From assembly GCF_038446525.1 (NCBI RefSeq), contig NZ_CP151792.1:1612001-1676000 (forward strand): a stretch of 64,000 nucleotides of DNA. Direction: 5' to 3'. Under the pieces are notes generated by a model. The model saw nothing but the letters and a program-made list of their open reading frames with translations. It ran no database searches and was not told where the DNA came from. Of the stretch, positions 1-64,000 are shown in pieces (positions within the stretch are counted from its first letter, which is position 1; each line of letters begins with the position of its first letter). The position numbers and the translations under genes are program-made. The stretch is from Methanolobus sp. ZRKC5. Its GTDB lineage: Archaea; Halobacteriota; Methanosarcinia; Methanosarcinales; Methanosarcinaceae.

Positions 1-937
1 GGACTTTTGTGGCACCAACACGTTTGACCTCAGGAGCAGGCCTTCTTTCCTTACGTTGTGGAAGGCGTGGGCCACGAGCATTATCATTCAGAGGTGCCTG
101 ATCCTTGACAACATATTTGTCAATTACCTGCTCAACTGGAACTTTTTGCCTTAGAGACCTTACAATCTCTTTCTGCACCAGTTCCTCAACACCCTTACCA
201 TCTGGTGCCCTTGCAATGTAGTCGATATTTGCGATCTGGACCAGTTCCTTGATGATAAGTTCTCCTCCGCGGTCACCATCTGTGAAAGCCGTCACTGTCT
301 CTTTTTTCTTAGTAAGCTCAGCAACTTCAGGAGGAACATTGGTACCACCTACGCAAATCGTGTTCTTAATACCGTATTTCAACAGGTTAAGAACATCTGC
401 ACGACCCTCAACAACGACAATTGCGTCAGATTCGAAAACTGCAGGACCGCATGGAACTTTGTTTTTGCCGAAATACTGCATTTCTTCAACCCTTACGGAC
501 TGACGTACCTCATCAGCGATTTCCTGAGATTCAGGTAGATTCTCGTCGAACATGCCGGTGAAAATGAACTTTGCCCTTTCAATGATCTGCTGGCGTTTTG
601 TTGCCCTAACATCCTCAATATGAGTTATCTCGATCTTTGCACTGCAAGGTCCGACCCTGTCTATGGTTTCCAGAGATGCTGCAAGGATAGAAGTCTCGAC
701 TTTATCGAGGCTTGAGGGAATAAGGATAGTTCCCCTTGTCTTACCGCCTTTTGCGTTGACAACAACCTCAATCCTTCCTATTCGCCCTGTTTTCTGAAGG
801 TCACGAAGATCAAGGTCAGAACCAAGCAAACCCTCGGTCTGGCCAAAAATAGCTCCGACTATATCAGGACGTTCTATTATTCCATCTGCGACTATCTTAG
901 AATGAATTATATATTTAGTAGTATCTGCATTTTGCAT
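1..937 (-). CDS. dnaG: Archaeal DnaG primase (3' end beyond window)
   Basis: Archaeal DnaG-type protein with a Toprim catalytic core, linked in archaea to primer synthesis and to the RNA exosome. The reading frame is open from an ATG at 937 to the window edge, giving 312 residues without a stop, so the C-terminus is missing. The N-terminal part (residues about 1-165) contains the archaeal-specific region. The Toprim domain spans about 170-250, with the motif VVEGRAD (Glu177) and the metal-binding motif FTDGDRGG (Asp220, Asp222). A proline/arginine-rich linker begins near residue 285. A GGAG ribosome-binding site lies about 9 bases upstream of the ATG. The gene is transcribed leftwards, away from a long AT-rich spacer. 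Identification is from the Toprim motifs and overall sequence; only the missing end is uncertain. Confidence 0.93.
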
Positions 938-1464
938 GATGATTCTCCGAATTTTTGTATGATGATACCAGAACAATTCGGAATACAAAAATAGCAAGTA
1001 GGCAACAACTAGCAAGACTTCATCATCTTGTCGAAAGGCCTGAAATGTGAAACTAAAAATTCAATGAATAAACATGAAGAATTCCACTTAATCCAAACCA
1101 ACGCCAAGCTAATAACAGCAGTAACTATGCACTTCGCATGTAATGTAAACATGCTACTCAAGCTGTTGCTGACAGTGGTCAATAAGCAGTATTTCCAAAT
1201 CCCTCATTGAATACTTGTAGCTTTTGACCTGTTAAGCACCTTTTATGTGATTAACGAATACCTAATCGGTAGATGATTCATATTGAATCGGTAGTGATTA
1301 CGAATAACTAAATTTGTATTGTTGAAAGATACCTTTGTTCGTAGTATCTGTATTATCTTGTTTTCAAGTATTAATGTAATCATAATGATGATTACGTTAA
1401 GTAATATAATTCAAAGTTTTATAAACTTATGGGTGATATTGAGAGCGGGATAGTTAAAAATAAC
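938..1464. other. AT-rich intergenic spacer, no gene seen
   Basis: This stretch lies between the divergent dnaG and the disulfide reductase. I find no open frame with a credible start and ribosome-binding site. One 60-codon frame at 1028-1210 begins with TTG and has no coding character. The nonamer AATCGGTAG occurs twice, about 20 bases apart, near 1255-1290. Otherwise I see only AT-rich sequence that presumably holds the dnaG promoter. Confidence 0.5.
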
Positions 1465-1658
1465 GTAACTATTCAGCCTGATAAAAACGCTATCAATAAC
1501 AATCTTGACAAAAAGTTGAAACGTAAATTTCATTAGGATCATTTATTTTGATTGTTGCTATTGATTGATTTTTTGATTGTTAGATTGTTAGTGAGCAGAC
1601 ATCTCTATTTCGATGAAATCAGTACCAATAGGCAAATCGTGCCAGGCTGAATAGTTAC
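1465..1658 (+). repeat. MITE copy 1 (194 bp, IS66-type ends)
   Basis: Non-coding 194-bp element with perfect 15-bp terminal inverted repeats (GTAACTATTCAGCCT at 1465-1479, its complement at 1644-1658). An 8-bp direct repeat AAAATAAC flanks it at 1457-1464 and 1659-1666, which is a clean target-site duplication. The same ends bound the IS66-family element at 53428-55049 and two further MITEs at 34027 and 61550. This copy is more diverged inside than the other two, suggesting an older insertion. It lies 81 bases upstream of the disulfide reductase start and may have displaced that gene's promoter. Confidence 0.93.
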
Positions 1659-1739
1659 AAAATAACAATACCCAATTTTGATTTGGACAGAATCTACCAG
1701 GGGAATAGAATTAATATCCAGATAAGCTTTTAGAAGAAT

Positions 1740-3110
1740 ATGCGAGAAAAAAAGACGAACAACGACAAAAAAGTGATTATAATAGGCGGTGGTGCAGTAG
1801 GAATGGCTGTAGCTACAAGCCTTACCCGTCACAGCAACTATTCTGTAACCGTGTTCTCTGAAGACAAACACACAGCATATAGCCAGTGTGGGATGCCTTT
1901 TGTCATTGGAAAGCAGATCAAGAATTTCGAATCGTTGATCCTGAGAGATAATAAGTTCTTCAAAGATATGGGAATAGACCTTCGACTTGAAAGCAGAGTA
2001 GATTCCATAGACATTGAAGGACAAAACATTAGCTCCAACGAACAAGAATACCACTTCGACAAACTTGTTATTGCCACAGGCAGCAAACCAAGGATACCCG
2101 GGAATATCCAGGGAACCTCACTTAAAAATGTATTCACCCTGAGAACGCTCTCAGATGCTATGAAAATAGAGGAAGCACTTGCTAAAGCATCAAGTGGTGT
2201 GATAATTGGAGGGGGAGCAATTGGTGCAGAACTTGCAGCAGCCATTTCCCAGAGGGACATAAGCACCATACTTCTCAACAGAAGTTCATCTATTCTCTCA
2301 CATAACATCGACCCTGACATGGCAGAATCAGTAAAGGAACATCTTGAATCCCTCGGAGTTAAAGTCATAACAGAACAGACACCTGAATCAATAAATGGAG
2401 AAACACATGCTGAATCCGTTACAATTGCTTCTACTAAATTTCCAGCAGACCTTGTAATAATATCCACAGGAATTGAACCAGAGAATGAACTGGCTTCCAG
2501 TGCAGGAATTGATATAGGAGATACCGGAGGGATAATTGTGAACAAATATTTGCACCCATCAGTTGGAGGAAAATTTCATCAGGACATTTTCTGTGGCGGA
2601 GAATGCGTAGAAGTCCATGAGCTTATCACCGGGAAACCAATGCTAAGCCAAATTGCAAGCACTGCAAGGAGGATGGCAGGAATCATAACGAACAATCTTA
2701 CTTCAAGCCCCGGTGAATTTGGCCCTATTCTCAATCCCTGGGTAGCTGTCATAGGAGAATTACAAGTTGGAACTACAGGGCTCACGTCAAAAGGAGCAAG
2801 GGAAAATAATATCAAAATAGTAACCGGCCTGGCAACTGGATCAACACGGGCAGATTACTATCCAGGAGGCAGTAAACTTTTTATCAAGCTAATATTCAGT
2901 GAAAGATATCTCGTTGGAGCCCAGGTAGTTGGAGGGGAAGGAGTAAAAGAACGTATTGATGCACTCACACTTGCCATCAAAAAAAGAACAAGCGTGGATG
3001 AACTGGCAAACATCGAGACCTGCTACGCTCCACCCGTATCAATGCTTATAGACCCTGTTAGTTTTGCTGCGAAGGGTGCGTTGAAAAAGATGCGTAAAAT
3101 AAGAAAATGA
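1740..3110 (+). CDS. FAD-dependent pyridine nucleotide-disulfide oxidoreductase (NADH oxidase / CoA-disulfide reductase type)
   Basis: Flavoprotein of the NADH oxidase/CoA-disulfide reductase family, a cytosolic enzyme using NAD(P)H to reduce a disulfide, polysulfide or oxygen; the exact substrate cannot be read from sequence. The FAD-binding Rossmann motif IIIGGGAVG is at residues about 13-21. The single redox cysteine of this family is Cys50 in SQCGMPF. The NAD(P)-binding motif VIIGGGAIGAELA is near residue 155. The second FAD motif (DIFCGGEC) and the C-terminal dimerisation domain with CYAPPVS complete a 456-residue, full-length protein. The last four bases (ATGA) overlap the rtcA start, so the two are probably co-transcribed. 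The ribosome-binding site (AGAAG) is weak. A MITE sits just upstream. Confidence 0.85.
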   Translation: MREKKTNNDKKVIIIGGGAVGMAVATSLTRHSNYSVTVFSEDKHTAYSQCGMPFVIGKQIKNFESLILRDNKFFKDMGIDLRLESRVDSIDIEGQNISSNEQEYHFDKLVIATGSKPRIPGNIQGTSLKNVFTLRTLSDAMKIEEALAKASSGVIIGGGAIGAELAAAISQRDISTILLNRSSSILSHNIDPDMAESVKEHLESLGVKVITEQTPESINGETHAESVTIASTKFPADLVIISTGIEPENELASSAGIDIGDTGGIIVNKYLHPSVGGKFHQDIFCGGECVEVHELITGKPMLSQIASTARRMAGIITNNLTSSPGEFGPILNPWVAVIGELQVGTTGLTSKGARENNIKIVTGLATGSTRADYYPGGSKLFIKLIFSERYLVGAQVVGGEGVKERIDALTLAIKKRTSVDELANIETCYAPPVSMLIDPVSFAAKGALKKMRKIRK

Positions 3111-4102
3111 TAGAAATAGATGGTTCCTACGGAGAAGGTGGAGGACAGATACTCAGGACAGCCGTTGCCCTTTCAGCTATTATTAAAGAAGATATCGAAA
3201 TAAATAATATACGTCATAATCGTCCAAAAAAAGGACTGAAAACCCAGCATCTCAAATCCATTGAGGCTGTTGCCATGATGTGTGATGCCGACATCAATGG
3301 ACTTTTTCCGGGCTCCACTCAGATATACTTTTCTCCATCGGAAATAAGGGGGGTTGAAACACACATACAGATTGGAACTGCAGGAAGTATTCCATTGCTC
3401 ATGCAGTCTATCATGCCAATAGCCGCTTATTCTCCAGAAAGGACAAAACTGAGAATAACTGGGGGAACCGATGTTGCATGGTCTCCATCAATAGACTACT
3501 TGAAAGAACTGACATTAAATGCTCTGTCAAAAATGGGGTACAAAGCAGATATAAGACTTATTGAACGTGGATATTACCCAAAAGGTGGAGGGGTCGCAGA
3601 AATAGAAATAAAACCTTCCACATTAAAAGGATTTGACTTTAAAACAGTGAAAAAGGAGATACATGGAGTATCACATTGTTCTAACCTGCCTGAACATGTC
3701 GCAAAAAGGCAGGCTGATTCTGCGCAGAAAGTGCTGGAAGAGAATGGAACAGATGTGCATATTGACATTGAAACAGAAAATTACCACTCAACCGGAAGCG
3801 GAATCACATTATGGTCTGGTCTTGCGGGATCTGTAAATACAGGAAAAAAAGGAATGCCTGCAGAAAAAGTAGGTAGTCAGGCAGCCCTGATATTGCTTGA
3901 TGAACTGAAATCCCGGGCAGCTGTTGATATTCATCTGGCTGACCAACTAATACCTTACATGGGACTTGCCGGAAGCGGATCATTTACCACAAGGGAGCTT
4001 ACACCGCATTGCCTGACAAACATCCACGTGACCGAACAGTTACTTGACGTACACTTCGTAATAAATAAAAGCAACGGCCTGATAAAAATATCCGTAGAAT
4101 GA
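3107..4102 (+). CDS. rtcA: RNA 3'-terminal phosphate cyclase
   Basis: RtcA converts an RNA 3'-phosphate to a 2',3'-cyclic phosphate using ATP through a covalent protein-AMP intermediate. The 331-residue length is normal for the family. The signature opening IEIDGSYGEGGGQILRTA is at residues 2-19. The adenylated histidine is expected in the C-terminal segment reading FTTRELTPHCLTNIHV. The gene overlaps the upstream disulfide reductase by 4 bases and converges on kptA with only three bases between stops. Together with kptA and the RNA ligase at 9290 this makes three RNA-end-processing genes within 7 kb. Identification is confident. Confidence 0.94.
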   Translation: MIEIDGSYGEGGGQILRTAVALSAIIKEDIEINNIRHNRPKKGLKTQHLKSIEAVAMMCDADINGLFPGSTQIYFSPSEIRGVETHIQIGTAGSIPLLMQSIMPIAAYSPERTKLRITGGTDVAWSPSIDYLKELTLNALSKMGYKADIRLIERGYYPKGGGVAEIEIKPSTLKGFDFKTVKKEIHGVSHCSNLPEHVAKRQADSAQKVLEENGTDVHIDIETENYHSTGSGITLWSGLAGSVNTGKKGMPAEKVGSQAALILLDELKSRAAVDIHLADQLIPYMGLAGSGSFTTRELTPHCLTNIHVTEQLLDVHFVINKSNGLIKISVE

Positions 4103-4105
4103 GGA

Positions 4106-4741
4106 TCATTCCTCAAGTTCTACAACACTGAGATATTCCGGTGGAATTCCCCTTGCAAGAACAATGTCAGCATTTACGGTAACAATATCGACCCCATCCT
4201 GCTGAGCAGCATTTGCATCTACCTCGATAATAACAGGGTTATCCGTGTGAACCGAAGCGGCTTCCTTTGATTTTTCAAATGAGGTACTAAGATGTACATA
4301 GCACTGCCTGATAGGGAAGATACCATTATCGAGCAACATGTCCGTCTCTTCCTGACTGACACCATAGTACAGGTAAGGCAGATCATTTTCAGGATAATCA
4401 GATATAAGGTCCACATCTACAGAGTGGCCATATCTTGCCCTTATGAAATTGTCCTCTATCTCATAACGCCCTTTCAGGTCAGATTCAACAAGTGAGATCA
4501 GACGCTCCATGGTTCCCCATTTATAGCGTTTTTTCATGACATCGCAAAGTTGACCCAGCCCTACCCAGCCTAGTGAGTCCATTTCAATACCCACGTCTTC
4601 AGGGAAGTGTCTCAATGCACCGGAAACAAACCTTCCAAGTCTCTCTTCCCGATCATCATCCAGCACATAACGTCCTTCTTCTCCACAATCAGGGCAGCTT
4701 TCTCCCCTGAAATAGCCATGCTCTTTACATTTACGGATCAT
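4106..4741 (-). CDS. kptA: RNA 2'-phosphotransferase, KptA/Tpt1 family
   Basis: KptA/Tpt1 enzymes remove an RNA 2'-phosphate by transferring it to NAD+. The protein (211 residues from the chosen start) opens with a zinc-finger-like CKEHGYFRGESCPDCG segment common in archaeal members. The catalytic domain follows, with RLGRFVSGALRH, the RARYGHS motif, YYGVSQE and the CYVHLST motif. Two ATGs further upstream (4759, 4822) are possible. However, the most upstream one lies beyond a TATA-like stretch (about 4765-4778), and the ATG at 4741 would sit at the expected transcription start, so a leaderless message from 4741 is favoured. It is convergent with rtcA, in keeping with shared RNA-repair roles. 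Confidence 0.9.
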   Translation of the reverse strand: MIRKCKEHGYFRGESCPDCGEEGRYVLDDDREERLGRFVSGALRHFPEDVGIEMDSLGWVGLGQLCDVMKKRYKWGTMERLISLVESDLKGRYEIEDNFIRARYGHSVDVDLISDYPENDLPYLYYGVSQEETDMLLDNGIFPIRQCYVHLSTSFEKSKEAASVHTDNPVIIEVDANAAQQDGVDIVTVNADIVLARGIPPEYLSVVELEE

Positions 4742-4938
4742 GATATCTTGCAAATACATCTTATAATTAATATATCTTATTAAAATGACGCAACAATCAC
4801 AATATAATTCATAAAATATCAAAATACCAGGATTTTTATAAACATCTTCGTTAGATTAATTATCTAAGAGAATACTAGACTAGTTGAAAGGTAAATGGAT
4901 GATTTTAATATATTCAATTCAGTTTTCAAGGTATTATC

Positions 4939-6066
4939 ATGGATGAGATAAATGACATATATGAAAAGCTCGGCGGCATCATCAGTAAAGAAGATTTTAC
5001 ACGTGAGGTTGAAGAGAAAGTAGAACAAATGAGCGGACTCTGCGACATCAGGACCGCCGCCATGCTTGTGGCCCACGACCATGGAGCCAGTGACACAGGA
5101 GAAAACCAATTGCAGAAAATATCAGGCATAACTCCAAGCAGTGGTAATATCAAGTTCATTGCAAAGGTCATGTCTGTTTTCCCTGCAAAGGAATTCAACC
5201 GAAATGACGGCACCGTTGGCAGAGTTGCAAATATCATTGTTGCAGACGAAACCGGATCTATACGCCTGACATTATGGGATGACAGGGCAGATCTTGTGAA
5301 GACAGGAAATATTGAAGTTGGCCAGAATTACCAGGTAGCCGGCTACGTCAAGGAAGGATATTCCGGTATTGAAGTAAATATAGGCAACAACGGGGTTCTT
5401 TGTGAAACAGATGAAAAAGTAGAAGCCCGCATCGATTCAAAAAAGATAGAAGATATCAAAAGTGGAATGGGTGACCTTAACATTCGTGGCAGGATCCTTG
5501 ATATAGCCGATATAAGAACATTCAACAAAAAAGATGGTACTGTCGGAAAAGTCGCAAACATTATGATCGGTGATGAAACAGGCAAAATAAGAGTGACACT
5601 CTGGGATGAGACTGCAGATCTTACAACAGAACTCCAGACAGATGACTCTGTAGAAATAATCAATGGATACGCAAAGGAGAACAATTTCAACCAGCAGGTA
5701 GAAATGCAGGTTGGAAATCGCAGTACTATCAGAAAAATCGAGGATGAAGTAGAGTTCAAGGAAGATTTCACATCCATAGCTGATATCATACCGGGAGAAT
5801 CATATTCCATATCAGGACAGGTGTCAGGACTTGGGGAAATGAAGGAATTCGATCGGGACGACGGGACTGTGAATATGGTTTCAAACATTTATGTCTCAGA
5901 TGATACCGGAAGGATACGAATTGCATTATGGGGCGACCATGCCCTCCTTGTAGACCAGCTAGATATCGATATGGCTGTGGAAATAATTGATGCATTCTCT
6001 AAATCCGGATTCAATGATGAAATAGAACTTAGTGCAGGAAACCGGACAAGAATAGTTGTTCGTTAA
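4939..6066 (+). CDS. Single-stranded DNA-binding protein RPA, three OB folds
   Basis: Archaeal replication protein A: binds single-stranded DNA during replication and repair. After an N-terminal helical segment (residues 1-60) there are three repeated OB folds at about 66-160, 170-265 and 275-375. Each carries the recurring pattern F(N/D)xxDGTVxxVxNIxVxDxTGxIRxxLW. No zinc finger is visible at the C-terminus, unlike some other methanogen RPA paralogues. TATA-like sequences lie near 4834 and 4905, the latter about 30 bases before the start. AAGG at 4928-4931 may serve as ribosome-binding site. The gene is monocistronic and divergent from kptA. Family assignment is firm; which paralogue number it corresponds to is not determined. 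Confidence 0.9.
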   Translation: MDEINDIYEKLGGIISKEDFTREVEEKVEQMSGLCDIRTAAMLVAHDHGASDTGENQLQKISGITPSSGNIKFIAKVMSVFPAKEFNRNDGTVGRVANIIVADETGSIRLTLWDDRADLVKTGNIEVGQNYQVAGYVKEGYSGIEVNIGNNGVLCETDEKVEARIDSKKIEDIKSGMGDLNIRGRILDIADIRTFNKKDGTVGKVANIMIGDETGKIRVTLWDETADLTTELQTDDSVEIINGYAKENNFNQQVEMQVGNRSTIRKIEDEVEFKEDFTSIADIIPGESYSISGQVSGLGEMKEFDRDDGTVNMVSNIYVSDDTGRIRIALWGDHALLVDQLDIDMAVEIIDAFSKSGFNDEIELSAGNRTRIVVR

Positions 6067-6279
6067 ATGAATTATATTTTATTAGAATGTCCGGCACATT
6101 CACTTTGAATTGTTCCGGAATCTTTTTTTTATTATAGCAACTTGTCTGCTGCTATTATCGGCAACATGCAAATCATATTAAAAAATCTACGAACACCTAT
6201 TTATACGATAAAAGTAACATTTTATCTAGTGGACTATGGGTAATTGATTCCTTTAATCCAGAATTTTGGGGTACATTTT

Positions 6280-6888
6280 ATGGTCTTGAAAGTTCAGGAT
6301 GACATTCAAACCGATGTCTCCATAATGGAGATTCATAATGAGATGTTGGTCAAGGAAATAATGTCAAAGCACGTTTTTGGCATTGATGTCACTGCTAGTG
6401 TCCTTGATGTTGCAAGGAAAATGGCGGAAAAAGATACAGGTAGCATCATCGTAAATGAAGACGGTGATAGTACCGGCATCATAACTGAACGTGACATAAT
6501 AATCAAAACGGTTGTCAGAAATGTACTCCCTGCAAAGATGACTGCCAGAGAGATCATGTCGACTCCTATTATAGCAACAAAACCGGCGACGAACATAATC
6601 GAAGCTGCTGAAATGATGGTGAGATCCAACATTCGCAGGCTTGCTGTGATGGAAGGTGACCAAATAATTGGAATGGTAACTGACAGGGATATAATAGCTA
6701 TTGCACCCGGTCTGAACACTATTCTGGAAGGTCTGATCGAACTACATCATGAGAATAACTATACTCAGGAACCGGAGCTTGAACGTGGCATATGCCAACG
6801 TTGCGGAGCTTTTGTTGACAGCCTGACGAATGTTAATGAATTGATGCTGTGTGAAGATTGTAAAGAAGAAGAAGGTTACTATGACTAG
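6280..6888 (+). CDS. CBS-domain pair protein with C-terminal zinc ribbon
   Basis: Predicted cytosolic regulatory protein of 202 residues. Two CBS motifs (about residues 25-80 and 90-145, reading EIMSKHVFG... and EIMSTPIIA...) form one Bateman module, a fold that usually binds adenine nucleotides or S-adenosylmethionine. The C-terminus carries CQRCG...LCEDC, a four-cysteine zinc ribbon. An in-frame ATG at 6244 exists, but the ATG at 6280 has GGGG about eight bases upstream and is preferred. It is the first of three CBS-only proteins in 3 kb. Ligand and partner are unknown. Confidence 0.85.
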   Translation: MVLKVQDDIQTDVSIMEIHNEMLVKEIMSKHVFGIDVTASVLDVARKMAEKDTGSIIVNEDGDSTGIITERDIIIKTVVRNVLPAKMTAREIMSTPIIATKPATNIIEAAEMMVRSNIRRLAVMEGDQIIGMVTDRDIIAIAPGLNTILEGLIELHHENNYTQEPELERGICQRCGAFVDSLTNVNELMLCEDCKEEEGYYD

Positions 6889-6935
6889 TCCTTTGACTTG
6901 GTATCTATTAAGAACGCTTCAAGTTGGTGAAATAA

Positions 6936-7088
6936 ATGTCTGTCCCGATATATCTTAAAAGAAGAAATGTATCGACTTTCAAAGCAACGCCTGGATTTAA
7001 GCTGGGAACAGTGATTAAAAACCGGGATATTGTGTTTGCTGGATCTACTGTTGCTATAAACAGGCATTGTACATTATCTGAGTTTTGA
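6936..7088 (+). CDS. Possible 50-residue small protein, unrecognised
   Basis: A short open frame begins at an ATG preceded by GGTG (about eight bases upstream) and encodes 50 residues opening MSVPIYLKRRNVSTF. It contains no motif I recognise. It lies in the gap between two CBS-protein genes, next to another decayed frame, so it may equally be the N-terminal remnant of a longer gene. Supported only by start context and frame length. Confidence 0.3.
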   Translation: MSVPIYLKRRNVSTFKATPGFKLGTVIKNRDIVFAGSTVAINRHCTLSEF

Positions 7089-7218
7089 AAGTGCGATCTT
7101 GCACTTACATGCAGAGTGTAATCAACCATGAGGCATGGATATCGTTCGCAAAACTTATTGAGATTATAAGAACATATCCTCAGTAATTTTGTTATGTTGT
7201 GGAATATAGTGGTTTAGA

Positions 7219-7485
7219 TTGATAATAAAATATCAGGTCAATGAACTGGAAATGAAGATAATGGGATTCCAGAGAAAAGACCCCGGATTGCTGACAACTT
7301 CAGTGCTTACTATGATCAAATCAGATGATACAACCATATCAACTGATATTATGACTTAATTAGGAGGTGGAAAAGAAAACCCGATTGCAAACGGGAATTG
7401 TCACAAATGTGGCTTTCATGAAAAAATGATAGATGGATCTGTTTTCATGAAACATAAACAGATTCACAGACAAGTATATGATTAG
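7219..7485 (+). pseudogene. Remnant of a small zinc-finger protein with an in-frame stop
   Basis: One reading frame is open from about 7210 to 7485 except for a single TAA at 7357-7359. Before the stop it reads MKIMGFQRKDPGLLTTSVL and so on. After the stop it encodes a plausible metal-binding tail with NCHKCGFHEK followed by FMKHKQIHRQ (a CxxC-x(n)-HxxxH arrangement). Continuity of frame on both sides of one stop, and the zinc-finger-like end, suggest a gene disabled by a nonsense change. A chance pairing of two short frames remains possible. The only starts available are TTG 7219 or internal ATGs (7252). Confidence 0.35.
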
Positions 7486-7609
7486 AAACAAAAAGAGCAC
7501 ATCGATCCGCTGAAACTGGAAATGATGAGTTCTTTGATGGATAATAGATTAAATATATCCTGCAGGCTTGTCCTGATGAAAGGTCAAGCTTCCAAAAAGG
7601 AGGAACAAC

Positions 7610-8449
7610 ATGAATGTGAAAGACATTATGAGTTCACCGGTCTTTACCATAGCACCGGAAGAAACCGTAGCGCATGCAAGAAACCTGATGCTTAAGCACA
7701 AGATCAGCACCCTGGTGGTTGCTCAGAATGAAGAAATGATTGGTATTATCACAAAGACAGACCTTGGAAAAAGGCTTGCACAAGCCGAACCCATGTGGAG
7801 AAGAAGACCAATTGATAAAATTCCTGTAAACATGGTGATGCATGAAAACCCCATCACAATATACCCAGGTGCTTCTGTGACCCAGGCAATCGATCTGATG
7901 ATGGAGAATGGTATAAACTCACTGGCCGTAGTGAACAGGGAAGTAGTTGGTATAATAACTGGAACTGACATTATGAAATACTTCTCTGAGCAGGATGTGA
8001 AAACTAAAATTTCAGAAGTAATGACAGAAGATATCGTGTTTGTCCACAGACATCACACTATCAATCATGTAATCCATGAAATGGAGGAGAACAAGACAAA
8101 CCGTGTTATCGTTACAGATGATTCTGATGAAGCTGTTGGAATGATAACAACAAGCAACGTGGCATTCAATATAATGGCTGACAATGAAGGAAAACTTCCA
8201 TCAAAGAGTATAAAGATGACCAGGCGTTCAACTCCTGCTGGTCAGAAGGAATATCGCTACGTAAAAGAAGTTCCTCTTGTTTCCGAAGATATAATGTCAG
8301 AGCTCCCACCAGCTGTAGATATCAAGAACAAGGCAGTGTATGCAGCAAAGATGATGCTATCAGAACACACTATTGCCCTACCGGTTGTTAATGATGGGAA
8401 AATTATTGGCCTTATCAGCAGGAGAGACATACTTAAAGCAGTACAGTAA
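7610..8449 (+). CDS. CBS-domain protein with four CBS motifs
   Basis: A 279-residue protein made almost only of CBS motifs. Four copies begin near residues 4, 75, 132 and 222 (DIMSSPVFTI, MVMHENPITI, EVMTEDIVFV, DIMSELPPAV), forming two Bateman modules. A charged linker near 190-220 separates the last copy. Such proteins sense adenine nucleotides or similar ligands and usually control a partner. A strong GGAGGAAC site precedes the ATG. The gene is followed after 45 bases by another four-CBS protein, then the RNA ligase and the SelB-like GTPase, all in one direction and probably one operon. No catalytic domain is present. Confidence 0.87.
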   Translation: MNVKDIMSSPVFTIAPEETVAHARNLMLKHKISTLVVAQNEEMIGIITKTDLGKRLAQAEPMWRRRPIDKIPVNMVMHENPITIYPGASVTQAIDLMMENGINSLAVVNREVVGIITGTDIMKYFSEQDVKTKISEVMTEDIVFVHRHHTINHVIHEMEENKTNRVIVTDDSDEAVGMITTSNVAFNIMADNEGKLPSKSIKMTRRSTPAGQKEYRYVKEVPLVSEDIMSELPPAVDIKNKAVYAAKMMLSEHTIALPVVNDGKIIGLISRRDILKAVQ

Positions 8450-8494
8450 GCATCGAATAACCAGAAAAGTGAAATAAAGATCAGAGGAATGACA

Positions 8495-9271
8495 ATGGAA
8501 GTAAAGGATATAATGGCAGAACCACTGGTAGTAGATAAATCAGACACTATTTCCCATGCACTTGACATTATGGACAAGAAAGGGACAAGACGTCTTCTGG
8601 TAAGACACGATGATAAGCTGCTTGGCGTACTTACCATGAGAAACCTTACAAGGGAACTCGGAACTCGTAAAAAAGGAAGTAAGCCAGCTTCTTCCCTGCA
8701 TGTAGCAACAGCAATATCAGATAATTTCACAAAAGTACTGCCGGATACGAAGGCAACCGATGCTATCACGCTGATGGTAAAGAACGGAGGAGTGATAGTT
8801 GTTATGGAGAATGACAAGATTCTTGGTTGGGTGACTCCTAACGAGATACTCAAGAACAACATTTTCAGCGGGTATGCCGGAGAGATAATGCAACCGGATC
8901 CTATTGTAGCAAGTCCTGCAGACCGTGTCAGCCATGTAAGAAGACTTATGCTTGACAACAATGTTGGAAGAATACCTATCATAGAAGGTGACAAACTTGT
9001 TGGAATGGTAACGGAAACGGATATTGCAACAGCCATGCGCTCTTTCCGTGACCTGGTCGAAGGCAGTAAACAGGATTCCCGTATAAAGAATCTTATTGTC
9101 GAGGATATTATAAAGATGAGTGTAAAAACAGTCTACACAAACACCTCAACAACTGATGCAGCAAAAATGATGCTAGAAGAGAATCTTGGAGGACTGCCCG
9201 TTATCAACCTTGAAGGTCAGATGGTTGGGCTAATAACCAGAAGAAGCATTATCAGAGGAATGGCACAGTAA
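8495..9271 (+). CDS. CBS-domain protein with four CBS motifs
   Basis: A 258-residue CBS-only protein, a paralogue of its upstream neighbour. CBS motifs begin near residues 3, 62, 125 and 195 ([10 protein letters not shown], ...[30 protein letters not shown]). The start was placed at the second ATG (8495) because AGAGGA abuts the first ATG (8489) and is correctly spaced for the second. It lies 45 bases after the preceding CBS gene and 18 bases before the RNA ligase, so co-transcription is likely. Ligand and partner are unknown; the context suggests a link to RNA ligation or translation, which is inference. Confidence 0.86.
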
Positions 9272-9289
9272 AGAACCAGGTGTCTGGGG

Positions 9290-10456
9290 ATGAAATATTA
9301 CCCGAAGATAGAACTTGATATTGAGAAGGCGGCAGACTGTTTGGAACTTCCGCCTTCCAGACTTCAAGAACTTGTTGAGAAGAAAAACCTGCAACAAAAC
9401 TGGGATGAATACAACAATATTTACAGATTTGAAGGACACGTACCAAATTTTGAAGACGGGACCGTGTTGATCGATAAATCTGGCTCTTTTGAACTCATAA
9501 GGGGTTTTCCTAAGATTAAAAGAGCAATGCTTCTTGAACCTGCAGTAAAGAAAAATTTCGGTGAAATAGATTCTGTAGCTGTTGAAGAGAAAATGAACGG
9601 ATATAATGTCCGTGTTATCGACTACAACAGTAAACTCATTGCTTTTACCCGTAGCGGCCATGTTTGCCCTTATTCTACGGAAAGGGTACGGAAATTCCTC
9701 AAAAGGGATTTCTTCATAGATCACCCTGATATCATTGTATATGGAGAAATGGTGGGCCCTGATAATCCATATGTGCAAAAATATGTCTACAATATAGAGT
9801 CCCTGAAATTTTTTGTTTTTGACTTGAGGTATAAGAATTCAGGAGAAGCCCTGACAGTCCACAAAAGGAGAGAATTGGCAGAGGAATATACTTTCGATAA
9901 TGTTAGGTTATTTGGTAAATTCAACATCAGTGAAGCACCTGGCGAGATTACAAAAATTATCAAAGAACTTGGAAAAAAGGGACACGAAGGCGTTGTTATC
10001 AAAGATCCTGAGATGGTATTGCAACCAATGAAATACACATGTTCAGAAAGTAATTGTTCTGACCTGCACCATGCATTCAAATTCTACAATGAAACCGGAC
10101 GGGATTTCCTCTTCTCCAGAGTAGTACGTGAGGGGTTCCAGTCTTACGAATGGAAAGAAAATGAGGAAGATTTCCAGAAAAGATGCCTCAGGCTTGGAGA
10201 AAGTTTACTCAACCCGATGAAAAAGACGATAGCTCAGGTCCAGGCAGGCCAGCGGATCTCCGATGATTTCAAGATCAGAGTAGGGGACAAGGAAACCATC
10301 CACAAATTCAGATCATATCTGCAGAGATTTGGTCTTTATGTTGCGTTCGAGATACAGGAGAAAAAAGGTGATGAATATATCATCAACATCAGGAAGGTAA
10401 ACAAGAGCACAAATGATAAGACCCTTGCAATGTTAGAAGGACAGTTGTGGTCGTGA
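9290..10456 (+). CDS. ATP-dependent RNA ligase, archaeal Rnl3 / Pab1020 family
   Basis: Homodimeric RNA ligase family known from Pyrococcus Pab1020 and Methanothermobacter MthRnl, which joins 5'-phosphate and 3'-hydroxyl RNA ends and can circularise RNA. The 388-residue length fits. The nucleotidyl-transfer motif is EEKMNGYNVRV with catalytic Lys101. Later motifs include YGEMVGPDNPY (about 147-157) and EGVVIKDPE (about 235). The C-terminal region carries the family's dimerisation and extra helical part. It follows a CBS gene by 18 bases and precedes the SelB-like GTPase by 53. With rtcA and kptA nearby it makes an RNA-repair neighbourhood. Confidence 0.92.
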   Translation: MKYYPKIELDIEKAADCLELPPSRLQELVEKKNLQQNWDEYNNIYRFEGHVPNFEDGTVLIDKSGSFELIRGFPKIKRAMLLEPAVKKNFGEIDSVAVEEKMNGYNVRVIDYNSKLIAFTRSGHVCPYSTERVRKFLKRDFFIDHPDIIVYGEMVGPDNPYVQKYVYNIESLKFFVFDLRYKNSGEALTVHKRRELAEEYTFDNVRLFGKFNISEAPGEITKIIKELGKKGHEGVVIKDPEMVLQPMKYTCSESNCSDLHHAFKFYNETGRDFLFSRVVREGFQSYEWKENEEDFQKRCLRLGESLLNPMKKTIAQVQAGQRISDDFKIRVGDKETIHKFRSYLQRFGLYVAFEIQEKKGDEYIINIRKVNKSTNDKTLAMLEGQLWS

Positions 10457-10509
10457 AAAAGACATATATCCAAATAGATTAATTCGTGAACCACAAAAAG
10501 GGTGCCCAT

Positions 10510-11547
10510 ATGACAAAGATTACCATCATCGGAAGTGAGCAAAGCGGTAAGACCACGCTTGCCGGAAAACTTGGAAAGAGAAGTAACGTTACAGATGTCA
10601 CAATGTATGATTATGCCAAGAACAACAGGATACTCACAACCATTGATGCTACCGGTTATCCGGCATCTGTAAAAGCGTTGGTTACAGCACTTAACCTTTC
10701 TGATGTTGCTCTTTTATGTATACCTCCAACAGGACTTGATCCACTGGCTGCAGAGTGTATCATTGCACTTGACCTGATGAAATATAAACATGGTATTGTT
10801 GTTCTCACAAAATCTGATGCTTCATATCCTCTTGCACAGGAAGAGCTACAGGCCAAGTTACAGAAAATTACAACAGGAACTGCACTTGAGAACTGGGATT
10901 ACATTTCCATATCCACTACTTCTTTTGAAGGCATGGAAGAGCTAAAAGAACTCATATTCACAGTTGGTGACAGGGCAGCTGAAGATTTAAAAGAACTTGA
11001 CAGCCTGCGCCCACGTATAATAATAGACCAGTCTTTCAACGTTACCGGTATCGGATGTGTAGTGCTTGGAGTTACGACACAGGGAACCATTAACGCAAAG
11101 GACAAGATGATAGCATACCCAACCAAAAAGGAACTGGAGATCAGATCCATACAGATGCATGATGTAGATGTCAAATCTGCCCCTGCGGGTGCCAGAGTTG
11201 GACTTGCCCTCAAAGGTATCCAGTCAAAGGACATTGACAGAGGCTTTATAGTTTCACAGGAAGAAACTGTTGCTACGGATTTTATATTAAAATGCACTCT
11301 TTCACCACTGGCAAAAGAATTCAATCTCGGTGATATGCTACATCTTTATGTTGGACTCCAGTCTTCACCTGTAAAAGTTACAGAAATAACTGAAGGTGAG
11401 AATAAAGTTGAAAAGGCAAGTCCGGGAAAAGAATATATCTTTAAATTAACCGGCTCAAAGGAAGTTGCCTACAGCAAAAATGACAGATTTATCTTTGCAA
11501 ATCTTGATGAAAAACAGAGGTTCATTGCTTTTGGCTATGAACAATGA
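10510..11547 (+). CDS. SelB-like translational GTPase family protein (EF-Tu/EF-1A type, aSelBL-like)
   Basis: A 345-residue protein with a G domain related to EF-1A/SelB and the following beta-barrel domains. The P-loop GSEQSGKT is at residues 8-15. The usual DxPGH becomes DATGYP and the NKxD motif reads TKSD, so nucleotide-binding motifs are partly degenerate. Domain 2 starts near residue 175 (SFNVTGIGCVVLGVT). A family of SelB-like proteins in archaea without selenocysteine has been described, and this fits that pattern; its role is not established. The ATG at 10510 is preferred over 10486 because AAAGGGTG precedes it. It is the last gene of the CBS/CBS/RNA ligase run. Confidence 0.75.
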   Translation: MTKITIIGSEQSGKTTLAGKLGKRSNVTDVTMYDYAKNNRILTTIDATGYPASVKALVTALNLSDVALLCIPPTGLDPLAAECIIALDLMKYKHGIVVLTKSDASYPLAQEELQAKLQKITTGTALENWDYISISTTSFEGMEELKELIFTVGDRAAEDLKELDSLRPRIIIDQSFNVTGIGCVVLGVTTQGTINAKDKMIAYPTKKELEIRSIQMHDVDVKSAPAGARVGLALKGIQSKDIDRGFIVSQEETVATDFILKCTLSPLAKEFNLGDMLHLYVGLQSSPVKVTEITEGENKVEKASPGKEYIFKLTGSKEVAYSKNDRFIFANLDEKQRFIAFGYEQ

Positions 11548-11567
11548 TACCTTTTCAATAAAAATCC

Positions 11568-12077
11568 CTATTTCTTTTTAGGTGTCAGATGTCTGGCACC
11601 ATCCAAAAAAGAAGGCCTATCTATAGATTTAGGACGTTCTACATTTTCCGGCAGGTCCACAAGACCTGGTTGACGGATCATATCAGATGAACCGGAAAAT
11701 ACAACATTGGAACTTTTGTAGCCGGAACCGATATTTGAAGTTGTACGGTCTTTTTTCGTACGGTCAATTGAGATAGCAGAAGGTTGCTCAACTTCATTTG
11801 ATGAGCTTTTTTGGGAAAGTCCTGATTTTGTATCTCTTTCCTTTACTTTAGAACCTTCTTCTTTGCCACCATTGTATTGCTCTTTTACAAAATCCCTGAG
11901 TTCATATTCTTCAGCAAACTTGTATATTTGCGATAGTTTTTCCTGGACCCAGCCAATTTCAGAGTGGCGATGGTAACCTACTTCAAAACCTAACCTGCGG
12001 GATGCATCTGCAAGCTGCACCTTGCCTTCTTCAGGAAGAATTTTTTTTTCTTCCTTTTTCTTAAAGATCTTTACCAT
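11568..12077 (-). CDS. Conserved-looking hypothetical protein with disordered C-terminus
   Basis: A 169-residue protein I do not recognise. The N-terminal half is charged and probably helical (MVKIFKKKEEKKILPEEGK, then a segment around YHRHSEIGWVQEKLSQIYKF). From about residue 70 on it is rich in Ser, Lys, Asp and Pro and likely disordered, ending in TPKKK. It starts 12 bases after the stop of the KaiC-like ATPase and is surely co-transcribed with it. A partner or substrate role to that ATPase is a reasonable guess but nothing more. An upstream TTG start is possible; the ATG at 12077 is preferred. Confidence 0.65.
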   Translation of the reverse strand: MVKIFKKKEEKKILPEEGKVQLADASRRLGFEVGYHRHSEIGWVQEKLSQIYKFAEEYELRDFVKEQYNGGKEEGSKVKERDTKSGLSQKSSSNEVEQPSAISIDRTKKDRTTSNIGSGYKSSNVVFSGSSDMIRQPGLVDLPENVERPKSIDRPSFLDGARHLTPKKK

Positions 12078-12089
12078 AAGAAACAACCA

Positions 12090-12833
12090 TTATTCAAGAT
12101 AGCCCTCTACTTTCAGCCCTTTTTCAGTGAATGAAACGCTATGCATGTTACAATCATGTTTTGTACCGCGCATCTTAATCACCTGAATAGCACGGGTCAT
12201 GGTCTTACCATAAAGGAAATTATGCATGAAAACAACACCATGAGCAGCAAACTGCTCTGTGGAATAAGCACCTGGATCAGTCATTTCAGATAGTAGCACT
12301 GTTGTACATCCTAATTTCTTAAGATTACGTATGAACCTACTCATCTCTTTTTCCTGCAGGGATAGATCTTTAGAAGTGAACCGGATTGCAGATACTGAAT
12401 CAATGACCAGGCGTTTTACCTCATATTCTGAAACATAAGCAGCTATTTCCTTAAAAACAACTGAAGGAGATGGAGCCTCACTTTCAGTCGAACTTTTGCT
12501 AATGTTATAATCCGTTGTTATAAACTCATTGATCTCATCCATATATCCATATTCCATACGTGGGCCAAGATCTGCAAACAAAAGTTTCTTCATTTTTATC
12601 AGTGTCATGACATTCATAGCATAGTTAGACATGTCATTGATAATGTTCTGTGGGCATTCAAGTAAAGTTACGTATAATCCCACTTCTCCTATCGCCGCTC
12701 CTTGAGCAAGAAACTGAACTCCAAATGTTGTTTTTCCACTTCCCGGCGGACCGCTCAGCACATAAACCCTCTCTGAAAGAAAGCCGCCCTGGACCAAATC
12801 GTCAAATCCCTCAATCCCTGTAGGTATTCGCAT
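12090..12833 (-). CDS. KaiC-like RecA-superfamily ATPase
   Basis: Single-domain RecA/KaiC-like ATPase of 247 residues, opening with RIPTGIEGFDDLVQGGF as KaiC family members do. Walker A is GPPGSGKTT near residue 30. Walker B is RLVIDSVSAI near residue 142. The conserved EE pair seen in KaiC after Walker A is not obvious (TLLECP is present instead). Archaea have many such single-domain KaiC-like proteins, several of them signalling or motility ATPases. Divergent from the SpoIIM-like membrane protein gene and upstream of a small disordered-protein gene. Specific function unknown. Confidence 0.85.
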   Translation of the reverse strand: MRIPTGIEGFDDLVQGGFLSERVYVLSGPPGSGKTTFGVQFLAQGAAIGEVGLYVTLLECPQNIINDMSNYAMNVMTLIKMKKLLFADLGPRMEYGYMDEINEFITTDYNISKSSTESEAPSPSVVFKEIAAYVSEYEVKRLVIDSVSAIRFTSKDLSLQEKEMSRFIRNLKKLGCTTVLLSEMTDPGAYSTEQFAAHGVVFMHNFLYGKTMTRAIQVIKMRGTKHDCNMHSVSFTEKGLKVEGYLE

Positions 12834-12942
12834 TGATAATACTTCCCATAAATAATGAATAGTAATATAGTATTATAATTATACTATACCTAAAGTATTT
12901 CAATCCATCGATGTATAAAAACTAACCAAACGTGTGCTTTAC

Positions 12943-13965
12943 ATGAACAATATGAAAAATAGAAATAGATTCGATATCAGTGCCAATGATTTGAAATGGT
13001 CTGCCAGAGTATTCATGTTATCAGTGGCTTCTGCATTTATTATAGGCATATTTGCCTATATACTGATGCTAGTATTTGCAGAACCAGAACCTGTGAGTGA
13101 AGTTATTATAAACACAGCTTCTGCCGCAACGGCCAAAGTAGCTGTAACTTCAAATTACATAAATCCAATGTGGGCCATATTTATTTTTAACAGCATTGCA
13201 GCTTCATGTGCCGTTGTAGGTACAGGACTTTTCATGATGGTCCATCAAATGTTGATAAGTGATATCAATATCCGACCAGGACATCATCTTTATGCACGCT
13301 TTTCTCTTTTTTTCGAAAAGATGATTATGCCTGTAAACATGTTACTTATCAAAATAACAAGTATGGTGGACAAGGATTTCTCTTCTATCAAAAGGAATAG
13401 TGAGGAAAAACAAGGCACTATATGGCAATACTGTGGTTATGGAAAAGATGAGTACAGAATGTTTGCCTACATGATACCATATATTGTGCCGCTCATGATA
13501 CTGATGGTAAATGGTTTTTTGATGGGTATCCTTCTTGCATTCTTCACTTTTAACGGGGCTATGACAGGCTTCCAGTTATTTGGAATGAAAGGTATCCTCA
13601 TTGGCCTGTTCTACAATGTGATCTACTTCTTCATTTCCATAGTTCCTCATGGGATTATTGAAATTCCTGCAATCCTTGTGGCGGTAGCCCTTGGATACCG
13701 CTTCGCACACATCCAGGCCCACGATGTAATTGACAAAGAATTGTTCAACGGAAATGACATAGAGAGTCTGAAAGAAGATTCTGCATACATCCTTGCTACT
13801 TCAAAGGATTACATCCTGTCAAAATATACATGGAAAATGCTAGGGATTATTATTCTGACTCTGCTGGTTGCGGCATATATTGAAACTTATGTGACATTGG
13901 GCATTGTTGACAGGGTTATGCAGATGCTTGACAATAGTTTGCCGTCAATCATAAATCTGGAATGA
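12943..13965 (+). CDS. SpoIIM-like (stage II sporulation protein M family) integral membrane protein
   Basis: A 340-residue membrane protein with about five or six hydrophobic segments (near residues 20-45, 75-105, 180-215, 225-260 and 295-320). The hallmark PHGIIEIPAILVAVALGYR near 235-253, plus the NGFLMGILLAFF segment, match the SpoIIM/DUF95 family, which is widespread in archaea that do not sporulate. The role in archaea is unclear; the family is often proposed to act in membrane remodelling. The ATG at 12943 was chosen over an upstream GTG (12934). It is divergent from the KaiC-like ATPase. Confidence 0.78.
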   Translation: MNNMKNRNRFDISANDLKWSARVFMLSVASAFIIGIFAYILMLVFAEPEPVSEVIINTASAATAKVAVTSNYINPMWAIFIFNSIAASCAVVGTGLFMMVHQMLISDINIRPGHHLYARFSLFFEKMIMPVNMLLIKITSMVDKDFSSIKRNSEEKQGTIWQYCGYGKDEYRMFAYMIPYIVPLMILMVNGFLMGILLAFFTFNGAMTGFQLFGMKGILIGLFYNVIYFFISIVPHGIIEIPAILVAVALGYRFAHIQAHDVIDKELFNGNDIESLKEDSAYILATSKDYILSKYTWKMLGIIILTLLVAAYIETYVTLGIVDRVMQMLDNSLPSIINLE

Positions 13966-13989
13966 TGAAAAAGAAAAAAAGTGGTGATC

Positions 13990-15024
13990 TTACAGCCCTT
14001 TCTTAAAATCAGCCATACCTTCTGCAACATTACTTAATAGCTGTGCAGCGATTTCCTGGGATGGCCATGCCCCAAGGCCACAATCCGGACCTGCATATTT
14101 GATGCCTTCTCCAAACATGGAATATGCCTTTGAAAGCCTCTTCGAGATGACTGCCGGAGTTTCCAGATCATTTATGATCTCAGGGAAATATTGAGTCTCT
14201 TTCCAGACATTGGTGTTGTATTTGTCGTTGAGCACAGCTGCAAGATTGAATACATCTGTCCTTGCAATTCCAACCCTCAGATATGAATCAGCGTCTTCAA
14301 GGATCTTTTTGTCGATCAGGTCAAGGTAGGATGGAGTTGCTGCGGATTCAACACCAATGACACTGATATTCTCAGTCTGGCATGCAAGTGTGTAATGAAG
14401 AGGTGAATGAAGATGAATTTCCACATCGCAACCAGCTTTTTTTGCAGAGCTGCATGCAATGTCCATTGCTTTTATGAGGTCATTGTCAGAGAACATGACC
14501 TGCGGATTGATACCTATGCTTGGCTCATCAATGGAAACTGTCCTTATGTTGAAATCCTTTGCACCTGAAAGTGAGTTCTTTACAAAACGATTAACGCTTT
14601 CTCCAAACAGATCCAGTATATCAACATACTCGGTTCCGCCAAATTCCTTGAGATAAAGCTCAAGGGGTCCGGTAACACAGACACGCACATCAAGCTTTTC
14701 ACCGTGCTCTTCCCTGTAGGTTTTGGCAACAGTTTCAATAGCTTCGAGTTCAATGATACGGGCATCGGAAAGTTTTACCTTGAATGGTTCCTCGGTACAA
14801 TTGGGATCTCTGATGATGGACAGGAACTGTTCATTCATATCCTGATATTGAGGATAGGTAGGTACTTCCACACCAGCCTCTACTTTCTTCATGAAAGCAT
14901 CATTTATGACCTTGAATAGGTCCGCATCACTTTTCTTTTCAGAAAACTTTCCAGCCATCCAGTCTTTGGATGTTCCTGCCGGAAGAGGAAAACTGCCAAT
15001 ATCATCAAAGATAATCTCTGCCAT
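13990..15024 (-). CDS. Core-MetE methionine synthase-like protein (folate-independent)
   Basis: This 344-residue protein matches only the catalytic C-terminal barrel of cobalamin-independent methionine synthase (MetE), as in the short archaeal enzymes that take the methyl group from a methyl-corrinoid protein instead of methyl-folate. It starts MAEIIFDDIGSFPLP. Candidate zinc ligands are in EIHLHSP (His where bacterial MetE has HxC), the Glu of GVESAATP, and Cys in AGPDCGLG near residue 308. The Cys-to-His difference deserves checking. Further upstream, the same frame is open to 15144 but lacks a good start. It follows a small gene by 130 bases. Confidence 0.8.
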   Translation of the reverse strand: MAEIIFDDIGSFPLPAGTSKDWMAGKFSEKKSDADLFKVINDAFMKKVEAGVEVPTYPQYQDMNEQFLSIIRDPNCTEEPFKVKLSDARIIELEAIETVAKTYREEHGEKLDVRVCVTGPLELYLKEFGGTEYVDILDLFGESVNRFVKNSLSGAKDFNIRTVSIDEPSIGINPQVMFSDNDLIKAMDIACSSAKKAGCDVEIHLHSPLHYTLACQTENISVIGVESAATPSYLDLIDKKILEDADSYLRVGIARTDVFNLAAVLNDKYNTNVWKETQYFPEIINDLETPAVISKRLSKAYSMFGEGIKYAGPDCGLGAWPSQEIAAQLLSNVAEGMADFKKGL

Positions 15025-15153
15025 GCCAGCATAATTGTCCTGTATTTCACTTATAAGTTTTGAGTGAAGAAAGGGTACGAATCTTCCCAAAGCTGAAATG
15101 AATAAAATATGAAAAAAGAAAGAAATCAAAAAGAAATGGTACAAAGTGCCGGT

Positions 15154-15459
15154 TTATTTCTTCATAGCAGAAGAGATCTTTGAAACATAATAATTTATGC
15201 ACGCCTGGGAATAGTCAAGAGACTTTGATGACATGTGGGAGATTATCTCATTTGCATCCCTTTCAGCTTTCTGCCCGGTCTTTGGAATCCCATACTTCTC
15301 ACGGTGGTTGGAAACTTTTTGAAGCATTATGTTCTGAAGTTCCACAACATCAAATCTTTCTTCAGGGGTCAGTTCTTCAAAGCCATCCTTTAAAGGTTGA
15401 ATTTTTGCTCTATTCTCTTCATTCACGTCAATGTCTAAAATAGGGTTTTTCAATTCCAT
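15154..15459 (-). CDS. Small hypothetical protein upstream of core-MetE
   Basis: A 101-residue acidic and helical protein, MELKNPILDIDVNEE onwards, without cysteines or recognisable motifs. ATG at 15459 is preceded by GTGG. It is oriented with the core-MetE gene and lies 130 bases ahead of it, so they may share a transcript. Length, start context and codon usage look genuine. I do not recognise the family. Confidence 0.6.
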   Translation of the reverse strand: MELKNPILDIDVNEENRAKIQPLKDGFEELTPEERFDVVELQNIMLQKVSNHREKYGIPKTGQKAERDANEIISHMSSKSLDYSQACINYYVSKISSAMKK

Positions 15460-15600
15460 ATGTACCACAAATATACATGGATTTTAGAATAGATATAGTT
15501 TCTGAAAATTATTTTTATATAATATATAAGAAGTGAATAAAGATGTAAAATTTGAGATTATATTAACACAAAAATAAGAAGTAAAAATAAAAATTTAGAT

Positions 15601-15624
15601 TACTCTGGATTTTACTCCAGAGTA
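15601..15624 (-). terminator. Hairpin terminator behind the symporter gene
   Basis: Perfect 8-bp stem TACTCTGG/CCAGAGTA with an 8-base loop. On the minus strand it is followed by an A/T-rich run ending in several T. It lies 12 bases beyond the symporter stop codon (15636) and is the most intrinsic-terminator-like structure in the left half. Confidence 0.6.
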
Positions 15625-15635
15625 GACTTATATGC

Positions 15636-17573
15636 TCAATAATTGTCACCGGATGGCAGGGTCATCAGCAATCCAATGTTTTTGAGAGCCTCTGAAACCT
15701 GTTTGAAAGCAACCAGGAACTCCTTTGTGCTCAGGTCAAGATCAGCTGCCAATGGTTCTGATGCAAACCATATCTCCCTCTCACTGTCTCCCCTGGTAAG
15801 GGACACACAGGCAAGCATATCAGCTTTTGTCAACCTGTAAACAGAATCTCTGCCTGTTGGTGTTACCCAGGATGGATGGATGGATTTGAGCTCATTTACG
15901 AACTTAGGCCAGTTGATAGTTGCAGATGCCTCCAGATTCAGTTTGACAATTGCACGGTCTCCTGTGACTTCCTTTTCGAGAGTGACAAGAAGTTTCTTGT
16001 AATCTGGATCAGACTCGTCAACTACAGTAACCTCTTCCTCAAGCTTCTTTGCTTCGTCGGCAAAGAACGGAGCCAGATTTACAGTACTGGATGGTTTTGT
16101 TGCAAGGGATACACCGAAAAAGGCTATTCCGCTGAGCAGCATTCCTACGATGACACCGTGGTTTGAAAGTATAGGGTGAATCATATCAAGATAAGCTGGT
16201 GCAAACGGAGCAGTATTTGCAAGGTCAACAACTGTCAGTCCTATCTGTGCGACCGCACCTACAACAAGTCCTGCAAGAGCACCTTCCTTTGTTGCACGTT
16301 TCCAGTAAAGGCCTCCCATAAGTGGGAAGAAATATGATGCACTGGCAATGAAGGTTGCAATATGAATGACATCGATGATGCTGTTGATATAGAACGAGAG
16401 CACAGTTGCCAATGCAACGATTATCAGCACACTTATCCTGTTGATCTTCATCATCTGCTTCATGGTTGCATCAGGTTTTATGTATCTCTGGTATATGTCA
16501 CGGGAGAGACAGGAACCACCTGATGTTGCAAAAGTATCAGCTGATGACATGGCCGCTGCAGCAAGACCGACAGCACAGAGACCGATTGCTATTGGCGAAA
16601 GGTTACTCACTATGTAGACCAGCAATGCAGGTTCTGCCTCTGCCATTGCACCCATTCCTATATCTGCAAAAGAAGCGGGTATGGAGGGATATATATGGTT
16701 TAGACTTATGGCGATAACAGTACATAAGACACCGAATACAAGGAAAATAAGTAAGGAACCGAGTACCATACCCATCCTTGCGGATTTTTCGTCTTTTGCA
16801 GCCCATATCCTCTGCCATGGGTCCTGTTCTGTGATCCAACCAGGTATTATGGCAAATATGGCTATCATTACAGCAGGAACACCAACTATGAATGGATTCC
16901 ACCATCCTGGAGAAACATCACCGAAAAGCTCGGATGTACTTATAGCAGGGACATCAGCAGAGCCTGTTGTAGCTGCATTGACAACCACAAGGGCAATTAT
17001 AAGTGAGAAGGTCGCCAGCAGGATAAACTGCACGACATCGGTCCATATTACTGCGGAGAAACCTCCAAGAGTTACATATACGGAGATGGCAAGGGCCACA
17101 ATTGCTGCAGCGTAGATAGGTTCCAGACCGAAAAAGATGCTAAGTACAAGTGAAAAACCTTTGATGTCAGCAACTGCGAAAAGAGCCATTACAATTGCGA
17201 TGATGATTGCAACAGGACCACGAATGGTGCTGCTGAACCTCTGTTCCAGCAGTTCTGGCTGTGTGATTGCAGGCAGGTGCTTTATCTTACCCACAAGCAG
17301 GGCAATGAGCAGCAGTGCCAGAATGTTCGGAGCTACAAAACCCCATATGGAACCCATTCCAAGTACCATGTAAAGGCCAATAACTGCTAATATGCCACCC
17401 GCAGTCATCCAAGAAGATGCTGCTGAAAAACCAATGCCTAATGTACCGATCTTGCGGCCTGCAAGCCAGAAATCAGTGACAGATTTCTGACGTTTTGTAA
17501 AATACAATCCTATACCTATCAGTCCAAGCACGTAGACTGCCATTAATAACAAGAATATTTGATAACTTTCCAT
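15636..17573 (-). CDS. Sodium:solute symporter (SSS family) with C-terminal soluble extension
   Basis: A 645-residue secondary transporter with about thirteen membrane segments from residue 5 to about 490. Family features include YFTKRQKSVTDFWLAGRKIG at the N-terminus, ASSWMTAGGILAVIG and AAAMSSADTFATSGGSCLSRD in the core; substrate (amino acid, pantothenate or other) cannot be told. After the last membrane segment a soluble tail of about 145 residues follows, containing ATINWPKFVNELKSIHPSW and LACVSLTRGDSEREIWFASEP. This tail is longer than in plain family members and may be regulatory. A strong AGAGGTTG precedes the ATG. A hairpin terminator follows the stop. Confidence 0.87.
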   Translation of the reverse strand: MESYQIFLLLMAVYVLGLIGIGLYFTKRQKSVTDFWLAGRKIGTLGIGFSAASSWMTAGGILAVIGLYMVLGMGSIWGFVAPNILALLLIALLVGKIKHLPAITQPELLEQRFSSTIRGPVAIIIAIVMALFAVADIKGFSLVLSIFFGLEPIYAAAIVALAISVYVTLGGFSAVIWTDVVQFILLATFSLIIALVVVNAATTGSADVPAISTSELFGDVSPGWWNPFIVGVPAVMIAIFAIIPGWITEQDPWQRIWAAKDEKSARMGMVLGSLLIFLVFGVLCTVIAISLNHIYPSIPASFADIGMGAMAEAEPALLVYIVSNLSPIAIGLCAVGLAAAAMSSADTFATSGGSCLSRDIYQRYIKPDATMKQMMKINRISVLIIVALATVLSFYINSIIDVIHIATFIASASYFFPLMGGLYWKRATKEGALAGLVVGAVAQIGLTVVDLANTAPFAPAYLDMIHPILSNHGVIVGMLLSGIAFFGVSLATKPSSTVNLAPFFADEAKKLEEEVTVVDESDPDYKKLLVTLEKEVTGDRAIVKLNLEASATINWPKFVNELKSIHPSWVTPTGRDSVYRLTKADMLACVSLTRGDSEREIWFASEPLAADLDLSTKEFLVAFKQVSEALKNIGLLMTLPSGDNY

Positions 17574-17867
17574 AACTACAACCTCTTAAATAAGTAACAA
17601 CATGACTTCAGGAGACTAACTGCCGAAGACCTTTATATATGTAATATAGTTCATATTATGGTTACTATTTAAGGGTTTTTAAAAAATTAGCTTTACCTGT
17701 AATCAATTTCATTTAAGTTAAGCATGTGAAACACTTTCTTCCAGCACACATTTGTTTTTGGATATGATTTGAAAGGCAAAATCAGATTGATTTTTACAAA
17801 TGGAAGGGTTCAAAATAAACAGAATCCAATCCAAAATAATATTATCATTCAGATACTATTCTACCCC

Positions 17868-19139
17868 ATGACCCTTGAGCCTATTCACATAAAAGAGATA
17901 CATGAGATAGTTGACCGCATTGACAACTGTTTCAAAAAAGATGAGAATGAATGTGATGACTCTGAAAATGTAAAAAATATCCTTGAGCGGCTCAGAAAAC
18001 TTGAATATAACGGAAAGATAGTTCTAAGATCCATAGGACCGGTCAGGCGTGGAAAAGCAAGTATTGAAAGGATGCTACAAGTTGAAGATCCTTACCCAAA
18101 AACATACTCGTGTGACAGCGGGAGTACCACTGCAAAAACATTTGATAACGGCCTTTATGTTGATCTTTGCCACTGTGCAATGGCAAGCACCCCTACTGAC
18201 CTTGACATCCACAGCAAACGAACTATAGTGGCAGCAGCTTACACAGCAAGTAAAAAAATATACCTGAATACCAGCAACGACTGGGAATCATTTGACAATA
18301 ATATGGGACGGAAAAAGATAATCCGTATTCAACCCGGTTTGCTGAATAAGAAGGTCACGGATATACTGCACGATGTAGCTCTTTATCTTTGTGAATCCGA
18401 ACATATACTCTGGATGCTTGACAGTATTGAAAATGAGGATTTTTTCATAATGGATGGTCCTATCTATCCAAAAAGAGTCATGTACTGGATGGTTATTGAT
18501 TCCGGGGATGTGAACATACGCCTCGATGAAAGCAGCACTAAAATAATTCAGAACTACATTGACATAATGGATCATCATATTGAGAACATGAAACCTCTTG
18601 TAGGGTTTGTCAAAAACCCCGAGGACATGCAGGTAATGCTGGCACTGAAAAAACAGGATGCTGAACTTGACCTCCCATGGCTTGTTGATGCACAGTTCTT
18701 CAAGAATGCACTGTCCCTTGAAAGATCCGGGATGAAGAAAAAAGAGGCAAACAAGTATATCACTTACACCAACTGGTTCGTACAGCCAAACCAGTTCTAC
18801 GAAAAAATGCTCAAAGCCACTTCTCCTCTGGTTGCAGAACTGGCCAACGGGATATTTGAGGCGGAAGATTATGCCCTCTGTTTCTTTATGGCATACGTCC
18901 CGAAACTGAATACCATTTTCAAAATAGAATCCCCTTACGGACTTATAAAGAACGAGGAACTGCGGAACCGGATGACAAGGAAAGTACTCTACGACCTGGC
19001 AGTGGGCGGCGTACCAAAGACCCTGTCAAAAGCAGATTCAATAGCAAAGATACCGGTGTCTGAAAGACGACATATTATAGACAGGTTCAGAAATTCAAAA
19101 ATAGACACTACATATAATGATACAAGGTGGGATGAATAG
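17868..19139 (+). CDS. nurA: NurA-domain 5'-3' nuclease
   Basis: NurA works with the HerA helicase in resection of DNA double-strand breaks. The NurA motif I is YSCDSGSTTAKTFDNGLYVDL with the metal-binding Asp83. A second acidic motif is FFIMDGPIYPKR near residue 200. C-terminal conserved segments include PWLVDAQFF and GVPKTLSKADSIAKI. The start was set at ATG 17868 (423 residues), because the upstream extension to 17769 is low-complexity and basic. herA begins one base after its stop, so they form an operon. The protein is longer than hyperthermophile NurA but in line with euryarchaeal forms. Confidence 0.87.
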   Translation: MTLEPIHIKEIHEIVDRIDNCFKKDENECDDSENVKNILERLRKLEYNGKIVLRSIGPVRRGKASIERMLQVEDPYPKTYSCDSGSTTAKTFDNGLYVDLCHCAMASTPTDLDIHSKRTIVAAAYTASKKIYLNTSNDWESFDNNMGRKKIIRIQPGLLNKKVTDILHDVALYLCESEHILWMLDSIENEDFFIMDGPIYPKRVMYWMVIDSGDVNIRLDESSTKIIQNYIDIMDHHIENMKPLVGFVKNPEDMQVMLALKKQDAELDLPWLVDAQFFKNALSLERSGMKKKEANKYITYTNWFVQPNQFYEKMLKATSPLVAELANGIFEAEDYALCFFMAYVPKLNTIFKIESPYGLIKNEELRNRMTRKVLYDLAVGGVPKTLSKADSIAKIPVSERRHIIDRFRNSKIDTTYNDTRWDE

Positions 19140-19140
19140 G

Positions 19141-20976
19141 ATGAGAGATGAAGACATACTTTCTTTTGCAAAAGACAGGAACGATGAGGCTGACAAGAAT
19201 AATGAGGAACTCAAAACTGAGATTTCTGGCAGCGGAGATGGAACAGATGAATTATTTGAGGATTTCGAACCTGAGACAGCAGCCCTCAAAAAAGGACAGA
19301 ACGGTGTTTCAGATGGAGCCTTTGGAATAATAACCACAGGCATAGACCCGCTGGAAATCACAGAAGCCGGAGCGAGAATAACCGGTTACATTACAACGTC
19401 CCACCGCCAGAAAGTGAGACTTGGAACGTACGTTATCGTTCCATACGGGGATGAAGACCTGTTCGCGCGGATATGGAAACTCCAGTACCTCCAGGAGTTT
19501 GCGGTTGATGATGCCACAGAGATACACTCACGCAGAATGCTTCAGTCCAACACAACGGATGAAGTGGATTATAAATTCCTGGCTTACCTTGATCCAATAT
19601 GCATTCTCTATGAACCAAAAGACAAAGAAGGAGTACTTGCCAGGAGAATGAGCGACAGGATACCCCGTCCTAACACTCCAATACTACCTGTGACCGAAAA
19701 GAAGAAAATACAGACAGGTCTCAACATTCCTGAAGAGGGTATATTCATGGGGCACCTGAGTGTTGGCGGCGAACTTGTCAGGACACATGCAGTACCGCCT
19801 ACGGTTCCTTACTACCTGAGGAATGATTACTCCATGGGCGACCCCCTGATATTCAGGCATATGCTTGTCTGCGGCAGCACAGGTACAGGAAAGACCTTCC
19901 TTACAAAGAATATCCTGCGCCAGTTCATGAGTGAAAATAACCGTTACAAGCTTCGTGGTTCTGAGGAAAAGAGAAATCCCTGTCTTGTGATAATGGACCC
20001 GCAGGATGAGTACTCACAAATATTTGAAGACAATCCTGAGATCACAGACGACGACGACTTCAGGTTCAGTGCTGAAAAGGTCAATTTCGGTGCATGTAAG
20101 AACACCAAAACCTTTGTGGCAAAGGTTGACGGTGAGGGCTATACAGGCAGGTCAAGGGCTGAGCAGATTGAGTTTACCATACCTTTTGAGATGGTACGCA
20201 ACAATTCATGGCTCATTGCGCCTGTGGGCATGACAGAACTGCAATATGTGGGAATTGACCTTCTGCTGGATGATTTCTTTAAGAAGAGCACTCAGCACAC
20301 ATACGGTGGCTTTATAGACTTCATTGGTGATGATGCCACAAGAGACTATTATGTGGAGAGTGGCAAGATACACGAAGCATCCTATGACGGTATCGCACGC
20401 AGGGTGAAGAACCGTGCTCTTGCAAGAGTTTTCGACCAGCCAGCAAGACCCATAAACGAGGTACTTGGACAGATATTCAAACCCGGGCAGGTCAGTGTCT
20501 TCCCTACAGAGTACATAACAAACTCACGCATACGCGACATCATAACTCTAACTTTGATGAGCTTGATAGTTGACAACAAACTGAACACTTCCGGTGAGGC
20601 TGCGGTGAAGGAAACACCCATCATCCTAGGACTTGACGAGGCACATCGTTATCTTTCAAATGCATCAGGTGAACATTCAAGACGCCTGATCTCCAAGTTC
20701 GCAGATGCTGCACGTCAGGGAAGAAAGGAAGGACTCGGACTCTTTTTGATCACGCAGGACCCGCAGGATATCGATGAGACTATTTTCAAGCAGATAAACA
20801 CGCGCATCATCCTTAACCTGAGCAACGATGCGGCCATCAATACGATGAAGGTCAAAAAGGAATTCGAGAAGCGTATCCCATACCTGAAAAAAGGACAAAT
20901 GATAGTGCATAGCCCTGATAACAGTGATATGGTTGAGATAATGGGACTCTCAAAATGCGTAGTGAAGCATGTTTGA
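19141..20976 (+). CDS. herA: HerA-family DNA translocase/helicase ATPase
   Basis: HerA/FtsK-like hexameric ATPase that pumps DNA during end resection with NurA. After an acidic, likely disordered N-terminus there is a HAS-barrel-like beta domain (about 70-170). Walker A is CGSTGTGKTFLTKN near residue 245. CLVIMDPQDEYSQIF follows at about 280. Walker B is IILGLDEAHRYLSNA near 495, and the GLGLFLITQDPQDI sensor segment near 535. ATG 19141 overlaps nothing and follows the nurA stop; ATG 19132, overlapping nurA, is the alternative and has GGTG just ahead. 611 residues. Confidence 0.88.
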   Translation: MRDEDILSFAKDRNDEADKNNEELKTEISGSGDGTDELFEDFEPETAALKKGQNGVSDGAFGIITTGIDPLEITEAGARITGYITTSHRQKVRLGTYVIVPYGDEDLFARIWKLQYLQEFAVDDATEIHSRRMLQSNTTDEVDYKFLAYLDPICILYEPKDKEGVLARRMSDRIPRPNTPILPVTEKKKIQTGLNIPEEGIFMGHLSVGGELVRTHAVPPTVPYYLRNDYSMGDPLIFRHMLVCGSTGTGKTFLTKNILRQFMSENNRYKLRGSEEKRNPCLVIMDPQDEYSQIFEDNPEITDDDDFRFSAEKVNFGACKNTKTFVAKVDGEGYTGRSRAEQIEFTIPFEMVRNNSWLIAPVGMTELQYVGIDLLLDDFFKKSTQHTYGGFIDFIGDDATRDYYVESGKIHEASYDGIARRVKNRALARVFDQPARPINEVLGQIFKPGQVSVFPTEYITNSRIRDIITLTLMSLIVDNKLNTSGEAAVKETPIILGLDEAHRYLSNASGEHSRRLISKFADAARQGRKEGLGLFLITQDPQDIDETIFKQINTRIILNLSNDAAINTMKVKKEFEKRIPYLKKGQMIVHSPDNSDMVEIMGLSKCVVKHV

Positions 20977-21005
20977 GTTCACCCCTCAAACACCTTTAAC
21001 CGAAA

Positions 21006-21018
21006 TGTATATATCAGG
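21006..21018 (+). promoter_or_regulatory. TATA-type promoter of tRNA-Lys
   Basis: The sequence TGTATATATCA lies about 40 bases ahead of the mature tRNA 5' end, the usual position for an archaeal box A with a short 5' leader. It directly follows the herA stop. Confidence 0.55.
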
Positions 21019-21051
21019 CTAATACGTATGGACATCTCGCTCAATCAGCGC

Positions 21052-21125
21052 GGGCCGGTAGCTTAGCCAGGCAGAGCGACGGACTCTTAATCCGTAGGCC
21101 AGGGGTTCAACTCCCTTCCGGCTCG
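21052..21125 (+). tRNA. tRNA-Lys (anticodon CUU)
   Basis: A complete cloverleaf can be drawn. The acceptor stem is GGGCCGG with CCGGCTC (one G-U pair). The D stem is GCTT/GAGC. The anticodon stem is ACGGA/TCCGT around loop CTCTTAA with anticodon CTT. The T stem is AGGGG/CCCTT with loop TTCAACT. The discriminator base is G, and CCA is not encoded (the genome continues CATC). No intron is present. Confidence 0.95.
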
Positions 21126-21202
21126 CATCTTACAATCACTTTTTCTATAAAAGGTTAAATCTCATTAGATTAATCTATCTTTGTTTTTAAAATGGTGAAA
21201 CC

Positions 21203-21373
21203 ATGCCAAAAGTGAGTGTTGACATTCCTCAGGAACTCCTAAATGACCTTAACAGCCATGTAGGAGACAACAAGAAATTCATTACACAGGCTGATGCCAT
21301 AAGGGCAGCCATCCGCAAACTGCTGGACCAAATGGACGATATAGACCGCAGGCACGGCAGGCTTGAAGAATAA
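21203..21373 (+). CDS. Ribbon-helix-helix (CopG-type) DNA-binding protein
   Basis: A 56-residue protein typical of CopG/MetJ-fold regulators. A short strand (PKVSVDIPQELLNDLN) is followed by two helices (TQADAIRAAIRKLLDQMDDID). GGTGA lies five bases ahead of the ATG. It stands alone just after tRNA-Lys, so its target operon is not shown by context; autoregulation is common in this family. Confidence 0.85.
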   Translation: MPKVSVDIPQELLNDLNSHVGDNKKFITQADAIRAAIRKLLDQMDDIDRRHGRLEE

Positions 21374-21430
21374 AAAAGAAAAATAGATATTATTTTGTGC
21401 TTAGTTCACATTTTTCGGTTTTCTGGTGAA

Positions 21431-22213
21431 CTAAAGGTTCTTTAAAAACTCGACACATTGTCTGCCTTCATCAAGGCTACCCATTTCAGTGACCATTCTG
21501 CCTTTGTAACCAGACAGACTGTCCATGAGCTTTTTCCAGTCGATATTGCCCTGTCCAAGAGGGAGATGCTCGTCACGTGCCCCGTTGTTGTCATGGATAT
21601 GCATATGTGAAAGTTTGCTTTTGCACTTTACTACGAACTCGTCCAGAAGCCCCATTGTATTGGCGTGTCCCACATCAAGGGTCATACCTACGTTATCCCT
21701 GTCCACCTGTTTTAGTATGTCCAGCATCTCACCTGGATAGCGACCAAATATTTTAGGGAAATTTGGCATATTCTCAACAGCTATTGTAATGCCCATATCA
21801 GCTGAGTGGTCACACAATATCTGAATGGACTCTATACACGTGTCCCATGACTTCTCAGGCAACTTGGAACCGTATGGAGATAGGTAACCCGGATGCAGTA
21901 CAGCTACTTCAACAAGCTCAGATGCCATATTGAGATAATACTTCATCTGTCGCATAACCTCACCGTGTATACCGGGGTTCAGTCCTGCAAGATTCATATC
22001 GGAAAAAGGAAGATGCATACTTAACTTGAGATTAGTAGTGTCCCTGACCTCAATGAATTTGGACAGGTTTTCTTCTGTCAGACATTGTGAACCTTCCTGA
22101 ACTATCTCCCATCCGGTGTACCCAATATCTTCAATACCGTAAGCCCACTCAAAAGGATCTTCGGTAACAGCACGTGATGAGAAATTCAGGTTCTTGATAT
22201 TCATTTCAAACAT
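21431..22213 (-). CDS. Sugar phosphate isomerase/epimerase-like TIM-barrel protein
   Basis: A 260-residue protein of the AP endonuclease 2/xylose isomerase-like barrel superfamily. Metal-binding residues of the family can be seen in VAVLHPGYLSP (His), TIAVENMPN (Glu), MTLDVGHAN (Asp, His), SHMHIHDNNGARDEHLPLGQG (His pair, Asp) and MVTEMGS (Glu). The full ligand set implies an active enzyme; the substrate is unknown. It starts inside the end of the UPF0201 gene (8-base overlap; ATG 22204 is an alternative). It is the last gene of a three-gene operon with UPF0200 and UPF0201. Confidence 0.83.
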   Translation of the reverse strand: MFEMNIKNLNFSSRAVTEDPFEWAYGIEDIGYTGWEIVQEGSQCLTEENLSKFIEVRDTTNLKLSMHLPFSDMNLAGLNPGIHGEVMRQMKYYLNMASELVEVAVLHPGYLSPYGSKLPEKSWDTCIESIQILCDHSADMGITIAVENMPNFPKIFGRYPGEMLDILKQVDRDNVGMTLDVGHANTMGLLDEFVVKCKSKLSHMHIHDNNGARDEHLPLGQGNIDWKKLMDSLSGYKGRMVTEMGSLDEGRQCVEFLKNL

Positions 22214-22649
22214 CCTCTATATCATTTTCAAAATCTGGAACTCCATCCTCTGTGGGTGGGGTCAGCCAGTCGTAGAATCTTTCAAATTCTTCTACTGAAT
22301 CCGCACTGACATTAATATTGATCGAGCCGAGAGGTTCTGCCTGTGCAGGATAGTTCAGGCGGCCTACTGTAGCAACCTGTTTACTGATGATGAAAGAAGT
22401 AGACATCTCATCCTCTGTCAATCCCACATTCAACCGCGTGCGTGAGGTGTCTATGATCTCCTCTTCCCTGATTAGATAGTGGAGATGTTCGAGAGTATAA
22501 ACGTCACCTTCAGCTGAGAATTTCCCACTATGCTCCGGCAGTTCTTCATATTCGAAATCTGTGTCAGGAAATATCTGTATCAGTGCAGAGTGTACTTTGT
22601 CCTTGCTCTCTGTTGGATTCACAATCGCTGAAACTTCAACTTTTATCAT
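22206..22649 (-). CDS. UPF0201 family RNA-binding-like protein
   Basis: A 147-residue archaeal protein of family UPF0201 (COG1325). It begins MIKVEVSAIVNPTESKDKV and contains the conserved IIDTSRTRL segment and the PLGSININV segment. Known structures of this family have an RNA-binding-like fold and its members are linked in archaeal gene clusters to exosome-related genes, but no reaction is assigned. It lies five bases after UPF0200 and overlaps the isomerase start. An acidic tail closes the protein. Confidence 0.85.
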   Translation of the reverse strand: MIKVEVSAIVNPTESKDKVHSALIQIFPDTDFEYEELPEHSGKFSAEGDVYTLEHLHYLIREEEIIDTSRTRLNVGLTEDEMSTSFIISKQVATVGRLNYPAQAEPLGSININVSADSVEEFERFYDWLTPPTEDGVPDFENDIEDV

Positions 22650-22654
22650 GATGA

Positions 22655-23191
22655 CTATTCCATAAGTGCTGTTATCTTATCATTGAACTCTTCAAGGGTG
22701 CCATTATTATCGATAACCAGATCGGCAACTTCCATTGCCTCCCCCATGCCCCATCCGAGTTCGCGCTCATCCCTGGCCTTCAAAGCACTGATATCCTGCA
22801 TATCATCACTTCTTTTACGTGCCAGAACACGTGCAAATCTTATTTCAAGAGGAGAATCAACCGATACCAGAGTAAAGTCATCTCCAAATGCCTCTTTAAA
22901 GAGCTCGACCTCAGGAACGCTACGCACACCATCGATACCGATGAAGTCTTCGTTTGCTTCCCTGATCTTAGGGATACATCTCTTTGCAACGGCATTCCTT
23001 CCTTCCTTCTCACGCAGATCGGTGCCTACACCACCTGTGTTAGCATCAGTAGGCTCCAGTCCTCTGCGGACGACCTCTTCCCTGATGACATCTCCCATAT
23101 TGATAACCGTGACACCTTTTTGGCGCAGGACTGATGCTGCTTCTGATTTACCAGAAGCCGGCATTCCAACAAAAGCTAAGATCTTTGTCAT
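22655..23191 (-). CDS. UPF0200 family P-loop kinase-like protein (dephospho-CoA kinase-like)
   Basis: A 178-residue P-loop protein with Walker A GMPASGKSEAA at residues 9-19. The NMP-kinase-type segment VINMGDVIREEVVRRG and a lid-like RKRSDD stretch follow. It belongs to archaeal family UPF0200, which resembles dephospho-CoA and adenylate kinases; the true substrate is not settled. It heads the three-gene operon UPF0200-UPF0201-isomerase. Confidence 0.85.
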   Translation of the reverse strand: MTKILAFVGMPASGKSEAASVLRQKGVTVINMGDVIREEVVRRGLEPTDANTGGVGTDLREKEGRNAVAKRCIPKIREANEDFIGIDGVRSVPEVELFKEAFGDDFTLVSVDSPLEIRFARVLARKRSDDMQDISALKARDERELGWGMGEAMEVADLVIDNNGTLEEFNDKITALME

Positions 23192-23375
23192 AGATGAACC
23201 TGTTATATTTTGTAAAATTTAGTAAATAAGAATTATTTCAATAGATTTTTCCATACATCCTACTTATATATTAGCATACCCTTCGATAGAATACTTCAAA
23301 TCACACTTTCATATTTATAAGATTACAAAAATCAGGTGGCATTGAACTTTCAATACCACCAATAAAACGATTAAC

Positions 23376-24332
23376 ATGAAGATTGCAGATCTTAAGATTC
23401 CCGGAAATATCCTGCTTGCTCCTATGTCCAACGTAACAAACCTACCTTTCCGCCTGATGTGCAGAAAGTACGGAGCTTCTCTTACATACTCCGAAATGAT
23501 AAGCGCAGACGCTGTCATATACGAAAATAAGAAGACAATTAATCGTGGGATAAGTTGTGAAGATGAGAGACCTCTTGGGATACAGATATTCGGAAATTCG
23601 CCTGAAACAATGATAAAAGCGGCTCTTAGAATTGAAGAGATATACAAGCCTGAAATCATTGACATTAATTTTGGATGCCCTGCAAAAACCCTGACAAAGG
23701 ATGGCTGTGGATCCGCCCTTCTCAGCTCACCTGAGCTTATTCATGATATCGTAAAAGAACTATCAGAAAATCTGTCCACTCCTGTTACTGCCAAAATACG
23801 AATTTTGCAGGATATGGAAAATACTCTGGAAATAGCCCATCTGATAGAAAGTGCCGGAGCCTCTGCGATAACGGTGCATGGCAGGACAAGGCAACAACAG
23901 TATTCAGGAAAAGCCAATCATGACTATGTGCGGAAAATAAAGCAGGAACTAAGCATTCCTGTCATTGCCAATGGCGACATCGTTGACGAGATATCCGCGC
24001 AGCAAACTCTGGAATATACCGAATGTGATGGGATAATGATAGGAAGAGCTGCAATGGGTAATCCTTTCCTTTTCAAACGGATATCGCACTATCTTGAAAC
24101 AGGAGAACTGCTTGAGTACAAGCAGTGCAGCCAGAGAGTTGCCGATATTCGGGAGTATTTTAGTCTTCTTGAGGAACATGAACTGATGCATACGGTTCAC
24201 GTAAAGGCGCAAGCACAATGGTTCACCCGCGGGATGAAGAATGGCAGGCATGTAAGAAAGAATATTGATGTGGCAAAGAACATTGATGAGATACTTCTAA
24301 GTTTGGACAGAATGTGCAAGGATGCCAATTGA
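23376..24332 (+). CDS. dus: tRNA-dihydrouridine synthase
   Basis: FMN- and NAD(P)H-dependent enzyme that reduces uridines in the tRNA D-loop. The 318-residue protein is a TIM barrel with a helical tail. The opening reads IPGNILLAPMSNVTNLPFR. The FMN/phosphate motif INFGCPAKTLTKDGCGSALL has the catalytic Cys near residue 98. ITVHGRTRQQQYSGKA and VIANGDI follow, with GIMIGRAAMGNPF closing the barrel. No strong ribosome-binding site is seen. It is monocistronic, followed by a T-rich stretch at 24333-24375 likely to end transcription. Confidence 0.9.
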   Translation: MKIADLKIPGNILLAPMSNVTNLPFRLMCRKYGASLTYSEMISADAVIYENKKTINRGISCEDERPLGIQIFGNSPETMIKAALRIEEIYKPEIIDINFGCPAKTLTKDGCGSALLSSPELIHDIVKELSENLSTPVTAKIRILQDMENTLEIAHLIESAGASAITVHGRTRQQQYSGKANHDYVRKIKQELSIPVIANGDIVDEISAQQTLEYTECDGIMIGRAAMGNPFLFKRISHYLETGELLEYKQCSQRVADIREYFSLLEEHELMHTVHVKAQAQWFTRGMKNGRHVRKNIDVAKNIDEILLSLDRMCKDAN

Positions 24333-24565
24333 CATTGTTTTTATAATTCTTTTTCTTTTTTAATTTTATAATATTTTATAAAAATTCAGCAAATTAACAC
24401 TGTAAATTACCAAAAGACTAAATAGTAATTAATCGATTCTACACAATTAACCATTGCATTTAACGTCAGTTGACGAAATCCTGATACTTTTTAAGTATCA
24501 TTGTTCGACACTAGACATGTGCAATGTTACCCAACTAAAAACGTTTGGTCGAATATCTGAATAAA

Positions 24566-24600
24566 TTGTTATATCTATTATTACACATGGTTTATGGAGA
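24566..24600 (+). promoter_or_regulatory. por operon promoter and ribosome-binding site
   Basis: A TATA-like TTGTTATATCTATT lies about 35 bases ahead of porC and a GGAG ribosome-binding site near 24596. The rest of the 275-base spacer after dus is AT-rich, with T-runs in its first 45 bases. Confidence 0.45.
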
Positions 24601-24607
24601 ATTCTAG

Positions 24608-25156
24608 ATGAAAGAAATACGAATACACGGCCGGGGTGGGCAGGGCTCTGTCACAGCCGCTGAACTATTGGCTGTTGCTGCTTTTGCAGACGGGAAATTC
24701 AGCCAGGCCTTCCCTGCATTCGGAGTGGAAAGAAGGGGAGCACCGGTCCAGGCGTTCACCAGGATTAATAATGAGACCATCAGGCTCAGAAGCCAGATCT
24801 ACGAACCTGACTATGTTATTGTACAGGATCCTACACTCCTTGAGGTTGTAGATGTTGCAAGTGGCCTCAAAGAAGACGGAATGCTTATTATAAACAGTGA
24901 TTTCGATGCTGACACGTTCAACATCGACACAAAAGCAAAGATAATGACAGTGAATGCAACAAAGATCGCACTGGATATTATCGGCAGACCTATTGTTAAC
25001 ACTGTACTTTTGGGTGCCTTTGCAGGTGCAACAGGCGAGATAGAAGCCGAGTCCATCAAAGAAGCTGTCAAGGAAAGATTCCCTGGCAAGGTCGGAGACA
25101 GAAACGCTAAAGCTATCCAGGAAGCATACGACATGATGAAGGAGGCTAAGAAATGA
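24608..25156 (+). CDS. porC: Pyruvate:ferredoxin oxidoreductase gamma subunit
   Basis: Gamma subunit of the four-subunit archaeal pyruvate:ferredoxin oxidoreductase, which interconverts acetyl-CoA + CO2 and pyruvate with ferredoxin. In methanogens it works mainly toward pyruvate for biosynthesis. At 182 residues it has the family's opening [20 protein letters not shown] and [16 protein letters not shown]. It is first in a tight operon porC-porD-porA-porB, overlapping porD by four bases. Confidence 0.94.
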
Positions 25157-25413
25157 AAATTCTTCCAGGAGGAGTCTGTGAAGCAGGTACCACCAGAATC
25201 AACAAGACTGGTGGATGGAGAACTTTCAAGCCGGTTTATGACTACGAAAAATGCATTAAATGCAAGTTGTGTGAACTTCTGTGCCCTGACAGTTCGATAA
25301 ACCCAAGAGATGACGGATTCTTCGAGTTTGATTATGATTTCTGCAAGGGTTGCGGAATCTGTGCAAACGAATGTCCAAAGGACGCAATCGATATGGTTCT
25401 GGAGGAGAAATAA
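25153..25413 (+). CDS. porD: Pyruvate:ferredoxin oxidoreductase delta subunit (2[4Fe-4S] ferredoxin)
   Basis: An 86-residue ferredoxin-type subunit carrying electrons from the catalytic subunits. Two cluster motifs are present: [13 protein letters not shown] and [14 protein letters not shown], each CxxCxxCxxxCP-like. Start overlaps porC (ATGA); the stop directly abuts the porA ATG. Translational coupling is likely. Confidence 0.95.
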
Positions 25414-26628
25414 ATGGCACCTGAAAACAAAATTGACAAGGAAAAAATGGTCGTTGTTGAAGGATCATATGCTGTTGCACATGCTACTAAGGTCTGCAGA
25501 CCAAACGTAATTTCAGCATATCCTATCACACCACAGACCCACATAGTTGAAGATCTTTCACAATTTATGGCAGATGGTGAAATACCAAACTGCGAATACA
25601 TCAATGTAGAATCAGAGTTTTCAGCACTCTCAGCACTAGTCGGCGCATCTGCTGCAGGTGCAAGATGTTACTCAGCTACAACATCACAGGGTCTTGAACT
25701 CATGCATGAGGTACTGTTCAACATCTCCGGTATGAGACTACCTGTTGTGATGACCATTGCAAACAGGGCTGTCAGTGCTCCTATTAGCATATGGAATGAC
25801 CACCAGGATGCAATATCACAGAGAGATACCGGATGGTTACAGCTCTACGCAGAAAACACACAGGAAATCTCCGATATGACCGCACAGGCCTTCAAGATAT
25901 CAGAGGACAAGGATATCCTCATGCCATCAATGGTCTGTATGGACGGTTTTATCCTGTCACACGTTTACGAACCTATTGTACTTCTTGAACAGGATCTCAC
26001 AGATGAATTCCTGCCTGCATTTGAACCAGAACATGTTCTTGATCCAAAGAACCCAATGAGTTTCGGAGCATTTGCAGACCCTAACTACTATACTGAATTC
26101 AGATACCTGCAGGAGCAGGCAATGCAGAAATCTCTTAAGAAAATAGAGGATGTGGCAAATGAATTCTACGACGTATACGGAAGATACTACGGCGGACTTA
26201 TTGACGAGTATAGAACAGATGACGCAGACATCATCATCATGGCAATGGGATCCATTATCGGAACCATTAAAGACGTCATTGATAAACTCAGAGACAGGAA
26301 TGTAAAGGTTGGTCTTCTGAAGGTCAGGTCGTTCAGACCATTCCCTGTAGAAGCTATCAAAGGCGCTCTGAAGGACGCAAAAGTTGTTGTTGTGCTTGAC
26401 AAGAACATCTCACTTGGACTGAATGAAGGTGCACTTTTCACTGAAACAAAGTCATCTCTTTACAATACCAAACTCGACATGCCTATTATCGGCTACATGG
26501 TAGGACATGGTGGACGAGACATCAAGGTCGATCTTATCGAGAAGATAGTCGATGATGCAAAGGAAGTCATAAAAACAGGTATCACGATCGAGAGCCAGTT
26601 TACTGATCTGAAGGAGGAACTACTATGA
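25414..26628 (+). CDS. porA: Pyruvate:ferredoxin oxidoreductase alpha subunit
   Basis: Alpha subunit of 404 residues, contributing the pyrimidine side of the thiamine diphosphate site and substrate binding. Typical segments are [27 protein letters not shown] and [25 protein letters not shown], followed by [10 protein letters not shown] and [14 protein letters not shown] of the C-terminal domain. It is joined without a gap to porD and overlaps porB by four bases. Confidence 0.95.
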
Positions 26629-27500
26629 AATCATTGTTAGCCCCGGGACACAGAGGATGTGCAGGTTGCTGTGATGCAATGGCTGCAAAGTTCACACTTA
26701 TGGGCGCCGGTGAAGACTGTATAGTTATCAATCCAACCGGATGTCTTGAAGTTATGACCACACCTTTCCCTGAGACTGCATGGGATGTACCATGGATACA
26801 CTCACTTTTCGAGAATGCAGCTGCTGTTGGGTCTGGTATCGAGGCTGCCCTTAAGGCACTTGGAAAGAAAGGAAACACCAAGGTCGTTGTTATGGGTGGA
26901 GACGGTGCAACACTTGACATAGGTATGCGTTCCATTTCCGGAGCATTTGAGAGAGGACATGACCTCACATATGTCTGTATTGACAATGAGGCTTACATGA
27001 ATACAGGTGTGCAAAGAAGTGGTGCAACACCATTCAGTGCATCAACCACTACAAGCCCTGCAGGAAAGGTCTCCTTCGGAAACGACAGACCAAAGAAGAA
27101 CATGCCTGCTATTATGGTGGCACACGGTGCACCATACGTGGCAACCACATCCATCGGATATCCAAAGGACATGATCAATAAGGTGAAGAAGGCTGTAGAC
27201 ATCGAAGGTCCAACCTACATTCACGCACACGCTCCATGTACCACAGGATGGGGATTCGACACTTCCAAGACCGTAGAGGTAGCAAAGATGGCTGTGCAGA
27301 CAGGTCTCTGGCCACTATACGAAGTTGAAGAAGGCGAAGTTACCAAAGTAAGGAAGATCGGAAAGAACGTTAAGCCTGTTGAGGATTACCTCAAGATGCA
27401 GCGTCGTTTCAGCCACCTCTTCAAAATGGAAGGTGGATTGGAAGAGATTGCAAAGATTCAGGCACTCGCTGACAAGAACATTGAAGTTTACGGGCTCTAA
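26625..27500 (+). CDS. porB: Pyruvate:ferredoxin oxidoreductase beta subunit
   Basis: Beta subunit of 291 residues that binds thiamine diphosphate and a [4Fe-4S] cluster. Cluster cysteines are in [11 protein letters not shown] and later positions ([15 protein letters not shown]). The thiamine diphosphate motif is [11 protein letters not shown]...[14 protein letters not shown]. It is the last gene of the operon, followed by a T-rich segment (27508-27555) consistent with termination. Confidence 0.95.
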
Positions 27501-27639
27501 AACCCGTAACTTTTATTCTTTTCTTTTTAGTAGTTACATTTGCCTATATTTTTTATATTAATAGTTATTATTTTTAGTTCGAGTCGAAATGATGGGGTAT
27601 TGAATAAACATAAGAAGTAACAAATACCTATCTATCCTC

Positions 27640-28293
27640 ATGACCACGCAATCTCGATCACCTGATAACAGTAAAAATTTTAACCAGATTTTCAAACTAC
27701 TGCAGAATGAATATCCCAATGCTGAGCCTATGCTTCATTTCAAGAATCCACTGGAACTGATGGTTGCAACAATTCTTTCCGCTCAGTGTACAGACAAACA
27801 GGTCAATAAGGTCACACAAGTATTGTTCAAAAAGTACCTCAAAGTTGAGGATTTTGCCAATGCAAGTCTGGATGAACTCGGAAAGGATATCTACACAACA
27901 GGTTTCTATCACCAGAAAGCAAAACACATTATCGGAAGTGCACAGATTATCATCACAGAATTCGATGGAAAAGTTCCGGATACTATGGAAGATCTGCTTA
28001 AACTACCAGGTGTTGGAAGAAAAACAGCCAACATAGTTCTGGCAAGAGGATTCGGCATTATCGAAGGCATTGCAGTGGACACGCATGTGACTCGCCTATC
28101 GCAGAAACTCGGTTTCACTCAATACAGCGACCCTAAAAAAATAGAAATCGACCTCATGGCACTTGCTCAGAAAAAGGACCTTGAGAACCTTTCCATGACA
28201 TTGATACTTCACGGCAGAAATGTGTGTATCGCAAGAAGACCGAAGTGCGGGGAATGTGTTATGAATGAGTTGTGTCCATCAAGTGAAGTTTGA
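27640..28293 (+). CDS. nth: Endonuclease III (DNA glycosylase/AP lyase)
   Basis: Base-excision repair enzyme removing oxidised pyrimidines and cleaving at abasic sites. It is 217 residues long. The helix-hairpin-helix LPGVGRKTANIVL holds the catalytic Lys, and GIAVDTHVTRLSQ holds the catalytic Asp. The C-terminal [4Fe-4S] loop has the spacing Cys-x6-Cys-x2-Cys-x5-Cys (CIARRPKCGECVMNELC). Full length and apparently intact. Single gene, with no clear ribosome-binding site. Confidence 0.93.
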   Translation: MTTQSRSPDNSKNFNQIFKLLQNEYPNAEPMLHFKNPLELMVATILSAQCTDKQVNKVTQVLFKKYLKVEDFANASLDELGKDIYTTGFYHQKAKHIIGSAQIIITEFDGKVPDTMEDLLKLPGVGRKTANIVLARGFGIIEGIAVDTHVTRLSQKLGFTQYSDPKKIEIDLMALAQKKDLENLSMTLILHGRNVCIARRPKCGECVMNELCPSSEV

Positions 28294-28310
28294 TATTAAG
28301 CTAGCAATTA

Positions 28311-29783
28311 TCATATTAATAATAGGAAGAGAGAAACGGGAATTGTAAGATAATTGCCAGGCTCAAAGTTATTTTTGGAAAGCATTATACCCTTTGAAAA
28401 TGAGGATAAGGCTTTATAATCACTTTTTTGAAGTTTATTTTGATATTTTAATTCAACAGACAATAATTCATTGTCTTTTGACTTTAATACATAATCAACT
28501 TCTTTTCCACCTTTGCCTCTCCAGTAGAAAAGATGTTCTTCGGGAGAAAAAATATCACTTGGAAATGTATTGTACATGAACCTTACAAAATGGCTTTGGA
28601 CAACAGATTCAACTAGTTTGCTTTTATTTTCCGGACTAGAGAGATATTCAAGACTGGATTCAAAGTAATTCACTGAAGCAGAAGTCCATGATCTTAGAGA
28701 ATGAAAAATAAACGGATCTTGCGGATATATCTTTTTTTCTTTTCTAAAACTTGGAACCTTCTTGTTAAGGTCAAGAGCATATAATATATTTAATACGAAT
28801 GAACTTTCAAGACTTTGCACATATTTTGATATCGTATTATGCGAGGAAATATCAGTCTCATTAACTAAGCTCTGCCAGCTAACATTTGTAGTGAGCTTTT
28901 TAAATAAAGAACTTAGAATTTGCTTCACAGCAATTTCCGGAATTTGCCATCTTGCAAGATCACCCATAAGAGAGCGCACATATAATTCATAGGTACTATT
29001 GTTGATAGTTCCATTAGAAAAAAACTCATTTACCGGTCTTGGAATACCTCCGGTCATGAGATACTGATCAAATAGAGTGTTTATATCATCCTGATAAAGT
29101 TGCAAAATATTGAGAATAGGATCGATCTCTCCCTCAAATAATCCATGAATTATTTCCTGCCTTTTAGAATTATGGAAAAGACCATGTTCTTCAAATAGAG
29201 CCTTTATTTCAGGGCTTACACTTTCAGCAAATTCGGCAAATTTCATTGGTAAAAGAATTTTGTCAATGGTCTCATTAGCTTCACCTCTTCTTCCTGGAAG
29301 CCTTTCAATGCTCTTTTTTATGTCTATGGAGTGAGAGCCTGTTAGCATAATAGAAGTATTTTTTAAAACAGCTGTATCTATCAGGTGTTTCAAACCTTTT
29401 TCCCAGTTTTTCACAGAGGAAATTTCATCAAGGAAGAGATATTTCCGATCAAGGTCAAAAGCTGATGACCAGTCCATATATTGATGAATTACATCAAATA
29501 ATTCTTTTTCATTGGATACCAGATCACAACTGTAATAAAAAATACTTTTTGGATCATTCTCTGTCAGTAAATCCTGTATCAATGTCTTGCATAATGTTGT
29601 TTTGCCTACCTGTCTTGGACCACGGAGAGTATAGACTTTATCACGGTCAAATTTAAGATAATATTTCAGGCGTGGTTTCCACTGGATATCAGATGCATCT
29701 AATTGCTTTATTTTTTCATCATTAAATATTTCAGACGCATTTTTCCACCAGGGATTCTGCCGGGATACCTCCAAAAAGTCCAT
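28311..29783 (-). CDS. AAA ATPase with DUF4143-type C-terminal domain
   Basis: A 490-residue archaeal/bacterial ATPase of the AAA_14 + DUF4143 type. Walker A is LRGPRQVGKTTL near residue 54. Walker B is RKYLFLDEISSVKNWEKG near residue 115. The sensor LTGSHSIDI follows. The C-terminal part reads SFVLNILYALDLNKK and YYWRGKGGKEVDYVLK, the nuclease-like fold end of DUF4143. Function is unknown; these genes are scattered and often horizontally moved. It converges on nth. A TATA box near 29805-29815 suggests a nearly leaderless message. Confidence 0.85.
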   Translation of the reverse strand: MDFLEVSRQNPWWKNASEIFNDEKIKQLDASDIQWKPRLKYYLKFDRDKVYTLRGPRQVGKTTLCKTLIQDLLTENDPKSIFYYSCDLVSNEKELFDVIHQYMDWSSAFDLDRKYLFLDEISSVKNWEKGLKHLIDTAVLKNTSIMLTGSHSIDIKKSIERLPGRRGEANETIDKILLPMKFAEFAESVSPEIKALFEEHGLFHNSKRQEIIHGLFEGEIDPILNILQLYQDDINTLFDQYLMTGGIPRPVNEFFSNGTINNSTYELYVRSLMGDLARWQIPEIAVKQILSSLFKKLTTNVSWQSLVNETDISSHNTISKYVQSLESSFVLNILYALDLNKKVPSFRKEKKIYPQDPFIFHSLRSWTSASVNYFESSLEYLSSPENKSKLVESVVQSHFVRFMYNTFPSDIFSPEEHLFYWRGKGGKEVDYVLKSKDNELLSVELKYQNKLQKSDYKALSSFSKGIMLSKNNFEPGNYLTIPVSLFLLLI

Positions 29784-29837
29784 ATATATAAATATATGTT
29801 TTTACTATATAAGCATACTTAATTACATATAAATAAC

Positions 29838-29910
29838 TGGTCAAACGTTTGACTAGCTATTTATATACACATGGTCACGAGCTTGACTAGCACTTTATAT
29901 CCAAACAAGT
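29838..29910. promoter_or_regulatory. Two tandem operator-promoter units GTCA-N6-TGAC / TATA
   Basis: Two palindromes with the form GTCA-N6-TGAC lie at 29840-29853 (a perfect 14-base palindrome) and 29874-29887, 34 bases apart. Each is followed by TAGC and, a few bases on, by a plus-strand TTTATAT box, so a roughly 30-bp unit is tandemly repeated. The layout suggests a repressor or activator controlling plus-strand promoters. However, the first plus-strand frame behind the second box (ATG 29924) stops after six codons, so the original target gene seems lost. They could alternatively regulate the divergent ATPase. Confidence 0.5.
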
Positions 29911-29951
29911 AAAGTTAAAATTTATGATGGGAATTTTACGATAAATATAAA

Positions 29952-30329
29952 TCAATTTGTATCCATACCATCGATGAAAGTATCAACAAAATCCTTTATT
30001 CTTGTCAATATTCTAGCACCTATCTTTTTGCGCTTCAGAACAGATGGTTGTGCACCTTCTATTAATTCCAATATCTCATCTAATATTGGTTCTTGTTCAG
30101 CGTAGAGGTAGTTTTCTATGAGTTTTTGGGTTCGCTCTTCTGATAGAACTTCATCTTTTACCAGTTGCTCAAAAGCTTTTTCCTGTTCATTATTCCAGAA
30201 TTGCTCAAATTCCTCTGAAACACTATCACTAGTGTGGATATCAGGGAGATTTTCTTGTATGAATTTCTCTATCAATTCTTTTTTGCTTCTAAGAGTTGAT
30301 TTAGAATTTAGTACTCTGGATATTTCCTT
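29952..30329 (-). pseudogene. Remnant of type I restriction enzyme HsdR, C-terminal end only
   Basis: An open frame of 125 residues with no start codon of its own and a stop (TAA 30332-30330) directly upstream. The sequence resembles the extreme C-terminal helical region of HsdR subunits: RSKKELIEKFIQENLP, then a segment ending PSVLKRKKIGARILTRIKDFVDTF. Nothing of the helicase or nuclease domains is left, nor any hsdM or hsdS in the window. A TTG at 30275 could start a 107-residue peptide, but decay of a larger gene is more likely. Confidence 0.6.
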
Positions 30330-30415
30330 TTAAAATATTTGCAACTATAGATCTGAAGCTGTGAGTTTCTGGAGCTAATTAGATATCCTCTTGAAATAAG
30401 CACCAACAATCGATA

Positions 30416-30479
30416 ATATTTATATCCTACTCTCCCATAGACTACAATGTCATTTTTTTAGGAGTGAATATTAGGGGGT
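30416..30479 (+). promoter_or_regulatory. Promoter and ribosome-binding site of the acetate permease gene
   Basis: AATATTTATATCC at about 30416-30428 is a good box A, followed by TTAGGGGGT directly ahead of the ATG at 30480. A GGAG at 30461 may be a second ribosome-binding element. The leader would be about 30 bases. Confidence 0.5.
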
Positions 30480-31058
30480 ATGAGTATAGAGGAAACTATA
30501 ATAAAGGATAAAACGGCAAATCCGGCACCTTTGGGATTAATGGGTTTTGGGATGACCACGGTGCTGCTTAATTTACATAATGCAGGATACTTTGGACTTG
30601 GCTCGATGATCCTGGCCATGGGACTATTTTATGGAGGGTTTGCTCAAATAATCGCAGGAATTTTAGAATGGAAAAAGGGTAATACTTTTGGCACAACAGC
30701 ATTCACTTCATACGGTGCATTCTGGCTCACTTTAATGTTTATAGTGATGGCACCAAAATTAGGATGGGCCGAAGCTCCCAGCTCAATAGAAATGGCAGCA
30801 TATCTATTTATGTGGGGATTGTTCACCTTCGGGATGTTCATAGGGACCTTTAAAGCCAACAGGGCCTTGCAAGTAGTTTTCGGAACATTGACGCTGCTAT
30901 TCATATTGCTGGCTATATCTGACTTTACAGGAAGTGCATCATTAAAACAGTTCGCTGGCTATGAAGGGATATTCTGCGGTTTCAGTGCTATCTATCTGGC
31001 ACTGGCTGAAGTAATAAATGAAAAGTTCGGTAAAACTATCTTGCCAATAGGTGCATGA
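30480..31058 (+). CDS. Acetate uptake transporter family protein (GPR1/FUN34/YaaH, SatP-like)
   Basis: Small membrane protein of 192 residues with six predicted helices. The family signature [14 protein letters not shown] lies at residues 15-28, and the second signature [24 protein letters not shown] follows. Members carry acetate, succinate or protons across the cytoplasmic membrane, and in methanogens they have been linked with acetate uptake. It has its own promoter. A 9-bp hairpin (31125-31147) stands 66 bases behind the stop. Confidence 0.9.
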
Positions 31059-31219
31059 GAAGTTGTTTGCATCTACTTTATTTAAAAGTAGTTTCTGTAA
31101 TTGAATAGCTGGTATTACCACGAATATTCTGATTATTGATCAGAATAATAATGCCAGCCAAAGTTTTTGTACCCTTCTACTGAGTTCCTGAAATATGGAT
31201 GGATAAGAAGGGTGGATGA

Positions 31220-31360
31220 ATGTGCAAGAATATAATAGCATTCTGCCCGGTAACAACCGGCTCAACAATCAGTGAAGGATTAGAATAATTAGAAACAGAG
31301 TCACTGGAAGAAACACGCATAGCAACTTCACTAAACAGCTCAGAAATCATTTTTCCATAG
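31220..31360 (+). other. Short frame with in-frame TAA, possible decayed gene
   Basis: An ATG with GGTGG six bases upstream opens a frame MCKNIIAFCPVTTGSTISEG that hits TAA (31286-31288) after 22 codons. The same frame then stays open for 23 more codons to TAG at 31358. It overlaps the end of the convergent AlkD-like gene. Either a tiny peptide or a fragment; I cannot name it. Confidence 0.2.
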
Positions 31361-32054
31361 CCTTCTTCCTCAGATCCTCAGGGAATTTCTCTATGGCATA
31401 TCTCAGCGCAGTACGTGGCATAACCTTCTTATTCCGCATAACGTAGTCAAAGATTTCCTGCTGATTCTGTTTGCTGGCTTCTTTAAGCATCCACCCATAT
31501 CCTTTCTGGACAAGATCATCCCCATCCATTAACAACAGGTCAGCTATCTCAAAAATATCATCCAGAAACTCACCTCTGCGTGCAGGTATTATGAGTGTGA
31601 CAGCAGCAGCACGCCTGTACCAGCGATTATCCGAACCTGTCCATGTCTTAAGAGAATCAATAAACTGAGGATACATTTCAACAAATGCTCCTATGGTGTG
31701 ATTACAAAGAGTATCACATTTCGCCCAGTTGTTTACATAATCCCAGACCCATCTCTCAAAAATAGCAAAATCCTTAGGTTCATATTGCTTTTTCAAATAG
31801 TATGACCATTCGAATGCAATAAAAGCTTCCTCGTTGTAATCTGAACTTAGGAGTTCCTCACAAAGTGTAAATATCTCCGGCTTGCTTTTGTCGGATATGA
31901 TCTTGAAATAATCCTTTGCTATTTTTCGGACTCCTGCGGATTTCACACCGTAGGACTTCATTTCCTCTTTGAAAAAACGGGCGGAACTGATCTTTGTTTT
32001 TTCATCGGCGTTTTGTTCCAGGTCTTTTCTAATTTGGGAGATGATGGGGTTCAT
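31347..32054 (-). CDS. AlkD-like DNA alkylation repair protein (HEAT-like fold)
   Basis: A 235-residue all-helical protein of the AlkD/AlkC-related DNA glycosylase family, which excises alkylated bases. Conserved segments include the motif NWAKCDTLCNHTIGAF, followed by DNRWYRRAAAVTLIIPARRG and QKGYGWMLKEAS. MPRTALRYAIEKFP closes the repeat stack. The Trp/Asp/Arg set used by AlkD appears kept (Trp in NWAKCD, Asp in the same motif, Arg in YRRAAAV), suggesting activity. Stand-alone gene between two transporters. Confidence 0.85.
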   Translation of the reverse strand: MNPIISQIRKDLEQNADEKTKISSARFFKEEMKSYGVKSAGVRKIAKDYFKIISDKSKPEIFTLCEELLSSDYNEEAFIAFEWSYYLKKQYEPKDFAIFERWVWDYVNNWAKCDTLCNHTIGAFVEMYPQFIDSLKTWTGSDNRWYRRAAAVTLIIPARRGEFLDDIFEIADLLLMDGDDLVQKGYGWMLKEASKQNQQEIFDYVMRNKKVMPRTALRYAIEKFPEDLRKKAMEK

Positions 32055-32330
32055 ATGATTTTATTGGGAGGATTGAGAGATAATTATGATGGATGAAAGA
32101 TTCCGGAACATAGTCATCCTTAGGCCTCTTAAAGAACACAAACTTCCCAAAAAAGTCCTTCTTGACCTTTATTTCTTTAATTTCATGTTCGAAAAATGAA
32201 TAAAATGAGCTTTCTCATAACTTCTCATAACATTTATAACTTTTTTTCATTATCAATTTGTTTTATATATCTAAGCACTGTTCTACGCATTCATTAGAAC
32301 AATTCTTGACTCGGGTCAGCTGGCTTCTAT

Positions 32331-33992
32331 ATGAAAACGGAAAACAAAGTTACACAATATTTCAGAGAATCGTTTACGAGCGACTTAAAGGCTGGATTTA
32401 TCACGGCCATTGTGGCGCTGCCGCTGGCTATTGCTTTTGCCATTGCTTCAGGTGTAGAGCCTCAGATGGGGCTGTACACAGCTATCATTGCGGGTATGTT
32501 AGTATCAGCAACAGGGGGATCGAAATACTCTATTTCCGGACCCACCGGGGCAATGACTGTCATCATTCTTTCAACACTGCACGGCTTCGGGCTTGAAGGA
32601 CTACTTCTTGCAGGCTTCTTTGCCGGTGCATTTCAGATACTGTTCGGGGTCCTGAAACTTGGTAAGGTTGTTAAATACATCCCCCTCCCCGTCATATCAG
32701 GATTCACGAGCGGTATCGGTGCTATCATTCTTATCGGCCAGATACCAAATGCTCTTGGAATGATAATTCCTGCAAAGGAACACGTATGGGAAACGCTATA
32801 CACCATCATCTCCAATCTGAGTCTTCTTGACACAACTGCCATAACGGTATGTTTTGCCACCATTCTGCTTCTGTTATATCTGCCGGGAATGCTGGCAAGA
32901 ATCAGATACATCAACAGCCTTCCAGCTTCCATTATCGCACTAATACTATCGGTAATGCTGGTCTTTTTCTACAAGATAGACATCCCCATCGTTGGCAGCA
33001 TCCCTGCCGGGCTTCCACAGATACAGATGTTAAACTTCAACCTTGGACTACTCATGGCAATCTTGCCAGCTGCCCTTACAATCGCACTTCTGGGAACTAT
33101 TGAATCACTACTCTGTGCCGTGGTCTGTGATGGTATGACCAACACAAAACACAACAGCAACAAGGAACTCATTGGTCATGGAATTGCGAACATGATTCTG
33201 CCCTTCTTCTCAGGAATTCCCTGTACAGCAGCCATTGCAAGAAGTGCCGTGAACATCAGGGAAGGTGCAAAGACGCAGATGTCAGGTATCTTCCATGCCA
33301 TTATACTGCTGATCATATTACTCTTCCTGGGTCCGATTGCTGCTTTCATCCCCAAAGCATACCTCGCAGGTGTGCTCATTCTCGTCTCCGTGAGGATGAT
33401 CAATCTAACAGAACTCAAAACCACAATGCATATCAGCAAGATGGACAGCGCTGTCCTGCTTGTCACTTTCCTGCTCACAGTGCTCACTGACCTTGTGTTT
33501 GCCGTACAAATGGGTATGTTCCTTTCAATTATCCTGCTCTTCATCAGACTGACAAATGTAATAGACATTCATACAATTGAGAACTACGATAAGACAAAAG
33601 GCATCAACGCCACCATTTTTGCCGACTCCTACCTTGAAAAGAACGTCTCGGTCTACACCATCAACGGCCCCTTCTTCTTTGGAGCCATGAACGTTTTCGA
33701 GGGCAAACTAAACGAACACATAACCATTAGCAAACCTCACATAATTATGCGTATGCGTTATGTTCCCTTCATAGACACAACAGGCATCGAACGACTTAAG
33801 AGTTTCATCAAATCAAGCAAAAAACTCCACCAGAAGGTCTACCTAACTTCAATACAGCCCGAAGTCATGAAGAGAATGAAAAGCGACAGAGAGCTAACAG
33901 AGCTCATGGAAAAGCAGCATGTGCACGTTTGTGATAGCACCCAGGAAGCACTGGCTTATTTGAAGCAAGAGAATGAGAGTGGAAAAAAATGA
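32331..33992 (+). CDS. SulP-family anion permease with STAS domain
   Basis: A 553-residue membrane transporter with about eleven to twelve helices (residues 20-410) followed by a cytoplasmic STAS domain (about 430-545). Signature stretches are GLYTAIIAGMLVSATGGSKY and ISGPTGAMTVII in the first half. SulP proteins move sulfate, bicarbonate or other anions; substrate cannot be fixed here. The STAS segment contains RMRYVPFIDTTGIERLKSF, the usual anti-sigma-antagonist fold motif. A 194-bp MITE has landed 34 bases behind the stop. Confidence 0.9.
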   Translation: MKTENKVTQYFRESFTSDLKAGFITAIVALPLAIAFAIASGVEPQMGLYTAIIAGMLVSATGGSKYSISGPTGAMTVIILSTLHGFGLEGLLLAGFFAGAFQILFGVLKLGKVVKYIPLPVISGFTSGIGAIILIGQIPNALGMIIPAKEHVWETLYTIISNLSLLDTTAITVCFATILLLLYLPGMLARIRYINSLPASIIALILSVMLVFFYKIDIPIVGSIPAGLPQIQMLNFNLGLLMAILPAALTIALLGTIESLLCAVVCDGMTNTKHNSNKELIGHGIANMILPFFSGIPCTAAIARSAVNIREGAKTQMSGIFHAIILLIILLFLGPIAAFIPKAYLAGVLILVSVRMINLTELKTTMHISKMDSAVLLVTFLLTVLTDLVFAVQMGMFLSIILLFIRLTNVIDIHTIENYDKTKGINATIFADSYLEKNVSVYTINGPFFFGAMNVFEGKLNEHITISKPHIIMRMRYVPFIDTTGIERLKSFIKSSKKLHQKVYLTSIQPEVMKRMKSDRELTELMEKQHVHVCDSTQEALAYLKQENESGKK

Positions 33993-34026
33993 TTATTAGA
34001 GAAAAAGGTTCAATACTAAATTATTA

Positions 34027-34220
34027 GTAACTATTCAGCCTGATAAAAACACTATCAATAGCAATCTTGACAAAAAGTTGAGACCTACATTTTATTAGGA
34101 TCATTAATTTTGATTGTTGTCATTGATTGCTTTTTTGATTCTTAGGTTGTTAGTGAGCAAACATCTCCGTTTTGATTAAATCAGTATCAATAGGCTAATT
34201 GTGGTAGGCTGAATAGTTAC
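34027..34220 (+). repeat. MITE copy 2 (194 bp, IS66-type ends)
   Basis: Same 194-bp element as at 1465, with 15-bp terminal inverted repeats at 34027-34041 and 34206-34220. The 8-bp target duplication AATTATTA is at 34019-34026 and 34221-34228. It differs by a single base from copy 3 at 61550, so both moved recently. No open frame inside. Confidence 0.95.
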
Positions 34221-34263
34221 AATTATTAATTTGCATCATGTGAGTTGAAATAATACTCACATT

Positions 34264-34428
34264 TTATAAAATATTCGGATTATTGAAAAGGTAGGCCCAC
34301 AGACCACCAATTGCCAGAGTTTCGACCAATGGCAGACTAGAGTGAAGGGAATTCGTCATCGCATAGATGAAAAAACTTACCAGAACACCAATAGCAAGAG
34401 TACAGAGAACAAGATCTTCCATTTCCAT
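34264..34428 (-). CDS. Small membrane protein, 54 residues
   Basis: Short gene with a good ribosome-binding site (GAGGTG) about seven bases before the ATG. It encodes MEMEDLVLCTLAIGVLVSFF and continues with a second hydrophobic stretch LVETLAIGGLWAYLF, so two membrane helices separated by a short polar loop are likely. The last residues are NNPNIL. No homologue is recognised. Frame, start context and amphipathic layout support a real gene. Confidence 0.6.
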   Translation of the reverse strand: MEMEDLVLCTLAIGVLVSFFIYAMTNSLHSSLPLVETLAIGGLWAYLFNNPNIL

Positions 34429-34519
34429 TTTTACACCTCATTAATTTATGAGAGTTAGAGATAATTATGATTTTATTACTGTTTTTAAGAAGGGACAGTA
34501 AGATGGTAAAACCCATTAA

Positions 34520-34665
34520 CCATATTTATATTTTTTGGAGAACACATTCCGAATTATCATATTTAAATATTGTGGAAAGAATCAGTCACAAGATACTAAA
34601 ATATAAATAGAAATGCTATTGAATGTGTTTTTGTGTTGACTACAAAAACACTTAATTATTTTTTT
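34520..34665 (+). ncRNA. Candidate small RNA with TATA box and hairpin terminator
   Basis: A box-A-like CATATTTATATTTTTT at about 34520-34535 is followed, with no open frame between, by a perfect 10-bp hairpin (GTGTTTTTGT at 34625-34634, complement at 34642-34651) and then TTAATTATTTTTTT. This is the arrangement of a short transcript of about 100 bases. A similar TATA-like sequence recurs near 34755. No known RNA family is recognised. Confidence 0.3.
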
Positions 34666-35281
34666 CATCCGTATCAAAATGTATAGTCGTGAACTTTGAC
34701 TTTATTCTTGGCTTAAAAGAAGCGTGTCATAAAAGCAAACTTCACAAATAGTATTTATATTTTTCGGGAACCTTTTCAAATTACAGGAACCAAGAGGAAC
34801 TGTAAGTAGATTAAATTAAGCTGAATAAAATAGAAAAATAATTCAAGAAGATAACATACTTGCCCAATATATCTTACACTGCCAGATTCCTTAAAAGCCT
34901 TATTTTAAAGTTCAACCATCATCCCATAACCATGCTCATCCGTAGGCCTTTTGAAAAAGCCGAATTTTTCGTAAAAGTTCTCTCTTCCTTTTGCTGACAT
35001 CAGGGTAATGTACGAATATTCCTGAACGTTCTCTTTCAACCCAAGTTTGACAGTTTCGTATCTTTTCGAAAGAGAATCTCTTCTATTTCAGCCCATATTT
35101 TTAGTTTTTTTGTCCAGAAAACCTATTTGACAGTTTTAATAAATTCACTTAAAATATCATGAAATTCCCCATTTACGCTCCAAAAACAGAGTATTTATCG
35201 CATCAAAATTTGAGTAAATGTACTTTTTTGATTTTCTCTGCCATGAATCCACAGTAACTGTCAAATTCGAAATGGATTTTT

Positions 35282-36021
35282 GGCTTTGGTAATTAAACAT
35301 CGTTATATAATATGATGGCCTCTTTTTATATATGAATTGTCCAAAGTGTAAGAGTTCCAGTCATAAGAAGAACGGTAGGATTGATGGTCGACAACGCTAC
35401 AAATGCCATGATTGTGGATACAACTATTCAGTAGATATAAAATCCACCGCTAGCCCCGTATCTGTTAAGCGACAGGCTTTACAACTCTATCTGGAGGGGT
35501 TGGGATTTCGTTCAATTGGACGTTTTTTGGGCGTTAGTCATGTTTCTGTTCAAAAATGGATTCGAAAATTTGGTAGTGAATTAGAGGATCTAAAAAGTGA
35601 AAATGAGATTTCTGTTGTGGAATTGGACGAGATGCATACTTATATTGGGAATAAAAAAACTACTGCTGGATATGGATTGCTGTTGATAGATATGGGAAGA
35701 AATTCATCGATTGCTCTTTTGGCAGCAGAGGAACAAAAACAGGACAAAAACTCTGGAAAAAGTTAAAGACAAAAGAGGTTGGGGAAGTAATGACGGATTA
35801 TTGGAGGGCATATGCCAAGTTAGTCCCCAGAAACATCCATACTCGATCAAAAGCAGAAACATATACTGTTGAAGGATACAACAGCATATTTAGGCATTTC
35901 CTGGCAAGACTAAGGAGAAAGTCAAAGTGTTATACTAAAAGTCTTGAAATGCTAAAAATCTCCGTTTTGCTCTTGATGAAATATAGGAATAAAGAACTAG
36001 CTATGTTTAATTAACAATGCC
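35282..36021 (+). mobile_element. IS1-family insertion sequence (740 bp)
   Basis: Imperfect 19-bp terminal inverted repeats: GGCTTTGGTAATTAAACAT on the left (35282-35300) and, in complement, GGCATTGTTAATTAAACAT on the right (36003-36021), 17 of 19 matching. An 8-bp target duplication GGATTTTT is at 35274-35281 and 36022-36029. It carries one transposase read through a -1 frameshift and lies in the 3' part of an IS1634-family transposase. Confidence 0.93.
35332..36014 (+). CDS. IS1-family transposase, made by -1 frameshift
   Basis: Two frames together make an IS1-type DDE transposase of about 227 residues. The first frame (35332-35766 if unshifted) has a zinc finger CPKCKSSSHKKNG...CHDCGYNYS, a helix-turn-helix (FRSIGRFLGVSHVSVQKW) and VELDEMHTYIGNKK. 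At the run of seven A then C (35653-35660) a -1 slip continues as NYCWIWIAVDRYGKKFID, through MTDYWRAYAKLVP to the C-terminus at 36014. This matches the IS1 InsA-InsB' arrangement with its A6C slippery site. Without slippage a 144-residue protein with DNA-binding region is made, a likely repressor. Both halves look intact. Confidence 0.88.
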
Positions 36022-38028
36022 GGATTTTTTAATGAATTTTGTTGACATATGTTTCAGTTCTGTAAATTCATATCGCATCACCGATATGAACAACTGTGCA
36101 ATGAATCCAATGATTATAGCACCATAAATGCTATCATCCGTCCACACTCTCAAAGGTTTGATCTCAATCTCGTTCTTCAGGGAATGAAATATCTTCTCAA
36201 TTGAATCTTTTTTTCGATATGTTAGAATAGCTTGTTTTAATGTCAAATTCTTGCTTGATTTTAGGCAGAAAAATCCTTCTCTTCCAGTGATGAGCTTATC
36301 TTCAAGAAGTTTAATCGCTTCATTTTCACTGAGTTCGATAAGTTTCGTCTGAAATGAATAACTTACATCAATCAGTACATTATTGATCCTGAAACGTTTT
36401 GGAATCTTTTTATTCTTGTCAATAATCTCCTGTAATTCTCTCGCCTCATGAATTTGTCTTAGAACTTTTCTTCCCTTTGATTCCAGTTGTTCTTTTTGAA
36501 GCTTCTCTGAGAAGTAAATATAGTTTACACTACTGGGTTTAGTAATCTTAATTCCATAGATTCCATTCTCCTGATCAACTATCTCAGGATAATATCCAGC
36601 AAAATCTGCGATGATCTTATCATCGCTTTTATTAAGCTTTTTTGCAGTTATGTACTGCATCTCATCTGCTCTGACCAAGGCAATATTCTCTATACTGTTT
36701 GCACCTTTATCAAACACAACAAGAGAACCTTTTCTAAGTCTCTTATTTACCTGATGATATGTCCTCTTAAAATGAGTATGATCATTCAAATTCCCTTTCT
36801 CTACAGTGATTCCAATAGGAAGGTTGATGGGATCAGCGAGTTCGCTGATACCTATGGTTATTTGCTTCTTATCTGGCCTATGATCACGACTATATCCATA
36901 TTTACCAAGTGGAGCTTTATCGCCATACAATACAACACTTGTCCAATCCATGTTGATATTGGTATGTTCAAAATCATACCTCGCAAACAGTCGATCCTGA
37001 ATATCTGAAATAATCGTTTCACGATTATTTCCCAGGGTTTCAAGAACCCTGTACAGAGTTCTTTCACTAAATTCCTTAAGATTAAAGATATCAAGGACTT
37101 CATTACGGTTAATCCATGTATGTGCTTTTTTGATGCTAAAATTATCTGTGAGCTTATAGCTCACAAGAGCTTTCAATAGCTCGTTGATGTCAATACCATG
37201 TTTTTTGTGTTTGCCAAAAACAGTGGAAAAGTCAAGGAGTTCGTAAAGTTGGTTTACTGCCAGAATGGTTCCGATGGGAAAGCATATATTCTCGTTAGGA
37301 ATAATCTCGTATGTTCTTAGTTTTGTTTGCATTTTTGGTCGAATACAACAAAATTAAGAACACATTTATTACTTTTGACTGTCAAACTTGGGTTTCAAGT
37401 AAAACATTATTCTTTCCATAAGTGCAGTGCCAATTCCCTGATTCTGGTATCTTGGCAGAACGATGACATCAGCAACAAAAAAGATGAAACTGTAATCTCC
37501 TACTACACGGGACATGCCTATGACCTTGCCATCTTCAATAGCACAAACGCAGTAATTAGAATTTTTCAGACTCTTGCAAATGTATTTATCTTCCGGGAAA
37601 GACCAGTCAACCGATTCTCGTAGCTCTTTATACTCTTCAACTGAAGGAAGCTTTTCTTCGATTATGTAATTAATCATATTCAACCTAAATTTGTCACCAG
37701 AAATAAACAAATATCAAAGAGAATTAATCCCACTTTAATTAAATTACTCTTTTTGCCAGAAAAAGAAACATAAAAAATTATATTTCAGTTATCAGCTTTG
37801 CATCTTTAAGGTAATAATCATAAAGATCCTTACCCCACTTGCGCCCTTCTGGGCTGGAGCATGTCACCTGCTTATTACTAAATTCATTATCTTTGGAAAG
37901 TAGCCTTAAAAGAAAACCAGTGTCACAAACCGTGAGTGATGAAATTTCTACATCTTTTTCATAAGTATATATCTTAACATTTTCAAGTCCAAGAGCAGAT
38001 TTAGATTCATCATACATTTCATCAATTA

Positions 38029-39103
38029 TAGTTACTAACTTAACATTTTTAACTTATCATCCAGAAATGTCTCAATCCATTTTCTTGCGAAGCTAATCTT
38101 TGATGAACAATCAATAAACGCCTCAGCAATCAGATTTTTCATATGATCCAGATCTTTCACAAAATTGCGAGAAATAATTCTTTTGACACTTTTCCAGATG
38201 AATTCGATTGGATTCAAGTCGGGTGAATATGGAGGTAAATAGACCAATTCAATATCATTTGCCTGTGCAAATTCCACTGTATATTTTGCTCGATGTGATC
38301 TAAAATTGTCGAGAATAATTACGATTCTCTCTCCCATGTTATTGTTTTTAACAGCTGATAAAAACGAACATACATCCTCCTTGGTTGAATGTTCTTTGAA
38401 ATCAATAACAGAATTACCATTCAATGCATAAAAACCGAAGGAGTTTGCTTTTATCCTGGTTGTGTTTTTGAAGATGGCAGGTTTATTGAAAGACCATAAA
38501 CGAACCGTATTTGATGTTGTTTGGGGAGATGATTCATCAAGAAATCCGATAACGCAATCATCATCGATTAACGGTAAGTTTTTTTTAAACAATCTTCTGC
38601 ATTTTGTGGTCTTCGATAATCATGCGCATATGGTTTGGCATGATGCATGCCAAACTTCTTCAAGATCACTAGTATTTGCTTAATGGTGTATTGAACCTTA
38701 AATTCATTATAAATGAGTTCCTGAACTTCTTTTGTAGACCAATCATCTCTTTCATGTAACATGTCCCTTAGTTTTTCTTTTTGATCATCAGTGAGTTTGG
38801 AAGGACATCCTCCTGAAAACCTAGGCTTTAATCCTTCATATCCGTCTTGATTCCACCGCTCTTGCCATTGATATGCAACGGGTTTTGATATCCCTACAAG
38901 TTTAGCTGCTTCATTAACAGAAGCTCCTTCATAACGATGTTTAACAAAATATAAACGTTGTAGAACTCGTGTGTCTTTCTCTAATGACTTAATATGTTTA
39001 AGCAATTCTTCTGATGAAAGATGATGCTTTATCGGAATTTGTTCGGGTTTAGCCATACAGTATTGTTATACTCAATTAGTATTAATAGTTTGGTTAATAA
39101 CTA
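38029..39103 (-). mobile_element. IS630-family insertion sequence (1075 bp)
   Basis: The ends are inverted repeats starting TAGTTAYTAAC (left TAGTTACTAACTTAAC from 38029; right complement TAGTTATTAACCAAAC from 39103). The expected TA target duplication is present at 38027-38028 and 39104-39105. The single transposase is encoded by two overlapping frames. It interrupts a FilR1-type regulator gene. Confidence 0.9.
38035..39056 (-). CDS. IS630-family transposase, made by -1 frameshift
   Basis: The upstream frame (39056-38568) holds the paired-like helix-turn-helix domain (AAKLVGISKPVAYQWQERW, STKEVQELIYNEF). It ends soon after a run of eight A (38586-38579 on the minus strand). A -1 slip there moves into the frame ending at 38035, which carries the DDE core: IGFLDESS, VIILDNFRSHRAK and YLPPYSPDLNPIEFIWK. 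The joined protein is about 340 residues, normal for IS630. All three catalytic acidic residues are present, so the transposase looks functional. Confidence 0.87.
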
Positions 39104-39649
39104 TAATTTAGAGATAAGTTCTTTGGAAAAGATCATCGAAACCTCTATGCCTTTATTGACCAGCTGATCCAAAACAGATAGGGCTCCTGGATGCATAAAA
39201 GTATAAACAAAGTAAACAGCTTTAGATTCAAGGCAGTCTGTAAGATAATCTGCATTCAGTTCAATTGAATTAACATATCCGGGTTCTACAAGAGTTAAAC
39301 CCCTGATATCATTTATCCTTCTCAGGAGATGTTTTGGAATAGCATCTAGTTTGTGTTGCGCGAAGTAGCGACTGCTTTCATCCAGCATTTCAATAGTATC
39401 CAGAAAGGGTTTCATTTCATTGACTATCAACTTTCCAATACTTGTCAACCCGTAACTGTCATCCGATTGATAAATAAGATTATGCTCTTTCAAGATCTTC
39501 ATCTGCGGAAGTAATGCCTGCCTTGAAGTATTGAGATTAACAAGCAGAAAACTCATTTCCTGATGGCTATCTTTCAGTAATAAAATCACATTCTTTCTTT
39601 TTTCAGAAGCAAACAGAACATCAAGTAATGTCTTTTTCATAAAATACAA

Positions 39650-39994
39650 CTCGTTTTAGTTGATAGAGGAAACACTCTACAAAAAAATGTAGAATAACCG
39701 TATAATTAACAAACCCAATTATAGTATTTAATCAATTTGTTATTTGTATTTTATAAAATTTCAATGTAAATAAATATCATACCTTCTACCTGCTAACTTA
39801 ACAAAACTCCTTTTCAGCACAGGAGTAAATGCCGGTATCAGCACACAGATTCAAGCGCAAGATGAGACTTCAGTTGTGCAAGGAAAAGCATTCTCAACAC
39901 CTCCCTCACTATAACTGAAACCCAGCTGATCTTTTAAAACATTCTTTACGTTATCAAATTTCCCTATCTATAATCATTGTATTATTCTAACGAT
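39650..39994. other. Intergenic spacer, no gene seen
   Basis: About 345 bases between the regulator gene and the aldo/keto reductase gene. A short inverted repeat CTACA-AAAAAA-TGTAG occurs near 39677-39692. On the minus strand a stretch near 39830-39950 reads SYSEGGVENAFPC in one frame but is broken by stops, so it may be gene debris. Nothing else stands out. Confidence 0.4.
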
Positions 39995-41203
39995 CTAACA
40001 GCTATCGTTAACAAACAACTGCTTGACAAAACCCCTTCTCTCTTCCATACCAGGACCTTCGAACTCCTCTGCAACCTTCTCCAGCATGTAAGGTATCGGA
40101 ATCTGTTGAGGACATGCATCCAGACACTTACCGCATTGTACACATTGTGAAGCGAAATTCGTCTCAGCTCCTCTGAGTATATCGCCAAGTTTTGCAGCAT
40201 ACATCATTTTCAGCATGCCGTTCTCATCACCAAACATATGCAGGTTATTGTACATCTCAAAACATGTAGGAATATCTACTCCCTCAGGACATGGCATGCA
40301 GTATCTGCAACCAGTGCAGTTGATCTTCATGAGTTCACTGTATTTCTCTGCAACCCTGTTAACAAGTTCAAGCTCTTTTTCGGTCAGCGAATTGACAAGA
40401 CCCTCTTCAGCTACCTTCAGATTTTCTTCTACATGAGATGGCTCGGTCATACCGGAAAGTACAACGGTGACTTCCGGATGGTTCCAGACCCACCGCAATG
40501 CCCACTCTACAGGGCTACGCTTGATATCAGCCTCGTTCCAGATATCCATTGCTTCAGCAGGAATAGGATCTGCAAGATTTCCACCCCTCATTGGTTCCAT
40601 TACCACAACACCAAGACCTTTGGATGCAGCATACTCAAGTCCTTCTGTTCCTGCCTGAACATTCTCATCCAGAAAATTATACTGGATCTGACAGAAATCC
40701 CAATCATAACTGTCCACAATTGGTGCGAAGTCCTCAGGATCTCCATGATACGAAAAACCTGCATTGATGATACGTCCGTCGGCTTTCGCCCTGTCAAGGA
40801 ATTCGATCACACCAAGATCCCTGATATTTTCCCAGCTACTCCCTACCAGGCTGTGAATAAGATAATAATCAATGTGATCTGTATTTAGTTTTTCAAGCTG
40901 GGCATTGAGGAACTTATCCATATCCTCTGCCTTTTTGACCATCCATTGTGGTTGTTTTGTAGCAAGTTTCACTTTTTCCCTGTATCCGTCTGCAAGTGCA
41001 AGTGCAAGGAAAGGCTCACTTGCTCCCATATGATAAGGCCATGCTGTATCCACATAATTCACGCCATTGTCTATTGAGTGGCGAACCATTTGCATAGCCT
41101 TTTCCTCATCAATGCTCCCATCTTCTCTAACCGGCAGACGCATGGCTCCAAAACCAAGTATCGAAAGTTCATCACCACTTTTTGGCATTTTTCTGTATAA
41201 CAT
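39995..41203 (-). CDS. Aldo/keto reductase with C-terminal 4Fe-4S domain
   Basis: A 402-residue protein joining an NAD(P)H-dependent aldo/keto reductase barrel to a ferredoxin-like end. Catalytic tetrad residues are visible in NYVDTAWPYHMG (Asp, Tyr), KVKLATKQP (Lys) and YYLIHSL (His). The C-terminal third has cysteine motifs CTGCRYCMPCP and CVQCGKCLDACPQQIPI. This type is common in methanogens and clostridia; the substrate is unknown. A strong GAGGAGG lies ahead of ATG 41203. It is a single gene. Confidence 0.9.
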   Translation of the reverse strand: MLYRKMPKSGDELSILGFGAMRLPVREDGSIDEEKAMQMVRHSIDNGVNYVDTAWPYHMGASEPFLALALADGYREKVKLATKQPQWMVKKAEDMDKFLNAQLEKLNTDHIDYYLIHSLVGSSWENIRDLGVIEFLDRAKADGRIINAGFSYHGDPEDFAPIVDSYDWDFCQIQYNFLDENVQAGTEGLEYAASKGLGVVVMEPMRGGNLADPIPAEAMDIWNEADIKRSPVEWALRWVWNHPEVTVVLSGMTEPSHVEENLKVAEEGLVNSLTEKELELVNRVAEKYSELMKINCTGCRYCMPCPEGVDIPTCFEMYNNLHMFGDENGMLKMMYAAKLGDILRGAETNFASQCVQCGKCLDACPQQIPIPYMLEKVAEEFEGPGMEERRGFVKQLFVNDSC

Positions 41204-41371
41204 TGAATTCCTCCTCTTATTCAATAACTAATTGCAATTATAATTGTACTCTTTCAGCATTTGTTCTTCCATAGTCTACTTCTGAAATTGACTAATCAGT
41301 CATTTGGTTGCTACATTATATAAAAGTTCTTCCAAAGGAAATATAAAGCAAAAAATAGTCCAACTTTGTAC

Positions 41372-42073
41372 ATGTCCTCCACAGAACCCTCAGAAAATAT
41401 GACACCTCATGTCCCCGAGGATTACGATACAAAAATATCCTCTGTCCTTCCATACTACTCATGTTTCCATCAGGAAACCATTAATCTTATCCGATCACTG
41501 CCGGATACCCCGAATGTCTGGATGGATACTGGATGCGGTACAGGTTCACTGGTCACAAAAGCCATTGAGCAGTTCCCTGATACAAAATTCCTGATGCTTG
41601 ATCCATCTGAAGGAATGTTGCAGCAAGCAAGGGATAAACTTTCATCATATACTCCCAGGAGGATTGAATTTCTGAGAACTTCACCAACACAGGGTTTCTC
41701 ACAGGAACTTAAGGAAAAACCGGATGTTATTACTGCCATCCAATGTCACCATTATCTTAGCAGTGAAAACAGAACTAAAGCCGTAAAAGTATGCCATGAA
41801 CTACTAAAACAAGATGGTATTTTCATCACCTTCGAGAACATCAGGCCGCTGACAGAAAAAGGCGTTGATGTTGGAAAACGTTACTGGGGAGAGTTCCAGT
41901 CCACCCAAAGTAGAAGTGTTGAAGAGATAGAAACTCACCTTAAGCGTTTTGATACTGAATATTTTCCCATAACCGTTGAAGAACATCTGGAACTACTACG
42001 AAAAACAGGCTTCAAAACAGTGGAAATCTTTTGGTACTCTTACATGCAGGCTGGTTTCTACTGCATCAAATGA
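41372..42073 (+). CDS. Class I SAM-dependent methyltransferase
   Basis: A 233-residue soluble methyltransferase. Motif I is VWMDTGCGTGSLVTKA near residues 48-63. The acidic end of strand 2 is FLMLDPSEGMLQQAR, and motif IV is DVITAIQCHHYL. The fold and length match small-molecule methyltransferases, but the acceptor is unknown. ATG 41372 is used (an in-frame TTG is six bases upstream). It converges on the release-factor-like gene. Confidence 0.85.
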   Translation: MSSTEPSENMTPHVPEDYDTKISSVLPYYSCFHQETINLIRSLPDTPNVWMDTGCGTGSLVTKAIEQFPDTKFLMLDPSEGMLQQARDKLSSYTPRRIEFLRTSPTQGFSQELKEKPDVITAIQCHHYLSSENRTKAVKVCHELLKQDGIFITFENIRPLTEKGVDVGKRYWGEFQSTQSRSVEEIETHLKRFDTEYFPITVEEHLELLRKTGFKTVEIFWYSYMQAGFYCIK

Positions 42074-42112
42074 TCAGAAAGAATCATTGAAAAACTGAGA
42101 GATAATTATCTC

Positions 42113-43270
42113 TCAGTATCTAAGCAGCGCACCCACCACGTCATCAGAATCCAGGAAATCCTCTTTTTCCACGAATTCGACCTCTGCGCCTGTGCGCTGG
42201 GCAAGTTCATAGAGTTCTTCTACCACATCAATAACTGATGTTGGACCTCCACACCTGTCACATTCCTTTGGAGGCTGAACATTTACCTGGAGATTCTGGC
42301 ATCTCTCACATATCCACCCGGGAACTGATGAACCTTTCAGAACCAGCAGGACATTTACTCTTCCCTGCTCCAGAACATCTCTGACATCTTCCACACCATG
42401 GACAGCCAATCCACCCTTTAAGATTGCGTTTTTCAACTCATCCGCTTTTTTCTTTGATGTGGAAAGTTCATTTTCATGCAGGACAGAGTCGCTTTCCTCT
42501 ACCAGTTCATCGCGGGAAATATCCATTGCTACGTCAATAACACCCAGTACGCTCTGCCGGACATCCTGCGAGAGCAAGTCCATAAGTTGCTGTTTTGCCT
42601 CCCCAGGCCCGGCAATTACCAGACCTCTTGTCTGCAGCTGGTCACAGGTACCTTTGACGTTATCAGCAACTTCAGACAGGAAAGATTTTATCGCTCCTTT
42701 TCTCAGGTGGTTGAAGCGCATCTGGCTCCATCCACCTTTTTTATGCTTGTTCATCAGGTCTATGGACAGGTGTTTTTTCTCTTCAGCGAGATCCGAGCGT
42801 ACACATGTGAACTTAGCCTCCTGGGAATCCACAAGCAGTACGCCATAGTCATCATAATCTGCTCTCAGCCTTGCCAGTGGGAGCAAAAAAGGTGATGTGT
42901 CAAGGACCAGAGACTGTTCTGTTTCCACAGCCAGTCTGTAAACATGCAGGAAAGATTCTGATGAACAGGCAAAGATTATCCTGCCTTTCTCACCTGAAAC
43001 CGGTGCTTCAAAAATAGAGGGTTCAGCCATATCAAAGGTCTTTTCAAATTCAGACCTGAGCTCAGAAGACAAAGCTTTTTTGATCGCCTTCACCCTTGAA
43101 TCCACGAAGATCCTGTTCAAGTGTTCATGTTCCCTGCCGGAGACAGGCAAGTAAACTGAAAAGTAAATATCTTTTTCAGCATAGATTTCAGCCAGAGCCC
43201 TTATATCAATTTCAGTTACAGGCATCAGGTCTTCACTTATGATCTTCAGCAGACTTCCGGAAGGTTTCAT
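42113..43270 (-). CDS. eRF1-superfamily protein (Vms1/baeRF-like)
   Basis: A 385-residue protein with the three-part layout of archaeal/eukaryotic release factor 1 relatives. The middle domain has HKKGGWSQMRFNHLRKGAIK, where classical release factors carry GGQ; the GGxSQxRF form is typical of the Vms1/baeRF group, members of which can cleave peptidyl-tRNA on stalled ribosomes. The C-terminal domain has an L7Ae-like segment (VNVLLVLKG) and a zinc ribbon CERCQNLQVNVQPPKECDRCG. A rescue role on the ribosome is inferred. Downstream ATG at codon 16 (MPVTEIDIR) is an alternative start. Confidence 0.8.
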   Translation of the reverse strand: MKPSGSLLKIISEDLMPVTEIDIRALAEIYAEKDIYFSVYLPVSGREHEHLNRIFVDSRVKAIKKALSSELRSEFEKTFDMAEPSIFEAPVSGEKGRIIFACSSESFLHVYRLAVETEQSLVLDTSPFLLPLARLRADYDDYGVLLVDSQEAKFTCVRSDLAEEKKHLSIDLMNKHKKGGWSQMRFNHLRKGAIKSFLSEVADNVKGTCDQLQTRGLVIAGPGEAKQQLMDLLSQDVRQSVLGVIDVAMDISRDELVEESDSVLHENELSTSKKKADELKNAILKGGLAVHGVEDVRDVLEQGRVNVLLVLKGSSVPGWICERCQNLQVNVQPPKECDRCGGPTSVIDVVEELYELAQRTGAEVEFVEKEDFLDSDDVVGALLRY

Positions 43271-43570
43271 AAAAGATTTAACGTTGCCTGGTATTTAAAG
43301 TTGTTTAAGTTCACTAAGAAGCAGATGAAAGATGTTCCCGTCCTAGATTCCAGACTCTCAATTTTAGAGTGGTATTTCTGTAACTTCAAAGCTTTTAAAT
43401 CTCATTGTTTTCAATCATTATACGGGAGTGCTGAAAGTAGACTATTAATTAATTTCCGACAGACATGTTGCCGGAAAATGAGTAATACATACTGCTTCGA
43501 TTCTTCAAAGCATAATCTGCATTCACACTGTTAACAATTCAAACTAATCAAAAACAGGTGGGGGTTAACT
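43271..43570. other. Upstream region of cysE
   Basis: About 300 bases between the divergent release-factor-like gene and cysE. No open frame with a credible start is seen. A GGTGGGGG ribosome-binding site lies at 43557-43564, just ahead of the cysE ATG. No riboswitch-like structure was recognised. Confidence 0.4.
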
Positions 43571-44536
43571 ATGGATAAAAAATCACCAGCGCAAAAGCAA
43601 AGATGCGTGATACTGGATTCTATGATCGATAATGAATACCGGTCAGAAATTCCTGGAATTGTGGACATGGTCATAAACAGTTGCTCTGAAAAGGGGTGCT
43701 TTGACCATCTTGATGCTGCAGTAATACCATCAAAAGAATCGCTTATAGAAATAATTGATCTGATAAAGGACATTCTCTTTCCTGGTTATTTTGGGGACCA
43801 GACCGTTGACAGGAACACACTTTCATATCACATCGGGAACGAGATTACCGAACTCTTTAGCAAACTCTCAAAACAAATAACCAACAGCATCATACACGAA
43901 TGTAATCGTTTTGAAGAAGAGTGCACCGAATGTATTGACCGCGGACATGAGGAAACATTGAAGTTCCTGAAAAAGATTCCTGAAATAAGATCCATGCTGG
44001 CAGCGGATATTATCGCCGCATACGAAGGAGACCCTGCAGCTAAAAATTATGATGAGATTATTTTCAGTTACCCCGGCCTACTTGCCATGACGGTTTACAG
44101 GTCAGCCCATGAACTACACAAACAGGGAATTACCATAGTTCCGCGAATAATGACAGAATATGCTCACAGTATCGTTGGAATTGATATTCACCCTGGAGCC
44201 AGGATAGGAAATGGATTCTTCATCGACCATGGAACCGGTGTCGTCATAGGCGAGACCTGTGAAATTGGAAACAATGTCCGTATCTATCAGGGTGTTACCC
44301 TTGGTTCCCTTAGTTTTCCAAAAGATGAAACCGGTGAGCTCATTCGTGGAGAAAAGAGACACCCTACCATAGAAAATGATGTTGTCATCTATTCAAATGC
44401 AACTATCCTTGGCGGAGAAACTACAATCGGAGCTCGTTCGGTTATCGGTGGTAGTGTGTGGCTAACCAGATCCGTTCCACCGGATACGAAGGTTGTCATT
44501 GAGGAACCAAGGCTCATTATTAAGGAAAAAAAGTGA
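43571..44536 (+). CDS. cysE: Serine O-acetyltransferase
   Basis: Acetylates serine with acetyl-CoA to O-acetylserine, the precursor for cysteine synthase. The 321-residue protein has a helical N-terminal region (to about 165) and a left-handed beta-helix of hexapeptide repeats: IDIHPGARIGNGFFIDHGTG, VVIGETCEIGNNVRIYQGV and ATILGGETTIGARSVIGG. The catalytic His are in HPGARIG and DHGTG. The tail is short (EEPRLIIKEKK). cysK follows on the same strand but an IS5-family element now separates them. Confidence 0.92.
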   Translation: MDKKSPAQKQRCVILDSMIDNEYRSEIPGIVDMVINSCSEKGCFDHLDAAVIPSKESLIEIIDLIKDILFPGYFGDQTVDRNTLSYHIGNEITELFSKLSKQITNSIIHECNRFEEECTECIDRGHEETLKFLKKIPEIRSMLAADIIAAYEGDPAAKNYDEIIFSYPGLLAMTVYRSAHELHKQGITIVPRIMTEYAHSIVGIDIHPGARIGNGFFIDHGTGVVIGETCEIGNNVRIYQGVTLGSLSFPKDETGELIRGEKRHPTIENDVVIYSNATILGGETTIGARSVIGGSVWLTRSVPPDTKVVIEEPRLIIKEKK

Positions 44537-44552
44537 GGACATAAATTCCAAG

Positions 44553-45698
44553 GAGGATTTCGATAAACTACCATCAATACCCATACAATTTAATAAAATA
44601 TAAATAATAGCAAAGCAAATTTACTATTATGGATTCTTTTACTGATTTTGCCTTAAATGAAGAATATAAGCGTCTCCAATCTGTCGGAGATAAGCTTGCT
44701 GAAATTGAATATTTAGTAGATTGGAAGCCTTTTCGCCCTATTCTGGAGTCAATGTACATAAACAGAACAGCTTCAGGCGGACGGCCTGAAGCTGATGTTA
44801 TTGTAATGTTCAAGATGCTTGTTCTGCAACAATGGCATGGTCTTTCTGATGCTGAGCTTGAAAAGCAGTGTATTGACAGGATATCCTTTAGGAAATTCCT
44901 GGGATTTCCTGAATATGTACCAGACAGTACAACTGTCTGGTCATTCAGGAAGAGAATTATCGACAATGGTAAAGAAAAAGCGGTGTGGGATGAAATGCAG
45001 AATCAGCTTGATGCTCTTGGTTTGAAGATTAAAAAAGGAATGATCCAGGATGCAACTTTTATTCACTCAGATCCAGGACATGCAAAAGCAGATGTACTCA
45101 GAGGAAAAGATGCGAAAACAAGAAGAAGCAAAGATGGAACCTGGACTAAGAAAAATGGTAAATCTCACTTTGGATACAAACTTCATACAATTATTGATAA
45201 GGATTATGAACTAATCAGAAGATTTGAGACAACAACTGCATCACTTCACGATTCACAGGTTGATCTGTCTGAAAAGGGTGAAGTGGTGTATAGAGATAAA
45301 GGATATTTTGGAGCAATAGCAAAAGGTTTTGCAGCAACAATGCAACGAGCTGTAAGAGGACATCCTTTAGGAATAATGGATATCCTCAGAAATGAAAGAA
45401 TAAGTGTGAAAAGAGTCCCTTGCGAAAGAGTGTATGCAGTGACAAAAGAAATATTTAAAACCAGAAAGGTTCTTGTTACAACTGTAGAAAGAGTGAATGC
45501 AAAAATGTTGATGACAGCTTTTTGTTTTAATCTGCATCAATTGAGGACACTAAAAACCAAAGGAGTAATTTAGGATAGCGGGAGCTATACTAAAAATAAG
45601 GATTAATGAAGAGAAATAAACAAAATGATAAAAAATGAGAGGATATAATTGAGTTTGAATACTTTAATGATCTAAAATGAGGGAATATCGAAATCCTC
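44553..45698 (+). mobile_element. IS5-family insertion sequence (1146 bp)
   Basis: The ends are 13-bp inverted repeats GAGGATTTCGATA (44553-44565 and its complement 45686-45698). A 4-bp direct repeat CAAG at 44549-44552 and 45699-45702 marks the target duplication, as in the IS5 group. One transposase gene is inside. The element splits the cysE-cysK intergenic region; without it the gap would be about 75 bases. Confidence 0.9.
44629..45573 (+). CDS. IS5-family transposase
   Basis: A 314-residue DDE transposase. The N-terminal IS5-type domain reads DWKPFRPILESMYINRTASG and DADVIVMFKMLVLQQW-like PEADVIVMFKMLVLQQW, with SFRKFLGFPEYVPDSTTVW after it. The catalytic core shows GMIQDATFIHSD, KSHFGYKLHTIID and VVYRDKGYFGA, followed by a conserved basic C-terminus (KEIFKTRKVLVTTVERVNAK). 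It appears whole. It is read toward cysK, so element-borne transcription could reach that gene. Confidence 0.9.
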   Translation: MDSFTDFALNEEYKRLQSVGDKLAEIEYLVDWKPFRPILESMYINRTASGGRPEADVIVMFKMLVLQQWHGLSDAELEKQCIDRISFRKFLGFPEYVPDSTTVWSFRKRIIDNGKEKAVWDEMQNQLDALGLKIKKGMIQDATFIHSDPGHAKADVLRGKDAKTRRSKDGTWTKKNGKSHFGYKLHTIIDKDYELIRRFETTTASLHDSQVDLSEKGEVVYRDKGYFGAIAKGFAATMQRAVRGHPLGIMDILRNERISVKRVPCERVYAVTKEIFKTRKVLVTTVERVNAKMLMTAFCFNLHQLRTLKTKGVI

Positions 45699-45758
45699 CA
45701 AGGTATTTTCATAATATTTTGGAACATCAAGAGCTGACTAATATAAGGAGTTGGGAAA

Positions 45759-46688
45759 ATCCAAATCTACGAAGACATTACTAAAACCGTTGGGAATACA
45801 CCACTTGTGCGCTTGAACAGAATAACTGAGGGATGTTATGCAACTGTGATTGCAAAAGTAGAATCTTTCAACCCTTTAAGTTCTGTTAAGGACCGTATTG
45901 CCCTGAACATGATAGAGACTGCAGAAAAAGATGAGTGTCTCAATAAAGATACGGTCATTATTGAACCAACTTCGGGAAATACGGGTATTGGTCTTGCATT
46001 CGTCTGTGCAGCAAAAGGCTACCGTCTCATTCTGACCATGCCTGACACAATGAGTATCGAAAGAAGGAAAATACTGAGATTGCTAGGTGCTGAGATAGTG
46101 CTCACACCTGGTAGCAAAGGCATGAAAGGTGCCATAGAAGAAGCCAATGAAATGGCAAAGAAAACTGCAAACTCTTTTGTCCCTCACCAGTTCATGAACC
46201 CTGCAAATCCTGATATTCACCGCCGAACAACGGCAGAGGAAATATGGAATGATACAGATGGAAAAATAGATTATCTCGTGGCAGGCGTCGGTACAGGAGG
46301 AACAATTACCGGAATCTCAGAAGTTATCAAGTCCCGGAAACCATCTTTTAAGGCAATAGCAGTTGAACCGGAAGATTCAGCTGTTCTTTCTGGAGGAAAG
46401 CCTGGTCCTCATAAAATACAGGGAATCGGTGCCGGCTTTATTCCTGATGTACTGAATATGGAGATGATTGATGAGGTTGTCAGTGTCAGCAATGACGATG
46501 CTTTCGAAACTGCAAGGCAGCTTGCGAAAATGGAAGGAATACTTGCAGGAATTTCATGTGGAGCGGCTCTACATGCGACTTTACAGGTGGCAAGAAGAGC
46601 AGAGAATGCCGAAAAAATGATAGTTGTAATATTACCTGATACCGGTGAGAGATACCTCAGTACAGCACTCGCTGAGTTTGAAAATTAA
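45759..46688 (+). CDS. cysK: Cysteine synthase (O-acetylserine sulfhydrylase), start codon atypical
   Basis: PLP enzyme making cysteine from O-acetylserine and sulfide. The PLP lysine is in [15 protein letters not shown], the phosphate loop is [10 protein letters not shown], and [14 protein letters not shown] and SCGAALHA follow. The conserved N-terminus ([20 protein letters not shown]) is in frame from 45765, but no ATG, GTG or TTG lies in frame between the stop at 45744 and a GTG at 45807, which would cut off the conserved TVGNTPL. A strong AAGGAG (45745-45750) sits eight bases ahead of ATC 45759, where an ATG would be expected. A start-codon mutation or a non-AUG start is the likely reading. 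Confidence 0.85.
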
Positions 46689-46932
46689 GCACTCCTAAGA
46701 ATAGAAATGCTCAGGAAGGCAGACACTATTGTGAATAATTCACCAGCTGCCTTTTACTATTTTTATTGTTTTTGATTAATTTATATCCAAAACTTATATA
46801 TCCAATCAACTTCAAGATTTATTTGGGAGTATTTAAACACGGAGAACTTGTGACATTGAGTTGCAGCTTTGCTTTTACGGTGTTTTTGTATCGGAAAATC
46901 AACACATAAACAAGATGGTTTGGGGTGATCAA

Positions 46933-47991
46933 ATGGTAAATATCAGGGCTTTTAAAGAAGAAGACAACAAAACCCTGCTGAATATTGAAAGAATGTGTCC
47001 TCAGGGAAATGAAGAATGTGCAATGATGGTTGACAAAGGACCAGACATAACCGCAAGGTATGAGCTTTACGATAACTGGGAAATTCGTGTTGCAGAAGAA
47101 AACGAGAAAACTGCAGGCTGGATAGGCTGGACTGTAAAACAGGGTTCCAAACAAAAATATGTTTATGTAGCTGAAGTAATGGTTCATCCGGATTATCGGA
47201 GGCAGGGAATAGCGGTCAAACTCCTGAGAGAAGCAGAGAAAGCTGCGCACGAAGCTAAGGCTTCATATATCTACAGCTATGTATACGAACCAAATGAACC
47301 TTCAATGAAGCTTTTTGAAAAGCTGGGATACATTCAGGAAAAGGATGTCAGAATCGTTGCAATGTCCGCATATAAGAAAGAACATGCAGAAAGAGAGTAT
47401 GAACTTTCAAGAGTAGACGGGAAGGACCTGCCCGAAGCTGTAAGACTTATTAATAGTTATTACAATGGAAAGACTCAGTTTTCTTCATTTACTGCTCCAG
47501 GTTTCAGGACATACGCAAATCGTATACTTGGATACGGACTTGAAAATTTCATTGTGGCAAAGTGGAAAGGTAATATAGTGGCCTGTGCCGGCTTCTGGGA
47601 TTCTTCGGTTCTCATGGAAATGGCATATACGAAAGAACCAATGGTATGGAAGATCATGGCAAATGCCTACGGAATACTCAGGCATTTCGTCAGTATGCCA
47701 AGAATACCACCTGAAGGAGAGTTCTTCAAATTCCATTCCATAGTAGACCACGCATTTAAGCCCGAACATGCACTTGCAATGGAAGAGATACTTAATTACT
47801 GCAATAACCTCATGTTCGACACCAAATGCGAATTCTTCGGAACCTATATAGACCCTGATGACCCGATACTTGAAGTTATGAAGAAATTCAAACCACTTTC
47901 TGAGACAATGTACCTCTACGCAAAACCAATCTCAGGAAGACTGCCAGATTTCAGCAGCATCTATGTGGATTGCAGGGACCCGATACTCTGA
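46933..47991 (+). CDS. GNAT-family N-acetyltransferase, double-domain
   Basis: A 352-residue protein. The first 160 residues form a GNAT domain with acetyl-CoA motif VMVHPDYRRQGIAVKLLREA and SMKLFEKLGYIQEKDV. The second half (about 165-352) is weaker but resembles another GNAT-like fold (VRLINSYYNGK, ENFIVAKWKGNIVACAGFWD, FDTKCEFFGTYIDPDDPI). The acceptor substrate is unknown. ATG 46933 is preferred over 46861 because of GGGGTGATC just upstream. It is followed by dinB. Confidence 0.82.
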   Translation: MVNIRAFKEEDNKTLLNIERMCPQGNEECAMMVDKGPDITARYELYDNWEIRVAEENEKTAGWIGWTVKQGSKQKYVYVAEVMVHPDYRRQGIAVKLLREAEKAAHEAKASYIYSYVYEPNEPSMKLFEKLGYIQEKDVRIVAMSAYKKEHAEREYELSRVDGKDLPEAVRLINSYYNGKTQFSSFTAPGFRTYANRILGYGLENFIVAKWKGNIVACAGFWDSSVLMEMAYTKEPMVWKIMANAYGILRHFVSMPRIPPEGEFFKFHSIVDHAFKPEHALAMEEILNYCNNLMFDTKCEFFGTYIDPDDPILEVMKKFKPLSETMYLYAKPISGRLPDFSSIYVDCRDPIL

Positions 47992-48045
47992 GAAAATAAA
48001 AGTGTCAGTTAACAATAAAAAGCACCCGAACCTTCTTACCTACTA

Positions 48046-49134
48046 ATGGAACGTGTGATAATCCATGTGGATATGGACTACTTCTACGCTGCTATAGAAG
48101 AGAGGGAAGACCCTTCCCTTAAAGGAAAGGCCGTTGTAGTCTGCATGTATTCGAACAGAGGGGAATCGGGTGGAGCTGTAAGCACATCTAACTATGTTGC
48201 CAGGGAAGCTGGTATACGCTCGGCTATGCCCTGCAAACTGGCAAAATCCAAAAAACCTGATGCCGTTTTCCTGCCGGTGCGCAAGCTGTTCTACGAGGAA
48301 GTTTCTGCAAATGTAATGGAAATATTGAAAGCCAATTCCGACAGCGAAGAAGCCTTCGAGAAGATCAGCATTGATGAGGCTTTCCTTGATATTACTGAAT
48401 CCTGTAAAGGCAATTATGAATTTGCAAAGGAAATTGGCCTGAGAATTAAAGAGGAAGTAAAGTCACAGGAAAGAATAACATGTTCTGTGGGAATAGGTCC
48501 AAACAAGCTTATCGCCAAGATGACATCGTCTTTCCAGAAACCTGATGGAATCACCATTGTCAAACCAGAAGATGCACAGGAATTCCTTAAACCCATGCCT
48601 GTGAAGAAATTATGGGGAATCGGAAAGGTCACTGAAGATAAATTAGCTGAAATAGGTATCAGGACCATTGAAGAACTTGCTGCCTATGATGCCATGGAAC
48701 TGATTTCTGTTTTTGGGAAGAAAAAAGGTATTTGGCTCAAGCAAGCAGCAACCGGCATTGATGAAACTCCTGTAAAAGAAAAGACAACAAGTGACCAGAT
48801 AGGCAGGATGGCATCACTTAAACATGACAGCAGAAATGAGAATATGATATTTTCATTGCTGGACGAACTCATGGATGATGTCATAAACAAAGTTAATGTA
48901 AGAAAAGTGTCTTTTCGTTCTGTAACAGTAACAGTTATATTCTCTAACTTCAAAACTTCAACAAAAAGCCGCACATTAAACCATGTTGTAAATGACAGGG
49001 CTATTCTCAATGAGAATGCAAAGGAACTGATGAACCAGTTCCTTGAGGAAAGTGAGATGAATTTCAGACGTATAGGTGTCAGAGTAGATAGCCTGCAGCA
49101 AAACACCGGTCAAAAGAGCCTGTTTGATTTTTGA
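48046..49134 (+). CDS. dinB: DNA polymerase IV (Y-family translesion polymerase)
   Basis: A 362-residue Y-family polymerase that bypasses damaged bases. The palm motif IHVDMDYFYAAIEEREDP is at residues 4-21, with KISIDEAFLDIT near residue 105 (catalytic Asp/Glu). Helix-hairpin-helix GIGKVTEDKLAEIGI and a little-finger domain follow. It ends in QKSLFDF, a PCNA-binding (PIP-box) type tail. The next gene's start lies 10 bases beyond its stop, so they may be co-transcribed. Confidence 0.94.
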   Translation: MERVIIHVDMDYFYAAIEEREDPSLKGKAVVVCMYSNRGESGGAVSTSNYVAREAGIRSAMPCKLAKSKKPDAVFLPVRKLFYEEVSANVMEILKANSDSEEAFEKISIDEAFLDITESCKGNYEFAKEIGLRIKEEVKSQERITCSVGIGPNKLIAKMTSSFQKPDGITIVKPEDAQEFLKPMPVKKLWGIGKVTEDKLAEIGIRTIEELAAYDAMELISVFGKKKGIWLKQAATGIDETPVKEKTTSDQIGRMASLKHDSRNENMIFSLLDELMDDVINKVNVRKVSFRSVTVTVIFSNFKTSTKSRTLNHVVNDRAILNENAKELMNQFLEESEMNFRRIGVRVDSLQQNTGQKSLFDF

Positions 49135-49144
49135 GGTAAAGATA

Positions 49145-49999
49145 ATGGCTGCATATGAGAATATATATTCTAGCAACAGACCCGATGACAATAACTGGAG
49201 AAGCCGGCTCTATGATGTCATATTTGAGGCAGATAAACCTATAGGAAAATATTTCGATCTCTTGCTTATAGTAAGCATCCTGTTGAGTGTCCTTGCAGTT
49301 ATGCTGGACAGCGTCAGGTCCTTTCGGATTGGAAACGAAGAATTGCTCTATAATATAGAATGGTTTTTCACAATACTTTTTACGATTGAATACATTCTTC
49401 GCCTTATATCCGTTAAAAGCAAGATCCAATATTCAACAAGTCTTTTTGGAATAGTTGATCTGCTGGCAATAGTCCCGACCTATCTGAGCCTGTTCCTTCC
49501 AGGAAGCCAGTTTCTGCTGGTTATAAGGATACTCAGGGTTTTAAGGATATTTCGTATTCTCAAGCTGGTTAAGTACCTTAATGAAGCTGAATTACTAATC
49601 GATGCTTTGAAGGCCAGCAGCCGGAAGATAACTGTTTTTCTTTTTACAGTGCTAACGCTTGTCATTGTCCTGGGATCACTCATGTACCTGATCGAAGGAG
49701 AGGAAAACGGATTCACAAGTATACCAATGAGCATATACTGGGCTATTGTAACCCTGACAACTGTAGGTTTTGGTGACCTTGTGCCACAGACATCACTTGG
49801 AAGAGCTCTGGCTTCTGTTGTTATGATAATGGGTTACAGTATTATTGCTGTTCCCACCGGTATTGTAACAGCTGAGATGAGCCTGGCCTCTATTGATGCA
49901 CGGGATAGGGCAAGACCTAAAATTATCTGCAATAATTGTGGTAATCAGAATAATGATGTAGATGCCCGATTCTGCAAACATTGTGGAATAAAATTATGA
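49145..49999 (+). CDS. Voltage-gated potassium channel-like protein with C-terminal zinc ribbon
   Basis: A 284-residue six-helix channel subunit. Helices S1-S3 are within 35-120. The S4 voltage sensor reads VIRILRVLRIFRILKLVKYL near 125-145 with arginines every third position. The pore has YWAIVTLTTVGFGDLVP with the K+ filter TVGFGD near 205. After the last helix a cytoplasmic tail ends in CNNCGNQNNDVDARFCKHCG, a zinc ribbon not usual on such channels. The start at 49145 has GAGGT ahead; ATG 49124 overlapping dinB is less likely. Confidence 0.88.
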   Translation: MAAYENIYSSNRPDDNNWRSRLYDVIFEADKPIGKYFDLLLIVSILLSVLAVMLDSVRSFRIGNEELLYNIEWFFTILFTIEYILRLISVKSKIQYSTSLFGIVDLLAIVPTYLSLFLPGSQFLLVIRILRVLRIFRILKLVKYLNEAELLIDALKASSRKITVFLFTVLTLVIVLGSLMYLIEGEENGFTSIPMSIYWAIVTLTTVGFGDLVPQTSLGRALASVVMIMGYSIIAVPTGIVTAEMSLASIDARDRARPKIICNNCGNQNNDVDARFCKHCGIKL

Positions 50000-50382
50000 A
50001 TATTATATCAAATATTGCTGTTCATTAAATATATGATATTGAATATAATAATTTCTTATTTTTTTATCAGACCTCTTCATATAGATTTTAGATTTATTTT
50101 TACAGAGCAGTTCGGAAAATATAAGCATATATCAACATCATCCTCATTATGATATCCAGTCATGCCGGATACATATAAATATGAGAATCCAAGACACCTT
50201 TCACTTGTAAATGAATGCTATAAAATTATACTATTGGCATAAGCAGTTTACAGAATAATCTTGTTACTTTCAATGAACGGGGAATCTATATTTCAATCTG
50301 CGAACCAAAAAACGATGAGCTAAAGAATCAACAGCTCAAGCTTCTGAAAAAGGCCTTTGCATCAATACAAGACCTCATAGTC
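50000..50382. other. Spacer before histidine kinase; open frame without start
   Basis: The first 220 bases are AT-rich without a gene. From about 50224 the histidine kinase frame is open (NERGIYISICEPKNDELKNQ, then a helical linker QLKLLKKAFASIQDL) but contains no ATG, GTG or TTG before 50383. It appears to be coding, so either the true start was lost or a frameshift separates it from an upstream ATG at 50213 (15 codons in another frame). Confidence 0.45.
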
Positions 50383-51891
50383 GTGATAGACCGTGACCTG
50401 AAAATCGTAACAAGCAACTGGAAGGATTGTGACTCAATACCTGCAAATGAAAAACAGGGGCATTCTTTTTGTTATAGCTGCCTTATGAAGCGAAGCAAAC
50501 CCTGCGAGCCATGCCACTTGATTGAGGTTTTTGCAACCGGTGTATGCAAGAAATTTGAAATTGAAGATCCTCTGGATAATAAAACGAAGCTTGTTGAACT
50601 ATCCCCTGTTTTTGATGATTATGGCAATGTCACAATGGTCGTGCGACATTCAAAGGATATCAGTGAGCGTAAATCTGTAGAAAGAGTCCTTCAGATGAGG
50701 GAAAAACAACAGGCTGCTGTAGCTAAACTTGGACAGGACGGACTTGCCGGGGCAGACCTTGATACTCTGATGCTGGAATCTGTCAAACTTGTAGCCAGCA
50801 CACTTGATGTTGAATATTGCAGAATAATGAAACACGAGGATTCCAATTCTGTCATGATTGCAGGTGTCGGCTGGGGAGAAGAATGCCACAGTGATTCTGA
50901 AACAGAGAATGATGGGAAAAATATAATCTTTTGCTACACTCTCTATTCAGGTGAAAGAGCTATAGTTCATGAGAACAAGACACAGAAAAAATTCAGTGGT
51001 TTATCCTTATTGAAAGATCAGGGAATTGTTAGTGGTATTGATGCGATTATCGGAAGCAAGGACAAGCCTTTCGGAACCATGAACGTACACACCACTCAAA
51101 AAAGAGTGTTCACAAACGATGATATGCACTTTGTGCAATCTGTGACCAATGTGCTTGCCGAGTCCCTGAGCAGAAAGGAGACTGAAGAGAACCTCAAGGA
51201 GTATGCAAAAGAGCTTGAAGATGCAAATTATCTCAAAGTATTGTTCACTGACATACTTACCCATGATCTTCTCAATCCTGCAAATATTATCAGGGGTTTC
51301 ACTGAGGAACTCATTATAGTTGAAGATGAGGATAACAAGAAAAAACTGCTTGACAGAATACACAAGAACAACGAAAAGTTGATCTACATGATAGAATCGG
51401 CTTCTAAGTTCATTAAACTGGAATCTATCGATGATATCAGATTTGAAGAGCAGGATTTTGTACCCATTCTGGAGAAAGTTATCAGGAACTTTGGCCCTGA
51501 AATGAATAAAATGGATATTGAACTTGATTTTAAATCTGCAAGAGAATGCCCTTCACTTATCAATCCTCTGATAGAAGAAGTATTCCTGAATCTGCTTTCC
51601 AATGCCATTAAATTCAGCCCTCCAAAAGGAAAAATAACAATTGATATCTCAGATATAGGGGATAAATGGAAAATCAAGGTCAATGATGTTGGTCCGGGTA
51701 TCAGCAATGAGGACAAGGCCATGATATTTGAGCGTTTCAGGCAGGCAGACAAGGGAAGCGTAAAAGGAAGCGGTCTTGGGCTGGCCATTGTCAAGAGAAT
51801 TGTCGAACTCCACAATGGAGAAGTCGGTGTGGACAACAATCCACTTGGAAAGGGAAGTGTATTCTGGTTCACTATTAAAAAAGCATTGTGA
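50383..51891 (+). CDS. PAS-GAF sensor histidine kinase (N-terminus uncertain)
   Basis: Two-component sensor of 502 residues from the first in-frame GTG. A PAS-like domain (about 1-95) carries four cysteines in CYSCLMKRSKPCEPC, which could hold a metal or redox group. A GAF domain follows (about 115-270), then HisKA with TDILTHDLLNPANIIRG (phospho-accepting His near 294) and a HATPase domain with NLLSNAIKFSPPKG, VNDVGPGIS and GSGLGLAIVKRIVELHNGE. No membrane helix, so it is probably cytoplasmic. No response regulator is adjacent. Coding-like sequence continues upstream of the GTG without a start codon. Confidence 0.82.
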   Translation: MIDRDLKIVTSNWKDCDSIPANEKQGHSFCYSCLMKRSKPCEPCHLIEVFATGVCKKFEIEDPLDNKTKLVELSPVFDDYGNVTMVVRHSKDISERKSVERVLQMREKQQAAVAKLGQDGLAGADLDTLMLESVKLVASTLDVEYCRIMKHEDSNSVMIAGVGWGEECHSDSETENDGKNIIFCYTLYSGERAIVHENKTQKKFSGLSLLKDQGIVSGIDAIIGSKDKPFGTMNVHTTQKRVFTNDDMHFVQSVTNVLAESLSRKETEENLKEYAKELEDANYLKVLFTDILTHDLLNPANIIRGFTEELIIVEDEDNKKKLLDRIHKNNEKLIYMIESASKFIKLESIDDIRFEEQDFVPILEKVIRNFGPEMNKMDIELDFKSARECPSLINPLIEEVFLNLLSNAIKFSPPKGKITIDISDIGDKWKIKVNDVGPGISNEDKAMIFERFRQADKGSVKGSGLGLAIVKRIVELHNGEVGVDNNPLGKGSVFWFTIKKAL

Positions 51892-51916
51892 ACCGAACTA
51901 AGTAAAAAGGAGACAG

Positions 51917-52702
51917 CTATCTCTTTTTCTTTTTACTGATCTCAACATCCACCTGGACCTTCCTGACAGCAAGGTCTGTTGCCAGTCCCCGCAGCATCCA
52001 TCTCAATGCAGAAGCCTGATGAGTGAGATTTTTTGGAAACTCTTTCTGGACGATGGATGACACTTTTTCCCCGGCTTCTTTCTGCAGCTCAGCAAGTCTT
52101 TTTCTGGAAAAAGAATCCATACCACCTGTTTTCAGTTGGGCGAATGATTTAAAACCGGGGGATGGACTGGTATTCAATTCATTTATTCCCAGTTTTAACT
52201 GAGGAGAAACAGATATTGAATTAACATTCGCAATGAACTTCCTGTCTGCCGGTTTAACGGATGAAGATTTTGATGAGGTCTTAGATGAATTCTTTGATGA
52301 GGATGTTGGCATTGCCAGTCTGTCAGCCGTGCTGTTCTGTTCCCTCGGGACCCAGTCGAATTTAACCTTCAGATCATGTTTTTTGATTATGGAGGCTGTT
52401 TCCTCTTTTATCACTCCAAGGTTCTGGTTCTTAACCTTCCATTTACCTGACATCTGGCTTATCACAAGCTTGCTATCCCCGTAAACCTGGAGAGGACCTT
52501 TTCCTCCAAGATTCAGATAATTAAGTATTCCTTCTTTAAGTGCGGTATATTCAGCAACATTATTGGTATTGCTGGGAGTCGGTTTTTTTTCCTTGCTTCC
52601 TTCTGTTGGAGCTTTCCCACTGCTCCAGTTGATTACCCAGCCAAATCCCATTATTCCTCCCGGATTTGGATCGCAGGAGCCATCAAAGTTCATCGTGTCC
52701 AT
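51917..52702 (-). CDS. RNase H-domain protein (RNase HI type) with C-terminal extension
   Basis: The first 135 residues form an RNase HI fold that cuts RNA in RNA:DNA hybrids. Catalytic acids are visible: Asp in MNFDGSCDPNPGG, Glu in NNVAEYTALKEG, Asp in YGDSKLVISQMSG and Asp in NSTADRLA. A serine/lysine-rich linker (SSSKNSSKTSSKSSS) leads to a tail of about 110 residues ending KKKKR that I do not recognise (SFAQLKTGGMDSFSRKRLAE, HQASALRWMLRGLATDLAV). A related tail occurs in no other gene here. Confidence 0.85.
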   Translation of the reverse strand: MDTMNFDGSCDPNPGGIMGFGWVINWSSGKAPTEGSKEKKPTPSNTNNVAEYTALKEGILNYLNLGGKGPLQVYGDSKLVISQMSGKWKVKNQNLGVIKEETASIIKKHDLKVKFDWVPREQNSTADRLAMPTSSSKNSSKTSSKSSSVKPADRKFIANVNSISVSPQLKLGINELNTSPSPGFKSFAQLKTGGMDSFSRKRLAELQKEAGEKVSSIVQKEFPKNLTHQASALRWMLRGLATDLAVRKVQVDVEISKKKKR

Positions 52703-52761
52703 GTTACATTTAAAAGTGGGTCATTGCTTTTGTATCTTTAGGTGAAGAGACAAAAAAGAAC

Positions 52762-53391
52762 TTATGAGCTTCTGGTTGTTTTTTTAAAGCTCAGTGCATC
52801 CTTCGGACATATATCAATACATCTTCCGCATTTGATGCAGTCTGGATTGTGCGTTATCTCTACTATATTCAGATGCATAGGGCACACTTTTTCGCATTTG
52901 TAACATTTTATGCATTTATCAATATCAACCTGTAACGGGTATTTATTCACTCCGACAATGCTCTGCAAAGTTCCCATTGGACAAAAAGTACACCAGGTTC
53001 TTGGAGCAATCGTTACTCCCAGTATAATTGCAATGGATGATGTTGTCAGGCACATAACAACCAGAACCATACCTATCTGGTTCACAAGTCCGTGAGTATT
53101 CATTAGCCTGTAACTCATAAAGACCATCATCAACAGGAAAAGAGGAACTCTTATCCAGTAACTTTTGAGCACCTTTGGTATCTTTTTCTTCTCAGATACC
53201 CGACCGACCCAGAAGTCCATGAAACTTCCTCTGGGGCATAGATTCCCGCAGAACCAGCGTCCTCTGAATGGTGCTATCAGAAAAATAGCGGCAAACACCA
53301 ACAGCATAAAATAACCAAGTATCGGGAACCATAATCCTGCAATTGAAACGATTATGACAAGCGGTCCCATATATGGTGTTATCTTTAACAT
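52762..53391 (-). CDS. NapH/NosR-like membrane 4Fe-4S protein
   Basis: A 209-residue membrane-bound ferredoxin with about four helices. It has two membrane-proximal CP motifs (CGNLCPRGS and CTFCPMGTL) and two C-terminal cluster motifs: CIKCYKCEKVCP and CIKCGRCIDICPKDA. Such proteins pass electrons between the quinone or methanophenazine pool and soluble carriers; the partner is unknown and no oxidoreductase is adjacent. The IS66-family element begins 36 bases ahead of its start and may have displaced the promoter. Confidence 0.83.
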   Translation of the reverse strand: MLKITPYMGPLVIIVSIAGLWFPILGYFMLLVFAAIFLIAPFRGRWFCGNLCPRGSFMDFWVGRVSEKKKIPKVLKSYWIRVPLFLLMMVFMSYRLMNTHGLVNQIGMVLVVMCLTTSSIAIILGVTIAPRTWCTFCPMGTLQSIVGVNKYPLQVDIDKCIKCYKCEKVCPMHLNIVEITHNPDCIKCGRCIDICPKDALSFKKTTRSS

Positions 53392-53427
53392 AATTTCACC
53401 TTATAGATATTTTTATATTCTTGTTTT

Positions 53428-55049
53428 GTAACTATTCAGCCTAGCTCACTTCCACCAAGCTGATTTCTTCATCCACGATCAATTCTGCAACTTTGGAACA
53501 AATGAATTGCCATAAAATATTGCACTAATTGCATCGATAACAGATTCAGAATTCTTATTAACAGTAGACACGTATCCTCTTATACGGCAGAAATTTTTTG
53601 CACCCTGTTTACTGCGGAAAGTACCTGATATCTTCTGCTGTACTTTCGTCATTCTGATATCTCTTTCAGCCTGATTGTTATCAAACGGAACGTTTTGGTC
53701 GTACATAAATCGCAAGATATCCTCTTTATGGCCAATAAACCTATCCAGCAAATTCTTTACCGTGGTCTGCTTCTTACGTCCTCGTTTTTTAGACCGCACA
53801 TTTGATTCCGGATCAGGAGGATTTTCATTCACTCCTAAACAAGTTATGTGATCATAATCCTCACTGAACCTTTGAATTAGCTCAGTATCTAAAAGATCAT
53901 TATCAACATGATGTTTAATGCATATCAAGAGATCACTCATTATCTTTGGCCACTGTTGATCCCTGTTTTCGGAAGCTCCAGTTAACTCTCGTAATAAATG
54001 TGCATTACATAATGAATGTTGACATTCATATTTGTTGTACGGTTTCCAAAAATCATGTGTTGCAACACCAGTGTAACCTGGTAATATGCCCATAGCATCC
54101 ATTGCTTCTGAGCCCCTTTTGCGATGTGCAAAATAATAGGTCAGTTTGTCTGTACCTGCCACATGAAGCCAATTACGAACTGCATTTATTCTCATTCCTG
54201 TTTCATCCAGATTGATGACAGGAGATTCTTTCAGGAGATGTTTCACTGTATTTTCAAAAGCTCCAAGCTTCTCAAAACAACTACGTTCCGTGTTCACCAA
54301 AGTAGCAGGACTTATCTTGCATCCCAAAATATCAGAGAACAACTTGGTAACACGCTGATAAGGAAGTAATTGGTAAGTGTGCAAATAAACTGCAAATGAC
54401 TTAACTCGATGACCGTATTGAGTCGGCTGAGTTACACCATCTGGAAAAAGAGCTTTGTTTACATGAGAACATTTGGGACATGTTTTAATCTCGCAACGAT
54501 GTTCAATGCAATTGATAGTTATAGGAGGAATGTCAAAGACCTGTCTTCTTTCATAGTTAGAGGGAACAGAAGCTAACGATCTCCCACAATTGACGCATTG
54601 ATTAACAGGATGAACAATAACTTCATCCGGATCATCATTTATTCTTAATGTAGTACCAGGATGACCGTTTTGACCACCTACATGCTTATTGGTCTTTTTT
54701 CTTTGACTTTTAACGGTTGGTTTATTCCGTGCATAAGAATCAGTAGAAGGTGGTTTGCTACTGTTGCGACTATTCTTTTCAAGCATTTCTTCCAAATGCC
54801 TGACACGCTCTTCAAGTTGTGCAATTTGGAGAGATTGATGTTCAATTATCCCAAGTAATCGAGTTACAAGTTCTACTACTGCTTCTGGACCAGCTTCATA
54901 AACTGCAAGTATTTCTTCGCGGTCTATACAAATCCCCTCAGATTGATAGACGTTTTTTATGATATTTTACTGAATATTTTTTAACACATAGAATGAAGCC
55001 ATAGTATATTGTTTTTTGCATCATTAAAACAGTTAGGCTGAATAGTTAC
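53428..55049 (-). mobile_element. IS66-family insertion sequence (1622 bp)
   Basis: Perfect 15-bp terminal inverted repeats GTAACTATTCAGCCT (53428-53442 and complement 55035-55049) and an 8-bp target duplication CTTGTTTT at 53420-53427 and 55050-55057. It contains a single transposase gene; the accessory tnpA/tnpB genes of larger IS66 elements are absent. The same ends and duplication length are found on the three MITEs in this window. Confidence 0.95.
53479..54927 (-). CDS. IS66-family transposase
   Basis: DDE transposase. From the first in-frame ATG (54795) it has 438 residues, but the frame is open and coding-like for about 45 more codons upstream (ICIDREEILAVYEAGPEAVV, then ELVTRLLGIIE and a leucine-rich coiled coil RVRHLEEMLEK), so the real start is near 54927. 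No ATG, GTG or TTG fits there; GAGGGG at 54939-54934 sits just ahead of ATT and ATA codons. The core shows zinc-finger cysteines (CVNCG, CPKCSH) and catalytic residues in NLDETGMRIN, VATHDFWKPY and FDNNQAERDIRM. It looks whole apart from the start. Confidence 0.88.
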   Translation of the reverse strand: MDREEILAVYEAGPEAVVELVTRLLGIIEHQSLQIAQLEERVRHLEEMLEKNSRNSSKPPSTDSYARNKPTVKSQRKKTNKHVGGQNGHPGTTLRINDDPDEVIVHPVNQCVNCGRSLASVPSNYERRQVFDIPPITINCIEHRCEIKTCPKCSHVNKALFPDGVTQPTQYGHRVKSFAVYLHTYQLLPYQRVTKLFSDILGCKISPATLVNTERSCFEKLGAFENTVKHLLKESPVINLDETGMRINAVRNWLHVAGTDKLTYYFAHRKRGSEAMDAMGILPGYTGVATHDFWKPYNKYECQHSLCNAHLLRELTGASENRDQQWPKIMSDLLICIKHHVDNDLLDTELIQRFSEDYDHITCLGVNENPPDPESNVRSKKRGRKKQTTVKNLLDRFIGHKEDILRFMYDQNVPFDNNQAERDIRMTKVQQKISGTFRSKQGAKNFCRIRGYVSTVNKNSESVIDAISAIFYGNSFVPKLQN

Positions 55050-55251
55050 CTTGTTTTTATTAATGGTTGTTGGTTTCAAAGAATAAAAAAAGTAAAAATA
55101 ACTCCATTAGCTTTAATGAGTAAAAATTAGTTTTCAAACTGGATTAGTATACATTGCCTGTTGATAAAAAGTGAGGATAATGTCACCGCACATAATCCTC
55201 AATTTATATGTTCTATATTTTGTTTATTGGTGATGTTTCAAATCTCTAAAT

Positions 55252-56211
55252 TCACTTGTTGTACACAGCTGCAAACTCCACAAAATCATCAAAATCGACA
55301 TCATTGTCTTCGTCAAAATCGAATATTGAAGAGTATCTTACATCACCTGAACTTGAATTATATACTTCGGCTAATTCCACGAAATCATCAAAATCAACAT
55401 CATTGTCTCCATCAAAGTCCCCTTTTATAGATTCTGGAGGCAACACTTCCGGTATCACTTCTAACAGCCAGCTAACAGAATCACTTCCTTTAGCAGCCAC
55501 AACAGTTGCTTCAATATCATATATACCCTCTGAAAGTGATTGTGTATTGTAGTAAGATTGTGTTACATCTTCATCAGTTTTAACAACGGTACCAGCCACA
55601 GACCAGCTTACATCACATACATCGTTTGTCTGTATGCTAAAAATCTGTTCAGCGCCATTTGAGAATATGCTATTTGAAGCAGGTTGGGAAGAACTTATAG
55701 AAAAGAGAGCTACCACATTCGGATTCCATCCAAAGTCCTGAGTATACATGGCAGTGTTCGAATATGAAGAATATTCTCCAACCCATATTCCAATGCCCAT
55801 CTCGTTATAATTGGAACTCAGGATATTTGCCCTGTGCCCAGCTGAGTTCATCAAATTTTCGTGAGCCTTTACAACATCAGGAGGATATTTCATAGCAATG
55901 TTCTCACCAACACGGTAGAGCGAATAGCCTGCATCACTTAGCCTTTCCGAGAAAAGAGTACCATCAAATGAATCGTGAGAGAAGTAATCATTTTCTATCA
56001 TCTCTTTACTATGATCTCTTGCAACCTGGGTAAGAACAGGATTCAGAGTTAATGACTCAAGTCCATAACTCAGCCTTTCGTCGTTGATCAGATCCAGCAT
56101 CTGTTGTTCCTCCAGTACATAAGTCTCTTCTGCGTAGACAACGCTTGTGAAAAAGGTCAACAGAAAGATAAATACAAAAAAATATCCTGGCAAATAATAC
56201 GTTTTATTCAT
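55252..56211 (-). CDS. Secreted CAP/SCP (YkwD-like) protein with dockerin-like repeats
   Basis: A 319-residue exported protein. A signal peptide (YYLPGYFFVFIFLLTFFTSV...YAEE, residues 1-28) is followed by a CAP domain (about 35-155) with LINDERLSYGL, the His of VARDHSKEM and HRANILSSNYNEMGIGIW. A beta-rich Ig/PKD-like part follows (about 160-255). The end has two copies of a calcium-binding loop, GDFDGDNDVDFDDFVELA and FDFDEDNDVDFDDFVEFA, about 27 residues apart, like type I dockerin EF-hand halves. It might bind a cell-surface partner. ATG 56211 is preferred over 56226. Confidence 0.87.
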   Translation of the reverse strand: MNKTYYLPGYFFVFIFLLTFFTSVVYAEETYVLEEQQMLDLINDERLSYGLESLTLNPVLTQVARDHSKEMIENDYFSHDSFDGTLFSERLSDAGYSLYRVGENIAMKYPPDVVKAHENLMNSAGHRANILSSNYNEMGIGIWVGEYSSYSNTAMYTQDFGWNPNVVALFSISSSQPASNSIFSNGAEQIFSIQTNDVCDVSWSVAGTVVKTDEDVTQSYYNTQSLSEGIYDIEATVVAAKGSDSVSWLLEVIPEVLPPESIKGDFDGDNDVDFDDFVELAEVYNSSSGDVRYSSIFDFDEDNDVDFDDFVEFAAVYNK

Positions 56212-56506
56212 GGTAAGATCCCTCATAGGAACGTTTTGCGGGAGTGTTCCTTAAGGGCAGAGGTATTCAATATTTTATATACATTCTTATATAATAAATT
56301 GTAATTGATAACTTTATTGAACAAATAAAACAATAAATGTAAAACGTTTATACAATCTTCAAAAGTACTTTCCTAAAGAGTTTTTGTTCTCTGTTCACCC
56401 ACCTATATATTGGGTTTAGGCTACAATTTAAAACAAGGGAAAGCCCATGAGGAAAATGACAGAATATCATATCATGATTCAGTGCGAATAATGTACATGC
56501 GGAGTT

Positions 56507-56590
56507 ATGAATGTGGAAAACGGTGCTGCAAAGGAAGTGGAACTTATGCTCGAACATATCGGGAACAATCGTAAGAAACTGGGCATCTGA
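56507..56590 (+). other. 27-residue frame ahead of P-type ATPase remnant
   Basis: A short frame MNVENGAAKEVELMLEHIGN and on with GGAG seven bases upstream. It is followed by the P-type ATPase remnant and may be a leftover of an accessory metal gene or chance. I cannot assign it. Confidence 0.2.
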
Positions 56591-56615
56591 ACCTGAAGTG
56601 GAGAGGGAGTAAAGC

Positions 56616-57245
56616 ATGGTGCATAAAAATACAGGATATCATAGCGATGAGCATGCAATGAATTGACATGAGAATGAGCATGAAGAACACATGGAACATC
56701 AAGGGCATCAGGGACATTCCAATCACCATGCAAAGATGGTTCATGATTTCAGGAACAGGTTCTGGATATCGCTTGCATTGACCATATCGATTCTTCTCTT
56801 ATCATCCTTCAATTATTTGCAGGGGTTCTTCCAGAAAAAAAGCTTCCAGAATTAAGGAAGTTCAGGAGAGAGGACTTACTGTGGCAATGGTCGGGACGGT
56901 ATCAATGATGCGCCTGCACTGGCACAGGCAGACATCGGAATAGCCATTGGGGCGGGGACTGATGTTGCAGTGGAAACCGCGGACATCGTACTTGTAAAGA
57001 GCAATCCTCTTGATGTTATGACAATCATCGATCTTTCCCGCACAACATACGGCAAGATTATACAGAATCCTTTCTGGGCTACAGGCTACAATGCCCTGGC
57101 AATTCCACTTGCAGCAGGGGTGCTTTTCCAGCATGAAATATTGTTATCACCTGCTGCCGGAGCAGTACTTATGTCATTGAGCACGATTATAGTCGCTATA
57201 AATGCCAGATTGCTGACCATTGACAGGGACAGAAGTGCCGTATAA
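56616..57245 (+). pseudogene. Decayed copper/heavy-metal P-type ATPase (CopB-like)
   Basis: Pieces of a CopB-type P1B ATPase in three frames. A His-rich N-terminus (YHSDEHAMN, stop TGA, HENEHEEHMEHQGHQGHSNH) leads into a first membrane helix (FWISLALTIPILLLSSFNYL). Then about 400 codons, including the phosphorylation domain, are missing. Sequence resumes with the hinge [14 protein letters not shown], where one base is missing from the GDGINDAP motif, and goes on with [20 protein letters not shown] to a normal C-terminus at 57245. A ribosome-binding site (GGGAG) still precedes the ATG. Non-functional beyond doubt. Confidence 0.85.
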
Positions 57246-57285
57246 TTTCAATATATATATAAATAAACATGTACAATATATTCTC

Positions 57286-58962
57286 ATGCAGATCCTGATA
57301 CCAGATATCATTGACACAGCCCTAATAAGTGGTGTAATATCAATTTTTCTTTTTGCAAACATCCTTATAAAGAATTACCTGAAAATAAACCTCAGGGATG
57401 TAGGTGCTGATCTTGCTATTGGAGCACTGGTAATCCAGCTTGCTTTCATCGCAACTTTACTCATTGACCAGCAAATGGACTTTTTCTGGAACAATATCGT
57501 TCTTGTAATCTGTTTTGCACTTTTCTGGATCGCATCCCTCTGGCTGGCCGGTAAGAAAGATGCTTTGACTGACATGTTTTCCTATACTATCGGAACATTT
57601 GCTCTTGCAGCATCGATCATGCATTTTCTGGGAACGTTCAGGCCAACAGGTATGGTAATTCTCCTTACATATTGTTTTATCCTGTCAGTATTAGCTTTCC
57701 TTTTAGCTGACTACCTTAGGACAGAAACTGTCAAACTTGATTTTGAAAAGTTTACCAGAGACCTGCAAATATATGATATGAATGAAAGCTACAGAAAACT
57801 GGAAACCGGGACAGGAAATATCGACCCTCTACAACCTGTTATCGATCTTATACGTGGGGCCATTCGGAACAAGGATAACTTTGTTTCAACCGTAGGTATC
57901 AGAAAGATACCTGAAATATGTACAAAAGTTTTGGCATCAAGCGGGAACAAAGCTCTCATCATAAAACACTTGAATGCGCACCTGTACCAGCTTGCAATCC
58001 TTGCAGGGGATGAAAAGGATAGATTTGCACTGATAGAAGTTATCGATGCTTTTGGTTCTATTGGAAAACAGTGTTCAAAGGCAGATATAGAGAGTTTCAC
58101 GTTGCATACCATAAACAGTATGACCAGTTTTTTTGAAATGTACAGGGAAAGAGAACATTTCTCACAGCTGGATAAACTGGCATTGATCAAACGTTCAAAA
58201 AGCCCAAAAGACCTTGTTAATATCGTTACCAATAAGGTAGTATCCACCCCCATGCATCAACTTTCGATTGCAACCGGTGACATCGGAATCTCATCTGCGA
58301 AAAAAGAGATGTCGGAGCCCACCGAGAATTCAGTGGTCCTCTTGAAGAAGATAGCTCTTGATGCTGCAGTAAACAGGGATACTGCTACTCTTGAGAATAT
58401 CAGGAAAGTCCTTATTGATTTTGCAAGAACTGTTGATAGTAAGGATCAGGACCATCTGAAAAAACTAATCATCTATACACTAAGAGACATTGGAATAAAA
58501 ACGATTCACGAATATCCTAATCTGAAAAGGCATGATTGTCTTGATAAAGTAATAGAGACATTGAAAGAAATTGGAGAAATATTTGGAAAGAGTTCTGTAG
58601 TCGATGTAACAGCAGCTTTAAAAGATATCGGAATTGTTGCCGCAAGAAAACATTCTGATGATAATGTTTCAAGGATCATTCCGGTTATGGAATATTTCTG
58701 CACGGTTGCGGCAGATAATAATCTTGAAGAACAGGCATCAAATGCTGTTAATTCAATACTCGCAGTTTGTGAGATATCCATCAAGGAACAGATGGTTGAA
58801 TCCACTGCAAGTTCTTCAAAGAGCTTTGCGAAACTTTCAAATATTGATTCTATTTCCATTTTTGTTAATGAAGCAGTCTTTGAGATTGGAAAATACAGGG
58901 AAATTGACAGGGAAATGTTTGCACTTTTTGACAAGACATACCGCAAGTCCGGTGGAAAATAA
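57286..58962 (+). CDS. Membrane-anchored protein with HEAT-like helical repeats, unrecognised
   Basis: A 558-residue protein with five hydrophobic helices in the first 150 residues (IIDTALISGVISIFLFANIL, IGALVIQLAFIATLLI, NIVLVICFALFWIASLWLAG, TIGTFALAASIMHFLG and VILLTYCFILSVLAFLLA). The remaining 400 residues are soluble and helical with recurring units such as LKDIGIVAARKHSDD and LRDIGIKTIHEYPN, resembling HEAT/armadillo-like repeats. No enzyme motif is seen. A TATA-rich stretch (57250-57263) lies about 25 bases ahead. ATG 57286 was chosen; the frame is open from 57220. Confidence 0.72.
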   Translation: MQILIPDIIDTALISGVISIFLFANILIKNYLKINLRDVGADLAIGALVIQLAFIATLLIDQQMDFFWNNIVLVICFALFWIASLWLAGKKDALTDMFSYTIGTFALAASIMHFLGTFRPTGMVILLTYCFILSVLAFLLADYLRTETVKLDFEKFTRDLQIYDMNESYRKLETGTGNIDPLQPVIDLIRGAIRNKDNFVSTVGIRKIPEICTKVLASSGNKALIIKHLNAHLYQLAILAGDEKDRFALIEVIDAFGSIGKQCSKADIESFTLHTINSMTSFFEMYREREHFSQLDKLALIKRSKSPKDLVNIVTNKVVSTPMHQLSIATGDIGISSAKKEMSEPTENSVVLLKKIALDAAVNRDTATLENIRKVLIDFARTVDSKDQDHLKKLIIYTLRDIGIKTIHEYPNLKRHDCLDKVIETLKEIGEIFGKSSVVDVTAALKDIGIVAARKHSDDNVSRIIPVMEYFCTVAADNNLEEQASNAVNSILAVCEISIKEQMVESTASSSKSFAKLSNIDSISIFVNEAVFEIGKYREIDREMFALFDKTYRKSGGK

Positions 58963-59071
58963 GCTCTTTTTCGAAGAGTATATGTATTGTAATTGTGTTG
59001 TATTAGTGCTATAGTTAGGTGGCATGTAATATGTTCACAACTATAATTTTAATTTAAACCAAGGGATTATC

Positions 59072-59965
59072 ATGGATATCAATGGAGTAGAAATCGAAGA
59101 TACTTTCGCAGAAGCGTTTCCAATCAAAATTTCAAGAGTGCTCATCACCGCAGCAACAAAACACTGGGCTGAAGTAGCTGCACTTGAAGCAACGGGATTT
59201 GGAACATCTGTTATTATGTGCCCTGCAGAAGCAGGCATTGAAAAGTTCGTTGGTCCTGACGAGACACCTGACGGAAGACCTGGTGTTTACATCCAGATCT
59301 GCACCTTCGGATACGAAGCACTTGAACACCAGTTACTTGAGCGCATCGGACAATGCATACTTACAGCTCCAACAACAGCTGTTTTCAATGGACTTCCAGA
59401 TGCTGAGAAGCAGTTCAACGTAGGCTTCAAACTCAAGTTCTTCGGTGACGGAATGGAATCCGAGACGCAGATCGATGGCCGCAAGATGCACAGTGTTCCA
59501 ATCATGGAGGGTGACTTCCTTGTAGAAGAGAACATCGGAGCTGTTGCAGGTATTGCAGGCGGTAACTTCTTTATCTTCGGCGACAGCCAGATGACAGCAC
59601 TTACAGCAGCAGAAGTTGCAGTAGAAGCTGTCAAGGACCTTGACGGTACCATCACTCCATTCCCAGGCGGAATTGTTGCAAGTGGTTCCAAAGCAGGTTT
59701 CAACAACTACAAGTTCATGAAGGCAACTGCAAACGAGAAGTTCTGCCCATCCATCAGGGACAAGGTCGAAGGCACCGAGATCCCAGAAGGCGTAAAGGCA
59801 GTTTACGAGCTTGTCATCAACGGCCTCGATGAAGACTCAATCCAGAAAGCAATGAAGGCAGGTATCGAAGCAGCTATCGCAGTTCCTGGTGTCTCAAAGA
59901 TCACCGCAGGAAACTACGGCGGAAAGCTCGGAAAGTACCAGTTCCACCTGAAAGACCTTTGTTAA
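59072..59965 (+). CDS. ftr: Formylmethanofuran:tetrahydromethanopterin formyltransferase
   Basis: Second enzyme of the CO2 reduction branch (and of methyl oxidation to CO2 in reverse): moves the formyl group between methanofuran and tetrahydromethanopterin. The 297-residue length is exact for the family, beginning [20 protein letters not shown]. Further conserved parts are [20 protein letters not shown], the [20 protein letters not shown] stretch and the glycine-rich end [16 protein letters not shown]. Codon use is strongly biased as in a highly expressed gene. AAGGGA lies ahead of the ATG. A T-rich terminator-like stretch follows (59966-59996). Confidence 0.96.
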
Positions 59966-60248
59966 GGTTCTTTCTTTTTTCTTCTTTTTTCCTTATCTTA
60001 GTCTATTCCGTATTTCCGGCAGAATCTTTGAATTCCATAGGTTTATATCTTTCACATTTACTAATGTGCTGTTAGATATGTATCCATTGGAACTTGTAGA
60101 AAACTGGATTGAAGCATTTAATAATACAGATTATAGTTGATTCTATAGATTGTTATAGTGAAGCAGCCATAAATCATCAAGTTCCCAATTCCAGATGAAT
60201 AACTTAGTTTAATTAGGATTCATTCAAAAATCATTAAGGCAGATTGCT

Positions 60249-61553
60249 ATGGAACCAATAGACAAACTAAGCAAGCTTCTAAAGAACACAGCTCTTAATG
60301 CATTAGCTGGTTGGTCAATGGTACTACTGCTTTCACTGCTGTGTATCGGGAATTTTATCTACGGCAGGTTCATGTGGACCATACTTATTGCTTTTGTGAT
60401 CTGCATAATAATAGCTCCTGCAATTATAATGCGCAAGCTCTCAATTATGCCTTCGTGGTACTTTATAGTATTAGCAATCATACCCATTGTCGGAAGTACG
60501 ACGGCTTATTATTTCTTTTCCACCAGCATACCATTCTATCTTTCAGTAGCTACCATCGCTCTGCTGCTGGCGGCTGAGATTAATTGGTTCACTGCTGTAA
60601 AAATGAATTACAAATTTGCCATACTCCTTGTGCTTATCGTGACACTTGCAATGTCAGGCCTCTGGCACTTGATACAGTGGCTTTTAGACATGAATTTGGG
60701 TACCAGTTATATCCTCAACAATCAGACATCTGATGCCATAAATAGTGCTATGATGCATGAGTTCATCTATGCTGCAATAGCGGGTATTGTTGCTGGACTC
60801 ATATTCGGTTGGTACTTCAGGCCAGGTGGATCTATCGGTAATGTAGAGATTCCTATCCAAATGTCTGAAGAAGCATCTAATTACATTACATCCAGGCCGC
60901 CTGCACCTATCCGCAAGTTACTCGGCATCTCTAGCAATAAACAAAAACTTGCAGCAAAAATCATGCAGATATGCCTTTTCATATTACTGATAGCAGGAAT
61001 CCTTCTAAAGGATCTATCCACAACCATAAATGCAGCCGCAGGTTTGACTCTCACTTTCGTACCGTATTTTATCACACGCAAATATGACATTCCCCATGAC
61101 ACTGGATTGACCTTATGGATCACATTTGCTGTTTTCCTGCATTTGCTTGGGACTTTTGCATTTTATGATAATATCCTGAGATGGGATAATATGACCCATG
61201 CGCTTTCAGCATGCGTTGTAGCAGCTGCCGGATATACCCTGATAAGAGCCATTGATATCTATGTCGATGAGATCTACATTCCACCCAAAGTATTGTTCCT
61301 TTTTATTTTATTGTTCATACTTGCGACCGGAGTTTTGTGGGAAATATTAGAATTTCTGAGCGATGAACTAACGTCAGGACTCGGTTATGAAGCTATTCTG
61401 GCACAACACGGTATCCACGACACTATGATAGATCTCATGTTTGATCTCTTGGGGGCTATACTTGCAGCTACATGGGGAACCGCCTATCTTTCTGACATAT
61501 CCTATCGGCTTGCAGATAAATTTGAGGAAATTGGTATTAAAAAAAATAAGTAA
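60249..61553 (+). CDS. Polytopic membrane protein, YjdF/DUF2238-like C-terminus
   Basis: A 434-residue membrane protein with about ten helices. The last third matches the YjdF/DUF2238 type: RWDNMTHALSACVVAAAGYT, GVLWEILEFLSDELT and HDTMIDLMFDLLGAILAATWG. Its function is unknown. The natural 3' end is altered: a MITE inserted at codon 434 so that its first bases supply AAG and the stop TAA. Before insertion the gene would have ended AAT-TGA at the same length, so only the last residue changed (Asn to Lys). Confidence 0.8.
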   Translation: MEPIDKLSKLLKNTALNALAGWSMVLLLSLLCIGNFIYGRFMWTILIAFVICIIIAPAIIMRKLSIMPSWYFIVLAIIPIVGSTTAYYFFSTSIPFYLSVATIALLLAAEINWFTAVKMNYKFAILLVLIVTLAMSGLWHLIQWLLDMNLGTSYILNNQTSDAINSAMMHEFIYAAIAGIVAGLIFGWYFRPGGSIGNVEIPIQMSEEASNYITSRPPAPIRKLLGISSNKQKLAAKIMQICLFILLIAGILLKDLSTTINAAAGLTLTFVPYFITRKYDIPHDTGLTLWITFAVFLHLLGTFAFYDNILRWDNMTHALSACVVAAAGYTLIRAIDIYVDEIYIPPKVLFLFILLFILATGVLWEILEFLSDELTSGLGYEAILAQHGIHDTMIDLMFDLLGAILAATWGTAYLSDISYRLADKFEEIGIKKNK

Positions 61554-61743
61554 CTATTCAGCCTACCACAATTAGCCTATTGATACTGATTTAATCAAAA
61601 CGGAGATGTTTGCTCACTAACAACCTAAGAATCAAAAAAGCAATCAATGGCAACAATCAAAATTAATGATCCTAATAAAATGTAGGTCTCAACTTTTTGT
61701 CAAGATTGCTATTGATAGTGTTTTTATCAGGCTGAATAGTTAC
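61550..61743 (-). repeat. MITE copy 3 (194 bp, IS66-type ends, inverted)
   Basis: Reverse-orientation copy of the element at 34027, with one base difference over 194. The 15-bp terminal inverted repeats are at 61550-61564 and 61729-61743; the 8-bp target duplication AAAAATAA is at 61542-61549 and 61744-61751. It overlaps the last codons of the upstream membrane protein gene and gives it its stop codon. Confidence 0.95.
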
Positions 61744-61804
61744 AAAAATAATTGAGTGTACGTATCCAAAAAAGAAAAATGGATTGAGATTTAAGAACTA
61801 AGAT

Positions 61805-63250
61805 TTATCCCATTCCAATAGCCATAAGTCCTGCACTAATACCATTCTGAATGATTTCTTGTGGATTAGCACCTGTGACCTGAAGCATGACATGTATACC
61901 AATGAATGTTCCAAGCATGCTACCCAGATTAGCCAGAGATGCTACCAATACGACACGGAAGAGATTATTGTTCATCATGTCTTTAGTGGTCTCGATCTCA
62001 ACCAGTTCCTTGAAATCATCGGTAGTAGGTTTTCGGTATTTGGCTTCTGTAAGACCCGCAAACCATCCGGCTGCTATCATTGGGTTCAGTGATGTGAGCC
62101 ATGCAACCAAGAATGCAGTAAGTACTGAATAAGGATGTCCTCTTGCGATTATCGCTCCGGCGGCGCTGAGCACCCCATTGATTATGAACCACCATGCAAA
62201 AGCAATAGCTAGGCTCTCAAGAGAAACTCCGGATAGAATAAGAAGAGCAAATGTTCCAAGGGCAAGTGCTACAACTGCGGCACCAAATATTTTCATTATA
62301 TTGAATCGCTTCTTTGGAGCTTCTACTGCATAATTAGTCGTGGGGATGGTCTTGGGATTCTCAAGATAACGCTGGATACCTGCCCTGTGGCCCGCACCTA
62401 CAACAGCAACTATCTTTTTATTACCACCAACTGCGGCTCGCACAAGATTGTTAGCCATGTATGCGTCCCTTTCATCAATAAGAACCTTGACAGCATTTGG
62501 TGATGATTCCCTGAACTCTTCCACAAGCATGGAAACCATGTCCTGGTTTGTGATCGTATCTATATCAATATCCTTGGTACCACCTATGCCAAGAACTGCA
62601 GCTATAAGGCCTGCAAGCATCTTCAGTTTCTCAATGAAACCCATCTTGCCCCAGAAACGCTGCAAAGTAATCTGAATATCCCTGTCAATAAGAAGAATCT
62701 GTGCACCACTTGCTTCTGCAGCCTCAATAGCACTTATCATTTCAGCACCAGGTTGCACACCCATGTCATCAGCGAATTTCTTCTGGATATGAGCCAGCAG
62801 CATGTGTACAAGATAGAAATAGACCTTTCCTTCTTTGAGAAGTTCTTTTACAGGTATGTCACTATTTTGAACATTGCCTTTGATGGCCTCATACCTTGGT
62901 CTGCAAAGTTCCACGGCAACAATATCCGGTTTTTCCCTATCTATTGCCGCATTTACTTCCCTGACACTCTTCTCAGATACGTGGGCTGTTCCCACAAGTA
63001 TAATCTCAGTGGGCTTTTTAATATCTTCAGAATCTGAACCTGAAATTGCTTCTTCAGGCTCTATTAATTCTTTTATCACTTCGATCTCAGTTGGGCCTGA
63101 GCTTGAAAATGATGATTCTCCAGAATCCTCTCCCGAGTACAAATTACCGCCACTGGTATTGTAATTGTAGGTGGAAACATTTTCCTGTGAATCACTCAAA
63201 TTATCATTTTTCAATGTAGATCCTCTTTTAAGACTACTAAAACTATTCAC
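61805..63250 (-). CDS. TraB/PrgY-family membrane protein
   Basis: A 481-residue protein of the TraB family, related to the Tiki/erythromycin-esterase-like metal-dependent fold. A Ser/Asp-rich start (residues 1-85) precedes the TraB domain with TEIILVGTAHVSEKS (GxxH), VAVELCRPRY (Glu) and VAVVGAGHRAGIQ (second GxxH). The C-terminal part has four to five membrane helices. Some relatives act as inhibitors of peptide signals or as peptidases; the role in archaea is unknown. It starts with GTG at 63250, overlapping the end of the site-2 protease gene by eight bases, so they are coupled. Confidence 0.85.
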   Translation of the reverse strand: MNSFSSLKRGSTLKNDNLSDSQENVSTYNYNTSGGNLYSGEDSGESSFSSSGPTEIEVIKELIEPEEAISGSDSEDIKKPTEIILVGTAHVSEKSVREVNAAIDREKPDIVAVELCRPRYEAIKGNVQNSDIPVKELLKEGKVYFYLVHMLLAHIQKKFADDMGVQPGAEMISAIEAAEASGAQILLIDRDIQITLQRFWGKMGFIEKLKMLAGLIAAVLGIGGTKDIDIDTITNQDMVSMLVEEFRESSPNAVKVLIDERDAYMANNLVRAAVGGNKKIVAVVGAGHRAGIQRYLENPKTIPTTNYAVEAPKKRFNIMKIFGAAVVALALGTFALLILSGVSLESLAIAFAWWFIINGVLSAAGAIIARGHPYSVLTAFLVAWLTSLNPMIAAGWFAGLTEAKYRKPTTDDFKELVEIETTKDMMNNNLFRVVLVASLANLGSMLGTFIGIHVMLQVTGANPQEIIQNGISAGLMAIGMG

Positions 63251-64000
63251 TCTCTAACATTAACAATCGCATAAGATCTGTTCTAGAAAGGATACCTTTT
63301 ACATCATCATCGTCTGCTATCAGAACACGCCCTATATTATTGACAGTCATTATTTTGAAAGCTTCTGCCGCATTGGCACCTGAAGATAATGAGATCACAT
63401 CCTTTGTCATGACATCGGATACAAGGGTTGCATAGCGCTCATGCGGAAGAACATTACGTATGTCTGTAAAGGTCACAATCCCTTTTAAAGAATTGCCCTT
63501 GATTACAGGATATCCCAGGTGTTTTTTCTCGAACATGAAATGTGAGAGATCCTCTACTGTCATTTCAGGGAGAACGGAGACCACTTCCTTTGACATTACA
63601 TCTTCAACCTTGTGCTTCTCAAGACCTATTGTCACAGTTGTTTGTTTGTCCTCTTCGGAGGCACCGATGTACACAAAAAAGGCTATCAAAATGAGCCATG
63701 GATTTGAGAACAAGCCAATGATACCCATAAGAAAAGCGAACATCTTACCAATGTAGGCAGCATAGTGGGTTGCTTTTACATAGCTCATTCTTTTTGCATA
63801 CCAGGCGCGAAGAAGTCTTCCCCCATCCATGGGGAAAGCCGGAAGCAAATTGAAAAGGGCCAGTACTATATTAATAGAAGCCAGGATTCCCACCATCAGA
63901 TAAATAGAAGTACCACTGTACGATGGAATGAATGAAATTGCCATTATGTGCAATGCGAGAAGACCAAAACCTATGACAAGGCTTACAAATGGTCCTGCAA
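63243..64000 (-). CDS. Site-2 protease (M50 family) with CBS domains, 5' end beyond window
   Basis: Intramembrane metalloprotease of the CBS-containing M50 group. The frame runs off the right edge, so the HExxH zinc motif is not seen; the visible part begins AGPFVSLVIGFGLLALHIMA. The second metal motif NLLPAFPMDGGRLLRAW is present. Two CBS motifs follow (DVMSKEVVSVLPEM and DVMTKDVISLSSGA). It comes just ahead of the TraB gene with an overlap. The visible length is 251 residues plus a partial codon. Cleaves membrane-anchored regulators in the family; the substrate is unknown. Confidence 0.88.
   Translation of the reverse strand, partial: AGPFVSLVIGFGLLALHIMAISFIPSYSGTSIYLMVGILASINIVLALFNLLPAFPMDGGRLLRAWYAKRMSYVKATHYAAYIGKMFAFLMGIIGLFSNPWLILIAFFVYIGASEEDKQTTVTIGLEKHKVEDVMSKEVVSVLPEMTVEDLSHFMFEKKHLGYPVIKGNSLKGIVTFTDIRNVLPHERYATLVSDVMTKDVISLSSGANAAEAFKIMTVNNIGRVLIADDDDVKGILSRTDLMRLLMLESE

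Follow-up and report, generated by a model that had tools for sequence, protein, structure and literature searches.

We propose that the window, the whole 64,000-nucleotide stretch of Methanolobus DNA analysed here, carries a ribosome-dormancy operon, the Methanolobus form of the sri cluster, to which an RNA-repair ligase is attached; we give this reading a probability of roughly 60%. The row displays the following features, all on the + strand:

6280..6888, + strand: protein with a CBS pair and a Zn-ribbon, Ta0289-like, first gene of the conserved row (CBS domains, PDB match, Cys conservation)
about 7228..7410, + strand: decayed remnant of an SriB-type CBS gene (weak colinear CBS_3 matches)
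7610..8449, + strand: SriC orthologue, four CBS domains, CM-1 type (PDB 9zni_6, E 4e-97)
8489..9271 (second ATG at 8495), + strand: SriD orthologue, four CBS domains, CM-2 type by gene order (PDB 9zni_7/9zng_7)
9290..10456, + strand: Rnl3/Pab1020-type ATP-dependent RNA ligase (PF09414, PF18330, TIGR01209)
10510..11547, + strand: aSelBL, orthologue of M. mazei MM1309, EF-Tu-like, aminoacyl-tRNA-binding (PDB 3wnb, E 8e-115)

A preliminary description of this DNA had placed four genes in one direction, from SriC to aSelBL, and all four indeed lie on the + strand with the domains it named. It gave the gaps between them as 45, 18 and 53 bases, which agrees with our values for SriC-SriD, SriD-ligase and ligase-aSelBL, except that the first is 39 bases if SriD starts at its first ATG and 45 from its second. 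The block it drew from 7610 is too short, since the row opens with the CBS-Zn-ribbon gene at 6280-6888, which it missed.

CBS proteins of the row and their ribosome-binding orthologues

Domain searches identified four CBS domains and no other domain in the protein encoded at 7610-8449 (E 4e-50) and in that encoded at 8489-9271 (E 4e-45). The former matches PDB chain 9zni_6 (E 4e-97), the latter chains 9zni_7 and 9zng_7 (E 9e-106, about 1e-105). Three entries released on 28 January 2026 describe the M. acetivorans 70S ribosome with SriA and SriB (9znf), with SriC and SriD (9zni), and with SriD (9zng, entitled 'M. acetivorans 70S ribosome in complex with SriD'); the uL2 closest to that of the Methanolobus genome is the one found in 9znf/9zng/9zni. 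From the titles of 9zng and 9zni it follows that chain 7 is SriD and chain 6 SriC, and thus that the window holds their orthologues. The SriA/SriB entry supplies the matches (9znf_4 and 9znf_5) to two further CBS genes of the ancestral row. A structural model of SriD built with 30 aligned orthologues reached a pLDDT of 89 (just 37 without the alignment), and Foldseek matched it best to 9zng_7 (TM 0.95). The Asp that binds ribose is retained at two of the CBS sites in SriC (Asp51 and Asp120, in 99/99 sequences) and at one in SriD (96/97 sequences), and the basic CBS3-CBS4 loop is near invariant in both proteins.

The functional loop of Dri and HibA sits at this same CBS3-CBS4 place (PMC13324472). 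The same study grouped CBS proteins as CM families, named a 'CM-5/4/1/2 cluster' in methanogens whose products were proposed as hibernation factors, and found dormant M. acetivorans ribosomes to contain CM-1 and CM-4. The related HibA module has been shown to bind AMP. The SriA-type gene matches the N-terminal module of Dri and SriC its C-terminal module, which places SriA with CM-5 and SriC with CM-1; the equivalence of SriB with CM-4 and of SriD with CM-2 then follows from gene order only. The window row is thus built from the same CBS modules as the CM-5/4/1/2 cluster, HibA and Dri (PMC13324472), although its proteins, in contrast to HibA and Dri, have neither an HPF/RaiA domain nor a fusion. 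Membership of the HibA family was rejected, as only CBS domains are present and no HPF/RaiA domain is fused at the C terminus. By orthology to M. acetivorans SriC and SriD, the predicted role of the window's CBS pair in ribosome hibernation is near certain.

The first gene of the row encodes two CBS domains (E 2.5e-25) and a Zn-ribbon whose residues Cys155, 158, 174 and 177 are at least 95% conserved; it matches Ta0289 (PDB 1pvm, E 1.8e-9) and is found in the row in most of the 120 ligase loci described below. Its start at 6280 was picked from orthologues, the 214-aa open frame beginning at 6244. The 720-base gap that comes after it marks two lost CBS genes. Both SriA and SriB are missing between the Zn-ribbon gene and SriC in 17 of 20 Methanolobus loci, the window alike, while an SriB-type gene is intact at that place in the other 3/20 and in every further Methanosarcinaceae locus that we examined. 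The SriB wreck of the window gives colinear but weak CBS_3 matches, and the clearest wreck is seen in the homologous gap of a related locus (L032, 81% DNA identity), with a CBS_3 match at E 9e-8. The Methanolobus genome, a single contig of 3.05 Mb, encodes an SriA orthologue elsewhere (G000:C1:1308207-1308977, E 2e-70, 44% identity); a search of the same genome for an SriB orthologue outside the row found none. No known RNA family of Rfam was matched by the gap at 6889-7609, and a small open frame within it (6936-7088), considered as a possible protein gene, varies equally across codon positions. Compared with M. acetivorans SriA-SriD (PDB 9znf, 9zng, 9zni), SriC and SriD are orthologous and sit side by side, arranged as they are in Methanosarcina loci, while the Methanolobus window differs in having an SriB pseudogene and SriA elsewhere in the genome.

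Conservation and limits of the linkage to the ligase

We labelled the genes around the ligase at 120 loci, all taken from genomes within the phylum of Methanolobus. The ancestral order reads CBS-Zn-ribbon, SriA, SriB, SriC, SriD, ligase. At 117/120 loci the ligase is preceded by CBS genes that follow this order, with zero violations; all 476 of 476 CBS genes are on the ligase's strand, and the full set of six genes is present in 68 loci. Many of the sampled genomes are closely related, so that the independent cases are nearer ten families than 117. With order and strand conserved in this way, the arrangement goes far beyond chance. The preliminary description had set random gene order around the ligase in relatives against its proposed unit; the neighbourhoods show instead an order that is fixed in about ten families. 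One family (f9, tentatively Archaeoglobaceae) has just the Zn-ribbon gene, an SriB-like gene and the ligase, in 19/19 loci.

The SriD stop overlaps the ligase start (by -3) in most Methanoperedenaceae and many others, and these overlaps, together with the short gaps, favour a single mRNA for the row in most clades. In Methanosarcina proper a single transcript is doubtful, because SriD and the ligase are mostly 1.1-1.6 kb apart. The flanking genes vary from one family to the next: Methanosarcinaceae have RPA and aSelBL, f6 has an ArgZ-like enzyme together with a molybdopterin-binding protein, f9 has DUF1464, and an aminotransferase or a DHH protein is found in other families. Since the flanks change between families while the linkage survives, selection for the CBS-ligase linkage is likely and mere inheritance unlikely. 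RtcA and KptA, both RNA-end enzymes, were observed upstream in 30/30 loci of Methanolobus, Methanomethylovorans and Methanococcoides; their presence in some Methanosarcinaceae fits an RNA-repair theme and proves nothing.

Among 391 genomes of the phylum, the ligase scores over the cut-off in 177 and SriD is found (E <=1e-30) in 221. SriD is present with no ligase listed in families f7, f8, f11, f14, f16, f19, f24, f25 and f26. We examined 16 ligase-free SriD loci, and the five-gene row from CBS-Zn-ribbon through SriA to SriD stands in order in 14/16, which makes the ligase optional; at these 16 loci nothing recognisable recurs in its place. Conversely, a few genomes (L085, L169, L170) carry a ligase without CBS neighbours. 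Neither partner thus absolutely requires the other, and the ligase is an old but optional addition to the CBS row.

Both kinds of exception, ligase-free sri rows being common and these three ligases having no sri neighbours, lend something to the idea that the ligase is a passenger, which would have its promoter and position in common with the sri genes and serve an unrelated task, for instance the circularisation of small RNAs. Pab1020-type ligases have been reported to make circular RNAs. We nevertheless consider a passenger unlikely, given that order, strand and overlapping frames were kept over about ten families despite the turnover of the flanks.

The RNA ligase and its possible tasks

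The ligase carries an RNA ligase core and a Pab1020-type C-terminal domain (Lig_C, E 3e-41; TIGR01209, 390 bits against a cut-off of 137). Its relatives in the PDB include an 'ATP-dependent RNA ligase' (5d1o, E 4e-83) and PAB1020 (2vug, E 8e-58), and its motif I (EEKMNGYN), E153 and the E233/K238/K248 motifs are invariant in 12 diverse orthologues. Domains and catalytic motifs are the same as in the Rnl3 RNA ligases Pab1020 and MthRnl. The window ligase is therefore classed as an Rnl3 enzyme with intact catalytic motifs, predicted to join 5'-phosphate and 3'-hydroxyl RNA ends with ATP. A viral origin was rejected, viral contigs having yielded a single weak ligase relative. The structures of archaeal Rnl3 ligases are solved and their chemistry is well studied, and we know of no agreed cellular job for them. 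In the literature other than the paper on the Sri structures, we found no link between Rnl3 ligases and ribosome hibernation; a ligase is mentioned neither in PMC13324472 nor in the Sri PDB titles.

In the dormancy operon that we propose, a drop in energy would lead SriC and SriD to bind the 70S ribosome and keep it inactive and protected, as their orthology suggests, and adenylates would probably tune this binding via the remaining CBS nucleotide sites. The Rnl3 ligase most likely reseals 5'-phosphate/3'-hydroxyl breaks, in rRNA or tRNA, in dormant or waking cells, a task read solely from its fixed linkage and catalytic integrity. In Methanosarcinaceae, aSelBL is the probable keeper of charged tRNA, its part in dormancy being suggested by the binding properties of MM1309. 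The Sri-ribosome step goes back to solved structures of orthologues, and we infer the steps of the ligase and of aSelBL. A more specific scheme can be drawn, in which Rnl3 would be a dedicated dormancy ligase that seals rRNA or tRNA nicks on Sri-held ribosomes, adenylate sensing by the Sri proteins would time both repair and wake-up, and aSelBL would keep charged tRNA in Methanosarcinaceae. We put it forward tentatively and think it unlikely to hold in full; if true, we would know of no earlier example of an RNA-repair arm in a ribosome hibernation system.

The ligase might instead take part in the maturation or re-closure of rRNA, such as circular 23S rRNA, with the Sri proteins acting on assembly or on stored subunits. 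Circular 23S rRNA does occur in M. acetivorans ribosomes, but its circularisation has been assigned to EndA and RtcB (PMC12918454). The Sri entries, moreover, show complete 70S ribosomes, and the row contains no rRNA processing gene. The RNA ends that EndA and RtcB generate and seal are, in addition, of another type, and altogether we regard a role in rRNA maturation as improbable.

The preliminary description had read the CBS proteins as adenylate sensors that control the ligase directly and thereby couple RNA ligation to translation. Its link to translation is right and is strengthened, SriC and SriD being orthologues of ribosome-binding hibernation factors, while CBS control of ligation was not borne out. 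The adjacency of the genes and the retained ribose-binding Asp residues (two sites in SriC, one in SriD) speak for such control; yet the CBS proteins already have a target, the ribosome, no fusion or contact evidence ties them to the ligase, and they work without it, since ligase-free rows exist. Direct regulation hence appears very improbable.

aSelBL and the relation to known systems

The 345-aa aSelBL combines an EF-Tu-like GTP-binding domain (PF00009) with domain II (PF03144), and is a short form that lacks SelB domain IV. Its TIGR00475 score of 127 bits is under the NCBIfam equivalog cut-off of 242 for SelB, and an identity as SelB proper was rejected. The label of degenerate GTPase that it had been given is apt for the catalytic His of EF-Tu, which is replaced by Tyr50 in 51/51 orthologues, but not for the P-loop, DxxG and TKxD motifs, which are mostly retained (the P-loop Lys is present in the window copy). 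A decaying gene was rejected as well, because all orthologues share Tyr50. M. mazei MM1309 bound GTP without showing GTPase activity on its own, and it binds Cys-tRNA, the half-life of which rose from 80 to 300 minutes (PMC4329189). An aSelBL gene lies downstream of the ligase in 52/53 Methanosarcinaceae loci; among the other families examined, no locus has it there. Its link to the row is younger than that of the ligase: it is a Methanosarcinaceae addition outside the ancient unit.

Parts of the system are already known, the CBS proteins since early 2026 and the aSelBL-ligase-CBS neighbourhood since 2011, and the earlier remark that no description was known has to be corrected in view of the Sri-ribosome structures, the HibA/CM paper (PMC13324472) and Atkinson et al. 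2011 (PMC3037878), each of which covers a portion. Atkinson et al. noted that in Methanosarcinales the ligase gene precedes aSelBL and often itself follows a CBS gene; they called it a DNA ligase, gave it no function and did not recognise the CBS-ligase row as older and more widespread than the link to aSelBL (PMC3037878). PMC13324472 in turn mentions neither the ligase nor SelB-like proteins.

The place of the ligase at the end of a hibernation row in about ten families gives archaeal Rnl3 enzymes a testable job, the repair of RNA in dormant or waking ribosomes, and its fixed position across these families suggests that the ligase mends RNA while cells are dormant or waking. The likely hibernation partners of methanogens and of the methane oxidisers related to them would gain a Zn-ribbon CBS protein, which in Methanosarcinaceae would be joined by a tRNA-guarding relative of EF-Tu.

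Genes adjoining the conserved row

The row of conserved genes (CBS-Zn-ribbon, SriA to SriD and the RNA ligase) is adjoined in all 30 Methanolobus, Methanomethylovorans and Methanococcoides loci by two RNA-end genes and RPA, which in the window are:
3107-4102, + strand, RNA 3'-phosphate cyclase RtcA
4106-4747, - strand, RNA 2'-phosphotransferase KptA
4939-6066, + strand, RPA

Directly past the gene for the EF-Tu-like protein aSelBL, on the opposite strand, lie a KaiC-like ATPase gene and the gene of its 172-aa partner (11568-12833, - strand), a pair kept at this place in most Methanosarcinaceae except Methanosarcina. In groups other than Methanosarcinia, the CBS-Zn-ribbon gene usually has a divergent neighbour of about 212 aa. 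The copy of this neighbour at one locus (L164:12355-12987), the only one from which the type is taken, was assigned by Pfam to the 50S-ribosome-binding (MMR_HSR1) type of GTPase. Genes in the matching place occur at L279, L280, L281, L282, L284, L285, L286, L288, L290, L291, L292 and L294. Given the type of the L164 copy, a further ribosome link of the row is possible.

A conserved element behind the CBS-Zn-ribbon gene

The gap that follows the CBS-Zn-ribbon gene holds an element kept in all 21 Methanolobus sequences compared:
6921-7088, two inverted repeats, one nested within the other (19 predicted pairs), and a GGTGA site followed by an open frame of 47-51 codons

Among the Methanolobus sequences, one of the 19 pairs displays a compensatory change and no codon-position bias was seen in the open frame; an Rfam search with the element gave no match. 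The element may be either a structured RNA or a small protein.

Variation of the ligase gene

In Methanosarcina and near relatives (L071-L082) gene order is unchanged, but most of the gaps between SriD and the ligase measure 1.1-1.6 kb, a distance that makes separate transcripts, or else long leaders, likely. The ligase gene is split into two or three frames in some genomes (L083 in genome G116; G082:C2:1097831-1098988; G027:C113:4455-5584), which may reflect recent loss or assembly error. In the reduced genome G063 (L293; Methanosarcinaceae, genus g5), SriC, SriD, RPA and KptA are still together, and neither ligase nor aSelBL was found at this place.

In Methanococcoides, the ligase gene carries an in-frame TAG near residue 65, at the identical place in 9 of the 10 genomes (among them those of loci L054, L055, L056, L058, L059 and L060); G065 (L057) has Cys at this position. 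Because the TAG is shared, the protein sequence is conserved both before and after it, and PylS was found in 9/9 genomes tested, the RNA ligase encoded by the genes with the TAG likely contains pyrrolysine.

Follow-up and report, generated by a model that had tools for sequence, protein, structure and literature searches.

A zinc ribbon after S6 is standard in a widespread but patchy subfamily of putative prokaryotic Kv channels

Judged from its sequence, a putative Kv-type channel encoded by the archaeon Methanolobus sp. ZRKC5 is a typical member of a subfamily, widespread but patchy, in which a C-terminal zinc ribbon is standard, the full ribbon being found in 126 of 131 distinct intact relatives (core identity at least 45%). 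The gene, an open reading frame of 284 codons running from ATG to TGA, lies at 49145..49999 on the + strand of the 64,000-nucleotide stretch of DNA analysed here (the window), and the closest relatives of its product are from Methanolobus. The original prediction that such ribbons are unusual on Kv channels therefore fails for the subfamily; it describes better the distant archaeal Kv channels, where a full ribbon occurs in 7 of 60 rows.

A Kv-type core and its C-terminal ribbon

The predicted architecture, a complete S1-S6 channel with a GFGD filter, is borne out by a Pfam Ion_trans match to residues 35-246 (E 9e-36) and by the GFGD motif itself, which begins at residue 208. An AlphaFold2 monomer model built on 102 aligned sequences contains helices S1-S6 (mean pLDDT 87.8, pTM 0.68) behind an N-terminal stretch of about 30 residues. 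In this model the S4 voltage-sensor helix spans residues 123-138 (49511..49558, + strand) and carries R128, R131, R134 and R137, followed by K140; the first three arginines are invariant across the 102 aligned rows, and R137 and K140 are conserved in at least 90%. E82, D105 and F79, which include the acidic S2/S3 partners expected of a Kv channel, are likewise invariant, and together with the S4 arginines they presumably serve in gating-charge transfer. The K+ selectivity filter TVGFGD occupies residues 206-211 (49760..49777, + strand), with T206, V207, G208 and G210 invariant and D211 conserved in at least 90% of rows, and S6 is predicted as a single continuous helix from residue 217 to 256 (49793..49912, + strand). 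By its Ion_trans fold, S4 charge pattern and K+ filter the protein is Kv-type, and we infer a voltage-gated K+ channel subunit of 284 aa with putative activity.

A fold search with the model returned Kv1.2 as its top match (Foldseek E 4.8e-10; TM-score 0.65 by query length), the Kv1.2-Kv2.1 chimera was matched in sequence with an E of 2.9e-29, and the top sequence matches among solved chains were eukaryotic Kv channels. With Shaker-type Kv1-Kv4 channels (Kv2.1, 8sd3; Kv4.2, 7ukf) the protein shares the S1-S6 core, the Arg-rich S4 and the TVGxGD filter, whereas those channels have an N-terminal T1 domain and this one has, in place of T1, a C-terminal ribbon in each subunit. Its 11 Pfam hits with an E of 1 or lower include no T1/BTB family, and the HX5CX20CC signature of the T1 (BTB) domain of zinc-assembled Kv2-Kv4 channels is absent from it. 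The solved archaeal chains 1orq and 6uwm (223 and 287 residues), which we take to be KvAP, are also prokaryotic six-helix Kv channels and match the family profile (E 1.2e-28 and 2.2e-28), but more weakly than eukaryotic Kv1-Kv4 and no further than profile position 240 of 276. MVP-type hyperpolarisation-activated channels of methanogens are voltage-gated K+ channels of archaea too; membership in that group is ruled out by a score of 57.5 bits, where the cut-off of NCBIfam NF040645, presumably the MVP model, is 300. The ribbon was covered by none of the solved-chain matches (the best 60 of 359 and the best 60 of 193), which end at or before residue 247 or profile position 254 of 276, and for no member of the subfamily did we find a solved structure or an assay.

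The tail itself is a Zn_ribbon_3 domain at residues 259-284 (49919..49996, + strand), assigned from Pfam, the alignment and AlphaFold2, with cysteines 262, 265, 277 and 280 in a C-x2-C-x11-C-x2-C motif; the CxxC...CxxC zinc-ribbon end that had been read from the sequence is thereby confirmed. The score of 27.4 bits for PF13248 lies marginally above the cut-off of 27, and the sister model Zn_Ribbon_1 (PF13240) is narrowly missed (24.6 versus 25 bits). Two CxxC knuckles are common to both families and to this tail, which differs by its attachment to a voltage-gated channel. Of the 102 aligned rows, 42 are also matched by PF13248 (E up to 0.01). The ribbon is modelled confidently (pLDDT about 90 over residues 261-284), and since the predicted S6 helix ends at residue 256, the first cysteine follows it within six residues. 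Across 124 rows the distance from the PTG motif to the first cysteine is 15-30 residues (median 19), and the spacing between the two pairs is 11 in 123 of 126 full-ribbon rows. CxxCG knuckles build rubredoxin sites too, and the source organism is a methanogen, both of which would suit a rubredoxin-like knuckle pair holding iron instead of zinc. Pfam, however, assigns zinc ribbons, the pair spacing in rubredoxin exceeds the 11 residues that are nearly constant here, and the tail occurs in many bacterial phyla as well, so that we regard bound iron as very improbable.

Spread and conservation of the ribbon

A first scan yielded 255 encoding stretches, of which 80 were kept; the motif was present in 78, the exceptions being one with an altered first pair (L067) and one script misreading (L069). 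One of the search peptides in that scan lay within the ribbon, and the search was therefore repeated with residues 1-250 only, in 27 genomes of the genus, 294 of the phylum and 10 reached via first-scan loci, as well as in the phyla around Chromatiales, Planctomycetota, Melioribacteraceae and Acidobacteria centres (150, 59, 118 and 80 genomes), after which 20 further regions were fetched. Among the matches listed for these four phyla, identity exceeds 45% in rows from 15 of 150, 13 of 59, 51 of 118 and 12 of 80 genomes, and the subfamily is therefore widespread but patchy; its members are Methanosarcinaceae and several bacterial phyla. In a tree the 131 relatives fall on one side of a branch (support 93) that separates them from 80 distant channels. 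Frameshifted, partial or contig-end copies (L103, L104 and the repeats L110 and L111; L105, L252, L255, L313, L319) were dropped, as were pore-only or other genes (L107-L109, L112, L203, L205-L213); the fragment rows G629 and G575 stand outside the set, and L106, L204 and L299 were left out of the tree.

Tails were classed by a pattern of our own (C..C, 6-25 residues, C..C) that is blind to CxxH and CC variants. Of the five relatives with no full ribbon, four have an altered Cys/His version of the first pair, namely adjacent cysteines in L196, L269 and L275 and CxxH in the divergent L268, which still fits zinc; L196 comes from the Chlorobaculum genome of L067. The fifth (L297, 1468-2679, Acidobacteria sample) carries an SLFN_AlbA_2 domain at the ribbon's place (E 6e-17). 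Removing the 11 rows that stem from the ribbon-biased first scan (L191-L201; 10 full, 1 altered) leaves 116 of 120. The motif occurred in the last 60 residues of 2 of 340 control ORFs (script-called, beside bacterial relatives), a rate that, set against the frequency among the relatives, rules out chance; an unusual or unique fusion is ruled out by that same frequency. Several frameshifted or part-deleted copies also retain the tail downstream, with the full motif in L015, L033, L105 and L319 and the adjacent-Cys form in L313. A further Planctomycetota-sample copy, L252, has an in-frame TAG at the codon of a conserved pore-helix Trp, which could be a mutation, an assembly error or recoding. 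As far as the open-licence PMC literature was accessible, it yielded no paper on the subfamily ribbon or on the single-knuckle tails of distant kin described below.

C277 and C280 are invariant and C262 and C265 conserved in at least 90% of 102 rows. In 37 distinct Methanosarcinaceae copies all four cysteines are fixed, their codons being TGC in 15-24 copies and TGT in the rest, and D271, K278 and G281 are fixed too; most other non-Cys positions of the ribbon, A274 excepted, vary widely. Among the 10 closest copies pN/pS is 0.18 for the ribbon and 0.40 for the linker ahead of it, compared with 0.23 for the N-terminus, 0.13-0.15 for S6 and S1-S3, 0.09 for the pore and 0.08 for S4-S5; neither the length nor the sequence of the linker is constant (mean pairwise identity 0.29). 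These ratios indicate that purifying selection keeps the ribbon, more strongly than the loose linker that precedes it, and in intact genes the ribbon is therefore apparently not dispensable. The original prediction was to be given up if ribbons turned out both common and dispensable on archaeal ion channels, and half of this holds: they are common within the subfamily, but selection conserves them. A neutral passenger, gained once in the subfamily ancestor and retained by inertia, would be in keeping with how common zinc ribbons are (in the genome itself Zn_ribbon_3 gives 13 matches with E no higher than 1, two of them over the cut-off) and with the loss or breakage of the whole gene in 7 of 27 Methanolobus genomes. 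The selection test disfavours it, however, as the four cysteines stay fixed while synonymous codons alternate and the ribbon has a low pN/pS, and retention in nearly all intact relatives likewise speaks against inertia; we give this explanation very little credence.

Beyond the subfamily, the distant archaeal set consists of 60 lower-scoring rows from the phylum search listing, some having been skipped. Bacterial loci were fetched as far as the 30 given by one of the four phylum searches and, in another, from the higher rows; joined with the lower-scoring bacterial rows, the archaeal set makes 80 channels below 45% identity. By our pattern 44 of these end in a single CxxC (28 of them CPHCG), 16 in a full ribbon and 8 in SHOCT, and 12 have neither; any CxxC in the last 60 residues was found in 10 of 340 control ORFs. 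Pfam assigns SHOCT to 10 of 83 scanned channels, so the pattern under-calls it (8 of 80) and some of the 'neither' rows are SHOCT-like. Over 211 rows the four tail states need 15 changes on a FastTree tree, some of whose joins are long branches by the program's own warning. Among the distant rows alone the full ribbon needs one change, with all 16 on one side of a branch, and they may represent a single event instead of repeated swaps. The position after S6 thus seems to be a slot in which small modules can be exchanged for one another.

Many of the distant archaeal Kv channels have the single CPHCG-type knuckle as their tail, among them L131, L132, L134, L136, L139, L151, L163, L166, L170 and L178; one such knuckle alone cannot supply four Cys ligands to a metal. 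Short pore-only genes (about 119-164 codons; G224:C1:2161390-2161671, G058:C1:637723-637947, L112, G020:C1:1940037-1940327) were also encountered, 47-54% identical to the pore half of the channel, as if the pore module persists without a voltage sensor.

Gene neighbourhood, loss and transfer

The channel gene starts, as originally noted, 10 bases after dinB, a Y-family DNA polymerase gene (48046..49134, + strand; Pfam IMS E 1e-41) with which it is likely co-transcribed. A GAGGT read by eye at 49133..49137 (+ strand) overlaps the dinB stop codon, precedes the ATG by 7 nt and is a possible ribosome-binding site. A GAF/HisKA/HATPase_c histidine kinase gene, assigned by domain search and with an uncertain start codon, follows at 50383..51891 (+ strand). 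The order dinB-channel-histidine kinase recurs in Methanolobus loci and in L011, and in L113 dinB precedes the channel, with no kinase in its short flank. dinB was not found within about 1.5 kb on each side in the same-family loci L114-L130, nor within up to 4 kb on each side in the first-scan bacterial loci. The pairing that had been called odd is thus real in its spacing and a lineage-specific gene order of Methanolobus and close kin, and dinB is rejected as a functional partner on that ground.

Across 49 bacterial loci, each neighbour family was found in 4 at most, a count from which strongly diverged neighbours would be missed. The same count, with the same reservation, tells against the ribbon being a docking tag for a cytosolic partner, nucleic acid or a membrane surface, as does the wide variation at most of its non-Cys positions; the variable linker, as in a tether, is in its favour, and on balance we find a docking role unlikely.

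The window also has two transposase-like ORFs: one at 44629-45573, presumably IS5-like, separates cysE from cysK, two genes whose matches in relatives such as L003 and L004 have only about 74 bases between them, and the other, at 53479-54795 on the minus strand, we take to be IS66-like.

Of the 27 Methanolobus genomes, 20 have an intact channel gene, two have it split between frames, one has a remnant and four have no orthologue. Broken copies stand behind dinB in L103 (seemingly the same as L015) and L104 (seemingly L033), both split, and in L105, with an internal deletion. With the gene broken or missing in seven genomes, the channel is not essential; the comparison indicates that the whole channel can be lost and that the ribbon is kept where the channel is kept.

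In a quick tree Methanosarcinaceae fell inside the bacteria (SH-aLRT 86), but a tree holding all bacteria together had a better score, and the AU test does not reject it (p-AU 0.917). Among the matches listed for the archaeal phylum sample, those that are full-length and exceed 45% identity are confined to Methanosarcinaceae, a restriction that still suggests transfer in some direction.

What the ribbon may do

The subunit would form a homotetrameric, K+-selective channel, presumably gated by depolarisation, in which each subunit bears a putative Zn(Cys)4 ribbon on a few-residue coil from the end of the S6 gate helix, so that four ribbons would be suspended just under the inner gate. We tentatively propose that the main role of these ribbons is to form a constitutive collar, stabilised by zinc, that serves channel assembly and gating, and put the probability of this reading at roughly 0.45. 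T1, RCK, cyclic-nucleotide-binding or coiled-coil domains do this job in other K+ channels. We favour a collar because no neighbour gene is widely shared among the bacterial loci and because SHOCT, discussed under oligomeric proteins where it stands at ion-channel C-termini (PMC3581485), is swapped in at the same place. Ion_trans proteins with a SHOCT tail (PMC3581485) resemble the present channel in having a short C-terminal module after S6, and differ in that the module is SHOCT there and a zinc ribbon here; SHOCT also occurs in distant archaeal relatives such as L135. A precedent is a further reason: as described in PMC9159280, the T1 domains of Kv2-Kv4 hold intersubunit zinc, which is required for Kv3 and Kv4 T1 tetramers and stabilises that of Kv2.1.

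The variable linker would suit a rigid collar no better than a docking or sensing module on a loose tether, and the wide variation at most non-Cys positions makes a weak case for one fixed subunit interface, which tells against the collar; the AlphaFold2 model is a monomer, silent on ribbon-ribbon contacts. As a redox or metal sensor, the ribbon would unfold on oxidation or zinc loss and shift gating, so that K+ is lost or kept under stress. Zn(Cys)4 sites are open to oxidation, the ribbon is predicted close behind the S6 gate helix, and the first Cys pair is altered in a few lineages, so the site may be tuned; yet the subfamily's spread over many phyla does not point to any single redox niche, and dinB, being lineage-specific, lends weak support to a stress regulon. 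We consider such a sensor doubtful. A wider extension of the collar proposal would have cysteine tails serve prokaryotic Kv channels generally in assembly and gating, with a self-closed Zn(Cys)4 ribbon per subunit here, a metal shared between CPHCG-knuckle subunits in the wider archaeal group, and the whole an independent C-terminal counterpart of the Kv2-Kv4 T1 zinc; this we think improbable.

A prokaryotic Kv clade, patchy but found across many phyla, seems to bear an obligatory metal module directly under the gate. If that module controls assembly or gating, these small channels would be simple systems in which to study how tetrameric channels are held together or tuned by metals, and how cytoplasmic domains were exchanged as Kv channels evolved.
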